A stretch of 64,000 nucleotides of DNA from Tetraselmis striata (Eukaryota; Chlorophyta; Chlorodendrophyceae; Chlorodendrales; Chlorodendraceae): the NCBI GenBank assembly GCA_006384855.1, contig VCJN01000746.1, positions 124,001 to 188,000 on the forward strand. Reading direction: 5' to 3'. The notes below the pieces were generated by a model. The model saw only the letters and a list, made by a program, of their open reading frames with translations, did no database searches and was not told the origin of the DNA. Positions 1 to 64,000 of this stretch are shown one piece after another (the first letter of the stretch is position 1; every line of letters begins with the position of its first letter). The translations under genes were made by a program, and so were the position numbers.

Positions 1-3000
1 GGCAAATGCGAGCGCGTCGCCCACTGCAAACTGCACCTCCTCCGTCTTGTTGGTCGCCAGCGCCAGCAGCGCCTCCGCCGCTGGCTCCAGCAGCGCCGCC
101 TCCTCGCTGCCGGCGCACAGGTGCCCCGTAGCGCGCGCCGCCTGCATCACCACCTGCACCACACCCGCACCACATCAGACACCTCATCCACAAGCGCAGC
201 ACCCCTGCCCCCGGGAGCCGCAGGAGGCCACTGTATCATCATATGTCTACGTATTCTCTTATTCGCTCAACAAAGGGCCTGAGGCATGTGACCGGCAGAA
301 ATGGAAACGCTCGCACGGTGTGCAAGTACATGCACGTACAGAACCATAGATGTGAGCCTCAAAAACAATTGGGGCCACAGGCCGCGTATATACAGAAACG
401 TTTGGTGCTCGTATATGTTGGGCAGGTGATGTATGCGCAAGCTCTAATGCTCACCAGTCATCTGGCGGCTGTTATGGGCAACACAACAAGCTGTCAACGA
501 AGGAGAAGGAGGGGGGGGGGGTGGGCAGCAGAAGCAGCGTCCCACCTTCATGTCCCTGTCCTTCACGAGCTCCGCCAGGCGCCGCACCACCGCCACCTGC
601 GACGGCTCAGGCCGGCCGCCCTCCTCTCCGCCGCCCGCGCCCTTGCTCTTGTCCCCGTCCCCGTCCCCGTCCTCGGCCTCGGCGGCCGGGGGCGCCGCGC
701 CCAGCGGGAGCGGCAGCGGGCCGCGCAGGCCCGCGTGGCCCAACGCCGCCGCGGCGCGCGCCGCCAGCGAGGTGTCGGCCTTGAAGAGGGCGCCAAAGAG
801 GGCGGTCGCCGCGGCCTCCAGCTCGGCTTGGCCCACTGCCGGGCCGCCAGAGGTGGCATGGCCGACCTGCGCCAGCACATACCTACGTGCAGAGGGCCAG
901 GCAGGGGGGGGGGGGGGGGGAGAAGCGTGAACGACTGGTGGTGTCATTGCTCAGAACAAACAAGTGAACAAACGCGGAGGGCAGCTCAGGATGTGAGGCA
1001 GGGTCGCCCCAGGACCGCTCACCCCAGCGCCGCCAGACTGCCGTCCACCTGCTCATACTTGGCCTTCTTATCCTTGGCGCCCTCCCCGTCGTCGCTGAGC
1101 GGCGCCGCCAGCGACACCAGCGCCGCGGCCGCCCCTGGGGCGCCCATGCCCATGACCGCGAGGCCCGTCAGCTTGGCGGCGCTGCTGCGCACCCCAATGG
1201 CGGTGTGGCTAAGGAAGGCGGTCAGCCAGGGCATGCGGGCCGCCAGCCACTTGGCGTGGAACCTGCGCAGAGGCCAAGCGGGGGAAGGGGGAGGGCGGGG
1301 GCGGGGGGGGGGGGGGGGGGGCAGACTATCAGTTTGTGATTTGCAGCGCGCAGAGTGTCACCATCAGTAGGCCATGGCGGGCATGTCGCCAGCCAGGGTG
1401 CGCATCAAGGGTCACCGCCTGGTCAATGCCAAGAGCAGCGATGAACAAGGTAGGCTGAGGGTCACGGTCATGATGCGAACGGATCTTAAATGACCTTAAT
1501 GGTATATTATTTGGCTTCTACTAATGATCGGTGCATGCGATGAGTCGGTACGCTGATGATCGTCATCACAGTATGACGTTGATCTGTCCAATCCATCTGA
1601 TCTTGACATTTGATCAGTTCTTGACGCGGGCTGTTGGACGCCAAGCAGGGGATGGGCCGGCCGGCTGTGCAGTACGGGGAACATGGGCGCAAAAAGGGGC
1701 GGGCGCGCACTCCTGGTTTTGGTACGCCGCCTCCAGCAGAGCCTCCAGCGCAATCTCCTGCAGCTCGTTGGTGCCGTCGGGCACGAGCGCGGCCTACACA
1801 CACAGCACCCCTTGCTGTCAGGGGGATGAACCGGGCAGCACTGTAGGGGTGCAGTGTGGAGAGTAGTGTGTGCGGCGGCAGCCGTGTTGATGCAGGGGCG
1901 TGATGAACGCCGCGCACCTCCAGCAGGTGCAGGTAGGCCTCCATGTCCGGCGCGGCGCGCGGGCTGCCCTCGGGCTGCGCCTCCCAGCAGCGGCGGATGA
2001 ACTTGACCGCCTCCAGGAACACCGCTGGCTTGAGGACGAGCGGCTTGCTGGCGTCCGCGGAGTGCCCCAGCGAGGGGTGCTGCTCCACGAGGTACGCCAG
2101 CATGCTGACTGCGCGCAGTTGCCAAGGTGGGAGTGGAAAACGGTGGGGGGGGATGGGAGGCAGGCTCTTAGTGGCAGCGGGCAGTCCAGCGGCAGCAGGC
2201 AGACATGCCATGTCCGGCGGTCCACGGGAGGCGGCCGCTCACCTGGGTCAGGGAGCTGGTCCTCGGGGAGGACCTCCACCGGCTCCGCGCCGACTCGCGC
2301 CTTGGGTGCCTTGGGTTTCTTCAGCCCCTGCAGACCCTCCTCTCGCACCTACGCCGCGGAAAGGCGGACAGGGGGGGAGGGGGGTTAGCGACCTCGCAAC
2401 CTATTTCTCGCGTGTAGAGGACGCAGCGGCGAGGAATGGCGGGTCGGGCGATGCCTGCTGGGGCGCGGCGCACCTCGAGCTTGAAGTCCCCCGCTGCCAG
2501 CATGCAGACGTAGCGCGACGCAATGTGGTTGAAGGAGTACAGCCTGGTTGCAGGCCACACAGTGATCGCTGCTCAGATGCACAGCAAGCCGGGCACTGCC
2601 GCGTCTATTTCCCTAATCATTTACTACAGACAACGGCAAGGGCGGTCGGCGGTGGAGCCGGCACACACTTGACGGCCCACTGCACCGCGCAGAGCCGGGT
2701 GGGCTCCTGTGCGCTCTTGATGCTCTGGAGCAGCAGGTCGTGGATAGCCACCGCCGTCTCGCCGGTGCTCCCCTGCGGCCCCGGCACCACGCATGGTGTC
2801 AGTTCCAGCAGCGCATCCGCACCACCGCATCCACATACCCCTGGCGCTATGCGCTCCGGGTCCCAGCTCAAGACTGGCACATGAGGTCCTTCAGCATGAG
2901 TGAGTCTTTCGGCGGTTGCATCGGGCTGCGGCCGAATAGAATTGGCGCACCTTGTAAGCGACCGCCAGCGTGGAGACGGCCTCCTGCAGCGTCGCGCGCG

Positions 3001-6000
3001 TCCCCGGGGGCTCCGTCGACAGCGCCGCAAACAGGCGCTCCGCGATGCTGATGTCCTTCTGGAAGATGGCGCCGCTGCGCTGCGCGAGCTGGCCGATGGC
3101 CTGCAGGCGGGAGGAGGCGCATACGCCGTGAGATAGGCGGCAGCCGTGCCCGGTAGGCGGCTGGGCGGCCGCCGCAGTGACACGGGGACGCACCTGGTAG
3201 GTGAACCCGCGCAGCATGCTGGACTGTGCGTCCTGCTGCCCCTGCACCTCATCCAGCTGCGCCAGCAGAGCCTGCCAGCATGGAAGGATGCCCCAGCGGG
3301 AAGGAGGGGGGGGGGAAGGGGGTGTCAGCAGGCTAAGCATCGCCCACACGGCCGTGTACCTGGTGCCATAACGGGGGATGCCCGGGCTTACATACCCGCA
3401 GGATGCCGGGCGCCACCGGCTTGAGCTGCTCGTCCTTGGCGTGCTTGAACACCCAGACGGCAAACTCCATGCCGGCGTTCTTCAGGCGCTGGGTGGAGCT
3501 GTCGCCGCCCACGGAAGAGAAGATGACCTGCCCCCCGGGGCCAGTGCACAGTCAGGGCACAGTGGAAGGCAGCAGCCGTTGACTGGCGAGGAACTAGCAT
3601 GAAGAGGGGGGAGGGGGGGCAAAGGGGAGAGCAGTGCAGCGTACCTTGAGCGTGCCGGGGAAGAAGTTGGCGGCAGTGATGCTCTTGCAGAAGAGGCCGA
3701 TGATGCGCAGGCGCACCGCGGGGCTGGCGAGCTGCGCGGCCTGGTCCTCGGGGACCTCCAGGCCCTGCGTGCCCAGAAACAGGCGGTACAGGGAGGCAAC
3801 CTGCGCGGCGGCGGCGCATCAGTCAGTCGTGAACTCGCATGTGCCTGGCCGGACAGGGCACATCGGCCGCGGGGAGTAGTAAATTGAATATATGAAGAGG
3901 GCGGCGTGGGGTGAGTGTACTACGCATCCGGGAAGGGCGGCAATGCGAGCGAAGAATGAAGCAGCACTTCAGAGAAAACAACGTGCATTGGCGTGAGCTT
4001 GCGAAACACACGCATCACGCGCTGTTTCGCAAGATAGGGGGGGAAGGGGGGGGCACCAGCGCCCGCTCCTCCATGTCCACCGCCGGCTTGTGCGCGTCCA
4101 CGCCGCAGCGCTTGCGCAGCAGCTCCTCGCCGCGCCGCGACACAGGCTCGTTGAAGTCGCACGCGGCGACCAGGAAGTGCAGCAGCGCGTCCTGCGAGAC
4201 AAACAGCCGCACGGGGGGACACTGGCTCGGCAACTGCCTGGCGGGGCACGATTGCGCACGCAACCGGCATGAGGGATGGACTGACCCGGGGCTTCGAGGG
4301 CAGGGCGAGGGGGGGGGGCGGCCTGTGCGCATGGCCTACACACCTTGGGCTCCACCTCGCAGGTGCAAAGGAAGTTGAGGATGCCGGTCTTGGTCGCGGC
4401 CAGCGCCTCCACGCCCGGCGGGTCCTTGCCCTCCACCCATGCCGCATCCGCCCGGCTCAGCCCAGGCGCTACGCCCGGGGGCGCCGCCGCCTCCTCCGCG
4501 GGGGGCGGCGCGCCGGCGGCGGGTTGCGGAGGCGCCACCGCAAGCGTCTGGGGCGCGGCCGGCTGCAGAGACACAAGCAGAAAGAGCAACCGTCAGCAGG
4601 GCCCCGAGGAGGTGCTGCAGTAGGGATAGGGGCATCCTGCGATGAGTCCGCCGCTTTGGCTCCGCGGGCCCGCCTCGAATGGTATATTCTCAACAGGGCG
4701 GGTGCAGCTGGCAGGCCTCGCCTTTGGGGCGACCTTGGGGATGTACACGGGCGGCAGGTAGAGCATCAGCTTGAGCGCGTGGTCCAGGAACACCTTGCGG
4801 TCCGCGTCCGACGACATGAAAGCATACTTTGCCTTGATGGCCTCCTTGTCCTTCTCGCTGCGCGGCATGGGGGGCGGAAACGGAATCAGGGGCAGGGACA
4901 CCCGGGGAGCGGTGCCCAGGGAGTCATATGGGTGAAGCCCTCATCTGGGTCCAGGTTGAGGCATGTGCGGGGAGGGTTGGGTGGGCTAGTGGCCAGCCTG
5001 GCAGGCGTGCCCCCCCCCCCCCCCCCCCCCCCCGGTGTGACAGGGGCGTTAGTCATCTGTGGCATGGGCAATGTCAAGTAAAGGGCTTGTTCCAGCATGC
5101 AAAGGGGGGGGGGGGGGGGGGGGGGCTCACAGCCGGAAGCCCGCAGGCGTGGTGTGCCCCTGCAGCCCGCGGATGGCCATGCGGGTGAGCATCGCGCGGT
5201 GCTGCGGGCTGCGCTCCGAAACACCCTGCAGGAGCTGCCCCACCTGCCACCCGCAGAGCGCCGTTCGCCTCAGCTCCCCGGCGGCCAATCAAGTCCCCCC
5301 CCCCATTCCTCCGTCACAGGCCAGACAGGCGGGAGGTGTACCGCGTCGCCGCGCTCTGTCGGCGACGCGCGCTCGAACGCCATCTCCGTGTACACCAGCG
5401 CAAAGTTGCGCGCCATCGCTGCGGCGTCTGGCCTGCCGGGGAGGATGGAGCAGCACCGCCCCGGGCGCTCAGCCCCCACCGCGTCCCCCCTTACGCTTCC
5501 GTCCCCCCTCTCAACGACAACAAGGCCGCCATCGACGGGGCTGGGGCAGATGCATGAGTAGGCCAGGGGGGGGGGGGGGGGGGGGGCGCACTTGAGGTAG
5601 AGCGCGATCAAGTCTGCGAGCGGCAGCTTGATGTGCTTCTGGTCGCGGATGCGGTTGTTGGTGTGCGTCAGGATCTCCATCACCTGCAGGGGGAGCAGCC
5701 GAGCGTGACGACAGAGCCGGGCTCAGAATGCTAGTCTGATTCATGACGGGGCATGGGCTGCGAGGCGTCGGCTGACAAGGCGCAGATATATAGTATGTTT
5801 GCCGGTGGCCCTAACGCCTTTGCGCTGCATCCCCTGGGGTGGCATGCTGGCCAGTCTGGCGAGCCAACTGCTCCTTTCGAGCAGCTGATAGAGCAGCTGC
5901 CGGATTGATGGATTGCCCACTTGCCCAGCGAGCCTGCGCTGTATGGCCATGACTGCCCCTGTTGGTAACGTATCAGGGACAGCGTTGTACAGAGCCCCCC

Positions 6001-6460
6001 CCACTTTCTCCCTCCGAAAGCAAGAGGCCTGCCGCTGCCCCGCTCGGCGCATCGCGAGGGCGGCGGGGGAGCACCTTCTTCTGGGCTCCCGGCAGCTTCA
6101 GCTTCTCGATCACCAGCGGCAGCAGCTTCGAGAGCACCTGCCACCGGGCGGCGGCAGCGTAACAGCGGGTCGGCGGCCTCAGATCGCGGCCGAGATCTGG
6201 CCGGGCCCCCGCCCCCGTAGTGGGAGCATAGCAGCGGTATAGCTGCGACACCGCATGGGCTGGGTCGCCCTCGACTTGCCCTCGGCGGAACGATATTCTC
6301 AAGCCGGGCAGGGCTGGACAGGGCTTCGTGTCCAATTACACCAGCGGGAATAAATCCATATGCAGATATGACACACCTTCTCCAGCTGCGCCTCCTCCGT
6401 CATCGCCAGCCGGCCCAGCACGCGGTCCAGCGCGGCCACCTCCGCTGCGGGGTCCGCCAT
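1..6460 (-). CDS. ECM29: ECM29-like proteasome adaptor/scaffold, N-terminal 20 exons (3' end cut by window)
   Basis: Large HEAT-repeat protein that in yeast and animals binds and stabilises or remodels the 26S proteasome. The spliced reading is about 908 residues, against roughly 1800 for full-length ECM29, and leaves the window at position 1. It begins MADPAAEVAALDRVLGRL at 6460 and continues VMEILTHTNNRIRDQ, FALVYTEMAFERA, RLFLGTQGLEVP, HIASRYVCMLAAGD and EEVQFAVGDALAFA, all at the order and spacing expected of ECM29. Exons (minus, all phases consistent): 6460-6377, 6137-6075, 5683-5592, 5432-5342, 5243-5131, 4857-4734, 4562-4344, 4191-4057, 3800-3645, 3527-3396, 3271-3194, 3100-2951, 2772-2666, 2543-2474, 2348-2243, 2108-1918, 1793-1711, 1262-1023, 882-546, 153-1. 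Introns are 60-450 nt and several contain C-runs right after the donor. An acidic/Pro/Gly-rich insert lies around residues 790-830. Start chosen as the first Met in frame with the conserved N terminus. Exon edges were read by eye and may be off by a few bases. Confidence 0.92.
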
Positions 6461-6748
6461 CTCGGCGCGTAGGAAGCTCGGCTGTGGACTGTGCTGAGAA
6501 CACCTGGCGGCCTGGCAAACGGTGTGCTCGGAAAGCGGCGAAGTGAACAGACGGCACTGCTGCAGTGCAAGTGCCGGCGCCGGTTTCGGCCTCGGCGCGC
6601 GGGTAGAGCTGATCAGCGCGGCGAGGCCTCGGATGCGTGTAACCGAGGAGTAGAAACGGCGATAGCGACGACGACTATTTAATACCTGCAATATAAAAAC
6701 GACAGCAGCAAACGACGCGAGCAGCAAACTACGGTACCTGGTTTATTT

Positions 6749-6867
6749 TTTTTCGCCCCCGGGACAGGACTGGCACCAGTGAAACCCTTGCAGCGTCTCT
6801 ACGACGGCCGTTTAGGCAGCAATCCAGTTACGGAAAGCCCTGGGTAGGCGACGCTCCGTTATAGTCA
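6749..6867 (-). repeat. A-tailed dispersed repeat, copy 1 (truncated)
   Basis: In reverse orientation this matches the copies at 19580, 27198, 54027 and 54397, sharing blocks such as GACTGGCACCAGTGAAACC and TACGGAAAGCCCTGGG. On the plus strand it starts with a T-run, so in its own orientation it ends in an A-tail. It stops at TAGTCAT, where longer copies continue into GATGACTA. It lies just upstream of the ECM29 start codon. The A-tail and varied 5' truncation suggest a retroposed, SINE-like family, but no tRNA-type promoter boxes were seen in it. Confidence 0.75.
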
Positions 6868-7020
6868 TAGGTCCGAAAGAATGCGCGCGCCGCGCGCGCG
6901 GTGGCTCAGTGCGAACTACCGGGATTTTTTTCTATATTCTTTCTGATGTCGACGAAACGTCGACGACAGGGGCAGCGGACATTCCATCCGGAAGTGGACC
7001 AACAGTCGCTACCCCCGCAA

Positions 7021-7051
<31 letters not shown>

Positions 7052-7144
7052 TCCCCCTCTCCCCCAGTCCCACCACTCCCCTGCGTCCCTGTTTCCCTTC
7101 TTGCAGAGCGAGGAGCTGGGGAGCAGCACTGCAGGGACGACGGA

Positions 7145-8710
7145 ATGCTCATGCCGGCCTCGGCTGCACAGAGCAGAGCTACTTGCCCCTGTAGTGTGGC
7201 TACAGAGCGGGGAGGTCCAAGCGCGCCTGGCGGCCGTCGTCGCCCGCGGCAGGGCGACAGGTCTCCCGGGTTGCAGTCGCACGCTGGGCGGTCATCACAC
7301 ATGGCGCGCTGCACCACCGGAAATGGTGGCCGTTCGGAGCTGCTCAAACCACCCAGAGCCGAGCGGGCGGGGCACAGGACACGGGCGTTGGTTTGGCGAC
7401 CATCGAGGCTCAGCTCCCGCTTTCCTCAATGGCCCCAGCCCAGAAACAGGCAGCCCGTGCCCCGAGTGTTTATCTGTGCTGGGACTGGAGGCGAGATCCG
7501 AGATGGTGCTGACTGGGCGGAGGAAAGAGGGGATGGAGGGTGGTGGGGCAAGGAGCGCACGCTGGCATGGGAGCAGGCAGTGGTTGCTATGGCGGAGGCA
7601 GGCCTGCCGGCCCAGTGCCAGGCACCCCCATCGACAAACCATCAGCAACAGCAACGGCATGCCTTATCGGAGAGGGAGATGGCACGCAAGCTTGAGAACA
7701 TCCACCCGGTTGCACATGTGTACTGGCGGGCGCCGCATTCGTCGCAGGCAGTGCCATCGCCTTCCCCTGCCGCAGAAACATGTGCGGAGGCGGGTTCGGC
7801 GGTGCGGCCCTCCGTGGCTCGAGTGAACTCGGCGGCGGTGACGCTTCAGCTGCCCATACGCTGGCCTGCTGTGCTCGATCTGGCCTTGCAGCTGCCACCA
7901 CGTGAGGCTGCCGGCCGCCCCCTTATCGCGCGGGCCATTCCCTGCCGCCCCACCGGGATGCGGGTCGCCGACATCGAGTCCCTGGAGCGATGCGTGGCAG
8001 CCGCCCTCCGCGGGCATCTAGTGGAGGTGCACCTCGTGGCGGAGGAGGCTCTGGAAGCGGCGCCACCCGAGCCTGAGCGTGAGATGCCAGCGGCCTCGCT
8101 GGAGGAGGGGTGGACCCTGCGGTCGAGAGGGGCCACCCAGCTGGAGCTGCTGATGGCGCCGGGCACAGCTGTTTGCACGCGCGACACAGAGCTATGCTGC
8201 TGGCCCAAGGTGAGCCGGGTTGCCGCTCCCCCTTCCACCCTCTCTCTCCCTCTCCCTCTCTGTCCCGCATGCGTCCGTGAGCGGATGGGTACATGCGCAG
8301 GTGTGGGAGTTTGCCCAGATGCTGGCCAAGGGCGAGGCGCACAGCGCCTCGCTGGGCACGGTGAGCGCAGACTGGTGCCCCAATCGCGGCCGCTGGGCGG
8401 TGCGCAACCGCCACCGCGCCATCGCGGCGCGCCTGCTGTCCGCCCCCCTCCCTGCCTGGTCCGCCTCCCCCAGCGCACGCCCGCCCTCTGGCGCGGCCCG
8501 ACGTCCAAGAGCCGCCTGAAGCGCGCCAGGGCGGCGGCGGCGGCGCTTGCGGCGGCCAGGCAGCCGGGGGCTGCGCCGGAAGATGCCGCCAGGGCAGCCA
8601 AGGCGGTGGAGGCGGCGCTGCACAAGGCGCCCCAGGAGTGCGAGGCAGTGGGCGTGGATCGAGCAGCGCTGTCCGGGCTGCTCCGCCATGCGCGAGGTCA
8701 GCCAAACTAA
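7145..8710 (+). CDS. Three-exon protein of unknown function
   Basis: I do not recognise the family. Exon 1 (about 7145-8209) ends CCWPK before gtgagccgg. The 91-nt intron is rich in CTCTCCC and ends gcgcag. Exon 2 (8301-8360) encodes VWEFAQMLAKGEAHSASLGT. A second gtgagc intron ends at ccaag, and exon 3 (8510-8710) encodes an Ala-rich basic tail starting SRLKRARAAAAAL and ending with TAA. All three joins are phase 0, which favours a real spliced gene. The same frame also stays open without splicing (521 codons), so the model is not proven. The start is uncertain: 7145 is the first Met after a 30-nt C-run, and Met codons near 7590 are alternatives. The tail (AAKAVEAALHKAPQECEAVG) recurs in decayed form at 13.3-13.5 kb. 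It is divergent from ECM29 across a short gap that holds a dispersed repeat. Confidence 0.45.
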   Translation: MLMPASAAQSRATCPCSVATERGGPSAPGGRRRPRQGDRSPGLQSHAGRSSHMARCTTGNGGRSELLKPPRAERAGHRTRALVWRPSRLSSRFPQWPQPRNRQPVPRVFICAGTGGEIRDGADWAEERGDGGWWGKERTLAWEQAVVAMAEAGLPAQCQAPPSTNHQQQQRHALSEREMARKLENIHPVAHVYWRAPHSSQAVPSPSPAAETCAEAGSAVRPSVARVNSAAVTLQLPIRWPAVLDLALQLPPREAAGRPLIARAIPCRPTGMRVADIESLERCVAAALRGHLVEVHLVAEEALEAAPPEPEREMPAASLEEGWTLRSRGATQLELLMAPGTAVCTRDTELCCWPKVSRVAAPPSTLSLPLPLCPACVRERMGTCAGVGVCPDAGQGRGAQRLAGHGERRLVPQSRPLGGAQPPPRHRGAPAVRPPPCLVRLPQRTPALWRGPTSKSRLKRARAAAAALAAARQPGAAPEDAARAAKAVEAALHKAPQECEAVGVDRAALSGLLRHARGQPN

Positions 8711-11631
8711 CGAGAGGCTACCTAACTACTGCATTATGGAGTTGCAGCGGTTCCATGCACGCACTCGCCACACCCTCGGACAGGCTCCCGCTGGTGAAAT
8801 TGGACATTTGTTACAACTCCATCGCGGCCACTCTTCCAACCACACCAGGGGCCAGGAGTCTTACGGCCCGGCTGCATGAACCCGCATAGGGTTGGCCGCA
8901 GCCCGTAGCATGCAGCCCTCCGAAGAGCCAACACCGGTGATCAGTTGAGGGGTACCAACAGGCCCACGTCTGCGGCGCAGCTGGCGTGACAGGGGAAACA
9001 CGCGTATTTATTGTCGATATCAATGCGCACTGCTACTTTACCAGTGGCATTGCCACACCACCCGCTGCGCACGTTTCATCCGCCCCCGCCACGCGTGTAT
9101 GCCTCCCGTGAGCCACTGCAGCAACTGCGCCGCGGAGCACCACGGCGCCATGTGTGGAGACATGCATGCCGGCAGTTAGCTCTGAGTGTACAATAAGCAG
9201 CAAGCAATAAGTGGTGGGGAAATAAGCAATAACCATATGCCGTCTCTTGATCTCCCTCTGGGGTTTCGAGGATTGGGCGGGGTTCTTGGACTTAAGCTAA
9301 CTGTGGCGTTGCTTTGCTGACTTTTCATGCGATTTTGTTTGTAATACCTTCGATTCCTGTTTCAGCCTGTAATCACATTTCAAACTACATCGGTGCTTTT
9401 GTGAGGCAACTAGCAGTAGCTATACCTTGTGACTACTGGGATGTGGAGGCTAGTATGTAGCCAATTTGTCATCGACCCCTTTCGCCCCTTTTCCCTTAAT
9501 CGGATATAAATATCATGTCATAGTTCTGCATTCAATTCGGAAACTTCGGCCACCACGACGGTTGCAGTAGTTTCTCGGTTGCAATAATACGCGGCGTTAT
9601 TGTCTCTATGCGATTCAGCACCGTAGGAGTCTCCGCGCAATTCTTACCGAATGAGAGCTGAGTCGCCACCTGTAGGGGTCCTCACGGGATTCTGCGACAG
9701 CGCCGAGTACGGGCCCATGGGAGTCTGTCATTCTTTCGATTCATGCCTACAATATATAGTCGCGCAATCTTAAAAATATTGAACGCGCGACCTCTGACCG
9801 TTCCATGAAACCCTAACTTCGACGGCCTGCTGCTCGAAATGGAATCCACGCGCAGCTGCCTCGTTCCCGAGACAGTATAGTAAGACAGGCTGTAGGTAGT
9901 ACACGACGACGTCGCTAAGATATACTCAAAAATATCATAATACTGTGGAGAAGAGGGGCGTAGTATAGTACTGCGGCATCAGTATAGCGCGGGGTACCTG
10001 CAGAGCCGTATCCTGCAGAGCCGTGCGTGCACTGTCAGCAGACAGCGAAATTCAGCTAAATCAGAGACGCCACTTCAGTCTTCCTCATAACCTTACCCTG
10101 CCGCGTCGTCCGAGGGTTCCCACATCCATATACGACAGCGGCAGGCTCTCTCACAGCGCCCGCCGGCAGAGGTCCCGCTATGTGCCCTCTGCGTCCTTGC
10201 CCAACACCAACCCAGGAAGGAATCTGGTGGCGGGATACAACCTGCTACCGCCTCTACGATGCTTTGAGCGCCGCGGTAAGGCATGTTGCAACTGTATTCT
10301 GAATCTGCAAGCTGAATAGGGATAATGTCCTTGGCGCAACGACCGGTGGAGATATTACTTATTTGCACTCAATATACCGTCATATATGCCCACGCCCGAG
10401 CCGCGCATCGCAGTCGTGCCATCAACATACACTGAACGCGACCCTTCGCGCAGCAAATCCCGCACTAAGGTAACCTCTCGTGGCTTAACAGCAGCCAGCT
10501 AGACGGCGCATGACGAATGCCGCATAGGCGATAGGGTGAGAATAAGACATATGGCGTATTATTCGTACAGAGTATTTAATGAACTCATTGTAATTTTGTT
10601 CGTCGCCCATCCCGGGACTGCTTATACGCCGCCTCCGTTTGCAGTGCCAGCATGGATGGTGATTGCAGGGCTCCAGCATCTCGCTCTGATAATTCATGGT
10701 GGCCAGGAATATCATTGTCACATTCGATCATCCTCTGTAGCTGAAACGCATGCGCGGAGCAGGTCCGGATTCATTTCTTCGAGGGTAGCATTGTCAGAGC
10801 AGGTCGGAGTACCGTCGCCAGCGATTTCCAGCTGGAATGCCGCGTAAATAAATGTGATGCTTGCTCGACGGCGATTCGATACTGCCCGAAGAGTCCGCCA
10901 AGCGTCAGGCACGAGAGCACAAGTCAATAAATTTGAGTTCTTATTAGAACCCCAACTTTCGTTTGGGCTCGAACGATTGTCTAACGTATTGCAGAAGATC
11001 GCGCGTGCTCAAGCTGCGAACCCACAAGACCAAAACGTCGACTTGGGGCTGATTCGCTCGCCGGCGCACCCAAATGGCACGCGCTATACTGTGGTAAGTG
11101 CGACTCCACCTGTGTATTATAGCTAACACTGATGCCATTGTAATATGATGCAAGTCATCGGTTTACGGTAACTTCAGGGAGGTTTCAACGACGATCGAGC
11201 GTAGCCCCGCCGACAGATCATACTGCACTTCGCAGCACTCTCGATGTAGGCTCGGTGACGGTTTGATGCTACGGATTCGTACGGAACTGTCGTCACACTC
11301 TCAACGGGTGTGTCAACACGGCGATGAGGCTTGGCATTTTCAAATTAATTGTGAAAGGATCATCCAACTCGACGATATCATATCAATAAGGTTAACAATA
11401 CTACGATGGTGTCGACATCGGATATGCAGTCATTGATAATTTACACATTGTGAACTGACATCTGCTGTGCCACTTTCGTGCAGAACCTCACCACCATGAT
11501 GCAGACATCTGCTGACGGTTTCCAACGTAATGTCGTCATCAATGAGCAAGCGTCCACGCCCACAAACAGGGGAAGGCCCAGGCCACCCATCACTGTCATT
11601 CCTCCGGGAAGCAGGACCCCCGTAAGCTGAT
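8711..11631. other. Intergenic, AT-richer block, no gene recognised
   Basis: Base composition falls visibly compared with the flanking genes. TGTAA motifs occur at 9340 and 9369, far (over 600 nt) from the 8710 stop. Scattered open frames of 60-100 codons show no family signature. A stretch at 8890-8940 (CCCGCATAGGG ... CCGTAGCATGC) resembles 46264-46310 in the kinase intron and may be a dispersed repeat. Nothing else supportable was seen. Confidence 0.5.
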
Positions 11632-12839
11632 ATGCCACACCTGAATTGGACGCATGCCATGTCCAAGCTCTGTGACGGCAGAGGATGTAGACTGAGACTG
11701 CCCAACCTTGGACAGCACTGTCTGCTGGAGTGTGGCATTCAGATATGCCATGGCTGTGTCCTGATGTATTGCGGCTTGGTGCACCAGCAACAAGTTGGCC
11801 TGTCCGTCTTCTACCGCGATGAGCGTGGCGCCCACATGGAGCTCGATCCCGACACATCTCGCAGCATCATTCAGCAGGCCACTCGGATATCCACCACTCT
11901 TCTGGAGCTTCTCAGCCGCGACTCAAGAAGCAAGGCGACCATCAAGTGCGACTACACCACCACAAGCTTCAGGCCCTCCAACAAGGGCCAGAAGAATGGC
12001 ACTCGACGCGACAGGCACCAAGGCATGGTCCCGTGCTGGGAGGATTTCTCTGTGACTGATGCAGCTCAACACACCTACAGTCTCAGGGTGAGGATTGTCA
12101 TGGAGGAATACAATGGCGGCCCGCATGCTGCTGAGGATGGTCCGCTCCCCTCGTCTGTTGAGCTCGAGGTCTTGGGCGCCAGCGCCTCCAAGTGGCTCCC
12201 TGCCCGGCTGCTGGCCACTCCGTCACTGCCATCCGAGGAGGACACCCGCCTTATGACAGCCTGCGGCAAGGTCAGGGGGTTTGTGTACGACAACATTTCG
12301 CAATGGACTCCAGCCGGGATGAGGGTTGCAAAACTTAACCCCAACCTATGGTGCGGCGTGCGCACCCCAATGCATCCAATTCCTCGTTGCACCCTTATCC
12401 ACTGCGGTGCAGCATTATATGCATCCACGTTGTCATGAGGATACTGACTTCCACAACGGTACTGTAATCATGCATTGTCATATGTACCAGGGACAGGACG
12501 GCGCCAGTAGTGCACTCCTTCCTCCGGCTGGTGATGTCCTCAACTGTCCCATCGATGGACCTCCGGATGGCGTACCATGGCACCAGACTGGCAAGCAACG
12601 CCGCCTCCATTTTTGCAAAGGGTCTGGACCCCGCATGTCGCAGCGGTCGCTTGCGAGGAGCGTACCTTGCGACTCAGCATGCAACCTCCATGCGCTACGT
12701 GGGCAATGCCGGAGCCCTGATGCTCTTCGTGCTGGTGTCGGTTACCACGCTGGCAATGCAGTACCCGCCATCCATGTGTGAAGGCGTCTACATTGTGCCG
12801 GAGCGCATCGCTCTCCCAGTCGCCCAGCTCTGCAGCTGA
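11632..12839 (+). CDS. WWE-like plus ADP-ribosyltransferase (PARP-like) domain protein, catalytic Glu position not conserved
   Basis: The N-terminal part (about 11785-12010) has a WWE-like pattern: FYRDERG, then LDPDTSRSIIQQA, then NGTRRDR after a hydrophobic/aromatic strand. WWE domains bind ADP-ribose chains or precede PARP catalytic folds. A middle block (12030-12350) ends QWTPAGMRVAKLNPNLW. The C-terminal block, in another frame (12510-12839), reads MAYHGTRLASNAASIFAKGL, then GAYLATQHATSMRY, then MLFVLVSV, then GVYIVPERIALP. This is the H...Y...(YIV) order of PARP-type ADP-ribosyltransferases. His is at about 12576 and the Tyr is in GAYLA. The residue just before YIV, the catalytic Glu in PARP1, is Val, so mono-ADP-ribosylation or loss of activity is likely. 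Joining the two frames needs an intron between about 12350 and 12510 whose edges I could not settle. The start is uncertain. A decayed copy lies at 15.7-16.5 kb. Confidence 0.55.
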
Positions 12840-13300
12840 CGTGTCCGTACTATCCGGACAGCGGCGGCGCCATGCTCAGTACACCAAGCTCGGCACATAT
12901 CCATAGCTCATGTACCTGGCAGACTTTTTGAAAAAGATGCAACGAAACAGTAGTTCCTTGACGCCGCATTATATACTTTGTTTGTTGAGTAGCCCGGCTG
13001 TGTGTTGATAGGTTGTGATGGACTAAGTGCCCACCCTTGCGCAATGGCTCGGGCGCTCGCACAACCTGCTAGCCTCAGCCGATATGTATCACCAACTTCT
13101 CTAGCACGGTATAACTCTGATCCGCTCGTAGGCAGATAACAGCTTCTCTAGCTAGCACAAGCAAGCTCCGCCATTTTCATGGTGTCTCACAACAAGAGTA
13201 GTCATGTTAAATAACAATAGGAAACACTGTTCCATGTTGCGCTGCAATTGCCTCTGCCTGGTCTGCCTGCCTCGCCGAAGGCCTGCATCCCACCGCGTCC
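12840..13300. other. Intergenic, nothing recognised
   Basis: AT-richer spacer between the ART-like gene and a decayed gene tail. No conserved frame, RNA gene or repeat was seen. Confidence 0.4.
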
Positions 13301-13328
13301 CGTCATGTTAGAGCTTTCAATGGTTTTA

Positions 13329-13511
13329 GACGGCGCTTATCTGCGGAATCCAGACAGCACGGGGCCAAGCTGGATCACGAGGCCGCCAGGACGGCAAAGG
13401 CGGCGGTGGCTGCGCAGCATGATAAGACGCCCCAGAAGTTTGCGGCTGTGGGCGTGGATCAAATATCACTTTGTCGGGCTGCTCCGTCGCGCGTTTGAAC
13501 AGGGCTATTAA
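13329..13511 (+). pseudogene. Decayed copy of the C-terminal tail of the 7145-8710 gene
   Basis: The nucleotide string running from GCCAGGACGGCAAAGGCGG through GTGGGCGTGGATC to CGGGCTGCTCCG parallels 8590-8690 in the unknown gene (GCCAGGGCAGCCAAGGCGG, GTGGGCGTGGATC, CGGGCTGCTCCG). Read in the matching frame it gives EAARTAKAAVAAQHDKTPQK against DAARAAKAVEAALHKAPQE. Upstream exons are not evident and no intact start exists, so it is most likely a relic or duplicated fragment. It lies between the two ART-like copies. Confidence 0.55.
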
Positions 13512-15660
13512 CGGTTGGCGAATGCATTTAATAATAGTGCAGCAGCAGCGGCTCTACATACATGTACCAGTAACAGCACCCTGTGACTTTGATGGGAAAA
13601 ATGGGGTATTCAAACAGAAGCTAGAAATCGCGATAGCTGCGCTTGTTTGCAGCGCTGCTGCAACCGGCCACCCACAACAGGGACAACAATCAGTTGCACC
13701 GATCTCAGAGGTGCCACTTAGACTGTTGCACGCACTGTTACTTATTCCATGCAACTGCTATCACTCGCGAATGGCTTCCGCTATACTCGTTGCATGAAGT
13801 ATGCCGCAGAGCAGGAGGCCATTCTGTATGTATAAATATGCGCTACGAGTACGTGTGCGACGATGTGTATCTAAGGTCAGTCTTCGAGCCTTTGTTTCCT
13901 GCAATGTCTCTGACGTGTCAGATCTCACTAGCCTGCGGCACAGCTGTTTAATTTCATGAGTCACTTCACATATATTCACTAACACCGTAAAATGTTCCAT
14001 TGTACCCGCTTTTCCTCTGCTTGCTGCGGAATAAATTTTGGAGATAACAGAAATCAAGTACTCCAATTTCAGTCCGCCGTTCCTCCGCCATCGCTGAAAA
14101 TGTGGGAAATCGCACGGCGTTGCTACCATGCGATTCACCAGACGATTCTCCATGCAATGTTCGATGCTAATGACTCGCCTTTTGACAGCATAGTCTACTG
14201 TGGCAGCTCTGACATTATGTCGATGTATGCACGGTGCGAGCCAGTGGGGCTCCCAACCGTTGCCTTGGCGCAAATATCATTCGCAAGCCAATAATAGTAT
14301 ACATTGGTCCAGCGACTTCGTCTGACGGGCACCATGATACCCTAATTGTGGTTATTGCTCGCAGTGAACTACGACAGGCAGCGGAGACAGCTGATTATTC
14401 TGCCACATTCACGCCGACAGCGCGATAAAAGATATTACTGTAGACGAAAGTGGCGCACTGCGACTCACAGCAGCGGAGTACCATGCAGACGAGTGTCTGC
14501 GCAGAGCCAAGCTTTGCAGCACGTAAGAATAAGTTCATATATTTATGTTGAATTCACGTGTTACGAATTACAGTACATATACTAAAAATTGTCTGATTTA
14601 CAATACATATATTAAATCACGGTATATACATTCTAATTCGTATTATAGCTCCCGCCTATGACGACGGGAGTCTTCGGGCCGCAACGATAACTTGCCATCG
14701 AATAAGATTCAGCAAGAAAGTGCTAAAATCACAGCGACGACTCGCCCACGTTGATTGAGTATTTTGCGGGCCTGCTGTGTAGTGCTCCCGACGCGAGCGA
14801 TCCATTGCCAGCGTACCGACCGAAACAGTATAATATAGTAGGCCCTGATGGTAGCTTGCTTATACCAGTACCTCGGCGGCGGCTATAAAACGTTGCATCA
14901 ATAATCTTCTGTCGCCAATAAGTCATCGCTAGTCATCATCGTAGTCGGGCACCACGAGGCTCGGCGAGCATTCACAGGTGCGCGCCGCGCATGGCGGCAA
15001 ACAATAACGCCGTCGTGAGCCCGCCCACTACCTTTGCGCTTAGTAGCAGATACTATCGATATGCTGGGCGCGAGTATCTAGTCAGCTACTGTCGACCCCA
15101 CTGTGTGCATTCTGTGTCCCCTGCATATTTGCTCCAATACACCAATCGAGGCAGGGGTGGTTAACGAGATATGATACAGCGCATGCTACCGGCTTTACGA
15201 TGGCGCGAGCTCTGAGGTCAGGCGAGCTGCCCGAGTGCATGATATTGCCATTAGCACTGCAGCATAATATCTTGCAACGAGAAGCGCTGCCGACAATAGT
15301 CTCACGGCTAGGCGGCCGTCGGTATGTGTACTTTTAAGAACCGTGTCGTGCTGCACACTAATTATTCTCGTCGCAGCCTTATAACCTGCTGAAAGCTTGC
15401 GTCACTGCTGTATTCTCGCTGTTGGTAGCGTCGTACATATTCAGTGCACAGCGCTGACTATACTTCTCGGTAATGCTCAAACAGCGTAGCTTGTTATTAC
15501 TACAACGCTGCTTTGAACCGACAGCCGGGCACAGGGAGTGGTGAAGACAGGGCCCTGTTCGAATTAAAATATTAAATACTCGGCTTTTCGGTGACTTCGA
15601 CGACCGTGCCCTGGGTTTCATGAACGTTACAACCTCCCAAGTCCTGCGTTCTCACAGCTG
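13512..15660. other. AT-richer intergenic block, no gene recognised
   Basis: Many short open frames (60-170 codons on both strands) lack recognisable motifs, and composition is lower in GC than the genes. No microsatellite, RNA gene or terminal repeat was identified here. Confidence 0.4.
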
Positions 15661-15664
15661 ACGT

Positions 15665-16566
15665 ATGCAACAGGAAATAGTCTTTCACCGCCGCAAACAT
15701 GGCTGCCAAGTGGAGTTCGATCCAGAGACCACGCGCAAGATTGTCACACAGGTCACTCAGCGGTCCAGCAACCTTCCGAAACTTCTCAACAGAATTAGCT
15801 TTGGAAAAACGACGATTGTCCCTCCAATACAGGTCTTCGCGGTGCATAACAGTGTTACACAACACATCCATAATCTTTTGTGGCATGTCTATTATACAAA
15901 CTGATACACAGCATCCCACAGTGGACTCCAGCCGGGATGAGGGTTGCGAAACTGAACCCCAACCTCTGGTGCGCGCTGCACATTGTTCCACAAGTACGCT
16001 TTATAACCTCAAGAATTGCTTGTCTCTACAGCACTGAGGTGCAGCCAATGCGTGCGCATTGGCATCCACGGTAATGGCTCCAGTTGTGGTGCCCTATGCA
16101 ACCGGGACACAAAGGCGCCAGTGATGCACTCATATCTTCAACTAGGAATGGCGTCAGGCCGTGCATCAGCACAATCAATGAATCTGCAAAATATCATGGC
16201 ACGAGAGCCGCCAGAAATGTCCCCTCAATATTTGCAAAAGGCATGGACCCTGCTTGGCGGCGCAAGGGTCTGACCGACGCGCACTTTGCGGACGATCATC
16301 GTACTGCCATGCGGTGCGCGGCCAGTGAGCGGGCACTGATGCTCTTCGTGCTGGTATCAGTTTCCAGAGTGGCGCTGCAGCCCACACATAAACACCAGTC
16401 CTTCGTTTTCATTGTTCCGGAGCGCATCGCACTTCCAGAGGCTCACTTTTCTAGGGATGACCATATTTGTGCAAGTGTCACCCCGGCAATGCAGCGGTGG
16501 CCATCAAGCCACGGGTCCGAAGCTCAGCCTCGAGACGGCTTTCCAACATTATCATCATCACCCTAG
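15665..16566 (+). pseudogene. Decayed second copy of the WWE/ART-like gene
   Basis: Matches the 11632-12839 gene in order but needs several frame changes. It has EFDPETTRKIV for LDPDTSRSII, an almost exact repeat of the nucleotides around TGGACTCCAGCCGGGATGAG (12305 and 15923), then YHGTRAARNVPSIFAKGMDP, LMLFVLVSVSRVAL and FIVPERIALPEAHF. The middle beta-rich block (about 12030-12290 in copy 1) is missing. The position before FIV is again Val. The ART part (16084-16566) stays open, so a truncated product cannot be excluded. A tandem duplication followed by decay is the simplest reading. Confidence 0.6.
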
Positions 16567-17213
16567 CTAGCGTGGCCGCTCTCACATGACAAGCTGCAGT
16601 GCAGCAGTCAGGCACCCACACTGTGCCTAAAGTTTTCCGCGAAGCGGAATGTAGCCATTGGCCGGCCGGACCAATCCCTTGTGCGCATAGGGAGCGCAGC
16701 TGCCTGGCTGTTTCACCATTTTATGGCACGTTCAAGCCGTGGCCGTTGGAGCCATGGCACCCAATGCAATAATAGCAGCAGCAGCAGTAGTAGTAGCAAT
16801 AGTGGGCAGTAGTGCTAGGTACGCATGACACGCAATGATCCTCTGCTCACCGCAGTGACGCCATAGGTGCGGCGTGTCAGAGCGGCGCTGGCCAAGCTGC
16901 CATTTGGACCTACGGCGTTCCATTGCAAACGACCGCTTCGCAGTAGCTGTGTTCCACACCCTCTACCCGACGGCCACTTCCAGTGCAATTTCCTGGTGAG
17001 CACGGTGTTTGGCGGCTTGCGGGTCTTGTGGGCCGCTGGTAATAACTTAAGTCATGCGGCTGCTGCAGCGACTGCTGCTAGGCTGCACGCGTGGCGCTCC
17101 GTGCTCGAGCTACCAAACCGCTGCCGGGCGGCTCTCTCGCGAATCAAAAAAATGAAGGGGGGGGGGGGAGGGGGGGGAGGGGAGGCAGCTGGGCCCCCAC
17201 TCGTTGCGGTGGC
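16567..17213. other. Intergenic, simple-sequence bits only
   Basis: Contains an AGC/AGT trinucleotide-rich patch (about 16765-16815) and a G-run interrupted by A (17157-17182) just downstream of the next minus-strand gene. No gene was recognised. Confidence 0.4.
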
Positions 17214-19300
17214 TCACTTTGGGTGCTCCTGCTCAATGGCGGCGCAGGTGGCGGAGCAGTTGGGGTGCATGAACTGCATGCACTTCTTGTAGTCCAGCGC
17301 GCCGCTCTTGTGGTTGGGCGGGTACACCTGCCGAATAATGACATGAAGTGAGGAGGTCCCTTAAGGAGCTGGAGCTGCCATCGGACATGTGCTAATGGCA
17401 GCGGGCAGATCCAGGAGACAGGACGGCGCCTGCCTGTTGATGCGCTACCGTACCATTGCAACAGCGGGTGTGCGGGTCGGAATGATAGTGAGCTGTGTTG
17501 CATCATCAGGTCAGGTCCGGGCATCTGTGCATGTTTCGATATCAGCCGTACCATCTGATTGGGTTAACCGGTCCGGGAAAACAATGGACCGTTTGGCATT
17601 AACGAGTCAGAGTATCTGTGTGGTGTTCTCGACGTGTTGTGATATACTTCAAGAGGGATACGGCGTTTCCCCTTTCTCGCGCGGGGGTCAACACTGCTAA
17701 TGTACCGTTAATGGCCCACGACATGGTTACAGGGGATCTCAACATAGAGGCAGTGGTGTCTCTCTCCGCGCGGGGACGACAGCGATGATGAGTAGCGGAC
17801 CCAAAGCGAGGTTGCGGCATGGGGCGGCGTGGCGCGGGCAGCCCACCCGCTCGCACGCGTCGCTGTATGCCAGCTGGCACGCCTGCCGGCAGCTGTGCGG
17901 CAGCTCCTCCGGGGACCTGCAGCCAGCGCGCGGCAGGCGGCCGTGAGCGCCCGTGCTCCGGGGGGGCGCCAGGGCCGCAGCAACGGGCTAGCCGGCAGGT
18001 GCTGCTCCGCCGGCCCCCGGGGAGGCCTACCTCGCGTACGCAGTCCGGCAGCGCTTCTTGCGCTCCAGCTCGCTGCACACCTCGATGCCCGTCACCGAGC
18101 CCGCCCGCCTCTCCTCCGCGCTCGGCGGGCCGCCCGGCGTCAGCAGCCGCAGCTTCTGCGGGGGAGGGCGCGGCGCCGCCGCCACTGCCGCTCAGCCCGA
18201 TTCCTCCCAAAGTCCCCCTTCCCATGTAACAGCCAGCGCGGTCCCCAGAGACGCACCGCCCACAATTCATCGCATGACCAGCCAAGTAGCCCAAGCCCGT
18301 CCTGCGCATGCAGCATGCATCCTGCTCCCTCCCCACGTAACCCACCAACCGCCCCCCATTCTGATGTTCAGCGCCCACCTGCGCATAGAGCTGCCGCGAC
18401 TCGCGGCCAAAGACGCCCTGCTCAGCCCTCAGCCGGTTGCGCGCCTGCGACACCCCGAGGCAACAGGAAGGGCGGCTCCAGTCAGCCACTTTTGGCGCCT
18501 CATGCGCATCCTATAGGGAAGCCAGTGCGGCGCCATGCAGCGGCGGCGCGGTGGGGTTGCTGGGGTAGGGCGGGCCGCTGCCGCTGCCTGCCTGCCATGC
18601 GGACAGTGCCGCCGTCGTCTGCTCGCCGAAAAAGCCGCTCGCCTCGCCCAGCAGCCCCTGCCGCAGCAACCCGGCACCCAAAACGCCGTCAGCACCCAGC
18701 CGAATCTCAACATGCAATGTGCAGGATGTAGCCCAGCACCGCCCCGTGGGTGGCCGCCCCCAGGGGTGGCGAAGCGGGTGTCACCTCCTGCTTGAGGAAA
18801 TCCTGCAAGCAGTAGACGTCGCCTGCGCAGTCGACAAGGAGAGAAGGGGGGGGGGGGGGGGGGAGGGGGGGGGGGGAGTAGTTAACCGGCGTGCCGGACC
18901 GGTGAGGGGGCGGCAGGTGGGGGAAGAGAGGGTGGAGAGAGGGAGGGACTGCGCGCCATCACAGTGCGCCGCCTCCGGCTCACCTCCCTGGCTGCCGGCC
19001 TTCAGGTCCCTGGAGAAGTAGCAGGCGCGCGGCTGCTGGTGTGAGGAACCCCGGTTCCCCATCGCGCTCCCCACGGCCTGCGGCACGCGTGCCTCGCCGT
19101 CGGTCCAGGTACACACACATTGCAGCCGCGGGTGGGGCGGGTCCGGGCGGGGTGGAAGACGGATGGAAAGGGGGGGGGGCGGGGGGGAGGGGGCGCTGGG
19201 CCTCCACCCGCTGTACTCACCAAGCGCCAGCCCCAGAGCCTCAAAACGCGATGCGGCCGGGGGCTAGAGATGCTGACGAAGTTCAGCTCGTTCAGCGGCC
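17214..19300 (-). CDS. Peptidoglycan-binding-like fold protein with Cys-rich C terminus
   Basis: The spliced minus-strand reading gives RACYFSRDLKAGSQ, then VYCLQDFLKQ, GLLGEASGFFGEQTTAALSA, WQARNRLRAEQGVFGRESRQ, KLRLLTPGG, GIEVCSELERKKRCRTAYAR, SPEELPHSCRQACQLAYSDA, and finally YKKCMQFMHPNCSATCAAIE with TGA at 17216-17214. The CLQDFL...FGEQTTAALSAWQ...GVFGRESRQLYA pattern is that of PG_binding_1-type repeats, found in bacterial hydrolases and in some plastid proteins of plants and algae. At least nine Cys lie in the last four exons, suggesting metal binding or disulfides. Well-supported exons: last 17327-17214; about 17917-17801; about 18155-18025; about 18450-18383; about 18652-18600; about 18831-18795. 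The 5' end is unclear: a possible exon at about 19296-19222 (NELNFVSISSPRPH) and one at about 19105-18983 would precede. One join (TGGCAG|gcaggc) looks like a GC-AG intron. Function unknown; the name rests on pattern only. Confidence 0.55.
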
Positions 19301-19579
19301 CGCCAGCCGGGGAGGATGTTGGGTTGGTCGCGGCACAGGGAGTATTTGTGCCGCCCTGTAGCGAGGGAGTGGCTGTTTTTATGTAAGGCTGGCCACAGCC
19401 CCCCTCGGCACGCAACTGCTCACCTCCCGGACCCGGATCAGTGGCAGGGGAGAGTCTCAGTGGTTCTTAGTCGTGCTCATCTTGAGGGGCTCGCGGCTCG
19501 CACCGTCTGGTCTTGACGTAGGGCTGTGGTGGGGCGGCCGATCACGGCGCGCCATCATCGCTGCGCTAACACCACGCGC

Positions 19580-19812
19580 CAGTGCCGGGTATTTTGATGG
19601 CAGTGTTTTAGACGGTGATCCAACAGTGTTGGAAATTCCGTCACTAGCCTTCAATTAGTCTTGCGAAATGCTTCGGCAATTTGCTTGATGACTATAACGG
19701 AGCGTCGCCTACCCAGGGCTTTCCGTAACTGGATTGCTGCCTAAACGGCCGTCGTAGAGACGCTGCAAGGGTTTCACTGGTGCCAGTCCTGTCTCGGGGG
19801 CGAAAAAAAACC
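19580..19812 (+). repeat. A-tailed dispersed repeat, copy 2 (longest forward copy)
   Basis: Runs from AGTGCCGGGTATTTTGATGG through GATGACTATAACGGAGCG and GGGTTTCACTGGTGCCAGTC to an A-run near 19805-19812. It serves as the uninterrupted reference for the copy split by the 4.39 kb element. The reverse copy at 54027-54274 covers the same full length. Confidence 0.8.
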
Positions 19813-20019
19813 AAAAACACCACGCGCCGTCACCGCCGCAAGCAGTCGCTACAGGTAGCCGCGAGCCACAGCAAGCGGTTTCAAAACAATATTCATGGAT
19901 AGATACCGCGCCAATTTACTACTACCGATTTACGTGCCTGCGCAATCCGCCTTACGCGGAAAGCGCTACTCGCTATGAGTACGAGGAATGTACTCGCAAT
20001 TCGTATACGAGTAGGAGGG

Positions 20020-20331
20020 CTGCCGCGCGTATCATATTTATTATTTACATGAGCGCGCGCAGCAGAAGGCGATATCAGGAAATCACTACAGGGTACCAAA
20101 AAAAAGGGCAATCAGAAAGGTCCTCTACAGCGACTGCGAGGTGGAAGCATAAACATGAGAAGACGCAGAATGGGCACGAGCCCACGCATCAGACTTGGCC
20201 ACATGCACACCGGCAGAGAGAATGCATGCCGCCCAGGGTACCATGCACGCAAGCCGAGACCGGCTGCAACAGCCCCCGCCGTGTGCGCGACAGGTGACGG
20301 CGGAACTCAGCAGGTTGACTGCCGCGCGTAT
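20020..20331. mobile_element. Short retroelement fragment flanked by a 13-bp direct repeat
   Basis: The same 13-mer, CTGCCGCGCGTAT, occurs at 20020-20032 and 20319-20331, on either side of a block homologous to the outer ends of the inverted repeats at 39.2 and 43.2 kb (shared AATCAGAAAGGTCCTCTACA, GACTTGGCCA, CACCGGCAGAGAGAATGC). This is the signature of a target-site duplication. Only the terminal about 285 bp of the family is present; on the minus strand it encodes the end of the same conserved reading frame (ending SASSHVYASTSQSL). Confidence 0.7.
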
Positions 20332-20443
20332 ACTAGTCGCAAGTAGTATAATTTCTACTCGTAGGTACTGCCATAGATAGCCGCGGCCCGATTTACCTTT
20401 TAAATTCAAACTGCCAGTACTTGAACCAATACTCGCACTAGGT

Positions 20444-20914
20444 GTTGGGACAGTACCTCGTACAGTCCTGTGGTGTGGTCCTCGGCCCGGTTCGGACCGG
20501 TATAGCAGGTGTACGGTATCATGTCGTGACTTGTCCAAAGTCCAATATCGGCGGCAGCACCTTTTTCGAGCTTGATATCTCAACATGGTTTCGGAGCAAG
20601 TTGGCGAGTATGTATGGCAGAAGACCTGTGTTCGACTCTCACTTGCAGCATTTCAAGATTTCAAGGGTTCTCCTTCTTCCGCTATATCCGGTATAAGTCC
20701 GACTCGTTGCTTCCGGTGATGCAATCATTAATTTCCAAGATTATCTTACATGACGGCACAAGAGCCGCGGATGACGATCCCGGCTCCTATGGCTCAGGCC
20801 CTTAGATCTCTACCCAAACTTTCCGGTCCTCCCTATCCTCGGAACCAAGAGGGGTGTTGGGACAGCACCTCGCATTGCTATGTGGTGTTGCCCTCGGCTT
20901 GGCTCAAACCGGTA
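20444..20914 (+). repeat. Diverged direct repeat pair, about 60 bp each
   Basis: GTTGGGACAGTACCTCG at 20444 and GTTGGGACAGCACCTCG at 20855 start two related blocks that both run to ACCGGTAT, 411 bp apart. They could be remnants of a larger duplicated element. No gene was recognised between them or up to 21290. Confidence 0.45.
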
Positions 20915-21291
20915 TGCAAGATGAGGGGCGTGGGGCGCGGCGGGCTCTTAGCAGGCACACCCCGCGCGCGAAGGCGGTCTGGGCGCGTCGCGCTTGCAGC
21001 TATGCGGCGGGTTGCCCTCGCCGCTGGGGGAGGCCGGCTGAGCTCGTGTGGCTTTGGTCGGCTCATGGGCGGCCACGCACATGACCCATGGGGCTGACAA
21101 CGCGGGGCTCCGGGCTGCGCCCCGACCTCGGCGGCCTGCTGGCCGTGCGTGGGGGCTTCGGGCTTAGCTGCCAGCGGGTCGGTAATCCCTTAAAGCAGGA
21201 GCATCTGCTGCAGATGCGCAGCGCTCAGGCCGCCCGGCCCGGCATGCACGTCTCCTGATGCGAGCTCTTGGGTACGACGGTTATGACCAGG

Positions 21292-22216
21292 GTTGGGCGG
21301 AACTCCAAATGGAAGAGTTCCGTTCCGGCGGAACTGAATTCCGCGGAATTCCGAGGAATTCAGTTCCGCCGGAACGAAACCACGGAATTCCGTTCAGTTC
21401 CGCCGGAACTGCTCAGTTCCGCCGGAACGGAACCGCGGAATTCCGTTCAGTTCCGCCGAAACTAATCAGTTCCGCCGGAACGGGAACATAGAATTGCGCC
21501 GGAACACACTAGTTCCGCCGGAACTGGACGGAATTCCGCCGGATCCATGGCCGGAGCTGTTTGTGCTCCGCAGGATCGGCTGTATATGCTTGTTCATTCT
21601 TGTACTGTATATCTGTTGAGCATGCATGGGTATTATGCTGAGTATAGTGCCCTGAGTTTCGCGTCGGGCGGACGAGCCGGCACTGGCGGGCGTGAGGAGG
21701 GGGTGTCCGCTGGCCCGGGCGGCACGGCGTGGCGGCGTCACTAAGTCATCGGCGGCATCACTGCCGTTAGTGGCGGCGGGATCCTTCTCTACGTCGCCTT
21801 CCGCTTCCTCTTAATCCATAGGCACCTACGTCCTATTCCGCCTCCTCCGGGTCGAGGGAAGGTAATATTGTCGGAAGCCATATATAGCTCATGGTTAGGG
21901 GCGAGGGGTGAGTTAGGTGTCAGCAGCTCTGGTGTGGCATGCCATGTCTTGATGGCGATGACATATCTGCCTCCTTGGCACCTGCGATATTTTTCTCACC
22001 GTATATCACCATATCTCGACGAGCCAACGCGATAGCAACACTACGCTGGAGTCGATTAGGAAAAGTTTCGATGTAGTTCCGGGTGGGGGGGGGGGGGGGG
22101 GGGTCAGTTCCACCGGGTTTTTGGGCCAAGTTCCGGCGGAACGGAATTCCGGCGGTTCAGTTCCACCCGGGCCATAACTCCGGAACTCGCCGGAACGGAA
22201 CTGAGTTCCGCCCAAC
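21292..22216. mobile_element. 925-bp element with inverted ends and arrays of GTTCCGCCGGAAC palindromes
   Basis: The left end GTTGGGCGGAACTC (21292) is matched in inverted orientation by GAGTTCCGCCCAAC (22203-22216). Inside each end are clusters of the self-complementary motif GTTCCGCCGGAAC and GGAATTCCG variants: about 21315-21545 on the left and 22105-22200 on the right. The centre (about 21545-22080) is unrelated and holds no recognisable transposase. The CAGGGTTGGGC at the left border recalls hAT-type ends, but no clear target duplication was found. Probably a non-autonomous element. Confidence 0.6.
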
Positions 22217-22738
22217 TAACCATGCCTGGGTATGACGATGCGCGTCTCGAGGAGAAGGCCGCAGGGGACGTATTGCGCGTTCGAGGGCGCATTGCGCGTC
22301 CCACGCGCTCCTTTCATTTGCGAATCATACCTTGGGGTCAGCTGCGGGTGCTGGACCGTCGGAGCACGGCCCGGTATTATCCTTTCCTGTGCAGGAAAGT
22401 CCCGGGGGCGAAAAAGGCCCGGTTTCTTTCGGCGGGTGCCCCGGTTCCTACAGTGGGCGCATCCCGCGCGCGCGTTTCATTGACGAATGATAACTTCCGC
22501 CTGACAAGGATCATCCTTAATCCTTACCTCCGAGAGAATCCCTTTCGTCTGCTGCGCGCGCATGCGGACGCCACGCGCGCTACGGCGGCTCTGGTACTTA
22601 GCGTCTGTAGTGCCTTACCCGCGCCGGCCCGCCCCTCTGCCTGCCGCTCGTAGGCTCGTAGCCCCGTAGGTACTGGTCTGGCCTTAGTAGTACTTTGCCT
22701 TCGCCCGACTCTACCCCGTGTAACCGAACCCATGGAAA
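22217..22738. other. Spacer with an open frame and a solitary TIR-like end
   Basis: A 143-codon plus-strand frame (22222-22653) has no family signature. At 22690-22736 the sequence TTTGCCTTCGCCCGACTC to GTGTAACCGAACCCAT matches the inverted ends of the 43471-44225 element, so this is probably a solo end or truncated copy of that family. Confidence 0.5.
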
Positions 22739-22806
22739 TTGGGAAATTCCGTCATTTGGCCTCTAATTAGTCTTGCAGAATGCTTCGGCAATTTGCTTGA
22801 TGACTA
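22739..22806 (+). repeat. A-tailed dispersed repeat, copy 3, 5' half (split by insertion)
   Basis: Reads GAAATTCCGTCATTTGGCCT ... TTTGCTTGATGACTA and stops where the CACCCCTGCAC element begins. The remainder of the same copy resumes at 27198 as TATAATGGAGCG. In the uninterrupted copy at 19580 these two parts are contiguous (GATGACTATAACGGAGCG). Confidence 0.85.
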
Positions 22807-24327
22807 CACCCCTGCACATAAGTTTGGGGTCCCTTTTCGGCAGTCTCAAGACTTCAGAAGTCTAGGGTACCTGAACGTAGGTTATATGAGATGAAACCCT
22901 GGAATCTCAGAGGATTTTATAAAACCTGCATGACGAGTGGCTCAAACCGAAGATTAAAGACCTTTGACTAGGGTGTCACGCTGCACTTGGTGCGTGGATG
23001 GGCGTCGCCTGCAACTGCACCAAAACCAGGGTCGGTATCACGCACACGCCGACGCGCGTGAATAGACAACCAAACGGCGGGATGGCCATGAACGCGTGAG
23101 GAAACACATTGGCGAGGGGCTCGGGTGCATTTGGTTGAGGTGCAGCCGTGTGGGCGGCGGCCAGTACATGTCGCGTTGCGATACTGGCGTGGCATCAGTG
23201 TCGGCCACGCGCAGTAACACCCCCTTCGCTTTAAAACGCTATAACTTCTCAGGGTTTGCTCGGAAAATTGTTTGAAAAATACCACGCGATTGCTCGTTCA
23301 AATCTGCGTCGAAGCCAATCTTTCAAAATCCAAAATACGATTTTTTGGGGCCCCGGAAGAAATCCCCAAAGATGATCATCCAAGTTGCCCCTCACTGCCT
23401 TATGTGCCCACCCATGTCGGGCGCGTGGCTTTGCGCCAAGTGCGTGTCTAAGCCCCATACTCGGCTGTGCGAGAGCGTTATGTGTGTGGATGACCACGAA
23501 TCACCAACACTTGGCATGTGCCGCCTCCTAGCGATACACACATCTACCAGCCAAAATGCCGTTTTGCACAGCATTTTTCAAGGAATTTCATGTTAATTAA
23601 AGTCCACGCCCCTACCGCGCCACCCCGCCCACGAAACGGTGCAACTGGCATTCCACCACGCGCCCCCATAGTAGAGCATTGCCCTACGCCAAGGGGGCCA
23701 TCGAGCGCCTCTCCTACGTGCGTTCGCCACAGAAACAGCAGCATTTTCACCCCAAAATTGCTCCCCATAGTGGCCAACTTGTCGTTGGGGTGTCACGTCG
23801 TGCCTATAGCGACATGCTTTCAGTGGCCTACACGCACGGTGTGTGCAACTTATGCCAAGGGCCGTATCCACCGAGTTTGGTGCGACGAGTGCCGCTATTT
23901 CCATAGGTTTGGACGGTTGGCGCAACCCACATTTTTTTGGCGCCAACGCGTCATGCACTGATTTCGCGTTTTTGAAAGGGCGCCCACAAATGGTCGTGTT
24001 GTCGCGCGGGTGGGTATAAAGCGCGCAATAGGCGTTCGCCCGAACTATTCCCACTATAGTTAGCATGTATGCACATGCAGCCGGCGGTATCCTCGCCCAT
24101 GCATGCGCTTTGCGATCGAAAATGCAAAACCCGGACTTATGTGGAGTTGTGTGCGCCGCACCAAGCGCGCTCGACGAGGTCGCAATAAGGCGTCTTGGGA
24201 CAGTGAGCCCTTTCGAGCCCGTGGCTCGCATGTGGATGCGTCATAGGCATATGCAGCCAGTAGGAACATTGGGGTGATCCAAGCATGCCGTGTCGGCCGT
24301 ATATGGCCGAATGACATTTGGCCAACA
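22807..24327. repeat. Unit 1 of the 1521-bp tandem repeat
   Basis: Starts with the terminal inverted repeat CACCCCTGCACATAAG. Nearly identical to unit 2; differences seen include GATACTGGCG here against GATACTTGCG, and GTCGAAGCC against GTCGAAACC. Where unit 3 ends with AGGGGTGTA this unit continues AGTTGTGTGCGCCGC for about another 172 bp. Confidence 0.95.
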
Positions 24328-25848
24328 CACCCCTGCACATAAGTTTGGGGTCCCTTTTCGGCAGTCTCAAGACTTCAGAAGTCTAGGGTACCTGAACGTA
24401 GGTTATATGAGATGAAACCCTGGAATCTCAGAGGATTTTATAAAACCTGCATGACGAGTGGCTCAAACCGAAGATTAAAGACCTTTGACTAGGGTGTCAC
24501 GCTGCACTTGGTGCGTGGATGGGCGTCGCCTGCAACTGCACCAAAACCAGGGTCGGTATCACGCACACGCCGACGCGCGTGAATAGACAACCAAACGGCG
24601 GGATGGCCATGAACGCGTGAGGAAACACATTGGCGAGGGGCTCGGGTGCATTTGGTTGAGGTGCAGCCGTGTGGGCGGCGGCCAGTACATGTCGCGTTGC
24701 GATACTTGCGTGGCATCAGTGTCGGCCACGCGCAGTAACACCCCCTTCGCTTTAAAACGCTATAACTTCTCAGGGTTTGCTCGGAAAATTGTTTGAAAAA
24801 TACCACGCGATTGCTCGTTCAAATCTGCGTCGAAACCAATCTTTCAAAATCCAAAATACGATTTTTTGGGGCCCCGGAAAAAATCCCCAAAGATGATCAT
24901 CCAAGTTGCCCCTCACTGCCTTATGTGCCCACCCATGTCGGGCGCGTGGCTTTGCGCCAAGTGCGTGTCTAAGCCCCATACTCGGCTGTGCGAGAGCGTT
25001 ATGTGTGTGGATGACCACGAATCACCAACACTTGGCATGTGCCGCCTCCTAGCGATACACACATCTACCAGCCAAAATGCCGTTTTGCACAGCATTTTTC
25101 AAGGAATTTCATGTTAATTAAAGTCCACGCCCCTACCGCGCCACCCCGCCCACGAAACGGTGCAACTGGCATTCCACCACGCGCCCCCATAGTAGAGCAT
25201 TGCCCTACGCCAAGGGGGCCATCGAGCGCCTCTCCTACGTGCGTTCGCCACAGAAACAGCAGCATTTTCACCCCAAAATTGCTCCCCATAGTGGCCAACT
25301 TGTCGTTGGGGTGTCACGTCGTGCCTATAGCGACATGCTTTCAGTGGCCTACACGCACGGTGTGTGCAACTTATGCCAAGGGCCGTATCCACCGAGTTTG
25401 GTGCGACGAGTGCCGCTATTTCCATAGGTTTGGACGGTTGGCGCAACCCACATTTTTTTGGCGCCAACGCGTCATGCACTGATTTCGCGTTTTTGAAAGG
25501 GCGCCCACAAATGGTCGTGTTGTCGCGCGGGTGGGTATAAAGCGCGCAATAGGCGTTCGCCCGAACTATTCCCACTATAGTTAGCATGTATGCACATGCA
25601 GCCGGCGGTATCCTCGCCCATGCATGCGCTTTGCGATCGAAAATGCAAAACCCGGACTTATGTGGAGTTGTGTGCGCCGCACCAAGCGCGCTCGACGAGG
25701 TCGCAATAAGGCGTCTTGGGACAGTGAGCCCTTTCGAGCCCGTGGCTCGCATGTGGATGCGTCATAGGCATATGCAGCCAGTAGGAACATTGGGGTGATC
25801 CAAGCATGCCGTGTCGGCCGTATATGGCCGAATGACATATGGCCAACA
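24328..25848. repeat. Unit 2 of the 1521-bp tandem repeat
   Basis: Exactly the same period (1521 bp). Begins with the TIR motif after GGCCAACA. Carries CGGAAAAAATCCCC where units 1 and 3 have CGGAAGAAATCCCC, and ATGACATATGGCC near its end where unit 1 has ATGACATTTGGCC. Confidence 0.95.
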
Positions 25849-27197
25849 CACCCCTGCACATAAGTTTGGGGTCCCTTTTCGGCAGTCTCAAGACTTCAGA
25901 AGTCTAGGGTACCTGAACGTAGGTTATATGAGATGAAACCCTGGAATCTCAGAGGATTTTATAAAACCTGCATGACGAGTGGCTCAAACCGAAGATTAAA
26001 GACCTTTGACTAGGGTGTCACGCTGCACTTGGTGCGTGGATGGGCGTCGCCTGCAACTGCACCAAAACCAGGGTCGGTATCACGCACACGCCGACGCGCG
26101 TGAATAGACAACCAAACGGCGGGATGGCCATGAACGCGTGAGGAAACACATTGGCGAGGGGCTCGGGTGCATTTGGTTGAGGTGCAGCCGTGTGGGCGGC
26201 GGCCAGTACATGTCGCGTTGCGATACTTGCGTGGCATCAGTGTCGGCCACGCGCAGTAACACCCCCTTCGCTTTAAAACGCTATAACTTCTCAGGGTTTG
26301 CTCGGAAAATTGTTTGAAAAATACCACGCGATTGCTCGTTCAAATCTGCGTCGAAGCCAATCTTTCAAAATCCAAAATACGATTTTTTGGGGCCCCGGAA
26401 GAAATCCCCAAAGATGATCATCCAAGTTGCCCCTCACTGCCTTATGTGCCCACCCATGTCGGGCGCGTGGCTTTGCGCCAAGTGCGTGTCTAAGCCCCAT
26501 ACTCGGCTGTGCGAGAGCGTTATGTGTGTGGATGACCACGAATCACCAACACTTGGCATGTGCCGCCTCCTAGCGATACACACATCTACCAGCCAAAATG
26601 CCGTTTTGCACAGCATTTTTCAAGGAATTTCATATTAATTAAAGTCCACGCCCCTACCGCGCCACCCCGCCCACGAAACGGTGCAACTGGCATTCCACCA
26701 CGCGCCCCCATAGTAGAGCATTGCCCTACGCCAAGGGGGCCATCGAGCGCCTCTCCTACGTGCGTTCGCCACAGAAACAGCAGCATTTTCACCCCAAAAT
26801 TGCTCCCCATAGTGGCCAACTTGTCGTTGGGGTGTCACGTCGTGCCTATAGCGACATGCTTTCAGTGGCCTACACGCACGGTGTGTATGTGCAACTTATG
26901 CCAAGGGCCGTATCCACCGAGTTTGGTGCGACGAGTGCCGCTATTTCCATAGGTTTGGACGGTTGGCGCAACCCACAATTTTTTGGCGCCAACGCGTCAT
27001 GCACTGATTTCGCGTTTTTGAAAGGGCGCCCACAAATGGTCGCGTTGTTGCGCGGGTGGTTATAAAGCGCACAGTAGGCGTTCGCCCGAACTATTCCCAC
27101 TGTAGTTAGCATGTATGCACATGCAGCCGGCGGTATCCTCGCCCATGCATGCGCTTTGCGATCGAAAATGCAAAACCCGGACTTATGTGGAGGGGTG
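25849..27197. repeat. Unit 3 of the tandem repeat, shortened and with diverged 3' third
   Basis: 1349 bp long. From about 26885 it departs from units 1-2: an extra TATG (GTGTGTATGTGCAAC), CACAATTTTTT for CACATTTTTTT, GTCGCGTTGTTGCG for GTCGTGTTGTCGCG, GCGCACAGTAGG for GCGCGCAATAGG. It ends with the intact right TIR (ACTTATGTGGAGGGGTG), which the inner units lack. Confidence 0.93.
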
Positions 27198-27316
27198 TAT
27201 AATGGAGCGTCGCCTACCCAGGGCTTTCCATAACTGGATTGCTGCCTATACGGCCGTCGTAGTAGAGACGCTGCAAGGGTTTCACTGGTGCCAGTCCTGT
27301 CCCGGGGACGAAAAAA
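27198..27316 (+). repeat. A-tailed dispersed repeat, copy 3, 3' half
   Basis: TATAATGGAGCGTCGCC through CCAGTCCTGTCCCGGGG to an A-rich end at about 27310-27316. Continuation of the copy begun at 22739. Its end lies about 300 bp upstream of the YTH gene start codon. Confidence 0.85.
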
Positions 27317-27611
27317 AGACAAAACCAAACCCATCACCGGCTGCACCGCCGCCGGCACTGCGCGGCGCAGACACGGGCATTCTCTCGTCTCGGGCGCGCG
27401 ACACACCAGTGCCCAGCCACGACCAGTAACCCCTCACCAGTACCCTCTGCCATCACTATTTACTAGCTGCACCAGCCACCAACTGGCAGGCCGAGTAGCT
27501 TAGCTTCGGACAACTGGACTGCACGCTCCGGTGCCGGAATCCGCCGAAGGGCCCCTGTCCCCTCTCCAGCTGCCGGGCGCCGCCTCCGCCGTGTAGCAGC
27601 GCAGCGACGCG

Positions 27612-30600
27612 ATGGATCGGCAAGAGAGCGAGAACCTTTTGGGGGAGATGATGGGCGACGAGGAGGGGGAGGGGAGCGAGGGGGTGCCTGAGGAGCGTAT
27701 GGCGGATCAGGAAGAGGAGGAAAATAAGGCGCCAGCCCAGGAGCAGGAGTCGGAGAAGGAGGAGGCGGAGCAGGCAGGGGATGAGGCGGATGCTCAGGGC
27801 GAGGAGGCGGAGGATGGGGGCCAGTCTGAGGAGCGCGAGGCGGTGGAGTCTGGGGGCTCGGGAGAGGAGCAGGAGGAGAAAGATGGCTCGAAGGCAGACC
27901 TCGAGGAGGCGGAGGCGGTAGGGGGGCACGGCGCTGCGGAGGGCGGCAGCGACTCGGAGGGCAGCCAGCCTGAGGACGCTATGGAGGAGAAGAAAGGGGG
28001 CGATGGCGACGACAGCGGGCGCGAGGAGGGGGGCGCCAAGTCTGAGGAGGGTGCCATGGAGGCGGAGGGCGGCGGGGAGGGTAGCGGGCGCGAGGAGGGG
28101 GGCGCCGAGTCGGAGAAGGATGCCGTGGAGGCGGAGGGCGGCGGAGAGGGTAGCGGGTCGGAGGGCGGCCAGTCAGAGAAGGGCGCCATGGAGGCGGAGG
28201 GCGGCGAGGAGGGCAGCGGGTCGGAGGGCGGCCAGTCGGAGGAGGGCGCCATGGAGGCGGAGGGCGGCGAGGAGGGCAGCGGGTCGGAGGGCGGCCAGTC
28301 GGAGGAGGACGCCATGGAGGCGGAGGGCGGCGGGTCGGAGGGGCGGGGTGCCATCTCCGGCAACGACAGCGGAGCGGACGATTTTGATGTGGACCTGGGC
28401 GGCGGCGACTCGGGCGGTGAGGAGGAGAACGCGGATTGGGAGACGGCGAAGGCGGAGGAGGGCGAGGAGGACGAGGGCGAGCCAGGTGAGTTCCATCAGG
28501 CAGATGGCACCCCCCCCCCCCCCCTCTTCCCCCCACTCCACCCTCCCCATCTTCCCGCTCACCGCCACCCAACGGACACTATCTCACCTCACATTCTGCC
28601 GACGCACCCAGACGGCAACGAGCTCTTCCGCATGCTCAGCATGGACGGCAACGAGGACTTTGCCGAGACACCGCGCGCGCGAGAGGAGAAGGACGGCAGC
28701 GACGGTGAGGGGGCGGAGAAGGAGGAGGGCGGCGAGGAGCGGCGTGATCGGGAGGGGGACGGCGGTGATGGGAAGGGGCAAAAGGAGGAGGAGGGGGGGG
28801 AGGAGGAGGAGGAGGCGACGGAGCCGCTGGTGCACCTCGTGCTGCGCGCCACCAGCGAGGAGGTGGAAAAGTCGGTGGAGAGCGGCGCGTGGGCCGTCAC
28901 GGTGCGCCCTCTGCTCCCCCCCCCCCCCCCCCCCCTACCCCTTACACCTTTCACTTGGCCATTTCTTGTGCAGCCTTTGCCCCCCACTTTCCTACTGACA
29001 AGCCGTGCGTCGGCCACAACCGCCTGCAGGACGCCATTGTGGAGAAGCTAAAGGCCGCATTCCGCTCTGCCACCAAGGTCGACCCCAACCCCTCCCCCCC
29101 CCCCCCCCCCACCGCCTCCCCCTCTCTCCTCTGTCTGCTGGTTTGCCGGTGTCCTCCTCCCCTCCCCTCCCTGCCTTCTCGCCAAACACCTGGCTGCGCG
29201 TGGCATGGAAAAGGCGATGCATCTGCCCTGTGTAGCCGGCTCGCCAGTTGGCGATATTTGATGCATCTGCCCTTGGAGGGCAGGGGGCGCTGGGGTTGGT
29301 GGGCCATTGCGGGGGGGGGGGGGGGGGGGGGGTAAATGGATGTCTAGGGAGGCTGCAATCATACACACGGCGCGAGACTCGCACGCCATCCCCGACCGAT
29401 GCCGTGAACGTGTCGCCGTAGGACTGCGTGTAATCGGACACCGCTGCAGTATCGGTGCCAGAACTATTCACGTGAAGTGCATTCCGCACCACGCTGGACC
29501 TCTGCGCTAGCCACGGGGCATTAGCAGTAGTACCAGTACGACTAAATGCCCCAAAACCATCACCCCATTTAGCCGTGGCGATGTTTTTTGGGGAGGACTC
29601 AGGCAGCTCCACTTGGTGGAGCGGGTGCAACGAGGAGCCCGGGATGACCGCATAGCCGGCCGCCATGCCATGCGCACCGTTGTCTTTTGCAGATTGACGT
29701 GCTCACTCCGTTGCGCTCTCGCTGCGCCCCTCCCCCCCCCTGTTTGCGCGGCAGGTGGTGCTCCTCCTCGCGGACGACGCCTCCTTCCACGGTATCGCCC
29801 ACATGGCCTCCGCGCCCGGCACGGTGGCGCCGCCCGAGTGGGCGGCCGCCTGCGACCCGCCGCGCCGGGAGGCCTTCCAGCTGCGCTACCAGTGCCTCTT
29901 CCAGCTGCCCTTCGAGGTGCCCCCCCCCCCCCCCCCCCTCCCCCCTTTTGGAGGAATCAATGGAGGCAAGCAATCGGATCACGATGTTGGTCTTTAGGTG
30001 CCAATTCACCAGATGCACCAATCCTCACAATTTGCCGTGAAGATCAGGTCAGATCAGATCGCGTCATTCTTCAGATCGTGATGATCTTGGTATTTAGACC
30101 GCCTATATTTCACGGCTCTTGATGTTTGCTTTAAGACTGAATTGGAATTGTAGTTTGACTTGCTCGATGCGTCGTGCATTTAGCCTAGATCAATCGAGGG
30201 AATCAGACCGGATTGTGATTGTGGTCTTGGTCGCCATGGTGCTCTGTTCGCCAGATGCATCCATCAGTAGAACCCCGAAGCACATGCCATCAAGATCAGG
30301 CCGCATCGTGACTGTGTTGTGGGCACCTCTACCGCGATTCTCGATCCTCATGTTGTGACGCTTTATGCAGACCCTTGAAAAGGAGGGGCTATTCGGCACT
30401 ACTCCCCCCCCCCCCCCCCCCCCCCGCTTTCAGCCCTCTGATGCTGTGCGGATCGCTCCTGAAAATTTAAACTTCCCGTCCGCAGGAGGGCCTGCGCAAC
30501 CCGCTGAATGAGGACAAGCCGCTGCGCGAGGACTGCCCCGACGGGCAGCGCCTCCCCGCGGAGCTGGGCGCCTCGCTGTGCGCCGCGCTGGCGGAGGGCG

Positions 30601-33600
30601 CGGCCAAGGCGGGCGCGCCGGCGCCGGCGCAGGTGGAGGCGCCGCTGCTGGAGGGCGCGCGGGCGGGGCGGCCTAAGGCGGAGGCGCGGGGCGGCCGCTC
30701 CTCGCGTCGCAGTCGCAGCCGCAGCCGCAGCCGCAGCCGCAGCCGCAGCCCCGGGGGGCGGCGCAGCTCGAGGAGCCGCCGCAGCCGCAGCCCGCCCAAC
30801 GTGCTGGACATGTCCTACCGGGTGCCCCCCCCCCCCCCCCCCCGGGACCACCATCACCATTGCGGCTGGACCCTCGCCTGTCTGGGTGTGGACCCTACAC
30901 CGAAAACCCTTAAACCTAAAAGCTCAAACCAGGCTATTGGGGTTCGGTGTAGGGACTTAGGGTTTGGGTTCATGTGGTATTGGATGATTAGGTTTTAGGG
31001 CTAACCTGAATACCCTAAACCCTGACACATGTACACGCTTGATAGGGAGGGGGGAACACACACACAGAGGGAGAGGGAGAGGGAGAGAGAGGGGTGTCAC
31101 AGTGATGCTGTGTTGCGGGGCATGGTACGGGCAGCCAGGTGTCCTCACGATTCACCCGCGCCGCTACGGGTGGGCACGCTCGTCCATGCGCGATGCATGT
31201 GCGCGCAGTCATAGCTGATATGTGAACATCATACATTCAGTCCCTGCTGCGCCGGGTGCCAGCGCACCTACAGTAGGATCCCCACTTGCAAGCCTCAGGC
31301 TGAGCTTGCACGCAACCTATAGGCGCATTTTATGCAGCCCCGCTATAGCTCCATCTGCATTTGAGCTCTGGCAGGTGGGGCGGGCTCTCATTCGCAGCAG
31401 TGTCCTTATTACCTCGCCGGCACCAGTAGAGTGCAGTATGTCTTCTTTTCCGCATAGACGTGTATGGGAATAGTATTCATGTGTTGATATGTGACAATTC
31501 ATTGGTTGGTGTCCATGCACCCGATATGGAGCGAGCCCAAATTCATGCCGCTGGTTTGTATAAATTCCCCGTTTGTACAAGTTCCCTGGTCGATCCGACC
31601 ATCTGACCCGGGAGCTTAGTCTGGCTAGGGCGCTCAGTGGTAGAGCGAGTGACTACGAGTATGCAAGTCGGCGGCTCGAGACCGGCCGGGCCGTGAGAGC
31701 TTAGTCGTCACTGCATATTCGTACCGGTACTGTCTCATCTCGTAACAAAGACGCAGTGATTCAGTACCGGGGTACGTCACGAATCGAATGAGGACCTCAA
31801 AAGTGGGCCAACGCGCGGATAGGCGGGCTGGTCCCAGCTCGCCTGGGCCGTCTGCCCGGATTACGAATACCTGTACCCGTGATACCGGCAACGCGCGGAT
31901 AGGCGGGCTGGTCCCAGCTCGCCTGGGCCGTCTGCCCGGATTGCGAGTACCCGGCTTGCCAGTACCGGCAAATCCCTTCCCGGATGCGGAAAAAAACAAG
32001 CCGCTGCTCGTGACTGCGGCGAGAGGGCTGAGCCCCCCGGCCCCCGTGCGCGCAGGAGTACCTGGACTGGTTCTACCGGATCAAGGAGCAGAAGGACCGC
32101 GCCGCGGGGCGCCACGGCGGCGGCGGCCGCGGCGGCATGCCGGGGCGTGGAGGCGGCATGCCTCCGGGCGGCATGCCTCCGGGCGGCATGGGTGGCGGCA
32201 TGATGGCCCCGGGCGGCGGCATGATGGGCCACATGGGCGCCATGATGAACCCCGCAATGATGAACCCCGCAATGATGAGCATGATGAGGAATGCGGCGAT
32301 GATGGCGGGCATGGGCGGCATGGGCATGATGGGCGGCATGATTAACCCCGCGGCGATGATGGGCATGGGCGGCATGGGGATGATGGGCGGCATGATGGGC
32401 CCCGGCGGCATGCAGATGATGCAGATGCAGAGCGAGGCCGAGTACGTTAACCCCCCCCTTCCCCGCCCATTTCTTCACTCTGCACCCCACTTCTCCTATA
32501 GAGTGTTAATATACTTGCGGGTCTGCAGTTTGTTTGACGCTATATATTCCACGGGTAGTAGTGCAGCCATGTCGGCAACGGTCGCCCGCGCGCAGTCGCG
32601 TAGTATTCGTACTCGCAGGGAACCGGCACCCGTACCGTACGGTATTACTTGATTGACTGCAACATGTACGATACGGTGTGCACTATCGGTGTGCACGATG
32701 TCATGCGAAGGCCGATGCTACTACGGATTTATTTGGTACTGTATGTGTTACCGTATGTACTGTACGATTGCACCGATATGCTGGCCGCCCATCTGCGCGC
32801 GAGCTGACGTCGACATATTACGATGATTCTATATCACATGACAGACGACTGACAGCTATGAACATGTAAGGATACTGCGCAAAACGCACCAGGCACTGGG
32901 TACCCACATGGGGATTTGTGTGGTACATATCCTTACAGAACATGCCACTTGAGGCTGGGTAGGCGGAAGCTGAAAATACAGAGCCCGTGATATGTATGTA
33001 GCGACTGCTTCTCGGTTTGGACGTTTCATGTTGATAACGCACGCTCCCGTCATCCTAAATCCTACAAGTCCTACCCGGTACATCGAGCCGAATTTAACGT
33101 GAAGGTTGTCAAATTTTGTTTAGGTTGTTTACAAATTCTGGATCAGGGTTTGAAACCTTGCAAACCCTGTAAGTCTAACATCGCTGGTCAGGCAGCCCCC
33201 CCCCCTTCCCCCGATCGCCTCATCCTCCCCCTCCCACTTGTCGTTTAGGATTTAGGGCTTTACGCGCCGTCATGTGTGTAGCCGGGGCTTTTGCCGCTGT
33301 ATAGCCCTGCAACCTTTCATATGCTTATACTCCCTGAGTGTATCTCAAGGCTATCAGAGCCGACCTTGCGTGAAATCTCCGGGATAGTGTCTTAAATCCT
33401 GCTCAAACCCTTAATTGTCATTCCACCGGCCATCGCACCACAGTCCTACGCTCTGCCCCCCTGACGCTCCCCCCCCCCCCCCCCTGCCGTTGCCCGCAGG
33501 TACATGCGCCAGTGCGAGCAGCACGCCCGCCAGGCCGGCACGCCCTTCGACCCCGCCGCCGTGAAGCACTACTACAACCAGATGCAGGCGTACATGCAGC

Positions 33601-33704
33601 AGAAGCAGATGGGCGGCGGGGGCGGCGGCGGCGGTCGGCGCGGGCCGCCCCCACCCCCTCCCGGCATGCGCGGCGGCATCCGTGGGCGGGGCCGCGGCTT
33701 CTGA
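27612..33704 (+). CDS. YTH-domain protein (m6A reader type, YTHDC1-like) with acidic N terminus, RS repeat and Met/Gly-rich tail
   Basis: Predicted 775 residues from seven exons: 27612-28485, 28612-28901, 29003-29077, 29755-29916, 30486-30821, 32056-32441, 33500-33704; phases agree throughout. Residues 1-350 are Glu/Gly/Asp-rich. The YTH domain spans about 365-510: LVHLVLRATSEEVEKSV, SGAWAVT, LQDAIVEKLKAAFRSATK, VVLLLADDASFHGIAHM, PPEW, RYQCLFQLPFE, GLRNPLNEDKPLRED. YTH domains bind N6-methyladenosine in RNA; the two Trp of the aromatic cage correspond to W385 (GAW) and W442 (PEW). The RNPWNEHKP-like motif and the following SR-dipeptide block (about 545-575) resemble nuclear YTHDC1. EYLDWFYRIKEQK precedes a GGM/NPAMM-rich stretch and a GGGRRG-PPPP-RGRGF end. 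The third exon uses a less typical acceptor (gacaag). TGTAA occurs at 33901. The 4.39 kb element and repeat lie directly upstream. Confidence 0.88.
28036..28340 (+). repeat. In-frame 63-bp minisatellite in the YTH gene
   Basis: About five tandem units encode variants of EGAMEAEGGEEGSGSEGGQSE (21 residues). Two inner units are nearly identical at the DNA level (GCCATGGAGGCGGAGGGCGG). The unit length is a multiple of three, so copy-number change would keep the frame. It enlarges the acidic, probably disordered region. Confidence 0.85.
30896..31022. repeat. Cluster of telomere-like TTTAGGG/CCCTAAA motifs in YTH intron 5
   Basis: Contains TTAGGGTTTGGG, GGTTTTAGGGCTAACC and ATACCCTAAACCC within about 130 bp. 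These are degenerate, not a perfect array. Similar small clusters sit in introns of other genes in the window (35749, 47170, 57181) and at 50450. Confidence 0.6.
31624..31694 (+). ncRNA. tRNA-like sequence (possible tRNA-derived SINE head) in YTH intron 5
   Basis: GCTCAGTGGTAGAGCG (31632) fits a D-arm/A-box and GGCTCGAGACC (31673) differs from the B-box consensus GGTTCGANNCC at one position. A 5-bp stem TGACT/AGTCG fits an anticodon arm, but its loop is about 11 nt and the acceptor stem pairs poorly. A functional tRNA is therefore unlikely; a tRNA-derived repeat or pseudo-tRNA is more plausible. Confidence 0.5.
31809..31946. repeat. Two tandem copies of a 58-bp segment, period 80 bp
   Basis: CAACGCGCGGATAGGCGGGC begins both copies (31809 and 31889), which continue through CTGGGCCGTCTGCCCGGATT. 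They differ at only a few positions near the end (TACGAATACC against TGCGAGTACC). Lies in YTH intron 5 downstream of the tRNA-like sequence. Confidence 0.85.
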
Positions 33705-33900
33705 TCCGGCCGCGCTGCCTTGCCCCGCCGGCGCCTCCACCCCCCAATCGAATTGAATTGCAACGTGCTGACGAGCTGCTTACACCGTCCGAGCCGAGCT
33801 GTTCGGCGGATCCGCCATTGCATACCGCTCACCCACCCCCGCTGCCCAGCCCCTGATCCCTAATTCCACCATCGCCACGACGGAAACGTTGACTAGCAGA

Positions 33901-33905
33901 TGTAA
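33901..33905 (+). terminator. TGTAA, candidate polyadenylation signal of the YTH gene
   Basis: TGTAA is the common poly(A) signal of many chlorophyte algae. It lies 197 nt after the stop codon. Motif match only. Confidence 0.4.
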
Positions 33906-34923
33906 AGGATCAACAAGCCGAAAATGACGAGCCGAAAATGACTCGTAGCTGCCCGTGACCCACCCATGTGAGAGACGCTTGCCATAATAGTATCAAGTAC
34001 TGCATGATTAAATTTGAAATGTATTAAACAGCCTTATTCCTGCCGGTCTTCCAACTACACAGGCCAGCTCTCTGATGGCCCGGCCGACGTGAACCCACAT
34101 AGTAGGGTCTGCCGCTCCCGTTAGTTCGGTGGCATGGCCACGTAGCGACTACGTGATGAGTATCATCAGGTAATGCCGCCCCAATCAGCCATGGGCAGAA
34201 ACGCCTGTCGCGAGTCGCACGGCGCGGCGCGATACCGGGTAGACTGCGCCGGCGCTGTGGAATAATCCGAATGTCCGCCATGCGCAAGCTTTCGGTGCTT
34301 GGTTCAAGAATTATGCCTCGCCGGTCGCCCGGGAATTGATTTGTTTTTTATAGTTTTATCAAGCATGTGCACTACTGGGACTATTTGCTGCAGTCTAAAT
34401 AAAGCGGCCTGCTGGTTTCGTATTATGGCGTACAGCGCAGTGACGCGCAAGCCGTGATGTGGAATCTTTTGCTGTGAATTGAGTATCAGTATTACCGCTG
34501 ATAGTGCCATGATGAGGTCGGGCAGTAGTGTGAGGAGCACGAGCGGGTGAGGCGAGACGGAAGTCTTGTCGATATCTGAGCGATTAAAAAGCCGGAACGG
34601 GAGAGCCAGTTCTTAGTAGGTAGGCGGTCCCCGGGGTCGAGGCGACGGCTGTGTCGATGCAGATATACAGCGGAGACATAAAGGATTGGTTGAGACGTAA
34701 GTATGTATGATCAAAGAATACAACCAGTATTCTATCAAACATACACTGTGGCTGAATTATGTTTCAGCGGGCATTGTGATTGATACTGGTCCGGGGCAGG
34801 GCGCGGGAGAGCGTCAAGTCGGCATGTTGCAACTCGATTTCAGTTTCGTCCCCCGCCCATCAGGGGCGCCATCGGCGCTGCCTGGCCCATCGCAGACGCG
34901 GCTGGCCGGCAGCTGCCCACTGC
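33906..34923. other. Intergenic between converging YTH and ODA10 genes
   Basis: AT-richer DNA with no recognised gene. The YTH gene ends at 33704 and the ODA10-like gene ends at 34924 on the other strand, so this holds both 3' untranslated regions. Nothing else could be supported. Confidence 0.5.
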
Positions 34924-36829
34924 CTACTGGCCGCCGCCCGGCACGTAGCCGTCCAGCCACTTGGCGGACGCCTTCTTCAGCAGGTCGCGCTGCAGCACGA
35001 CGCTCTTGGTGACGCCGGGCGTGGGGGCGGCGCCGTCGCCCGGGCTGCCGATGATGCTGGTCCCCACGCCCAGCACGTCGTCCGTCGACTCCAGCATCTT
35101 GCCCAGCGACACGGGCGCCTCGTCGCCCTGCTCGGAGTAGCCGTGCGGGGAGGTGGCCTGCGGCGACACCTACGGCCGCGGGCATACCCGGGAAAAGGAA
35201 CAGCATCGTCAGCGCATTATACAGACACTTTAAGACGGACACTACGAATAGATGACCCCCTGTAGAAGACCATATAAACACGTGGGCGATCGCAGCGGGG
35301 GCGCCCCTCTAGCCAACAAACAATGAATAGATAGTTGAGATTTGTCGTTTGGCGCGGAGGCGCCATGAATTAGCCAGAGGAGGGGGGGGGAGGGCACCAC
35401 GGGGTCGTAGATGCATGACGGGTCGTCGCGCAGCTGCGCCAGCGCCTGCGGCAGCGACACCGACAGCAGCAACCCCCTCAGCGGCCAGCCGGGGATAAAA
35501 GGGGGGGGGGGGGGGGGGCATGCGGTGTCAGAACCCCGCACGCTTCTCGCGCCCCCACCTGCAGCGCGTGCGGGTCCCGCCCCGCGGCGTCCACCGCGTA
35601 CGCCATCCTGTCGCCGCAGTGCAGCAGCTGGTCCACCAGCTCGTTGCCCTTCACGTCGCTGCTGATCGTCACCTTGGCCTTGGGGATCTCCTGCGCCGGG
35701 CGGGGCGCCAGCGTGCAGGAGGCGGCCGTCAGGTTGGGGTAAGGAAAAACCCTAAACCATAGAAACCCTAAAACTTGTGGTTGGGGCTGCCGCTGCCAAG
35801 TTGGCCCGGCGTCATGGATGGCGGCCATTCAGGGCCGCGGCGCGCGAGCGTGGTCAGTGGTCAGCGACGATAGGAGAGGGGAGGCTGGGGCCCCCGGGCG
35901 CCGCACCTGCAGCATCTCCTGCAGGTGCGCCAGCCCCGCGCGCACGCCGATGAGGTGCTTGGCCAGCCGCTCCTGCTCGCGCTTGGCGCCCTCCAGCGCC
36001 GCGCCCGCGCCCTTGCTCGCCTCCGCCAGGGCGTCCATCTCCGCGCGCGTCGCCGTGCTGGCGGTGCCCATGAAGCGCAGCTCGCTCACCCGCTCCTGCT
36101 CCCGCGCGCACCCCGCCGCCGCTGTCAGCCCCGCCCACCTTGGCGCGCCACCACCCATCCACCCATCCACCCAGGCAGGCGCACGCCAGCACCCCCGCAC
36201 CTTGGCGGCCTCCAGCTTGCGCGTGGCGCTCTCGATCTGCAGCTGCGTGTCCGCCTCCAACGCCTGCGGCGCGCCCACAGGGCCGACTCAGCCCCTCAGC
36301 CGCCCAGCCGGCCCGCTGTGAGCAGGTGCTGGCCAACTCCGCACGCCTCAGCTCCGAAGAACGTAATACAGCGGTGCCCCCCCCCGCCACGTCTTATACT
36401 CAACAGACACGGCACAGGTACAGGCACATACACGCGCGCATGTGTGTAGGAACTAATAGAGGCGGGGATAATAAGAGGCGTATAACAAAGGGACGGGGGG
36501 ATAGAGGGCGGAGGAACGCTGCGGAAGGGTTGAGGGCGGCGCCTGCCGCATCCCCGTGCGCCCACAAGGAGGGTACACAGTCACCCGTGAGGGCACAGTC
36601 ACCGGCATGCTCCGGCCAGTACACTGAATGGTGGAGAGAGAGTACCACGGCCGGTGTGGTGCTATGGGGCGGCAGGATAGAGCGGGTGTGAGTAAGACGC
36701 CATACTGTTGGGATTCGGCAGGAGCCAGGGATCAAGCCCACGGGCGGCATGGACTGGCTTCTGAGGCAGCTGAAGCAGGGAGCCCATCGACGATCCGATC
36801 ATAGGCATAACGCGCACACACACACACGC

Positions 36830-36872
<43 letters not shown>

Positions 36873-38538
36873 TCATAACTGCAAATGCCTGCTGATGGGG
36901 GCACCTTGAGGTCGGCGCGCATGGCGGGCTGCCCCAGGAAGCGGTCGACAAACTCCTGCAGGCTCACGATGCCCGCCTCCTCCTGCACCCGCCGGAACGC
37001 CTCATCGTAGCCCGCCGCCGCCGCCGCCGCCGCCGCGCGCCCCGGCCCCGGGTCGCCGGCCTCGGCCGCCGCGAGCGCCTCCGCCTGCTCCACCGCGCCG
37101 CGCCGCTCTGCCAGCTCCTTGGCGCGGTGTGCGCGCTCGCGCTCCACCGCGGCCACCGCGCTGCGCAGCTCGCTCATCGCCGCCTAAGGGCATATACCGG
37201 CGGAGGGAGGGGGAGGGGGGGGGGGGGGGGAGGATAAGCCGGCAAGTGCTGTGGCTATGCTCGCGGCAGAGGATTTCGGAGGACGGCAAAGGTACGCAAG
37301 GGTGGGGGGGGGGGGGGGGGGGGGGGGCGGCGCGGACCTCCTTGGCCAGCTGCGCCTCCGTCGCCATCGCCGCGAGCTGCTCCAAGTCGGCGCCCTTGCC
37401 GCGCACCGCGTCCTCCAGCGCGCGCAGCTGCGCGTCAAAGGTGAGGCGCTCCTCGCGCAGGCGGCCCACGATGCCCTCGTACGTCTTGCCCAGGCTGGCC
37501 GCCTCGTTCTGCTTCACCATCGCTTTGTCCAGCCGGTTCTCCAGCTGCCGGATGGCGCGCAGCTGCGGGCTGTCCGTCTCCAGCAGCTTGCTGCGGTCCT
37601 TCTCCAGCAGCTGCCCGGGTGGGGAGCAGCCGGCCACCCGCTCAGGCCGAGGCATGCCAGGGGCAGCGATTGCGGTGGGGTGTGCGGGTGGGTAGGCGAG
37701 GGGTTAGGTGGAGTGGCAGGGCCCCACCTGCAGCCCCTCCTTCACGCGTGTCAGCTTCTCCGCGCCGCGCGTGCGCTCCCGCACCAGCTTGTCGTGCTCC
37801 GTGCGCAGCTCGTGCACACGCTTCTCCAGAAGCTTGATCTCCTTCTCTGTCGGCGTCTGCGGGGCCGTTACCGCAGCGTGAGGGCCGGACCCCAGCCAGG
37901 GGCGCGCCCCACAGTGTGTCCCCCCCCCCCCGGCTAGGATGTTGAGGATGCTAGCGGAGGGGGGGGGGGGGGGGGGGTGTCGGACCGTGCCAGCGTCCCG
38001 CCGGCTGTTGACGCTGCTCAGCGTCTTCTTCAGCTCGCGGTTCTCCTTCTTCAGCCGCTGCACCGTCTCCTGGTTCTGCTTCATCGTCCACTGCGACGTC
38101 TCGTAGTATGCGCGTCGGTCGCCCTCTGCGCGTGGCGCAGCGAGTTAGCCCCCCCCCCCCCCCCCCCCCCCCCCCCACGTCCCCCGAACCCCGAGCCCCG
38201 CCCCACAGTTCCCGACAGACCGGTGTGCCTGCTCGACGCCACTGGGGAAGTCAGTCGGTTTCTGCGTCCCTGGGTACCCACTTACCCAACAGGATGTACT
38301 TCTGGCGCAGGTTCTCCACGTCCTCCTCGCCGCTGTACACGGAGGTCATGACGCTCCGTCCGCTGAGCGGCCGCGCCAGCGCGCTGACCCGGGAGCTGGC
38401 GGGGCGGCCGCTGGTGGGTCGCGAGCTGGCGGGGCGGCCGCTCACCGGGCGACTGCCGCTGCCGCTGCTCTGTCGGCGGGCGGCGCCGGTGTAGGCGACG
38501 CGTGGCGCGTCGCCGCCATCGCTCGGCGCCGCGGCCAT
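34924..38538 (-). CDS. ODA10: Outer dynein arm docking/assembly protein ODA10 (CCDC151/ODAD3)
   Basis: Coiled-coil protein needed to attach outer dynein arms to axonemal doublets in cilia and flagella. The spliced product is about 582 residues, close to the roughly 595 of human CCDC151. After a Ser/Arg/Pro-rich N terminus (RPVSGRPASSRPTSGRPASS) come DVENLRQKYILLEGDRRAYY, ETSQWTMKQNQETVQRLKKE, then RAIRQLENRLDKAMVKQNEA and KTYEGIVGRLREERLTFDAQ, the most conserved blocks of the family. Exons (minus): 38538-38286, 38125-37986, 37856-37728, 37610-37338, 37183-36905, 36263-36201, about 36095-35907, 35690-35559, 35445-35401, 35169-34924; phases consistent. The small ninth exon is the least certain. 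Heptad-like Leu/Glu/Lys/Arg composition continues to about residue 440. A Pro/Gly-rich tail ends GYVPGGGQ. The presence of this gene implies a flagellated stage or a retained ciliary gene set. Confidence 0.87.
36813..36869. repeat. (CA)n microsatellite in ODA10 intron 5
   Basis: Nearly pure CA dinucleotides interrupted by a few CG; (TG)n on the gene's sense strand. Confidence 0.95.
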
Positions 38539-39165
38539 CGCTACTGCCGACACCACCGAGACCTGCACGGCTCCCTTAGCAGGACGACACGACCCGTGTC
38601 GGCGCCGATATCTATGTACGCTATAGTCGCGCGGTGTGTCCCTTTCTCCACTTTTTCCGGCTTGCTCTTTCGCAAGTTCCGCAGCAGAGCAACGGGTGGC
38701 GGAGTGGAAGCCTGGCCGACCAGCGGGGGGGCGCGGGGGCGGGGAGGGGGGCGCGTGCTGGCAGGGGCTGAGCAGCCGCTGACCTGCGCGCGCGGAGACA
38801 ACGCTGGCACGTCCGGGCGCAGCACCTGCTGCCAGGGCTGCCCTGTCGCGGTGGGAAAGAGTGATGTGGTCGAGCAGAACCCTCGTCCGCGGGCTGACAC
38901 AGGCGGTACCGACAGCCGACGCGCCGTCGTCTCAGCGTCTCAACCAGCAGCAGCCGGCAGACGAGCTGTACCCGTAAGTCGTGTTTTAGCTTTTTGGTAA
39001 TACAGGGAGCAGTCCCGGGGCGAGCTTTAGCGACTACTTTACTTTTACAGGGAGCAGAGCGTAGTCAAGAGTGCACGTCGTGTTTCCAGCAGCGCCTGCT
39101 GCGCCGAGAGCAGATGAGCTGCGGACGAGCGGGTGCGCACTGCGCGCGCGTAATGCCGCATTCAT
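38539..39165. other. ODA10 upstream region / spacer
   Basis: Presumed 5' untranslated and promoter DNA of the ODA10-like gene. GAGCAGTCCCGGGGCGAGC and a second GGGAGCAGAGCG at 39003-39060 form a weak direct repeat. No gene was recognised. Confidence 0.4.
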
Positions 39166-39870
39166 CCGCGCCAGCAGCATTTAAAATATACTTACATGAG
39201 CTAGCAGCAGAAGGCGATATCGGAAATCACCAAAATAAAAGGCAATCAGAAAGGTCCTCTACAGCGACTGCGGGGTGGAAGCAGTAACATGAGAAGACGC
39301 AGAGTGGGCACGAGCACACGCATCAGACTTGGCCATCTGCACACCGGCAGAGAGAATGCCGCCCAGGGTACCATGCACGCAAGCCGAGACCCGCTGCAAC
39401 AGCCCCGCCCGCCGTGTGCGCGACAGGTGACGGCGGAACTCAGCAGGTTGGCTGGCGACAAAATTTCGAAGTGCCTGAACGGATTGACAACGAAGAAAGC
39501 AAGAGGTCGGGGCGGAAGGACCGCCAGGGAAGTTGCGCACAGCCAACAGCACCGCGAAGATGTAGACCACCGTCAAAGCGGACTTCCCGAGACGGCCGCG
39601 GTCCTCAACCACAAAAGGGTAGTACCGGTGAACACCCTGCACTGGGGCGGAAGACGCCCGGTCCGCTGCCAACTTAGCATGCTCCGCCTCGGTCGCCGCG
39701 ATTCCCGGGATGCACCAGCGGGGGTCGTTGCTCCCAGTGGGGGTCGTGGAGGACACGCACGCGAAGTCGATCATGTAATCGCACGCCGCCCACCCCCCAC
39801 CCCGCCAGCGTCAGGTCCGACGGCCGCGAGCGGTCCGCTGGGCGCAGCCCACTCGTCTCAAGGGTCAAGT
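39166..39870 (-). repeat. Left arm of the inverted repeat
   Basis: Outer end begins ACATGAGCTAGCAGCAGAAG (about 39193); inner end reaches CACTCGTCTCAAGGG near 39855. Mirrors 42532-43240 with substitutions and small indels. The outer about 285 bp also occurs alone at 20020-20331. Confidence 0.8.
39259..39774 (-). CDS. Retroelement-associated frame, left copy (171 codons)
   Basis: Translation shares long blocks with the right-arm frame: NDPRWC, PGIAATEAEH, VHRYYPFVVEDRGRLGKS, FVASQPAEFRRHLSRTRR, ACVHGTLGGILSAGVQMAKS. Conservation of the frame between copies that differ in nucleotides supports past coding. The VVEDRGRLGKSALTVVYIFA segment suggests a globular domain; family unknown to me. Flanking sequence carries no obvious start or splice context. 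Confidence 0.4.
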   Translation of the reverse strand: MIDFACVSSTTPTGSNDPRWCIPGIAATEAEHAKLAADRASSAPVQGVHRYYPFVVEDRGRLGKSALTVVYIFAVLLAVRNFPGGPSAPTSCFLRCQSVQALRNFVASQPAEFRRHLSRTRRAGLLQRVSACVHGTLGGILSAGVQMAKSDACARAHSASSHVTASTPQSL

Positions 39871-40243
39871 CGCCGGCTCCCGAGCGGTCCCGGTCAAGCA
39901 CCGCCCCCGCATCAATTGCCACAGATGCCCATCAGCATTTAAATGAAGGGGAGGGGGCTGTGTGGTTTGCCGAAAAGACGCTTTGGCTTACATAACAGTG
40001 TTTTCTAAGTCAGGAGCCTCTCGGCAGCCCGCCAGAACACAAACCACGAAGTGAGGGAGGGAAGGAGGGACGCGGCCCGCCACATGGTAGATGGGGACAG
40101 CAGATAACCCGCTAGCTTTTTCAAAGAATTCTACCTTGATTGCGGTCGACTCGTAGCGTGGTGCTGGAGTTGACCGTGCTCGTTTGTACGGCAATTTCGT
40201 CTCAGACAAATTTCGTGTTGAAGCATATATACTGGTACGCGGA

Positions 40244-41324
40244 CTACCGTGCTTTTGAGTGCGATGTTTCTAGCTGCGAGCATCGCATGCGTTCCACATT
40301 TGTAAGGCGAACGCAGGCGAACGCGCACAGCGGTCGCCATGCAGAAAAGGAAACCCCGGCTACGGTAGTAAACATTTCAAATAAAGGGGAGGGCGGGCTA
40401 CTATGTAGTTTGCCGAGCTCAATCTTGAAGCACGACGTAGGAGGGCGCCAGCCGGCTCGAGGGGCAGACGAGAGGCAGTCAAGAATCCGGGGCCGGGCAC
40501 CCGGCCCGAAGGGGGAGCCGGAAGGCGACCACTGGCCAATTGGGAGGACCGACGCCAGTAATGCGCACGCCAAGGTGGCCCGGTGCGAAGAGGTCCGGCG
40601 GGGAGGGCGGGAAGACAACCACCTCGGATGCCATTTATGAGAGGCGCTAGTGCCAGCCGCAGTCGGGCCAATAGGGCACGATGACGGTGGCCGCCGCGCC
40701 AGAGGTGTGGAGTTTGATGACGAGGTTGTCAATGAGGCCCCACGGGGGGTGGCACCAGTTGTGGTCACGACGTCATGCGCCATCGGAGAGGCGCAGGCTG
40801 TCGGTGGCCTCGCTGCAAGGTCACGCCAGCGGGAATTAAAGCGCGGGAGCCTCGCGTTCTCCATGGTAGCGAAGCGGTCGATGGTGTGACGCCCCCAGAT
40901 GTTATCGAGGTGGTTGAAGTGGCATAGGCTGAACGCCCACGCCCAGTCGTAGTCAATTTCGCGGCTGGGGCGGTCAGCCTAGATGTTCGCCGTGGTCTTG
41001 ATGTCGCGCGCATGCATGGATGGAGATGTCGCTGGAGTCAAGGATGAACCACAGTTTTTGCAGCTCCGTTGTGAGCAGAGGGGAGCGGGAGGTGAGGTTG
41101 GCGAGGACGTGGACCACGCCCATGTTGTCCTCGTGGAGCAACATCTGTCGACCTCGCACCTCCGAGAGGAATGTGAGCACGGCGTACCGGACAGCCTTGA
41201 GCTCCTTGTAGGTGATGTGCAGCTCGCGGTCGCCGTCGTACAAGAACCCGCGCGCCTCGGTGGTTTCGTTGATGAGGACGGCGGGTAGTGCAAGTGGATG
41301 CCCGCATGGTATCCGCGTCGTCAA
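40244..41324 (-). pseudogene. Decayed retrotransposon RNase H region
   Basis: Minus-strand translation gives ETTEARGFLYDGDRELHITY, KELKAVRYAVLTFLSEVRGR, LHEDNMGVVHVLANLTSRSP, LWFILDSSDISIHA, then NIWADRPSRE, DRFATMENARLPRFNSRW. This is the RNase H region typical of Ty3/gypsy-, DIRS- and related algal retroelements (H-I-T-x-K-E-L and the DRFA...LPR.NSRW block). Frame changes near 41000 and between 40860 and 40740 (a WCHPPWGLIDNL-type segment in another frame) show decay. No intact reverse transcriptase was found nearby. Confidence 0.7.
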
Positions 41325-42531
41325 GTCGCATTGATGTACTTGCGGAATGAAGGTTACAACGGGCGTACCGTGCCGACACTACTTCGCCTCACACCGGCAG
41401 GTGTGCCACGCCGGCTTCCACTCCACATGATCAACCAGCACCGGTGGCACAAGACAAAACTCAGACCTGGTGACCTATGGACATACGGCAACAACAAGTC
41501 GAAGCTTACATCAACCCTCCCGCCCGTGCCGCCAACTACTCGTGCGCGCGGCACTGGACAAGGCTATCGACATCCATATCAACGAGCGCCGCCGCGCAAA
41601 GTACCTGTATTAGGCAAGTGCTGGGGAGAGTCCCGCACCCTGTCGCCCCTTATATGTTTGGACTACGGACAGATACAACAACATGGGGAGGCTGAGGAAT
41701 TCTTGAGTGCAATTTCTCAAAAGAAGGGCAAGATACGGAAGAAGACGAATGCGCTAGAGATGGAGCGCGCCGTCCGAGAGCCGGCCGCTGCTGCAACCCA
41801 AGCAAGGTGTAGCTAAGGATGGCTCAAAACTCGCGACTCTTGCTGGTCCGGCCGCGTCAAGCTCGCCGCCATATCTCGAACGTGACATGATGTGCTCAAA
41901 ACTCGCGACTCCACCCAACACAACGGCCACCCCTTTATTTAACCGCCGACAGATACATCTTATTAGTCCTATTATTAGTACCCGGCTATTGCGAATCGAT
42001 TTCGGATAGCACCAAGGGCATTGTTTGAAACTGAAACAACCCTGACAATAACCGCGCCAAGAACCGGCGCAAGTGAAGTCACTGCAGTCAGGCTGCAAGC
42101 AGGTGGGACACAATTGTGCCACTTGCACGTCACTTGCGCATGACAAGGAGAACCAATAGCCGGCGAATGGAGAGGTAGTTGCCGCTGCCGCATTTAGCCA
42201 TTCCATGCGCCGCTGCCCCGCGCCCGCGCCCCGACTCGGCATCATGAACGATTGCCGTAGCAAGGTGACTGTCCAATTGGAAATGCCTCGATATTCCAAG
42301 CCTAGTACTTTTGGGCAATATAAATGTAAAATGATATCTCGAGTGCAAGTAAGACTGCACCCTCAGGGGCCAAATATCACATCCCATTTATCATTATTGG
42401 ATGCCACGTAATTGGATCTTGTAGCCGCCGTGCGCTGCTTGGAGACGACCGCTGCTTGGTGACCTGGGCTGCAGCAAGGGTATTTGTCCACGCGCTGGAC
42501 TGTCTCGCGGCGGGCGATGATACATATAATT
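41325..42531. other. Centre of the inverted-repeat element, unassigned
   Basis: Open frames up to 180 codons occur on both strands but show no recognisable family. Presumably decayed element sequence upstream of the RNase H fragment, or an unrelated insertion. Confidence 0.35.
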
Positions 42532-43240
42532 TAATCCTTATTGAGACGAGTGGCCTGCGGGCGCTGCGCCCAACGGACCGCTCACGGCCGTTAGATGTGA
42601 CGCTGGCGGGGGGGGGGTGTGGGGGGGGGGGGCGTGCGATTACATGATCCATTTATATTTATGCGCGTGTCCTCCACGACCCCCACTTGGGGCAACGACC
42701 CCCGCTGGTGCACTCCGGGGATCGCGGCGACCGAGGCGGAGCACAATAAGCTAGCGGCGGGCCGGGAATCTTCCGCCCCATGGCCAGTGCAGGCGGGTGT
42801 TCACCGGTACTACCTTTTTGTGGTTGAGGACCGCGGCCGCCTCGGAAAATCATTCCGCTTTGACTGTGGTCTACATCTTCGCTGTGTTGCTTCTTGTGAG
42901 AAACTTCCCTTGCGGTCCTTCCGCCTCGACTTCATATGCTTCCTTTGTGGTCAGTCCGTCCAGGATCTTCGGAACTTTGTTGCCAGCCAGCCCGATGAGT
43001 TCCGCCATCACCTGTCGCGAACGCGGCGGGGGTTGTCGCAACGAGTCTATGCTTGCGTGCATGGTACCTTTGGCGGCATTCTCTCTGCCGGAGTGCAGAT
43101 GGCCAAGTCTGACGCGTTTGCCCGTGCTCATTCCACACACTGTTCTGTTGCTGCTTTCACCTCGCAGTTGTTGTAGTGGATGCTTCCTACATTGCCTTTT
43201 CGGGTGATTTCCTGATCGCCTTTTGCAGCTAGCTCATGTC
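42532..43240 (+). repeat. Right arm of the inverted repeat
   Basis: Inverted counterpart of 39166-39870. Contains two G-runs (42609-42632) where the left arm has CCCACCCCCCACCCCG. The outer end is GCAGCTAGCTCATGT (about 43226-43240). Confidence 0.8.
42661..43176 (+). CDS. Retroelement-associated frame, right copy
   Basis: Encodes MRVSSTTPTWGNDPRWCTPG, then VHRYYLFVVEDRGRLGKS and ACVHGTFGGILSAGVQMAKS, ending FTSQLL. Matches the left-arm frame at the protein level; a short stretch in the middle (FRFDCGLHLRCVASCEKL against ALTVVYIFAVLLAVRNF) is frame-shifted relative to it, so one copy is broken. Function unknown. Confidence 0.4.
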   Translation: MRVSSTTPTWGNDPRWCTPGIAATEAEHNKLAAGRESSAPWPVQAGVHRYYLFVVEDRGRLGKSFRFDCGLHLRCVASCEKLPLRSFRLDFICFLCGQSVQDLRNFVASQPDEFRHHLSRTRRGLSQRVYACVHGTFGGILSAGVQMAKSDAFARAHSTHCSVAAFTSQLL

Positions 43241-43470
43241 ATTAATTTACAATCCTTCCTAGCGACGAGTCCTGTAGCGACGACCGAGTATTGCAGGTAC
43301 AACACTATCATGTCATGCTGGTGTGAATTACAAATAAAAGGCCAGTAAGAAACCCCCCGCGGAAAGCAGTACTAAAATATCATCAGGACTGGAATACATA
43401 GTTAGTAGTCGCTTTGCTTGCCAGCATCCGGCGGATGCTGTCAGTTATTCTTTCAACCCGGCGGATGTCG

Positions 43471-44225
43471 ATGGGTTTGGTTACACAGGGACACGGGGAC
43501 ACGGGGTAGAGTCGGGCGAAGGCAAAGTACTACCGCGGGTGTCCACGCAGTAGCAGCGGCAATGATGAGAACTTCAACCGCCGCTCGCCAGCTCGTCGTC
43601 GTAGGTCTGCAGACCATCCGGTCGGGCGACAGCCTCGCGGACCGGGCACAACGCAGGTGCAGCCAAACCACACCCGCTGAAGCCCCGCCCCCCGGCTTGT
43701 GGAACTTTCCTGACCGCCGCCTACAGCCGCTTGGAACCTACATTTGGCGGTTGCCGCTGGGGCAGGGGCAATCCGGCGGCGGCAACTCCACAGGGTACCC
43801 CCCCGCTCCCACCGCCAGCCCGCCCGCGCCCCGCGACGAGTACGCGTATATATTATCGCGCGGGTCGCCCGGCCGGAGGCGGACCTGGACAGAGCGGCCC
43901 GGCCAGCGCTACGCCCCGGCCACGGGCTACTGCCCGCGGACACCAGCAGCGCCGAACGATAAGGATCGAAGCCGATTCGCGTCGGGCTGAAACCGCCAGT
44001 ACCGTCGCGGCACGGGCGGTGCCCTTCCTATTCCAGTAGATGGGAGCTTGGGCGGGGCGGGGGGCGGGAGGTCGCCGCTGCGGTCAGCGTCACATCGTAC
44101 GCGCATCGGAAGTGCGGCGCATCTGCAGTGCCTTCCGTAGTGCCTTGCCCCCCGCGCCCCCCCTGCCTGCCGCCCGTAGTAGCACTTTGCCTTCGCCGGA
44201 CTCTACCCAGTGTAACCAAATCCAT
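43471..44225. mobile_element. 755-bp short element with terminal inverted repeats
   Basis: The left end ATGGGTTTGGTTACAC (43471) continues to GGGTAGAGTCGGGCGAAGGC. The right end, read in reverse, is ATGGATTTGGTTACACTGGG then TAGAGTCCGGCGAAGGC. The right end is repeated at 22690-22736. No target duplication or transposase was found; MITE-like. The right end lies about 360 bp upstream of the kinase start codon. Confidence 0.6.
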
Positions 44226-44588
44226 CACGAAGTGCGGCGACTACCCGTACAATACCTCGCGGCGGTCGTCGTACTGTCGCGCTCCAGCCACTCCGCCTCA
44301 GCCCCGGGCCGCCTGCCCGCCCGGCGCGGGCAGATCCGCCCGTTAGTCTACCCGTCCGCCCTTTCAACCCCCACCTCCTGGTCGCCTGGGCGGGCATCCT
44401 CGACGCACCCGGTATCTCGCCCGCCCGGTCGCCGCACAGCTGTCGGCCGGGCGACCGTCGGCTCCCGCTCTTCTGTATGCCTTCAGTATGGCCAGCGCGC
44501 CTTTATATTGGCCACACCACTCAGCGCGCCTGTGCCGCTCAACCGCCCAGGGGGGGAGAGGGGTCCCCGCCTCGAGCGCGGCGGTATC
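44226..44588. other. Upstream region of the ERK7-like kinase gene
   Basis: GC-rich, pyrimidine-rich leader with no recognised gene. No clear TATA box. Confidence 0.35.
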
Positions 44589-45184
44589 ATGAGCGAGGAG
44601 ATCGACAAGCACGTGCTGCGCAAGTATGAAGTCCAGCAGAAGCTGGGCAAGGGGGTGAGACAGCGATCTCCCCCCCCCCCCCCCCCCCCCGGGCCCCTTT
44701 CCTCCATCTTGTGCCTCCCGCTTGTCACTACTACCCCTGCGCCAGCCGTGCCCCAGGTAGGGGGATCTTGCCAGGCGGAGCATCGCTAACCCCCGGCCCG
44801 GTTCCCCCCCCCCCCCCCCCCCCCCCTCCTCTTCCCCGGCAGGCTTATGGCATCGTCTGGAAAGCGATCGATAAGAAGAACAGGGACGTCGTGGCGCTGA
44901 AGAAGATCTTCGACGCGTTTCAGAATGCCACAGACGCGCAGGTGGGCGGCAGGCGGCATGGCATGTGTCTCAGGGGGAAAGGGGGGGGGGGACTCATGCA
45001 GGGATGGGAGGAAAGCGCTGTGGTTGAGGCTGAGGGGGGCCTGGCTGCCTGGCTGCGCGGCGTACAGAGGACGTTTCGCGAGATCATGTTTCTGCAGGAG
45101 ATGAACAACCACGAGAACATCATCAGGTCAGAGCCCCCTCCCCCCTTGCCACGGCGATGGCACCAACAGGAGAGCGGCGGCGCG

Positions 45185-45217
<33 letters not shown>

Positions 45218-48200
45218 CTGAGACCGCCCACATGCTGCTGGATGGGAGCCGGGATGTAGTCGCGGATGCATGGTGGTCGGGGGTACGGATCCGCATCAGG
45301 GGTGGCCGGGGCTAGCCATTCCATAGTGCCACGGCCCTGGCTGATTTGCCCCATGCGGCAAGGAATGCCGGGTGGCTGTCCTGGACATCGGCCACATTCA
45401 GCCTGCATTCAATCCGACATCTGATCACGCCCATAAGCTGCCAACCTAACTTTAGACTGTATCTATTCAGGGTGATTCCGGAGGGTGAGGCATGAGGATC
45501 TCGATACAGATTCTTGATGTGGAGTCTTGGGCATGGGGGAAAGTGGTTGAGCATATCGGAGGATGGGGTGTTTGCGGGGCTGTAACAGCAGCCCGGCTGC
45601 CCCGCCTCCCTCCCCGGCAGGCTGCTCAACGTGCTCAAGGCGGAGAACGACCGCGACATCTACCTCACGTTCGAGTACATGGAGACGGACCTGCACGCGG
45701 TCATCCGCGCCAACATCCTGGAGGAGATCCACAAGCAGTACATCATGTACCAGCTCTTCAAGGCGCTCAAGTACATGCACTCCGCGGAGCTGCTGCACCG
45801 CGACATCAAGGTGACCCCCCTCCCCCCCAATCCATCCATCCATCCCCTCAGCCCGGCAAGGCTCATCCCCGGGGGCAACTACCTGTGCCTCCGGCGTCGC
45901 GGCGTCGGCGTTCACATCGCCAGCCAGAGCGCCATGCTGCGGGCACCTCACACGACAGCGCTGGACTTGTAGCTTCACAATCCGGGGCTGGTCGTTTCAG
46001 CGGTAGGCCCAGCTCGCGCCGCAGCTCGTCCCGGGTGATGCCACGCCGTGCAGTGCCCCCACACGCACGCGCGCAGACAGGCGGGCAGTCAGGCAGGCGG
46101 GCTCGCAGCTGCAGAGCGACCCGTCCGCTGCTTTGGGCGGCCCGCGGACCCACTGCGCTGGCGAGGGTGTGATTTGAAGAATTGTGACATTTGTCTCACG
46201 TATTTACCCCCTAGGAAGTGACAACCGCTCGTCACTAGCTGTCTCGCGGCCCGACTACGCGAGCCCGCATAGGGCCGGCTGCGCCCGTAGCATGCCGTCC
46301 TTTGACGGCCGGTTGAGTATAAATATAACTGCAGCCGGCGGGGCGGCTTCGGCTTGGAAGAGGCGCCGCGACTGTGGTGCTGCCGTCTCTACGACATCGG
46401 CGTGTATACGAGCCTTCCCCCCCTTTGCTCCTGGAGTATATTACATACATAGAACGAAGCGCAGAGACAGAGCGCTCGTAGGTTGGTGAACCCACAGCAA
46501 CGGTGGCTCGGCAGTATCATGTGCGGGTGGTCTGTGTGTGTGATTTTTGCGGCAGCTGTGTGGCTGCGTGTGTAGCTCGGTACCCCAATTTAGCACAGGC
46601 GTCATGGCCGGGCCGGGCGGCTGCTCTCACCCCCGGGAGCGAGGCACACGCGAGCGCAGGGGGGGGCCGCATCCCACCACGCCACCGCCGCCAAGCCCCA
46701 CGCCGCCCCCCAAGAAAGGAAGGAGGGTACACCGCATGCCGCAGCGAGCCGCTCTCTGACCCCCCCCCCCCCCCCCCCCCCCCCTGCTCCCGCCGCCACC
46801 TGCGCCCGCAGCCGAGCAACCTGCTGCTGAACAGCGAGTGCCAGGTGAAGCTGGCGGACTTTGGCCTGGCGCGCTCGGTGACCCAGCTGGAGGCGGACGA
46901 GGGGCCCAGCCCCATCCTGACCGACTACGTCGCCACGCGCTGGTACCGCGCGCCGGAGATCCTGCTCGGCTCCACCAAGTACACCTACGGCGTCGACCTC
47001 TGGTCCAGCGGTGACTCCCCTTGCCCCAACAGCCCCCCCTCAACCGCCGCACTATCTCACCGCCTGCGCTGGCCACCGCAACAAGGGCATGCGCCCATCG
47101 ACCGTGCCGTCATGTAATGGCGGCCCCAACAGCATCAGTAACGGGTTGGAGTGCCCCGTCTTTCACTGGGGGGTTAGGGTCTAGGGTTTATTCCCATGTG
47201 AAACCCTAAAAACCGCTCGCTTCCGCGAGCTGTCCCCCAGCCCTAGCTAGGGTATGGTTGTTCCACCATGCGCCCATGTTGGCGGGGGTCAGCGGGGTGG
47301 GGCCTGGGGCCTGTCCTGTACCGACGCGGTGGGGTGTGTGCCACGGCAGGCTGCATCCTGGGCGAGCTGCTGGGCGGCAAGCCCATCTTCCCGGGGACGT
47401 CCACCATGAACCAGTTAGACCGCATCATGGAGGTGACCGGCCGGCCGCGGCAGGAGGACATCGACTCGATCAACTCCCCCTTCGCCGCCACCATGCTGGA
47501 CAACCTGCCGGGCGCGGACCCGCGCGACCTGAAGCACCTCTTCCCCAACGCCTCGCACGTGGGAGCCCCCCCCCCCCCCCCCCCCCCCCCAGCAGCTCCG
47601 GTCGCGACTTTTGGCCTTGTGATAACGATGTCACTGTACATCAAAGTTGGGAGAACGCCGGGCGATACCAATGCCGGGGACACGATCGAGCGGTGGGTGA
47701 ACCCGAATCGAAGAGGCATGGCACCACGGGTACGCGTGCCGATAGTAAGGAATTCATCGCTCTGGTATCGATGACGGTCACACATAAACCTGCGAAAAAA
47801 ATCGACAGGCAAAGGTTGGCCATCATATTCGGATTCTGTCATTGGATGTCCGAGTGCTCACCGATGTGGATCATTAACAGAGGCCGCCCGGCACCCCTAC
47901 TGGTCCTTGCTTTTCGGACAATCTTTGAACTCATGGCCCTCCTTGCCGCGGTTGAAGCAGGTACGCTTACTACAGTGGTCACCGGCCTTAGTTTTGCCGA
48001 GTTTACTGGCAATTTTGTCGCACTCGTGCTTTATCCTTACGTACTCCTGTGGATAGTACCATTTGAAGCTTACGAGAGAGGACGCCGCGGTGGCAGTCTT
48101 AAGGCTGGATCCGGGGTGGCGACCGGCACGACAACTGTCTCTTAGCCCGTGTCGTCGCCCCGCTTAGACCCCCATGAGGCGGCATACCACGATGGGAAAT

Positions 48201-48758
48201 TGCGCTGACGGGATGCTTGCGGGCGCTCCTTGGGAGCGCAGTTGGCGTTGTCGCAGTTGTCGCAGCGCGAGGCTCGCCGCGACATAGCCCAATATATCCG
48301 CCGCGGCGGCGCTGCTCCACGGGCGGATTCAGCCCGAATATCCCCTCGCGAGGGAGTCCGGCGTGCGGCGGCACTGGCGCGGGTGAGGGTGGAGTATTTG
48401 TTGCGCTGAACGGGTGTCGCCCCCCGGAATGTCGCCCTTCGCGTTTGCCTTACAGGACGCGCTGGACCTGCTGCGTAAGCTGCTGCACTTCAACCCGCGG
48501 AAGCGCATCACGGCGGAGGATGCGCTGCGGCACCCGTACGTCGCGCAGTTCCACAACCCGAGCGAGGAGCCCAGCTGCAGCCGCACCGTCACCATCCCCA
48601 TCAACGACAACACCAAGTACTCCATCTCGGAGTACCGCGAGAAGCTCTACTCGGAGATCGTCAAGCGGAAGAAGGAGCTGCGCAAGCGCGCCAAGGAGCG
48701 CGAGGCCGGCCGCTCGCACTCGCGCAAGGAGCGCGACTCGTCGCACGCCGGGCGCTAA
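44589..48758 (+). CDS. ERK7/MAPK15-like protein kinase with TDY activation loop
   Basis: Predicted 374 residues from seven exons: 44589-44654, 44843-44941, 45068-45126, 45621-45810, 46812-47010, 47350-47558, 48456-48758; all phases agree. Kinase landmarks: [11 protein letters not shown] glycine loop (about 20-30), VALKK with catalytic Lys about 42, [11 protein letters not shown] helix C, HRDIKPSN (134-141), ADFGLA (153-158), activation motif [14 protein letters not shown] with T175-D-Y177, [39 protein letters not shown] is diagnostic of the ERK7/8 (MAPK15) group rather than ERK1/2; those kinases regulate ciliogenesis and cilium length. Animal ERK7 has TEY, while this protein has TDY. The Lys/Arg/Ser-rich C-terminal tail after the kinase domain ([20 protein letters not shown]) is short; the long tail of animal ERK7 is missing. 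Introns 4 and 6 (about 1.0 and 0.9 kb) hold inserted repeats. Confidence 0.92.
47725..48060 (-). pseudogene. Gag zinc-knuckle relic of an LTR-type retroelement in kinase intron 6
   Basis: Minus-strand reading through about 48050-47900 gives [49 protein letters not shown] then stop. This is a CCHC nucleic-acid-binding knuckle (C-x2-C-x4-H-x4-C) with the second Cys changed to Arg, typical of a gag protein. Further polyprotein was not identified. AT-richer than the surrounding gene. Confidence 0.5.
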
Positions 48759-48909
48759 GGGGCAGGGACACGCACCGGGGGCTACGAGTCCCCCGATTGG
48801 GCAGGGCGGCGGGCGCCCTACGCGTGAGGCGGTGCTGTGTCCTCCCCGCCACCCCGGACAACACTACAGCCTTTTTTCTCTCTCCCCCTCTTAACAACTC
48901 GTAAAGAAC

Positions 48910-48914
48910 TGTAA
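48910..48914 (+). terminator. TGTAA, candidate polyadenylation signal of the ERK7-like gene
   Basis: Algal-type signal 152 nt after the stop codon. Motif match only. Confidence 0.45.
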
Positions 48915-50659
48915 TGCAAATGCCGCCGCGTTGGATGAGCCTACTCCCACGAGTCACGTGCGACCCTGCCCACTGTTCCAGTAGGCCGACTTGTGGCGTG
49001 ACCTACTGGTACCAGCACCGGCAAAATGGAGTTCGTATTGGCACTTCTCAGCTTCTATACTCGGCCACATGTACGCATCCTCGCTGGACACGTCGAGATT
49101 TAACTTCCCCCGCGGAGCTGCGCGCGGCTTGGCAACGCATGCAAGACATCACCGAATCCCTCCTGGGTGGCGATGACGCTCGCGTGATGGCGCAGCCTCC
49201 CAAGAGCGCATCGGGCTCCCAGCATGACCTCTGTTGCTTCCTCGAGCACGATGTCTCGACTCGCAACACGAGGTTGATGCGCCCTCGGTCACAACTCGAA
49301 AATGCACCCAGCTCGGCTAGCTCGACTCCGCATCATACTCCGCATCGGACTCTACCGGTGCCCACTCATCGCACCGCCATGACGTCGCAAGACCTCATTC
49401 AGTGAGGTGGCGGTGGAGTTCTTCTTGCTCGGCACATGTCGATGGGCGCGAGATCGTCGCCCTCCACGGCCGGCAAGCGGACATATTTGGCGACACCGTC
49501 ATGAGCCTGCCAGCAGATGCTTACTTCCGGGTGCGACACGATACCATCGCGAATGCCTTTGCAGAGCATAGCATGGAAACTGGGTGTCCGCGTGCACCGG
49601 GAGGTGGGCGACATGTTTCAACAGGCGGTGCCGGCAGAGGACCGTGTCGCGGGATAAGGTCAAGGATCTGATCCCAGATGGCCGTCTTAGTGTGCCTACA
49701 CAGCTGCGCCGGGGCCTGGCGGTGAGCTTGATGTTGCCATGTTGGCAATCTGGGCAGCCCGTCCCGACAGAGGTCAAAACGTCAAAGCTATGTGATTCGG
49801 GGTCAGATACAAACGCTGTCGACCGGTACGAGGGCACCTTGCTGGGAGAGATCCGCGCTGGCTTGGCTGTGCTCTGGCAAGGCACTGCCCCGGGAGCACT
49901 CGCCCCCTTGCGCACCATCCTCGACATGCCCACCTACACCAGCACGGTCTTTGCCTGTGTCGGCGAGATATGCGAGGGCGTGCGGGGGACAATCCGCGCA
50001 TTGGCGCACTTGGCGGCTTCGTCTCTCGGCGTACTGTCGACCGAGGGTGCTCGTTCCAACACCAAGGGCGGCGAAAAGGCGCTCTTGCGTGGGGACACCG
50101 CCCCTACGCTGAGTCTTGTCTCGGCCCCTGAGAGAGCCCGTTGCCTTATCCGCCGGAGCTGGATCCTTGTGGACCCCGCGGGGTCCGGCGTGGTGCCCGT
50201 GCCGCCCTCCGCATTTCCGGCCCGCACTCTCAACTACGCTTATTTCCGTGCTCGCAAGGCTCGCACCCTCCGTCCCTCCGCCGTGGCGGGATTTCTCTTT
50301 AAAATAAAAGAAGTGATTTGGCATTTTCTTGTCCGGATTTTAATGCTGATACATTTTTCCCGTAGTAATTGGATACACCAGTATCGGAGTAGCGCGGATG
50401 GTCCGTGTGCCCGCGCGTGAGCCGTCGTGGTGGATGATTGGACTGCGACTTAGGGTTTCAGCCCTAAACTTCCCACAAAGTGTCCACGGCACAATGTTAC
50501 TTCTAACTGCTTGCTCGGCCGGGGCTAGTCTTTGACCGCATCATGCATGGATGATTCCAGGGTTTGGTAACCATGGGTATGCCCTATGTGCCATGCGGAC
50601 GGGCGGGGCGCCAGTGAGCCATCAGCAGGCGAGCGCCACTCCCCGGGTACAGCGTTGCT
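48915..50659 (+). pseudogene. Possible decayed non-LTR retroelement or unknown gene
   Basis: Long plus-strand frames (48914-49405, 49402-49671, 49584-50420) carry pieces such as YFRVRHDTIANAFAEHSMET, REVGDMFQQAV and RYEGTLLGEIRAGLAVL. The order RHD...A followed by a charged block and a later KYE/RYEG-like block recalls the C terminus of algal L1-like retroelement proteins, but the similarity is weak and the frames break. A cellular gene cannot be excluded. The last about 220 bp (50430-50659) show a TTAGGGTTTCAGCCCTAAAC inverted motif and nothing else. Confidence 0.25.
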
Positions 50660-51647
50660 TTATATGCTCGTCTTGCCGACCCAGCCCAGAATGGACATGC
50701 ACTCGAAGATGCCGATGACGACCTCCACCACGATGAGCCAGATGACGATCCACTCGAGGCGCGACGCGTGCGCGTTGTTGGTTTGGTCGCGCAGCATGTC
50801 CAGCATCTCCTGCGGGCCGCGTACCAGCGGAAGCGGTCAGCCGGCAACGCAGACGCGGACGGATCCACCCTTCCCACCCCCTTCGCCCTTCGACAATGAC
50901 CGCTGAAAAACTCATGGATGTGCCATAAATAAGAAGCTAAAGAAGAAGAAAATACACAAAAGAGTAAAATAATTGCGCTAAAATCAACCGATTATATTTT
51001 TCGCTATAACTCCGCTATATATTCGCCTACATTGCACCTCGGGTAGGAAGACCGGTGGGTTCTTGCGCGCGGTGCAGTTATTACCTCGTCGGCACCCGAG
51101 CGACAATATTCGACTAGCTTCGCGGGCGGCGGCGTTAATCCTTCGTTGGATGCACAGCTTAAATAGGTTATTTTCTAATTGCCTCCCGCAGCTGGGTATC
51201 GCAAATATGTGTGTTCGTATTACAGAATTCATATGTTAGAAAATCTTCCACTTTATACATCAAACTTGATGACCGGAAAACGAATACTGCACGAACGCTG
51301 AAGAGAATGCGATGCGATGCTCGTTTTTCTTTTTTTGTGGAGGGTGGGGCGATGTCTACGGATCCAAGTCCATTGGTACACGGTGCCGTGATCAATGCCA
51401 CAGGCGATCCCAACCACTGGACGCAGAGTGGATCCCGTCCACGCGTGACCTCTTTCAGCGCACCCCGGCCGATTGGACCCCCAGGAAAATACACACCACT
51501 CGTGTCCATTCGCGCCACTGCGCACAAACAGTGGCACGGGGCGATGCCCGCACACTAAGCGAGGGGGAGAGGGGGGCAAACTTTTTCTCACCGGTTTTTA
51601 TGGTCTCGTACACGTGCCGCTTCCACCGGGACTAAACTACACACACT

Positions 51648-51682
<35 letters not shown>

Positions 51683-54600
51683 CATGCTATATATGGTATA
51701 TATAATGATCTATAAATTATGTATGTTTATTTATATATATAACATAAGAATCAAATACAATACATACTACATATTATATACATATATTATATTATACATT
51801 ATGTAACATGTGTGTGTACGTGTGTACATGTGTATGTGTGTGCGTGAAAGGTGCCACGCATTGTTGCAGGTCGTTACAGCCCAAAGCCCCGAAGCCCTGT
51901 GCTGGTGTGCCCCAGGACAACATCAGCCCGGCCTGAGCACCCCGTCGCTGCGCATTGCCTGTAACGGGCGGTGACGGCAGCCGCAGAGGGGCGCAAGGCC
52001 ACTCGGTACGAGGGTTCATCAAGTTAGGGGGAGGGATTTGTGGGGGGAATTGGCACCTGGAGCACGCCAAAGCGCTTGTTGAGCAGCTCCACCCGGTCGT
52101 CCATTTCCAAGTAGTCGCACACTCGCTTGTACAGCGCCTGCGAGGGCGGCGCGCACCCCCCGGCGTCACGCCACACCGCCACTGCCGATCCCTGCCGCCG
52201 CCGCCGCCGCACCATCCGCGTGGCTCCGCGGCGTACAAAGCATGCCGAGCTGCTTCGGGGCACCGGCACGGCGCGGACGCGCCCCTTCCGCGGTGCGCGC
52301 GTGCCGGCGCGGTGATGCGATGCGAGCACGGCGAATAACGACCCGCCCTGCCCGAACCTTCACACAGCAGAGCTACAGCACATGTTCTTACGGGATGCAG
52401 GCAAGCCCGATTTGAGGCTCACACCAAGGGATCTAAGAGGTGAGTTGCCAACCCCTATTCCGATAACATCACAAGGTAGGCTCAGTTCCCCCCCCCCCGC
52501 CTCCTCTCTCTCTCTGCTTTGCGGGTGGGGTAAAAGCCAGTGCCTCGCATGCCCGGAGCGTGGATACGGCATGGATACGGATGTACTTGCCGATGCTCGC
52601 GGGGCCGGGGGTGGGGGGGGGGGGGGGGGGGGTGGAGGGGCACGCCTGCAGGCTGTCGGGCGCGCTCCAGAAGAACTCGGGCGTGTCCAGCACGGTGCTC
52701 AGCAGGTTGACGGCCGCCTTCTGCAGGAACACCTGGCCTGCGGGCGCGGGCACCGGCAAATAAAACTGACTGACAGCACGCCGGCTCGCTGCTGGCAGAC
52801 GGCAGATACCCTTATCCCCTCCCCCCCCCCCCCCCCCTTCCTGTGGCGGCGGCCACTGGGAAGCGCGCCTTGCAGGCATGCATGGCGAGCACCGCGCATG
52901 GCCGCGCCGCAGATTGTCTATTGAAGCTACACGTCAATACACGCGTGACCGTTTGGATGTGCGGTAGGTCACACGCGATGCCCTCCTTGCACTTGGCCTT
53001 TTTTTAAAAGAGTGCCCCCGTGAAACGCGGCTAGTAAGACAGGTGGCTCATGTGAGTCTATGGCGTGTTAGATAATAGGGGAAATAAGTCAAGCACGGCG
53101 TGTAGATCAAATTCGAGAACGTGGGGCGTGCCAGCCCACTTGCTAGAGGTCGACCGCTTACGATGTCATTCTTGCGTGCCGCACGAGTTTCTTGGCTACT
53201 GTGACGTTGCTTGGAAACACATCAGGATGGGTTGGAGACGATGGATGCTCAGATGCGCGCTTCGAGAAAGTGCCCGCATGGTCAAAACGCATGACCACAG
53301 GGAGCAGGGGGCTTGCAAAGTGCCAAATGAGCACATGGCACATGTGACGGATTGCTGCGTAAGACTGTTGGACAAAGCCAGGAAATCAACTTTGGGGGCA
53401 GTTGTCGTCGTCCACAATTACTCAGCATGGGGCACCCGAGGTATCCACCAATCCGCAGATGACGCAATTGTGCGGCCAACATATGCCTTGCAAGACCAGT
53501 GGATGTGTTATAGGCGCCGTAATAATACCTATTCGAAAATTGGAGTGGGAGGTGTCACATGTGGCTACCCCGGCTCCCCTCCAATAGACAATACATCAGC
53601 AACTACCGGCCAACGGAAATACTCCAAAGCCCCCCCCCCCCCCCCCCCCCCTTCTCCCCCCCCACACCAACCCCAGGCTTCGAAGGGGGGGAGGGACGCA
53701 CCAATCAGCTTGTTAATCTCCTTGCGCTCCATGTGCACCTCGCCCTCCTCCGCCAGCTTCTCCGGGATCTCGCGCGTGTCCTCCACCAGCTGCTGCACCT
53801 GCGCAGCCACGGCCACGCGGTCGCCGCCATGCCGGGACGCGCCGGGTAAGGGGCTCCAGCACCGGCCAAAGATCCACATCACACGACCACGACCTCCAAG
53901 CACCGCTTCCTCGGAGGCATCGACAATCACCCCCCGAAGCAAACGCCGACCCGGAACAACACATCGCGGGCGCTGCGTTTCCCCCTCAGGTGGAACCCGC
54001 ATTGCCTGCTGTCACTCGATACAGAAACAATGTCTTTTTTTTTCGCCCCCGGGACAGGACTGGCACCAGTGAAACCCTTGCAGCGTCTCTACGACGGCCG
54101 TTTAGTTTAGGCAGCGATCCAATTACGGAAAGCCCTGGGGGGTAGGCGATGCTCCGTTGTAGTCAACAAGCAAATTGCCGAAGCATTCTGTAAGACTAAT
54201 TGAAGGCCAGTGACGGAATTTCCAACACTGTTGGATCACCGTCTAAAACACTGCCATGAAAATACCCGGCACTGACCACCCTCAGGAAGGGGCGCCCCCT
54301 TACGTTCGCCATAGCTAGTCGATCTAACCACCGCACAGTCCCCGACGTCCCCTGCTAGTATACTCTCGTGCACCAGTACTGCGCGGCCCGTTTTATTTCG
54401 TCCCCGGGACAGGACTGGCAACAGTGAAACCCTTGCAGCGTCTCTACGGCGATCGTTTAGCAGGCTGTGATCCAGTTACCCCTCGGCCTGTACGGAAAGC
54501 CCTGGGGGGTAGGCGGCGCTCCGTTGTAGTCATCAAGAAAATTGCCAAAGCATGCCGAAGCTCCAATTAGACATAGCGCCCTATGGTCCTACAACTCCTA

Positions 54601-56312
54601 TCAACGTCAACTCGCGCGCGGAGATGTGCCGCCACATCCGTGAAATACTCGGGCAGCAGTCTCCAGATGCATGCGTGGCAGTCTTTGGACGGTATCGCGC
54701 GTGCCATGACATCGATACCACATCAGCAATGTGGCGATCAATCCAGTATTCGTACCGTACTCGTGCCGATCTGCCAGCACGGGCATACAGAGCCGCGTCA
54801 GGCACCCTGCTGTTACGAGAACGGCCCAATACTGCTGAGGTACCTGCCTATAACTATATACGATAACCTGTGGATACATAACTCCACAGGATATCACGAT
54901 GCAGGTTTGCTGATTCAAAATAGAACAAAAACACAACAGAACAGAAAATGCGTTGATAGTTTGGATGGTTGTGAAAAAAAACTGACAGATATCAGGTACA
55001 CCTTTGTCGCATTGCAAATCGATTTTGGAAAGCATCAAGGAAATTGTTTGAGTTTGTATTTCACTTTATTGAAGAAGAGTTCACGTATAATGCGTGAAAT
55101 TGTATTGCGATACAGAAATGCGTACAGATGCACAGCGGTACGATTATGCATTATTACAAGTAACCCTTATCGGATTGGATCGGATCGGATCGGATCGGAC
55201 AGTAATCGGTATACGGTACAGGTAGCGACCGTATACACTGCGTATGTACACATGTACTTATACTGGCAAGCAGGATTACACACAGCGTTTGTTGATGGTT
55301 ACATACGCGCCGTTTATATGAAAATCGAGTGTACTGGACATATAGGATTACTCATTTACGCTTTCCTCATCGCTTCTAAACAGCCGAATACCACGGAACT
55401 TCGGGAACGCAAGAGGATAAAATAGCAGCACAACAGAATAGAATACAAAACGCTCCGAGGCACAGGACCGCGTTCAAAATTGTTTGCCACCTACGCGCTA
55501 GTAGATATAAGGATCAAATGCTACCCATAGTCGCGCAATACTATAATGAAGACACCCCCCCCCCCCCCCCCCCGCCCGCCCAAAGAAAAGATTAGATTAG
55601 ATCGCTTAGATCGCATAATGGGACCTGTACAGTGCCCACGTATCAAGCTTCTTGATCCTTAGGCCGCGGCCCTCGATGCCTGCCGGCCCTTGGACACCAG
55701 GCGGCTCGGCGCGGACGCCCGGGTGAGCCGGGCCCGCCGGCCCCGCGGCTGGCATGCACGCAGAGCCCGGGCGCCCGCAACATTCACACCGCCGGCGGAG
55801 AGCGGGGGGGGGGGGGGGGGGAACCCAAGCCTTGAGCACACCGGCCCGCATCTCAAGCTCACTGATGCTTGGAGGCACATTCACACCACCAAACGGGTGT
55901 CATGGCTAGTCACAAAGCAGGGGGGGTTAAGGCTCTGCCGGAGGTTTGGGGGGGGGGGGGGGGGGGGGCACACCTGCTCCTCAAACAGCGCCAGCTTGGT
56001 CGACTGCGCGAAGGCGTGGCATATCGACATTTTCACCTGCCCAGCAGGGGGTCGCAGGTGGGAAATGGCGGGGCGCGGAAAGGGGGGAGGGTGGGTAATG
56101 CCTGGTGAATCCCGCAGGTAATGCGAGACTTGCAGGAAAGACTGAGAGCATCCGGATGCTCATCGACCGCATAGCAATCGACGACACCGTCACAACGCGG
56201 TGCTGTAAGCCACTGCGTACTTTCCAGGCAACGGTGCTCCGATAGACGCTGTGCCACCACAAGCAACATGGAGGGGATGCCAGGCGGGGGACAACTTCCC
56301 GGGGGCAAGGGT

Positions 56313-56343
<31 letters not shown>

Positions 56344-57785
56344 CTCGTGGAAGGACGAGAAGCGGCGATTCAACGTGACGGTGTCGTTCTGGATGTGCGG
56401 CTGCGCAGTTGGCCAGGGGGCAGGGCGGGGGAGGAAGGGGGGGGGGGAGGGGGGGTTCAGGGCCTGTGTTGGCCAGCTGGGAAGGGGTGATGACATGGGA
56501 GGGCACATGGGGGTGCACGCAGGGCTCCGCTGCCGCCGTGCTCCTGGACTCCCCATTCCCCTTCCCCGCTCACGCAGCCAGAGCAAGGAAGGAGGAGGGG
56601 GGAAGGGGGGATACCTTCTCCGACGCCGTGTACTGGAAGGTGAACTCGTCGATCTCGGCGGACTCCTCATCCAGCGGGTCCACCAGGCACGACTCCGTAA
56701 ACGCCATCACCACCTTCTCCTCCTCCTGCCACCCCGCCCATCCCGGCAGCACACCACCACACCGCCCCATCAGCCCCTGGACCGGATCCCCCCCCCCCCC
56801 CCCCTTTACCCATGCTGCTTCCACCGCCGGCCAAGGGAGGGCGCGGCTGTGCGAGGCAATGCTGGGCTGGCTGGCCGGGGCGGGGCGCAGGGGAAGGGGG
56901 AGTGCGGGACCGGGGGGGGGGGGGGGGGGGGGAGGGAGGACCTCATCCAGCCCCCAGCACGCAACTACGCCGTAGTCAAAGAAGAAGACGTCGCCCTCGC
57001 TCTGCGCCCCGAACATCTGCAGGAAGCGGGGGTGAAGGTGCGCGGGAGGCCCCGGGGGAGGGGGGGGGGGGGGGGGGGCAACGGGTGTGGCGCGTCAGTG
57101 CTGCATCGGCGTGGCGCTCCCGGCGGTGACAGCGCTCCGCACGGTACGGCTCTGCGCTGAATGCCAGAGGCCCCACGCTTCAGGGTTTTAGGGATTTAGT
57201 TTGGATTTCAGGGTTTTAGGATGAGGTTTTGGGAGGGTCCCGACGGGCCTCCCAGGCGGCATGGCGTGTCACCCCATAACACGACACAGCGGCTGTGCTC
57301 TGAACACTGAACAGACCGGACAATGAGCTCAGCCGGGCCGGGAAGCAGAGCCTGCTCCATGCGGCAGCAGCCGGGCGGGGGAAGGAGGGGGGATCCCGGG
57401 GTGTAGATAGGGGGGGGGGGAGGAGAAGTGGGGCAGGGAGGAGGGGGGGGGGGGGGGGGGATTCCCGACTTGCCTTCTGGTGCTGGCAGTAGATCACCTC
57501 CGGGTACTTCTCCAGCTTGCCCTGCCCCCCACAGCCGGCCGTCTGTCAGCAGCAAGCTGGGACAGAGAGAGAGACCCCCCCCCCCCCCCCCCCTCCACCC
57601 CTGGCGCCCGTGCTATCGGAGACGGCGCACCTCATGCAGGCAGGTCTCCAGGATTTTTTTCTCCACCGCCTTGAGGTCCACACTCCTACACGCAGCAGCC
57701 GCCAACCAGGGCAAGGGGAGTGGGGTGAAGGGGGGGGGGGGGGGGGGGTGACCATGCAATTTGATGCCCTCCACCCCCACCCCCC

Positions 57786-57840
<55 letters not shown>

Positions 57841-58626
57841 CACCGCCCCTGGCAGAATGCCCTTCTTTCGCGTACACCTGCCCGCTCTGACTTGCTTTGG
57901 GGGAGAGGGGGGGGGGGGGGGGGGGGGGGCGCACTCGGCGGCGCAGTATATCGTCACGCGCCCCCTCATCTGCAGCGTCTCGATGTCCTGCTCGCGCCGC
58001 CACAGCCGCAGCCCTCTCAGTTAGGAGACCCGCGCGGACATGCAGGGAGGGAGGGGAGGGGGAGGGGGGGGGGGGCATGGGGGACTGGGTGGGCATGGAG
58101 GGCGTGAAGGGCCGGGAGCTGGGAAGGTGGCGCATGCGGCAGGGGCTCGCCTGGAAGATCTCCGGCCCCGTGGGCTCCATGTCGCTGTCGCCCTCCGATC
58201 CGAAGTCCTCCACCGCCAGTGGCACAAAGCGCTCCTTGCCCACCGTGCTTCGCCCCTGTGGCAAGCGATGGCATGTCGACGGGCGGCGCGGTGGGAAACC
58301 CTCCGTGCCATGGCGGTGGCGCAGGACAGCGGGAGGTGAGGGGGGGGGGGGTCCACCTGCGGGTGCGCGATGATGTTCTTGGGCTTCATCTTGGGCTTGG
58401 CGCCCTTCACATGGGGCCCCAGCCCCCCGCCGCGCGCCGACAGGGAGCGCGCCATGGAGCCGGGCGCGTCGCCGGAGCCGTGCCGATTGCGCAGCTCGCC
58501 GCTGCTTGCAGGCTCTCTTGCCGCATGGCTGCCGCCGCCCCGGCTGCGCTGCTCGTTGCGCCGCAGGCGGTGCTCCATCGGGGAGGCGTCCAGGCGCTTG
58601 TAGGGCCCGCGTCGCCCGTCGTCCAT
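50660..58626 (-). CDS. DUF155 family protein (RMND1/Rmd1/Sif2-Sif3-like)
   Basis: Predicted 418 residues from 13 exons (minus): 58626-58357, 58255-58151, 57987-57935, 57685-57631, 57521-57474, 57016-56942, 56725-56615, 56400-56344, 56036-55974, 53798-53702, 52737-52646, 52137-52057, 50809-50660; every phase agrees. Family signatures: RGRVTIYCAAE, KYPEVIYCQHQ, GDVFFFDYGVVACWGLDE, EIDEFTFQYT, KMSICHAFAQSTKLALFEEQ, EDTREIPEKLAEEGEV, NLLSTVLDTPEFFWSAPDSL, DDRVELLNKRFGVLQ, MLDMLRDQTNN. The C terminus is a hydrophobic anchor (RLEWIVIWLIVVEVVIGIFE) as in the family. Human RMND1 supports mitochondrial translation at the inner membrane; yeast Rmd1/Rmd8 and fission yeast Sif2/Sif3 are related. The N terminus is basic and low-complexity but not a clear transit peptide, so location is open. 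Exons 2, 5 and 11 end in GC donors. Intron 9 (2.2 kb) carries two A-tailed repeats; intron 12 (1.25 kb) an AT-rich satellite. Confidence 0.9.
51636..51860. repeat. AT-rich and (CA)n/(TA)n/(TG)n simple sequence in intron 12 of the DUF155 gene
   Basis: CA dinucleotides run into TATATATA and then a stretch of about 150 bp that is almost wholly A/T with TATATA palindromes, ending in TGTGTGTACGTGTGTACATG. Strong local composition contrast with the GC-rich gene. Confidence 0.9.
54027..54274 (-). repeat. A-tailed dispersed repeat, copy 4 (full length)
   Basis: Reverse-complement match over the full length of the 19580-19812 copy, from a T-run (A-tail) to ATACCCGGCACTG. Has a duplicated GTTTA (CGTTTAGTTTAGG) and GGGGGGTAGG where copy 2 has GGGTAGG. 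Lies in intron 9 of the DUF155 gene. Confidence 0.85.
54397..54572 (-). repeat. A-tailed dispersed repeat, copy 5 (diverged)
   Basis: Shares GACAGGACTGGCAACAGTGA and TACGGAAAGCCCTGGGGGG, with an 11-bp insertion CCCTCGGCCTG in the middle. Same orientation as copy 4, about 120 bp away in the same intron. Confidence 0.75.
57788..57838. repeat. (CA)n microsatellite in DUF155 intron 3
   Basis: About 25 uninterrupted CA units; TG on the sense strand of the gene. Confidence 0.97.
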
Positions 58627-59519
58627 CCTGCCTGCTGTGCTCTCTGCGTGCACCCCGTCCTGTTAGCTGTGCCCATCTGGCAGGTGCGCACGCCGCACAC
58701 CCAGCCGACAAGCGCGGGCTTCAATCCAAGCTGCAGCCCGCAGATGACGCGATCCAGGCGAGGTCACGGCAGGCGGGCGCCGCCAGGCTCATCACATCGA
58801 CAGGCCAACTTACTAGACCAATCACGCCGCGACTAAGGCGAGTGGGAGAAGAACCCTACTCGAAATAAGCGGTAGTACGCCGACACCGCAGCGAGGAGGG
58901 CCCGTGGTGACGTCACCCCGGAGCCCTGTGCCATCCACGGCGCACGCCCTAGGCACCCGCCGCCGCTGTATCGTCAGTGGTATGTCGATGCTCCCCCGCG
59001 GCAGCTCCCCCCCTTCCCCCTTTCTAGCCCCCGCAGAGAAGTGGCCGCCCGAATCGGCACCCTCCCCGGCGGTACTGTATGGAGCGAGACTCCCGGCCGC
59101 CAACGGCCCGGAGCGGTGGGCCAGCACCGAACGCAGCCAAGGATGGGGGTACACCTGTCACAGAGGTGAGCTGCCTGGGGAAACTGCGTGGCAGCTGTCT
59201 TGCGCTGGAGTGGGGGTGGGGCGGGGGGGTAGGGGGGGGGGATGTGGACTGTCGCGGCCGACCAGCTGATCGGCTGCGATATTCGTGGCTACTGCTCGGC
59301 AAGAGGCGCGCTGACGCGCGCGCGGCCCGTTGTTCGTAGTCCGCGCGCCGCCTATACTGCGCTGCAGCGTTCGGATGATTGCGACTTCCGAAACGCGCAA
59401 AAATCGGCGCGCGACCGCACGCCTCTTACCCCAGTTTAAGAGAGAATTAAAAAGAAATACAATATCGATATATGTGCAAATACACACAACTATGTATTTT
59501 TATTGTATTAAACGTAGGA
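58627..59519. other. DUF155 gene upstream region, no other gene recognised
   Basis: GC-rich promoter-side DNA. Open frames on both strands are without recognised motifs. Confidence 0.35.
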
Positions 59520-59643
59520 AAATACATACATATATCTACATGCATATATATACACACACATATAAATGTATACATACACATATACATATACACGCATATA
59601 TGTATATATACATATGTGTATACCATATGTATATATACATATT

Positions 59644-59702
<59 letters not shown>

Positions 59703-59706
59703 GCGC
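59520..59706. repeat. AT-rich palindromic DNA and (GT)n microsatellite
   Basis: TATACATATATG-type alternating purine/pyrimidine sequence from about 59520, then about 22 GT units (59646-59690) and a CG alternation GCGCGCGCACGCGCGC. The whole tract favours cruciform and left-handed DNA. Confidence 0.92.
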
Positions 59707-60719
59707 TCACAGCCGGAAACAACCGTTTGACCGAATGGTTGGCAAACAGCGCAAGTTTGCTGCGCTGTCTCCTCCGTTCCGCTTGAACCCATCCAGCAGC
59801 AGCTGCCGCCATCGCGCAGCAAGTCCACCGCGCGAAGCAGGGACACAGGCACATGTGCGGTAGCGACTACGCACGCGCCGCCGCAACAAGCACCGCCAAT
59901 CTCTAAGATGTATGTTTTCCACATTTTCGCTGTTGCTTTCGCCGCCGACTACGCTTCTATTTCCATAGCATGCATGTTACTCTGTACATATCTATGTTGT
60001 AGTAACAGCAAACCCTATCACAAAACAAGCGACCGCGTCGACGCGTCTGGTGCCACTGGCCGCAGCTGCATCAGTCGACCAGGACGGCTATTGCACTATA
60101 GTGGCTATGGCTGCATCACTCGAGTTATCCCGAAGGTAATATATTGCACGCGAGTCTGAAATTCGCCGACCAAAGCATTGCTGGCCGGCTCTTCCTTCAC
60201 GGGCGCTTGTTGCGCGCTCAAGGTCGACGGCGTAAGCCATGCAGCCGACTTCATTCTCAGACTATAATGCCGGCTTGTCGCCCCGTGCGGTGAGCGCCCT
60301 GGTGAGCGAGCTGATGCACGGCATCCCCCCTTTAGCCACATTCCGTGTATGTCTGGTTCCGATGGTTTGTGAGACTTCATCCCTCTGGAGCGACTCGCGC
60401 TCGCTGCGCTGCTCGTCGGGCGACGTGGCGGCGCACCGGTTCTTATCCGAAGCTGTTGTCATTCGGTACCAGCCGTGATTGTATACGAATTCGCCAGATA
60501 ATGTTGGGATGTGGTGCCTCAGCCCAAACCGTCACAACAATAGAATAATTAAACTACTGCGAATATCAGAAAGTTTTAATATGCACTACTGCGCATTGCA
60601 CTTTGTGTCAGCTCGCTGTCCGAGGTCATCCGGCTCACCAGACCGTCAATTGCTAGCATGTAGCTGCAAGATAATAGCCAGGCTTGCATACGCCGAGCGC
60701 CGCCATCACACCACATATG

Positions 60720-60781
<62 letters not shown>

Positions 60782-62113
60782 CGGCTTGCGTTACCCATCC
60801 ACTCCGAAAGTCTCAAGTGCGTGCTCACCGACGAACAACTATCAACCTCGAAGCGTGCTGATAATAATTCAGCGCTTGGTCACTGATTGATGTCAAGCTG
60901 CTCTCCGTTTCATGGATTGTGAGCTCTACGATGCCCGGCGGTGATGGTTTTTTTTGCGCTGCGGTCCAGATGCGTGCAAAAGTCCCACACGTGAGTCGCA
61001 AGTTTGTGTGCAATGGCAGCATGGTTTGACAAACGGGCACCGGCCCATACCAAGGCAACCTGCATGCCTGCCTCAGCCGGGCACTCACTCTTCAGCACCG
61101 CCAATGCCACGAAACAACGCATCAGCGGGCGCGATCACTTGATGAGGCCAGCGCAGCGTTCCAGGCTGCTTCCGCCCTGGGCTCTGCAGCGTGCATCCTT
61201 AAGCACCCCTCGCCCATCACACACCTTTACATGGACCCTAAGGGCATTGCTCATGGGCGGGCTGTCCCCGGATGCTAGGTCAAAATAGCCAGCCGAGACA
61301 TCGCGTCTGGTTTCGATTGCGGCACACTTAAAACCTGCATCCATCAGCCTGGCCATTGGTGGGCGGCAGCGCGCACGGAACCACTGGCGCGCACATCACT
61401 AATTGATGCATATGAGAGGGGGCGACACTGTGTGAGCAGCATGGGGGCTTGATGGGGGGGCATACAGGGAGAGATGCCTGGGGCACCGGACTCCTGTCTA
61501 CCATCTGCGGTGCTGTGGTGGCACCGAAGAGGAGGAGGAGGAGGAGGAGGAGGAGGAGCCGCAACAGTGATATGACATGGCGGCCCACAGCGGCGGGAGG
61601 GGGTGGCGATGCTCATGATGCAGGCTCGCACCCTCGCCTGCCGCCGCTTGACCCGCGTCCTTTACAGCGTAGCCTATCGTCCGTGGGCAGTTGCTCGCAC
61701 ATGAGCCGTTCACGAAGATGGTTGGATGCATGGCCACCCATCGTCCATTTGCCCGGGCGCCTCGGGCTCCCACACAGCGGGCGGCGTGGTTCCATGTATC
61801 ACATACCGGCAGCTTCACATGTGCCGCTGCCGCGATGTGCCAACAATGCATTGCCGCCCCCCCCTGACCTGTTCTACCCCCGTGCCACGCCATGCTCATA
61901 CAGTTGTAGCTACTCCCGCCTGTTGCGCCAAACACCATTCAAAGCAGCGCTGCTATCTGGTCAAAAAGTGCCGTGGGTCGGCGCCCACCACCGCGCGGCT
62001 TGGCACTGCGGCGGCGGGTGCATTCAGGTGGCCCTCGCAGCCTGCGAGGCGGGCCGTCTCCGCGTCCCGCAGCGATGATCATTGCGGGGTGGGTGCGCAT
62101 CCTGGGTGTGCCA
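59707..62113. other. Intergenic, one (CA)n microsatellite, no gene recognised
   Basis: (CA)n at 60720-60780 (about 30 units), an AGG-rich trinucleotide patch at 61530-61560, and open frames up to 209 codons on both strands with no recognisable family. The minus frame at 61135-61356 (DAGFKCAAIETRRDVSAGYF) looks protein-like but is unassigned. Confidence 0.4.
60720..60780. repeat. (CA)n microsatellite
   Basis: About 30 perfect CA units. Confidence 0.97.
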
Positions 62114-63759
62114 TCACAGGTCGTCGCCGCGGCTGTGGCGCCTGCGGTCCGCGTCGTCCATGCCCAGCCCCATCAGGTCCTCGTCATCTGGTCCAACAGT
62201 CACCGGGAGCAGGGAAGGAGCGCGTCAGGTCCAGCTGGGCGGGGGCTGCATGTGACAAGGCTTGCTGGTGATGTGTGTGCGAGAAAAGGTGGTGGGGGGG
62301 GGGGGGGGGGGGGGGAGGGGAGCTGACCGTCGCTGTCGCGCTCCATTCTGAACACGGTGGACAGCTGCAGCGACGCCGCCTTCATGCTCTGATACCGCCG
62401 GTGCCGCTCCGACCTGTCACATGCCCCGGCCAGATGCAGTCAGGCAAGGGGAAAGGCCAGCACGGGCGCGGCTTCCGTACGTGGTGGCGATTGAATGTGT
62501 CCTGCCCCCCCCCCCCCCTCGCCCCATTACACCTATCCAACCCCACTTAGTAGCCCCATCCAGCGCCATCGAGGGTGCAGCCCCCCAGTTGTTGTCTTGG
62601 TCCAGGGAAGGGGAGAAGGAGGGAAGGAAGGGGGGGGGGGGCGGGGGGGGAGGCACCAGCGGCGCGCCACGTAGAAGACGCCCGTCAGCGCAGTCAGCAT
62701 GATGCCCACGCCGCAGCCGACCAGCACGATAGTGAAGAAGGGGTTGTCGGGTCGGGGCGGGGGCGGGGGCGTGGGTGGCGTTGGTGTTGAGGAGGGTGGT
62801 GGAGCGGGAGTGGGGGGTGGCCCTGGAGGGGTAAGGGGCGCTGACTGGGTGAGGGGCGCGGGTGGGGTGAGGGGCGCTGGCGGGGTGAGGGGCGGTGGGG
62901 GGTGAGGGGCGCTGGAGGGGTGAGGGGCGATGGTGGAGGGGAGGGAGAGGGTGTGGGGGACGGAGTGGGTGATGGCGTTGGCACAGGCGTGGGGGATGGC
63001 GCGGGGGTTGGGGATGGCGGTGGCGATGAGGGCGGGGGCGGCGAGGAGGGCGGGGGCGGGGATGGCGGCAGCTGCGTGGGGGCGGGGGTTGTGGTGAGCG
63101 GGGTCGCATCCGGGGAGGGTGGGGGCGGGGGCGGGGGTGAGCTGAGCGGCGCCGATGTCGTGGCTGGGCCTGCGGAACACAGGAGGGGTGCTGATAAGCT
63201 GAGCTGGCCACAGCATTGCACTTAAGGCCAAAACCGCCCCCCCCCCCCCCCCCCCCCCCCCCCCCCACAACTGGGGCCTTTCTTCCCCGAACCCGGGGAG
63301 ATGTCTTGCAACAGAACAGTCATTGCGCCTCCAAATTGGCCTTTTTCGGAGCAATATAGTTACGGGCCGCCCCGTGTCTGGGATCCGTGTCTCTCCTGTT
63401 GCTGTTTTTTCAGATATCATGCAATGATGAAATAAAGAAGAATAGACTGAAAAAAACACTGAAACAAACATAAATAAAACCCATAAAAATCATGCTGGGG
63501 GTAAGTTGGTAGGCCTTGGCAGCAGCGGCTCGACACCTGGCGGCACTTCAGTCGGCACGGCGGTAGTGGCAGTCGCGGTGGGCGTCGGCGTCGGCGTTGT
63601 GGTGGCCTGCCCGGCGGCTGTGCCCAGGCACACCACGAAAGCGGCGACCAACAGCGCGGCCGCAGCCAGGGTAATGCGCTGCGCGACGCAGTCTGGGCGC
63701 CATCGCGGCTTGTGTGCGCCCCTGCGAGGCTGCGACCGCCCCCACCCTGCGCGAGCCAC
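62114..63759 (-). CDS. Pro-rich single-pass membrane protein with signal peptide
   Basis: Exon 1 (63759-63537) starts MARAGWGRSQPRRGAHKPRW and has the hydrophobic core ITLAAAALLVAAFVVCLGTA followed by AGQ, a likely signal peptide and cleavage site, then TTTPTPTPTATATT. Exon 2 (63169-62657) is Ser/Pro/Thr-rich ([32 protein letters not shown]) and ends with a membrane span FFTIVLVGCGVGIMLTALTG followed by VFYVARRW. Exon 3 (62413-62328) encodes SERHRRYQSMKAASLQLSTV, and exon 4 (62187-62114) the acidic/basic tail DDEDLMGLGMDDADRRRHSR ending with TGA. The order resembles algal cell-wall/extracellular-matrix Hyp-rich membrane proteins. Within exon 2 the N-terminal and transmembrane parts lie in different frames, so a single-base indel (real or assembly) or an unseen intron is needed; both frames are Pro-rich there. 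Confidence 0.62.
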
Positions 63760-64000
63760 CTATTGCCCGTCTCGCTCTCGGACGGGGGCGACGCGGCCGG
63801 TCGGTGCGTGCTCGCCTGTGTAACTCCTTCTGCGGTTGGCTGCCCGGCTGCCTGTTGGTTGGCGATGTTCTGCGCTGCCGAACTGGCAACAGCTACTCGC
63901 TATCGTGAGCGCAGCTACCACTGTCCCACCAAGGGCACCGTATAGTCGCTATATTCCGCCGGTGGCGAGCGCAGCCGCGGCCGTTGCTTCCGCCCAGCCT
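63760..64000. other. Upstream region of the Pro-rich membrane protein gene
   Basis: No gene recognised. Truncated by the window end. Confidence 0.35.

Follow-up and report, generated by a model that had tools for sequence, protein, structure and literature searches.

The 4.39-kb insertion at 22807-27197 of a 64,000-nucleotide stretch of Tetraselmis striata DNA (hereafter the window) is best explained as a composite-like ("paired-end") Tc1/mariner transposon in the form of a non-autonomous trimer, an explanation to which we give a probability of roughly 0.85. The unit would be R, a 1.35-kb segment bearing its own 17-bp terminal inverted repeats (TIRs) and no recognisable gene. The apparently autonomous form, represented by a sister family, would be R-T-R, in which a DD35E transposase gene, T, lies between two direct copies of R in an LTR-like layout, and in the window family a 176-bp linker would stand in the place of T.

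Structure of the insertion in the window

Both ends of the insertion, 22807-22823 on the forward strand and 27181-27197 on the reverse strand, are exact copies of CACCCCTSCACATAAGT, and the target TA is duplicated (22805-22806 and 27198-27199). The flanks, joined with a single TA, aligned across the junction with 19631-19819 (91%) and 54223-54037 (87%) and, in part, with 6868-6747 and 54571-54392. The paralogue reads GATGACTATAACGG without interruption at 19687-19700, matching the empty site, and copies of this host repeat are closed by an A run such as GGGGGCGAAAAAAAA. Insertion into an A-tailed repeat, with its polarity, inverted ends and TA duplication, was thus confirmed as the preliminary description had proposed. 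Its 4.39-kb TIR element, however, proved not to be the unit. Six matches to CACCCCTSCACATAAGT with up to three mismatches are present in the window against 0.33 expected (none of 100 shuffles reached six), and four of these are inner ends, the interior being built as a tandem trimer, R(1345)-linker(176)-R(1345)-linker(176)-R(1349), with a period of 1521 bp and inverted ends on each R. The features are as follows.

22742..22806, forward strand: left part of the host repeat up to and including the target TA (22805-22806)
22807..24151, forward strand: R unit 1 (1345 bp), with an intact left TIR (22807-22823) and a right TIR (24135-24151) mutated to the reverse complement of CACAACTCCACATAAGT
24152..24327, forward strand: linker 1 (176 bp), at the position of the transposase gene in the sister family
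24328..25672, forward strand: R unit 2 (1345 bp), whose left TIR is intact and whose right TIR (25656-25672) has the mutation seen in unit 1
25673..25848, forward strand: linker 2 (176 bp), with 1 difference from linker 1
25849..27197, forward strand: R unit 3 (1349 bp), with a 4-bp insertion near 26884-26887 and two intact TIRs, the right one at 27181-27197
27198..27317, forward strand: second TA (27198-27199), then the right-hand remainder of the host repeat, including its A-rich end

One non-autonomous TIR transposon, 4.39 kb long and internally repetitive, would account for the outermost ends, which are intact TIRs with a TA duplication, but the inner units each have TIRs of their own, and copies elsewhere range from one R to 24 R-linker junctions. 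Insertion lengths in the rest of the genome differ from that of the window copy because the number of units varies. This series of array sizes refutes the single element, which we regard as highly improbable.

R itself gave no sign of coding capacity, its longest stop-free frame being 185 codons in the window family and 104 codons in the sister family, below the respective shuffle maxima of 223 and 187. Neither the two window ORFs lying in R nor the ten window ORFs compared with Pfam had a match, and the window likewise gave no hit in Rfam and tRNA scans. The pherophorin family PF12499, regarded as volvocine-specific and used to place the host, had no match either, but with no control responding this negative is uninformative.

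The 224-Mb assembly contains the mutated inner end at two places, both in the window (units 1 and 2), for which reason the window array probably grew in place. At unit position 380, unit 2 agrees with unit 3, and from 786 onward with unit 1, a joining of states that counts for such growth. At 508 and 553 it alone shows A, against the G of units 1 and 3. This A is the state of the other arrays compared and is unexplained by a single crossover, a point against a model of exchange in place.

Distribution and divergence of R in the genome

Outside the window, R is present both as solo copies flanked by TA and in arrays, the longest of which has 24 R-linker junctions. The loci inspected were the first 29 or 30 in each listing of 284 to 832 places; among the 29 left-end loci examined (of 284 places), 7 ran into the linker, 13 were solos with an exact right end, and 9 had an inexact or missing right end. 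Both ends were exact in 27 distinct R copies, all from loci picked for TA at one end; their other flank was TA in 15 and TG or CA in 12, the latter being inner junctions of arrays. With L001, which lies outside the 27 and has TC at its right flank, TA stood on both sides in 15 of 16 solo copies, so that the TA duplication claimed earlier was recovered at these other insertions with this one exception.

The long arrays fill contigs, as in C83 with its 24 R-linker junctions in 40 kb, and might be read as plain satellite DNA with chance TE-like ends, in which neither the arrays nor R transpose. Outer TIRs with TA at many loci, TA on both sides of nearly all of these solos, the empty-site paralogue of the window copy, the C(A/T)G scars and the transposase gene between R copies described below all argue against satellite DNA of this kind, which is largely refuted and in our judgement barely credible.

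Copies of R inside one insertion differed by 0-4 substitutions in six dispersed insertions and by 3-12 in the window; within the window family, three other arrays gave 0 (C58, 6 pairs), 1-2 (C197) and 4 (C40:352573). Between representatives of five window-family arrays we counted 26-79 substitutions. Overall, representatives of different insertions were mostly 20-79 substitutions apart and some arrays only 4-10: the first unit of L071 had 4 differences from the C58 units and 4 from L067, and L068 differed from L071 by 8. The long C83 array was heterogeneous, with a mean of 26 and a maximum of 113 substitutions (the odd row C83_L011 included). Nine of the 29 left-end loci L061-L089, those with no exact right TIR, were left out of the R comparison, as were arr1_L061 (the same locus as C40_1) and C83_L011 out of the tree. 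Many solos branched outside the array clades in this tree, and therefore not all solos were cut from the sampled arrays.

A sister family carrying a transposase gene

At the position of the linker, a sister family that shares the 17-bp ends carries a Tc1/mariner (DD35E) transposase gene, forming R-T-R and (R-T)n arrays. C221 is a complete R-T-R, in which R1 equals R2 at 1347 of 1347 positions. The region C40:164102-170823 fits R-T-R-T-R by its length, its ends, two T matches and two R-T junctions; its first and last R have 1 difference in 1348, the middle R lying outside the comparison. C2880 shows the R-T-R layout in part, with a left end 1 base shorter. In the 1296 aligned positions its R pair shows 3 substitutions and a single gap column, the far right end being outside the alignment, and 20-21 substitutions separate it from C221.

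The domains of T above cut-off were HTH_Tnp_Tc3_2 (3.3e-12), DDE_3 (1.6e-7), HTH_28 and HTH_23. An IS630 model matched at 6e-25, which is below that model's curated cut-off, and Sleeping Beauty (5cr4) at 1.1e-18. By sequence, the putative catalytic triad is D208, D312 and E348, with 35 residues between the last two. We counted 108 T matches among the 102 scored of 202 candidates, 34 of them full-length without an internal stop, and 44 R-T junctions spread over 16 contigs. Two T copies differ at six coding positions, 2 synonymous and 4 not, which shows no purifying selection. The internal region of 1333 bp has one gene that could be seen: the domain scan covered the transposase frame, and the longest of the other stop-free frames has 142 codons, whereas shuffled sequence reached 216.

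In the window's own family we found no T between copies of R, although contigs stop inside long arrays. The preliminary description, which saw no transposase and named no mobilising enzyme, was right for the window itself, but not for the genome, where the sister family has a Tc1/mariner transposase between R copies with identical 17-bp ends. Since the two families share these ends as well as about 74% identity over the outer 121 bp, we infer that the T of the sister family could mobilise the window family. A derivation of the 176-bp linker from T was set aside, as the best local alignments between them were short and weak; the linker may not be a remnant of T. At C1728 (L094) lies a more divergent T copy, with 40% identity, whose ends are imperfect and whose direct repeats are partial (52 and 271 bp); it may represent a third family. 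Beyond the Tetraselmis genome, no relatives of T were found in viral_contigs, genome_contigs and phages, the first two covered by a pattern-based search for close relatives only, with records near the source genome possibly left out.

Scars left by missing units

The junction search covered junctions retaining both exact linker ends, of which 131 were linker-linker junctions. The 100 listed carried CTG in 82 cases, CAG in 16, and CATG and CCTG once each, that is, C(A/T)G at 98 of 100, and CAG stood at all six T-T junctions. These C(A/T)G scars mark places where the array lacks an R and suggest excision events. The 100 junctions stand for far fewer events because arrays copy their own scars.

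A model of cutting and unequal exchange

In the model we propose, the transposase would cut at the left end of one R and at a right end belonging either to that R or to one further along. Solo R, R-T-R and longer arrays would therefore all move as units, inserting at TA. Unequal exchange between direct R copies would lengthen, shorten and homogenise the arrays, and would have turned a dimer into the present trimer at the window locus. Once an array is homogenised, a piece cut from it would begin with identical terminal R copies, acquiring an LTR-like look without reverse transcription. An R excised alone would leave T or the linker behind with a scar, and arrays would for this reason serve as a reservoir.

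Arrays could instead form in place without ever transposing, if an extrachromosomal circle of R-linker (or R-T) recombined with a solo R of older date, as in model b of Fig. 5 in Kojima & Bao 2022 (PMC9587614). Integration of a circle yields R-linker-R with the original TSD kept, and exact-ended solos were indeed commoner than linker-continued copies at the left-end loci examined (13 against 7). However, an old resident R would leave complementary patches in both outer R copies, and the differences found were 0 in C221, 1-2 in C197 and 0 in C58. We consider circle integration unlikely. A very young resident R, or later conversion, could mask such patches.

Comparison with known elements

We found one earlier report of an LTR-like DNA transposon layout, KolobokP of animals, which belongs to an unrelated transposon family (available passages of Kojima & Bao 2022, PMC9587614). 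As described there, it is unlike any other DNA transposon, and multimers induced by its homing endonuclease are offered as speculation. A Tc1/mariner element with long terminal direct repeats was not found in the literature searched, outside which lay Repbase reports, preprints and most subscription journals, nor in the available passages of PMC8226300 and PMC12477816.

According to the same passages (PMC9587614), KolobokP resembles the Tetraselmis element in having an internal region between long terminal direct repeats (LTDRs) with their own short TIRs, solo repeats, (LTDR-INT)n-LTDR multimers and INT-INT-type junctions, the last explained by excision of an LTDR or a monomer. It is a member of the Kolobok superfamily from 7 animal phyla, with TSDs of 3-4 or 4-5 bp, LTDRs of about 450 or 660 bp and a His-Me finger nuclease as the proposed inducer of multimers. 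Here, in contrast, we have a Tc1/mariner DD35E element of a green-lineage genome with a TA target, an R of 1.35 kb and one gene seen in its 1333-bp internal region. The scars add TIR-end bases, whereas those of KolobokP delete flank (PMC9587614, same passages). In place of a TSD of 3-5 bp we found TA, at the window copy and 15 of 16 solos, and the Pfam and NCBIfam matches of T were of Tc1/mariner, IS630 and general HTH types, none being named Kolobok. The likeness in architecture is probably convergent.

The element shares with the IS630-Tc1-mariner group the transposase domains including an N-terminal HTH, the DD35E spacing, the TA target and short TIRs; the 35 residues between the last two catalytic residues, counted by sequence, fall within the roughly 34-41 of that group. 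Ordinary members carry their gene inside a single TIR pair, whereas T sits in the gap between two such units and is enclosed by the TIRs of neither. The C(A/T)G scars resemble that of Sleeping Beauty, 3 nt with A or T in the middle (available passages of PMC520745). IS26-type pseudo-composite transposons and translocatable units likewise consist of a directly repeated TIR unit with a segment between the copies, and grow by whole units (PMC9587614, available passages). The IS26 transposase lies inside the repeated unit, whereas R has no recognisable gene. Near-identical direct terminal repeats, solo repeats and tandem repeat sharing also recall LTR retrotransposons and TRIM arrays (PMC9587614, available passages). 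Unlike those, the element has a Tc1/mariner-type DDE transposase between the repeats, TIRs on each repeat and excision scars; the sole long frame between the repeats carries Tc1/mariner-type domains, not reverse transcriptase or integrase.

Implications

We see an even chance that the LTR-like "paired-end" design of DNA transposons arose a second time, independently, with the Tetraselmis element, here from Tc1/mariner and within the green lineage. On this reading the arrays would be the form that reproduces, copied and homogenised by unequal exchange; the transposase would merely cut out pieces of one or more R, and multimers would need no homing endonuclease. If this is true, a Tc1/mariner version in which no nuclease gene is seen would mean that the layout can arise more than once and that an element-encoded nuclease is dispensable for multimers. 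The 34 full-length uninterrupted T frames offer material for testing which pairs of R ends get cut. The arrays would also provide a concrete path from transposon to satellite DNA, with scars as a log of the units lost from them.

The insertion in the window

The preliminary description had proposed a 4.39-kb TIR element inserted into an A-tailed host repeat, with a duplicated TA and a reconstructable empty site. The terminal motif is exact at both ends of the insertion, TA adjoins each of them, and a run of A terminates the host repeat copies. The flanks fused with a single TA align across the junction to two paralogues that span it, and the empty site can therefore be reconstructed. The part of the description that did not stand is the single unit, since four of the six matches to the end motif in the window are internal (up to three mismatches; 0.33 matches expected, and none of 100 shuffles reached six). 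The element consists of three head-to-tail copies of R, a 1.35-kb unit with its own TIRs; they recur every 1521 bp, each separated from the next by a 176-bp linker.

22807-22823 and 27181-27197, exact outer ends of the R-linker-R-linker-R insertion
24135-24151 and 25656-25672, inner right ends of R
19631-19819, paralogue spanning the empty site, 91% identity
54223-54037, second such paralogue, 87% identity
21360-21483, 53-bp tandem repeat, 2.3 copies
27612-29051, ORF of 479 codons, no match when scanned against Pfam
28031-28334, 63-bp tandem repeat, 4.7 copies, within that ORF

Both inner right ends share a two-base change, CACAAC instead of CACCCC, and the 224-Mb assembly has this changed end at only these two places. 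The present trimer thus arose after that mutation, and the sequences are most simply read as growth in place. Unit 2 carries the state of unit 3 at position 380 and those of unit 1 from 786 on, as would be expected if the first and last R of a dimer had paired out of register and crossed over. At positions 508 and 553, unit 2 alone among the window units has A, as in the other arrays compared, and these states do not fit a single event.

Copies across the genome

The genome is of the green lineage: it has at least 63 matches to the chlorophyll a/b-binding family, and L096, the one compared with solved structures, resembles light-harvesting chains (LHCI-2, 3.9e-165; chloroplast chlorophyll a-b binding proteins, 2e-132). 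The host is most likely an alga. We searched the whole assembly holding the window (2903 contigs) and found the exact left 17-mer at 627 places, 284 places with TA preceding the left end, 497 junctions of a right end with the linker, and 832 right ends with TA directly after them, a pattern that also picks up left ends of C-variant families. The 100 right-end-to-linker junctions listed of the 497 fall into 30 contig groups, some of which reach contig ends: 13 with one junction, seven with two, four with three (among them C553, with at least three) and six with four to 24. Among 29 of the 284 left-end loci, seven run on into the linker, 13 are solo R copies with an exact right end, and in nine the right end is inexact or absent. 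Of 27 distinct exact-ended R copies, from loci selected for TA at one end, 15 also have TA at the opposite flank; the other 12 have TG or CA there, at what are inner array junctions. A further solo, L001, has TC as its right-hand flank, so that TA fits 15 of 16 solos overall.

At one locus, L035 (C8:41391-44409), a near-complete R is accompanied, in inverted orientation, by the right end of a second copy, and the two right ends face each other about 1.2 kb apart. The 17-bp end CACCCCTCCACATAAGT is common to nine loci (L031, L034, L039, L046, L048, L056, L058, L059 and L060) whose interiors barely resemble the window unit or do not resemble it at all. Because these loci keep the end with unlike interiors, several families may rely on one enzyme.

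A transposase in the place of the linker

In a sister family whose 17-bp ends are identical to these, a transposase gene, T, sits in the place of the linker. At C221:348337-352363, a TA-flanked insertion comprises two direct R copies, the first 1347 bp long, with a region of 1333 bp between them. An open frame of 437 codons starts within the final part of the first R, and most of it lies in the 1333-bp region; it has Tc1/mariner domains with D-D-35-E, similarity to Sleeping Beauty, and similarity to the IS630 model below that model's cut-off. The genome holds at least 108 matches to T (102 of 202 candidates scored), many spaced at a period of 2680, and at least 34 are full-length without internal stop. 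Sixteen contigs together carry 44 R-T junctions. C40:164102-170823 is consistent with R-T-R-T-R in its length, its ends, the T matches and the R-T junctions, with the first and last R read; both of its T copies are broken. Between the two families, identity is about 74% across the outermost 121 bp on one side and about 80% across the outermost 55 bp on the other. No T flanked by R copies belonging to the window family was found. L094 (C1728:238800-243300), a degenerate relative of T (40% identity) whose ends are imperfect and whose direct repeats are partial (52 and 271 bp), is possibly an old relative with the same layout.

Identity of R copies and the growth of arrays

The R copies of one insertion are close to identical, and the contrast with other insertions is not universal. 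In the sister family, R pairs differ at 0 of 1347 positions (C221), 1 of 1348 (C40) and by three substitutions over 1296 aligned (C2880), against 20-21 differences between the C221 R and those of C40 and C2880. Differences within arrays of the window family number 0 (C58), 1-2 (C197), 4 (C40:352573) and 3-12 (window), against 26-79 between representatives of five arrays. Closer pairs of arrays exist, as the first unit of L071 lies four differences from both C58 and L067, with 8-10 for L068. The long C83 array is itself mixed: its units differ by 26 on average and include two blocks in which they are identical.

We regard as likeliest a mechanism in which the transposase would cut at any left R end together with the right end of the same or any later R, while unequal exchange between direct R copies would create, lengthen and homogenise arrays. 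The main rival, integration of a circle into a solo R, predicts patchwork outer Rs, but none is seen in C221, C197 or C58.

In the R tree, built by a quick method with several forks open, the window units form one group inside a clade of array units. Solos L064, L073, L087, L065 and L088 are placed among units of the other array clade, and all other solos branch outside both; some solos may therefore have been cut from such arrays. The others are older or of other descent.

Scars where R is missing

In C83, two linkers abut with CTG or CATG between them. A genome-wide search that allowed gaps of 0-14 gives 131 linker-linker junctions in which the two linker ends are exact. Of these, the 100 listed come from 21 contigs and read CTG (82), CAG (16), CATG (1) and CCTG (1), and none lacks extra bases. 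The number of independent events is far below 100, because arrays copy their scars. In the sister family, all six T-T junctions, in two contigs, carry CAG; at C704:56157-58856 and C164:681-3378 (part of which is L093), T genes follow one another in direct orientation about every 1336 bp; R is missing, and the CAG scar lies between them.

R begins with CA and ends with TG, and CATG therefore represents both two-base ends. We infer that C(A/T)G would result if 2-nt overhangs were joined with one base overlapping and an A-A mismatch. Sleeping Beauty scars, as described in PMC520745, alternate A and T at the middle base, a likeness to the C(A/T)G found here.

Comparison with KolobokP

The architecture is that of KolobokP, an animal transposon family with an LTR-like layout, down to the solo repeats, multimers and internal-internal junctions (Kojima and Bao 2022; PMC9587614). 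The transposase and the target duplication set the element apart from that family. No second gene was seen in the internal region, where the domain scan covered the one long frame. In its way of working the element resembles a KolobokP; by its transposase it is a Tc1/mariner element.
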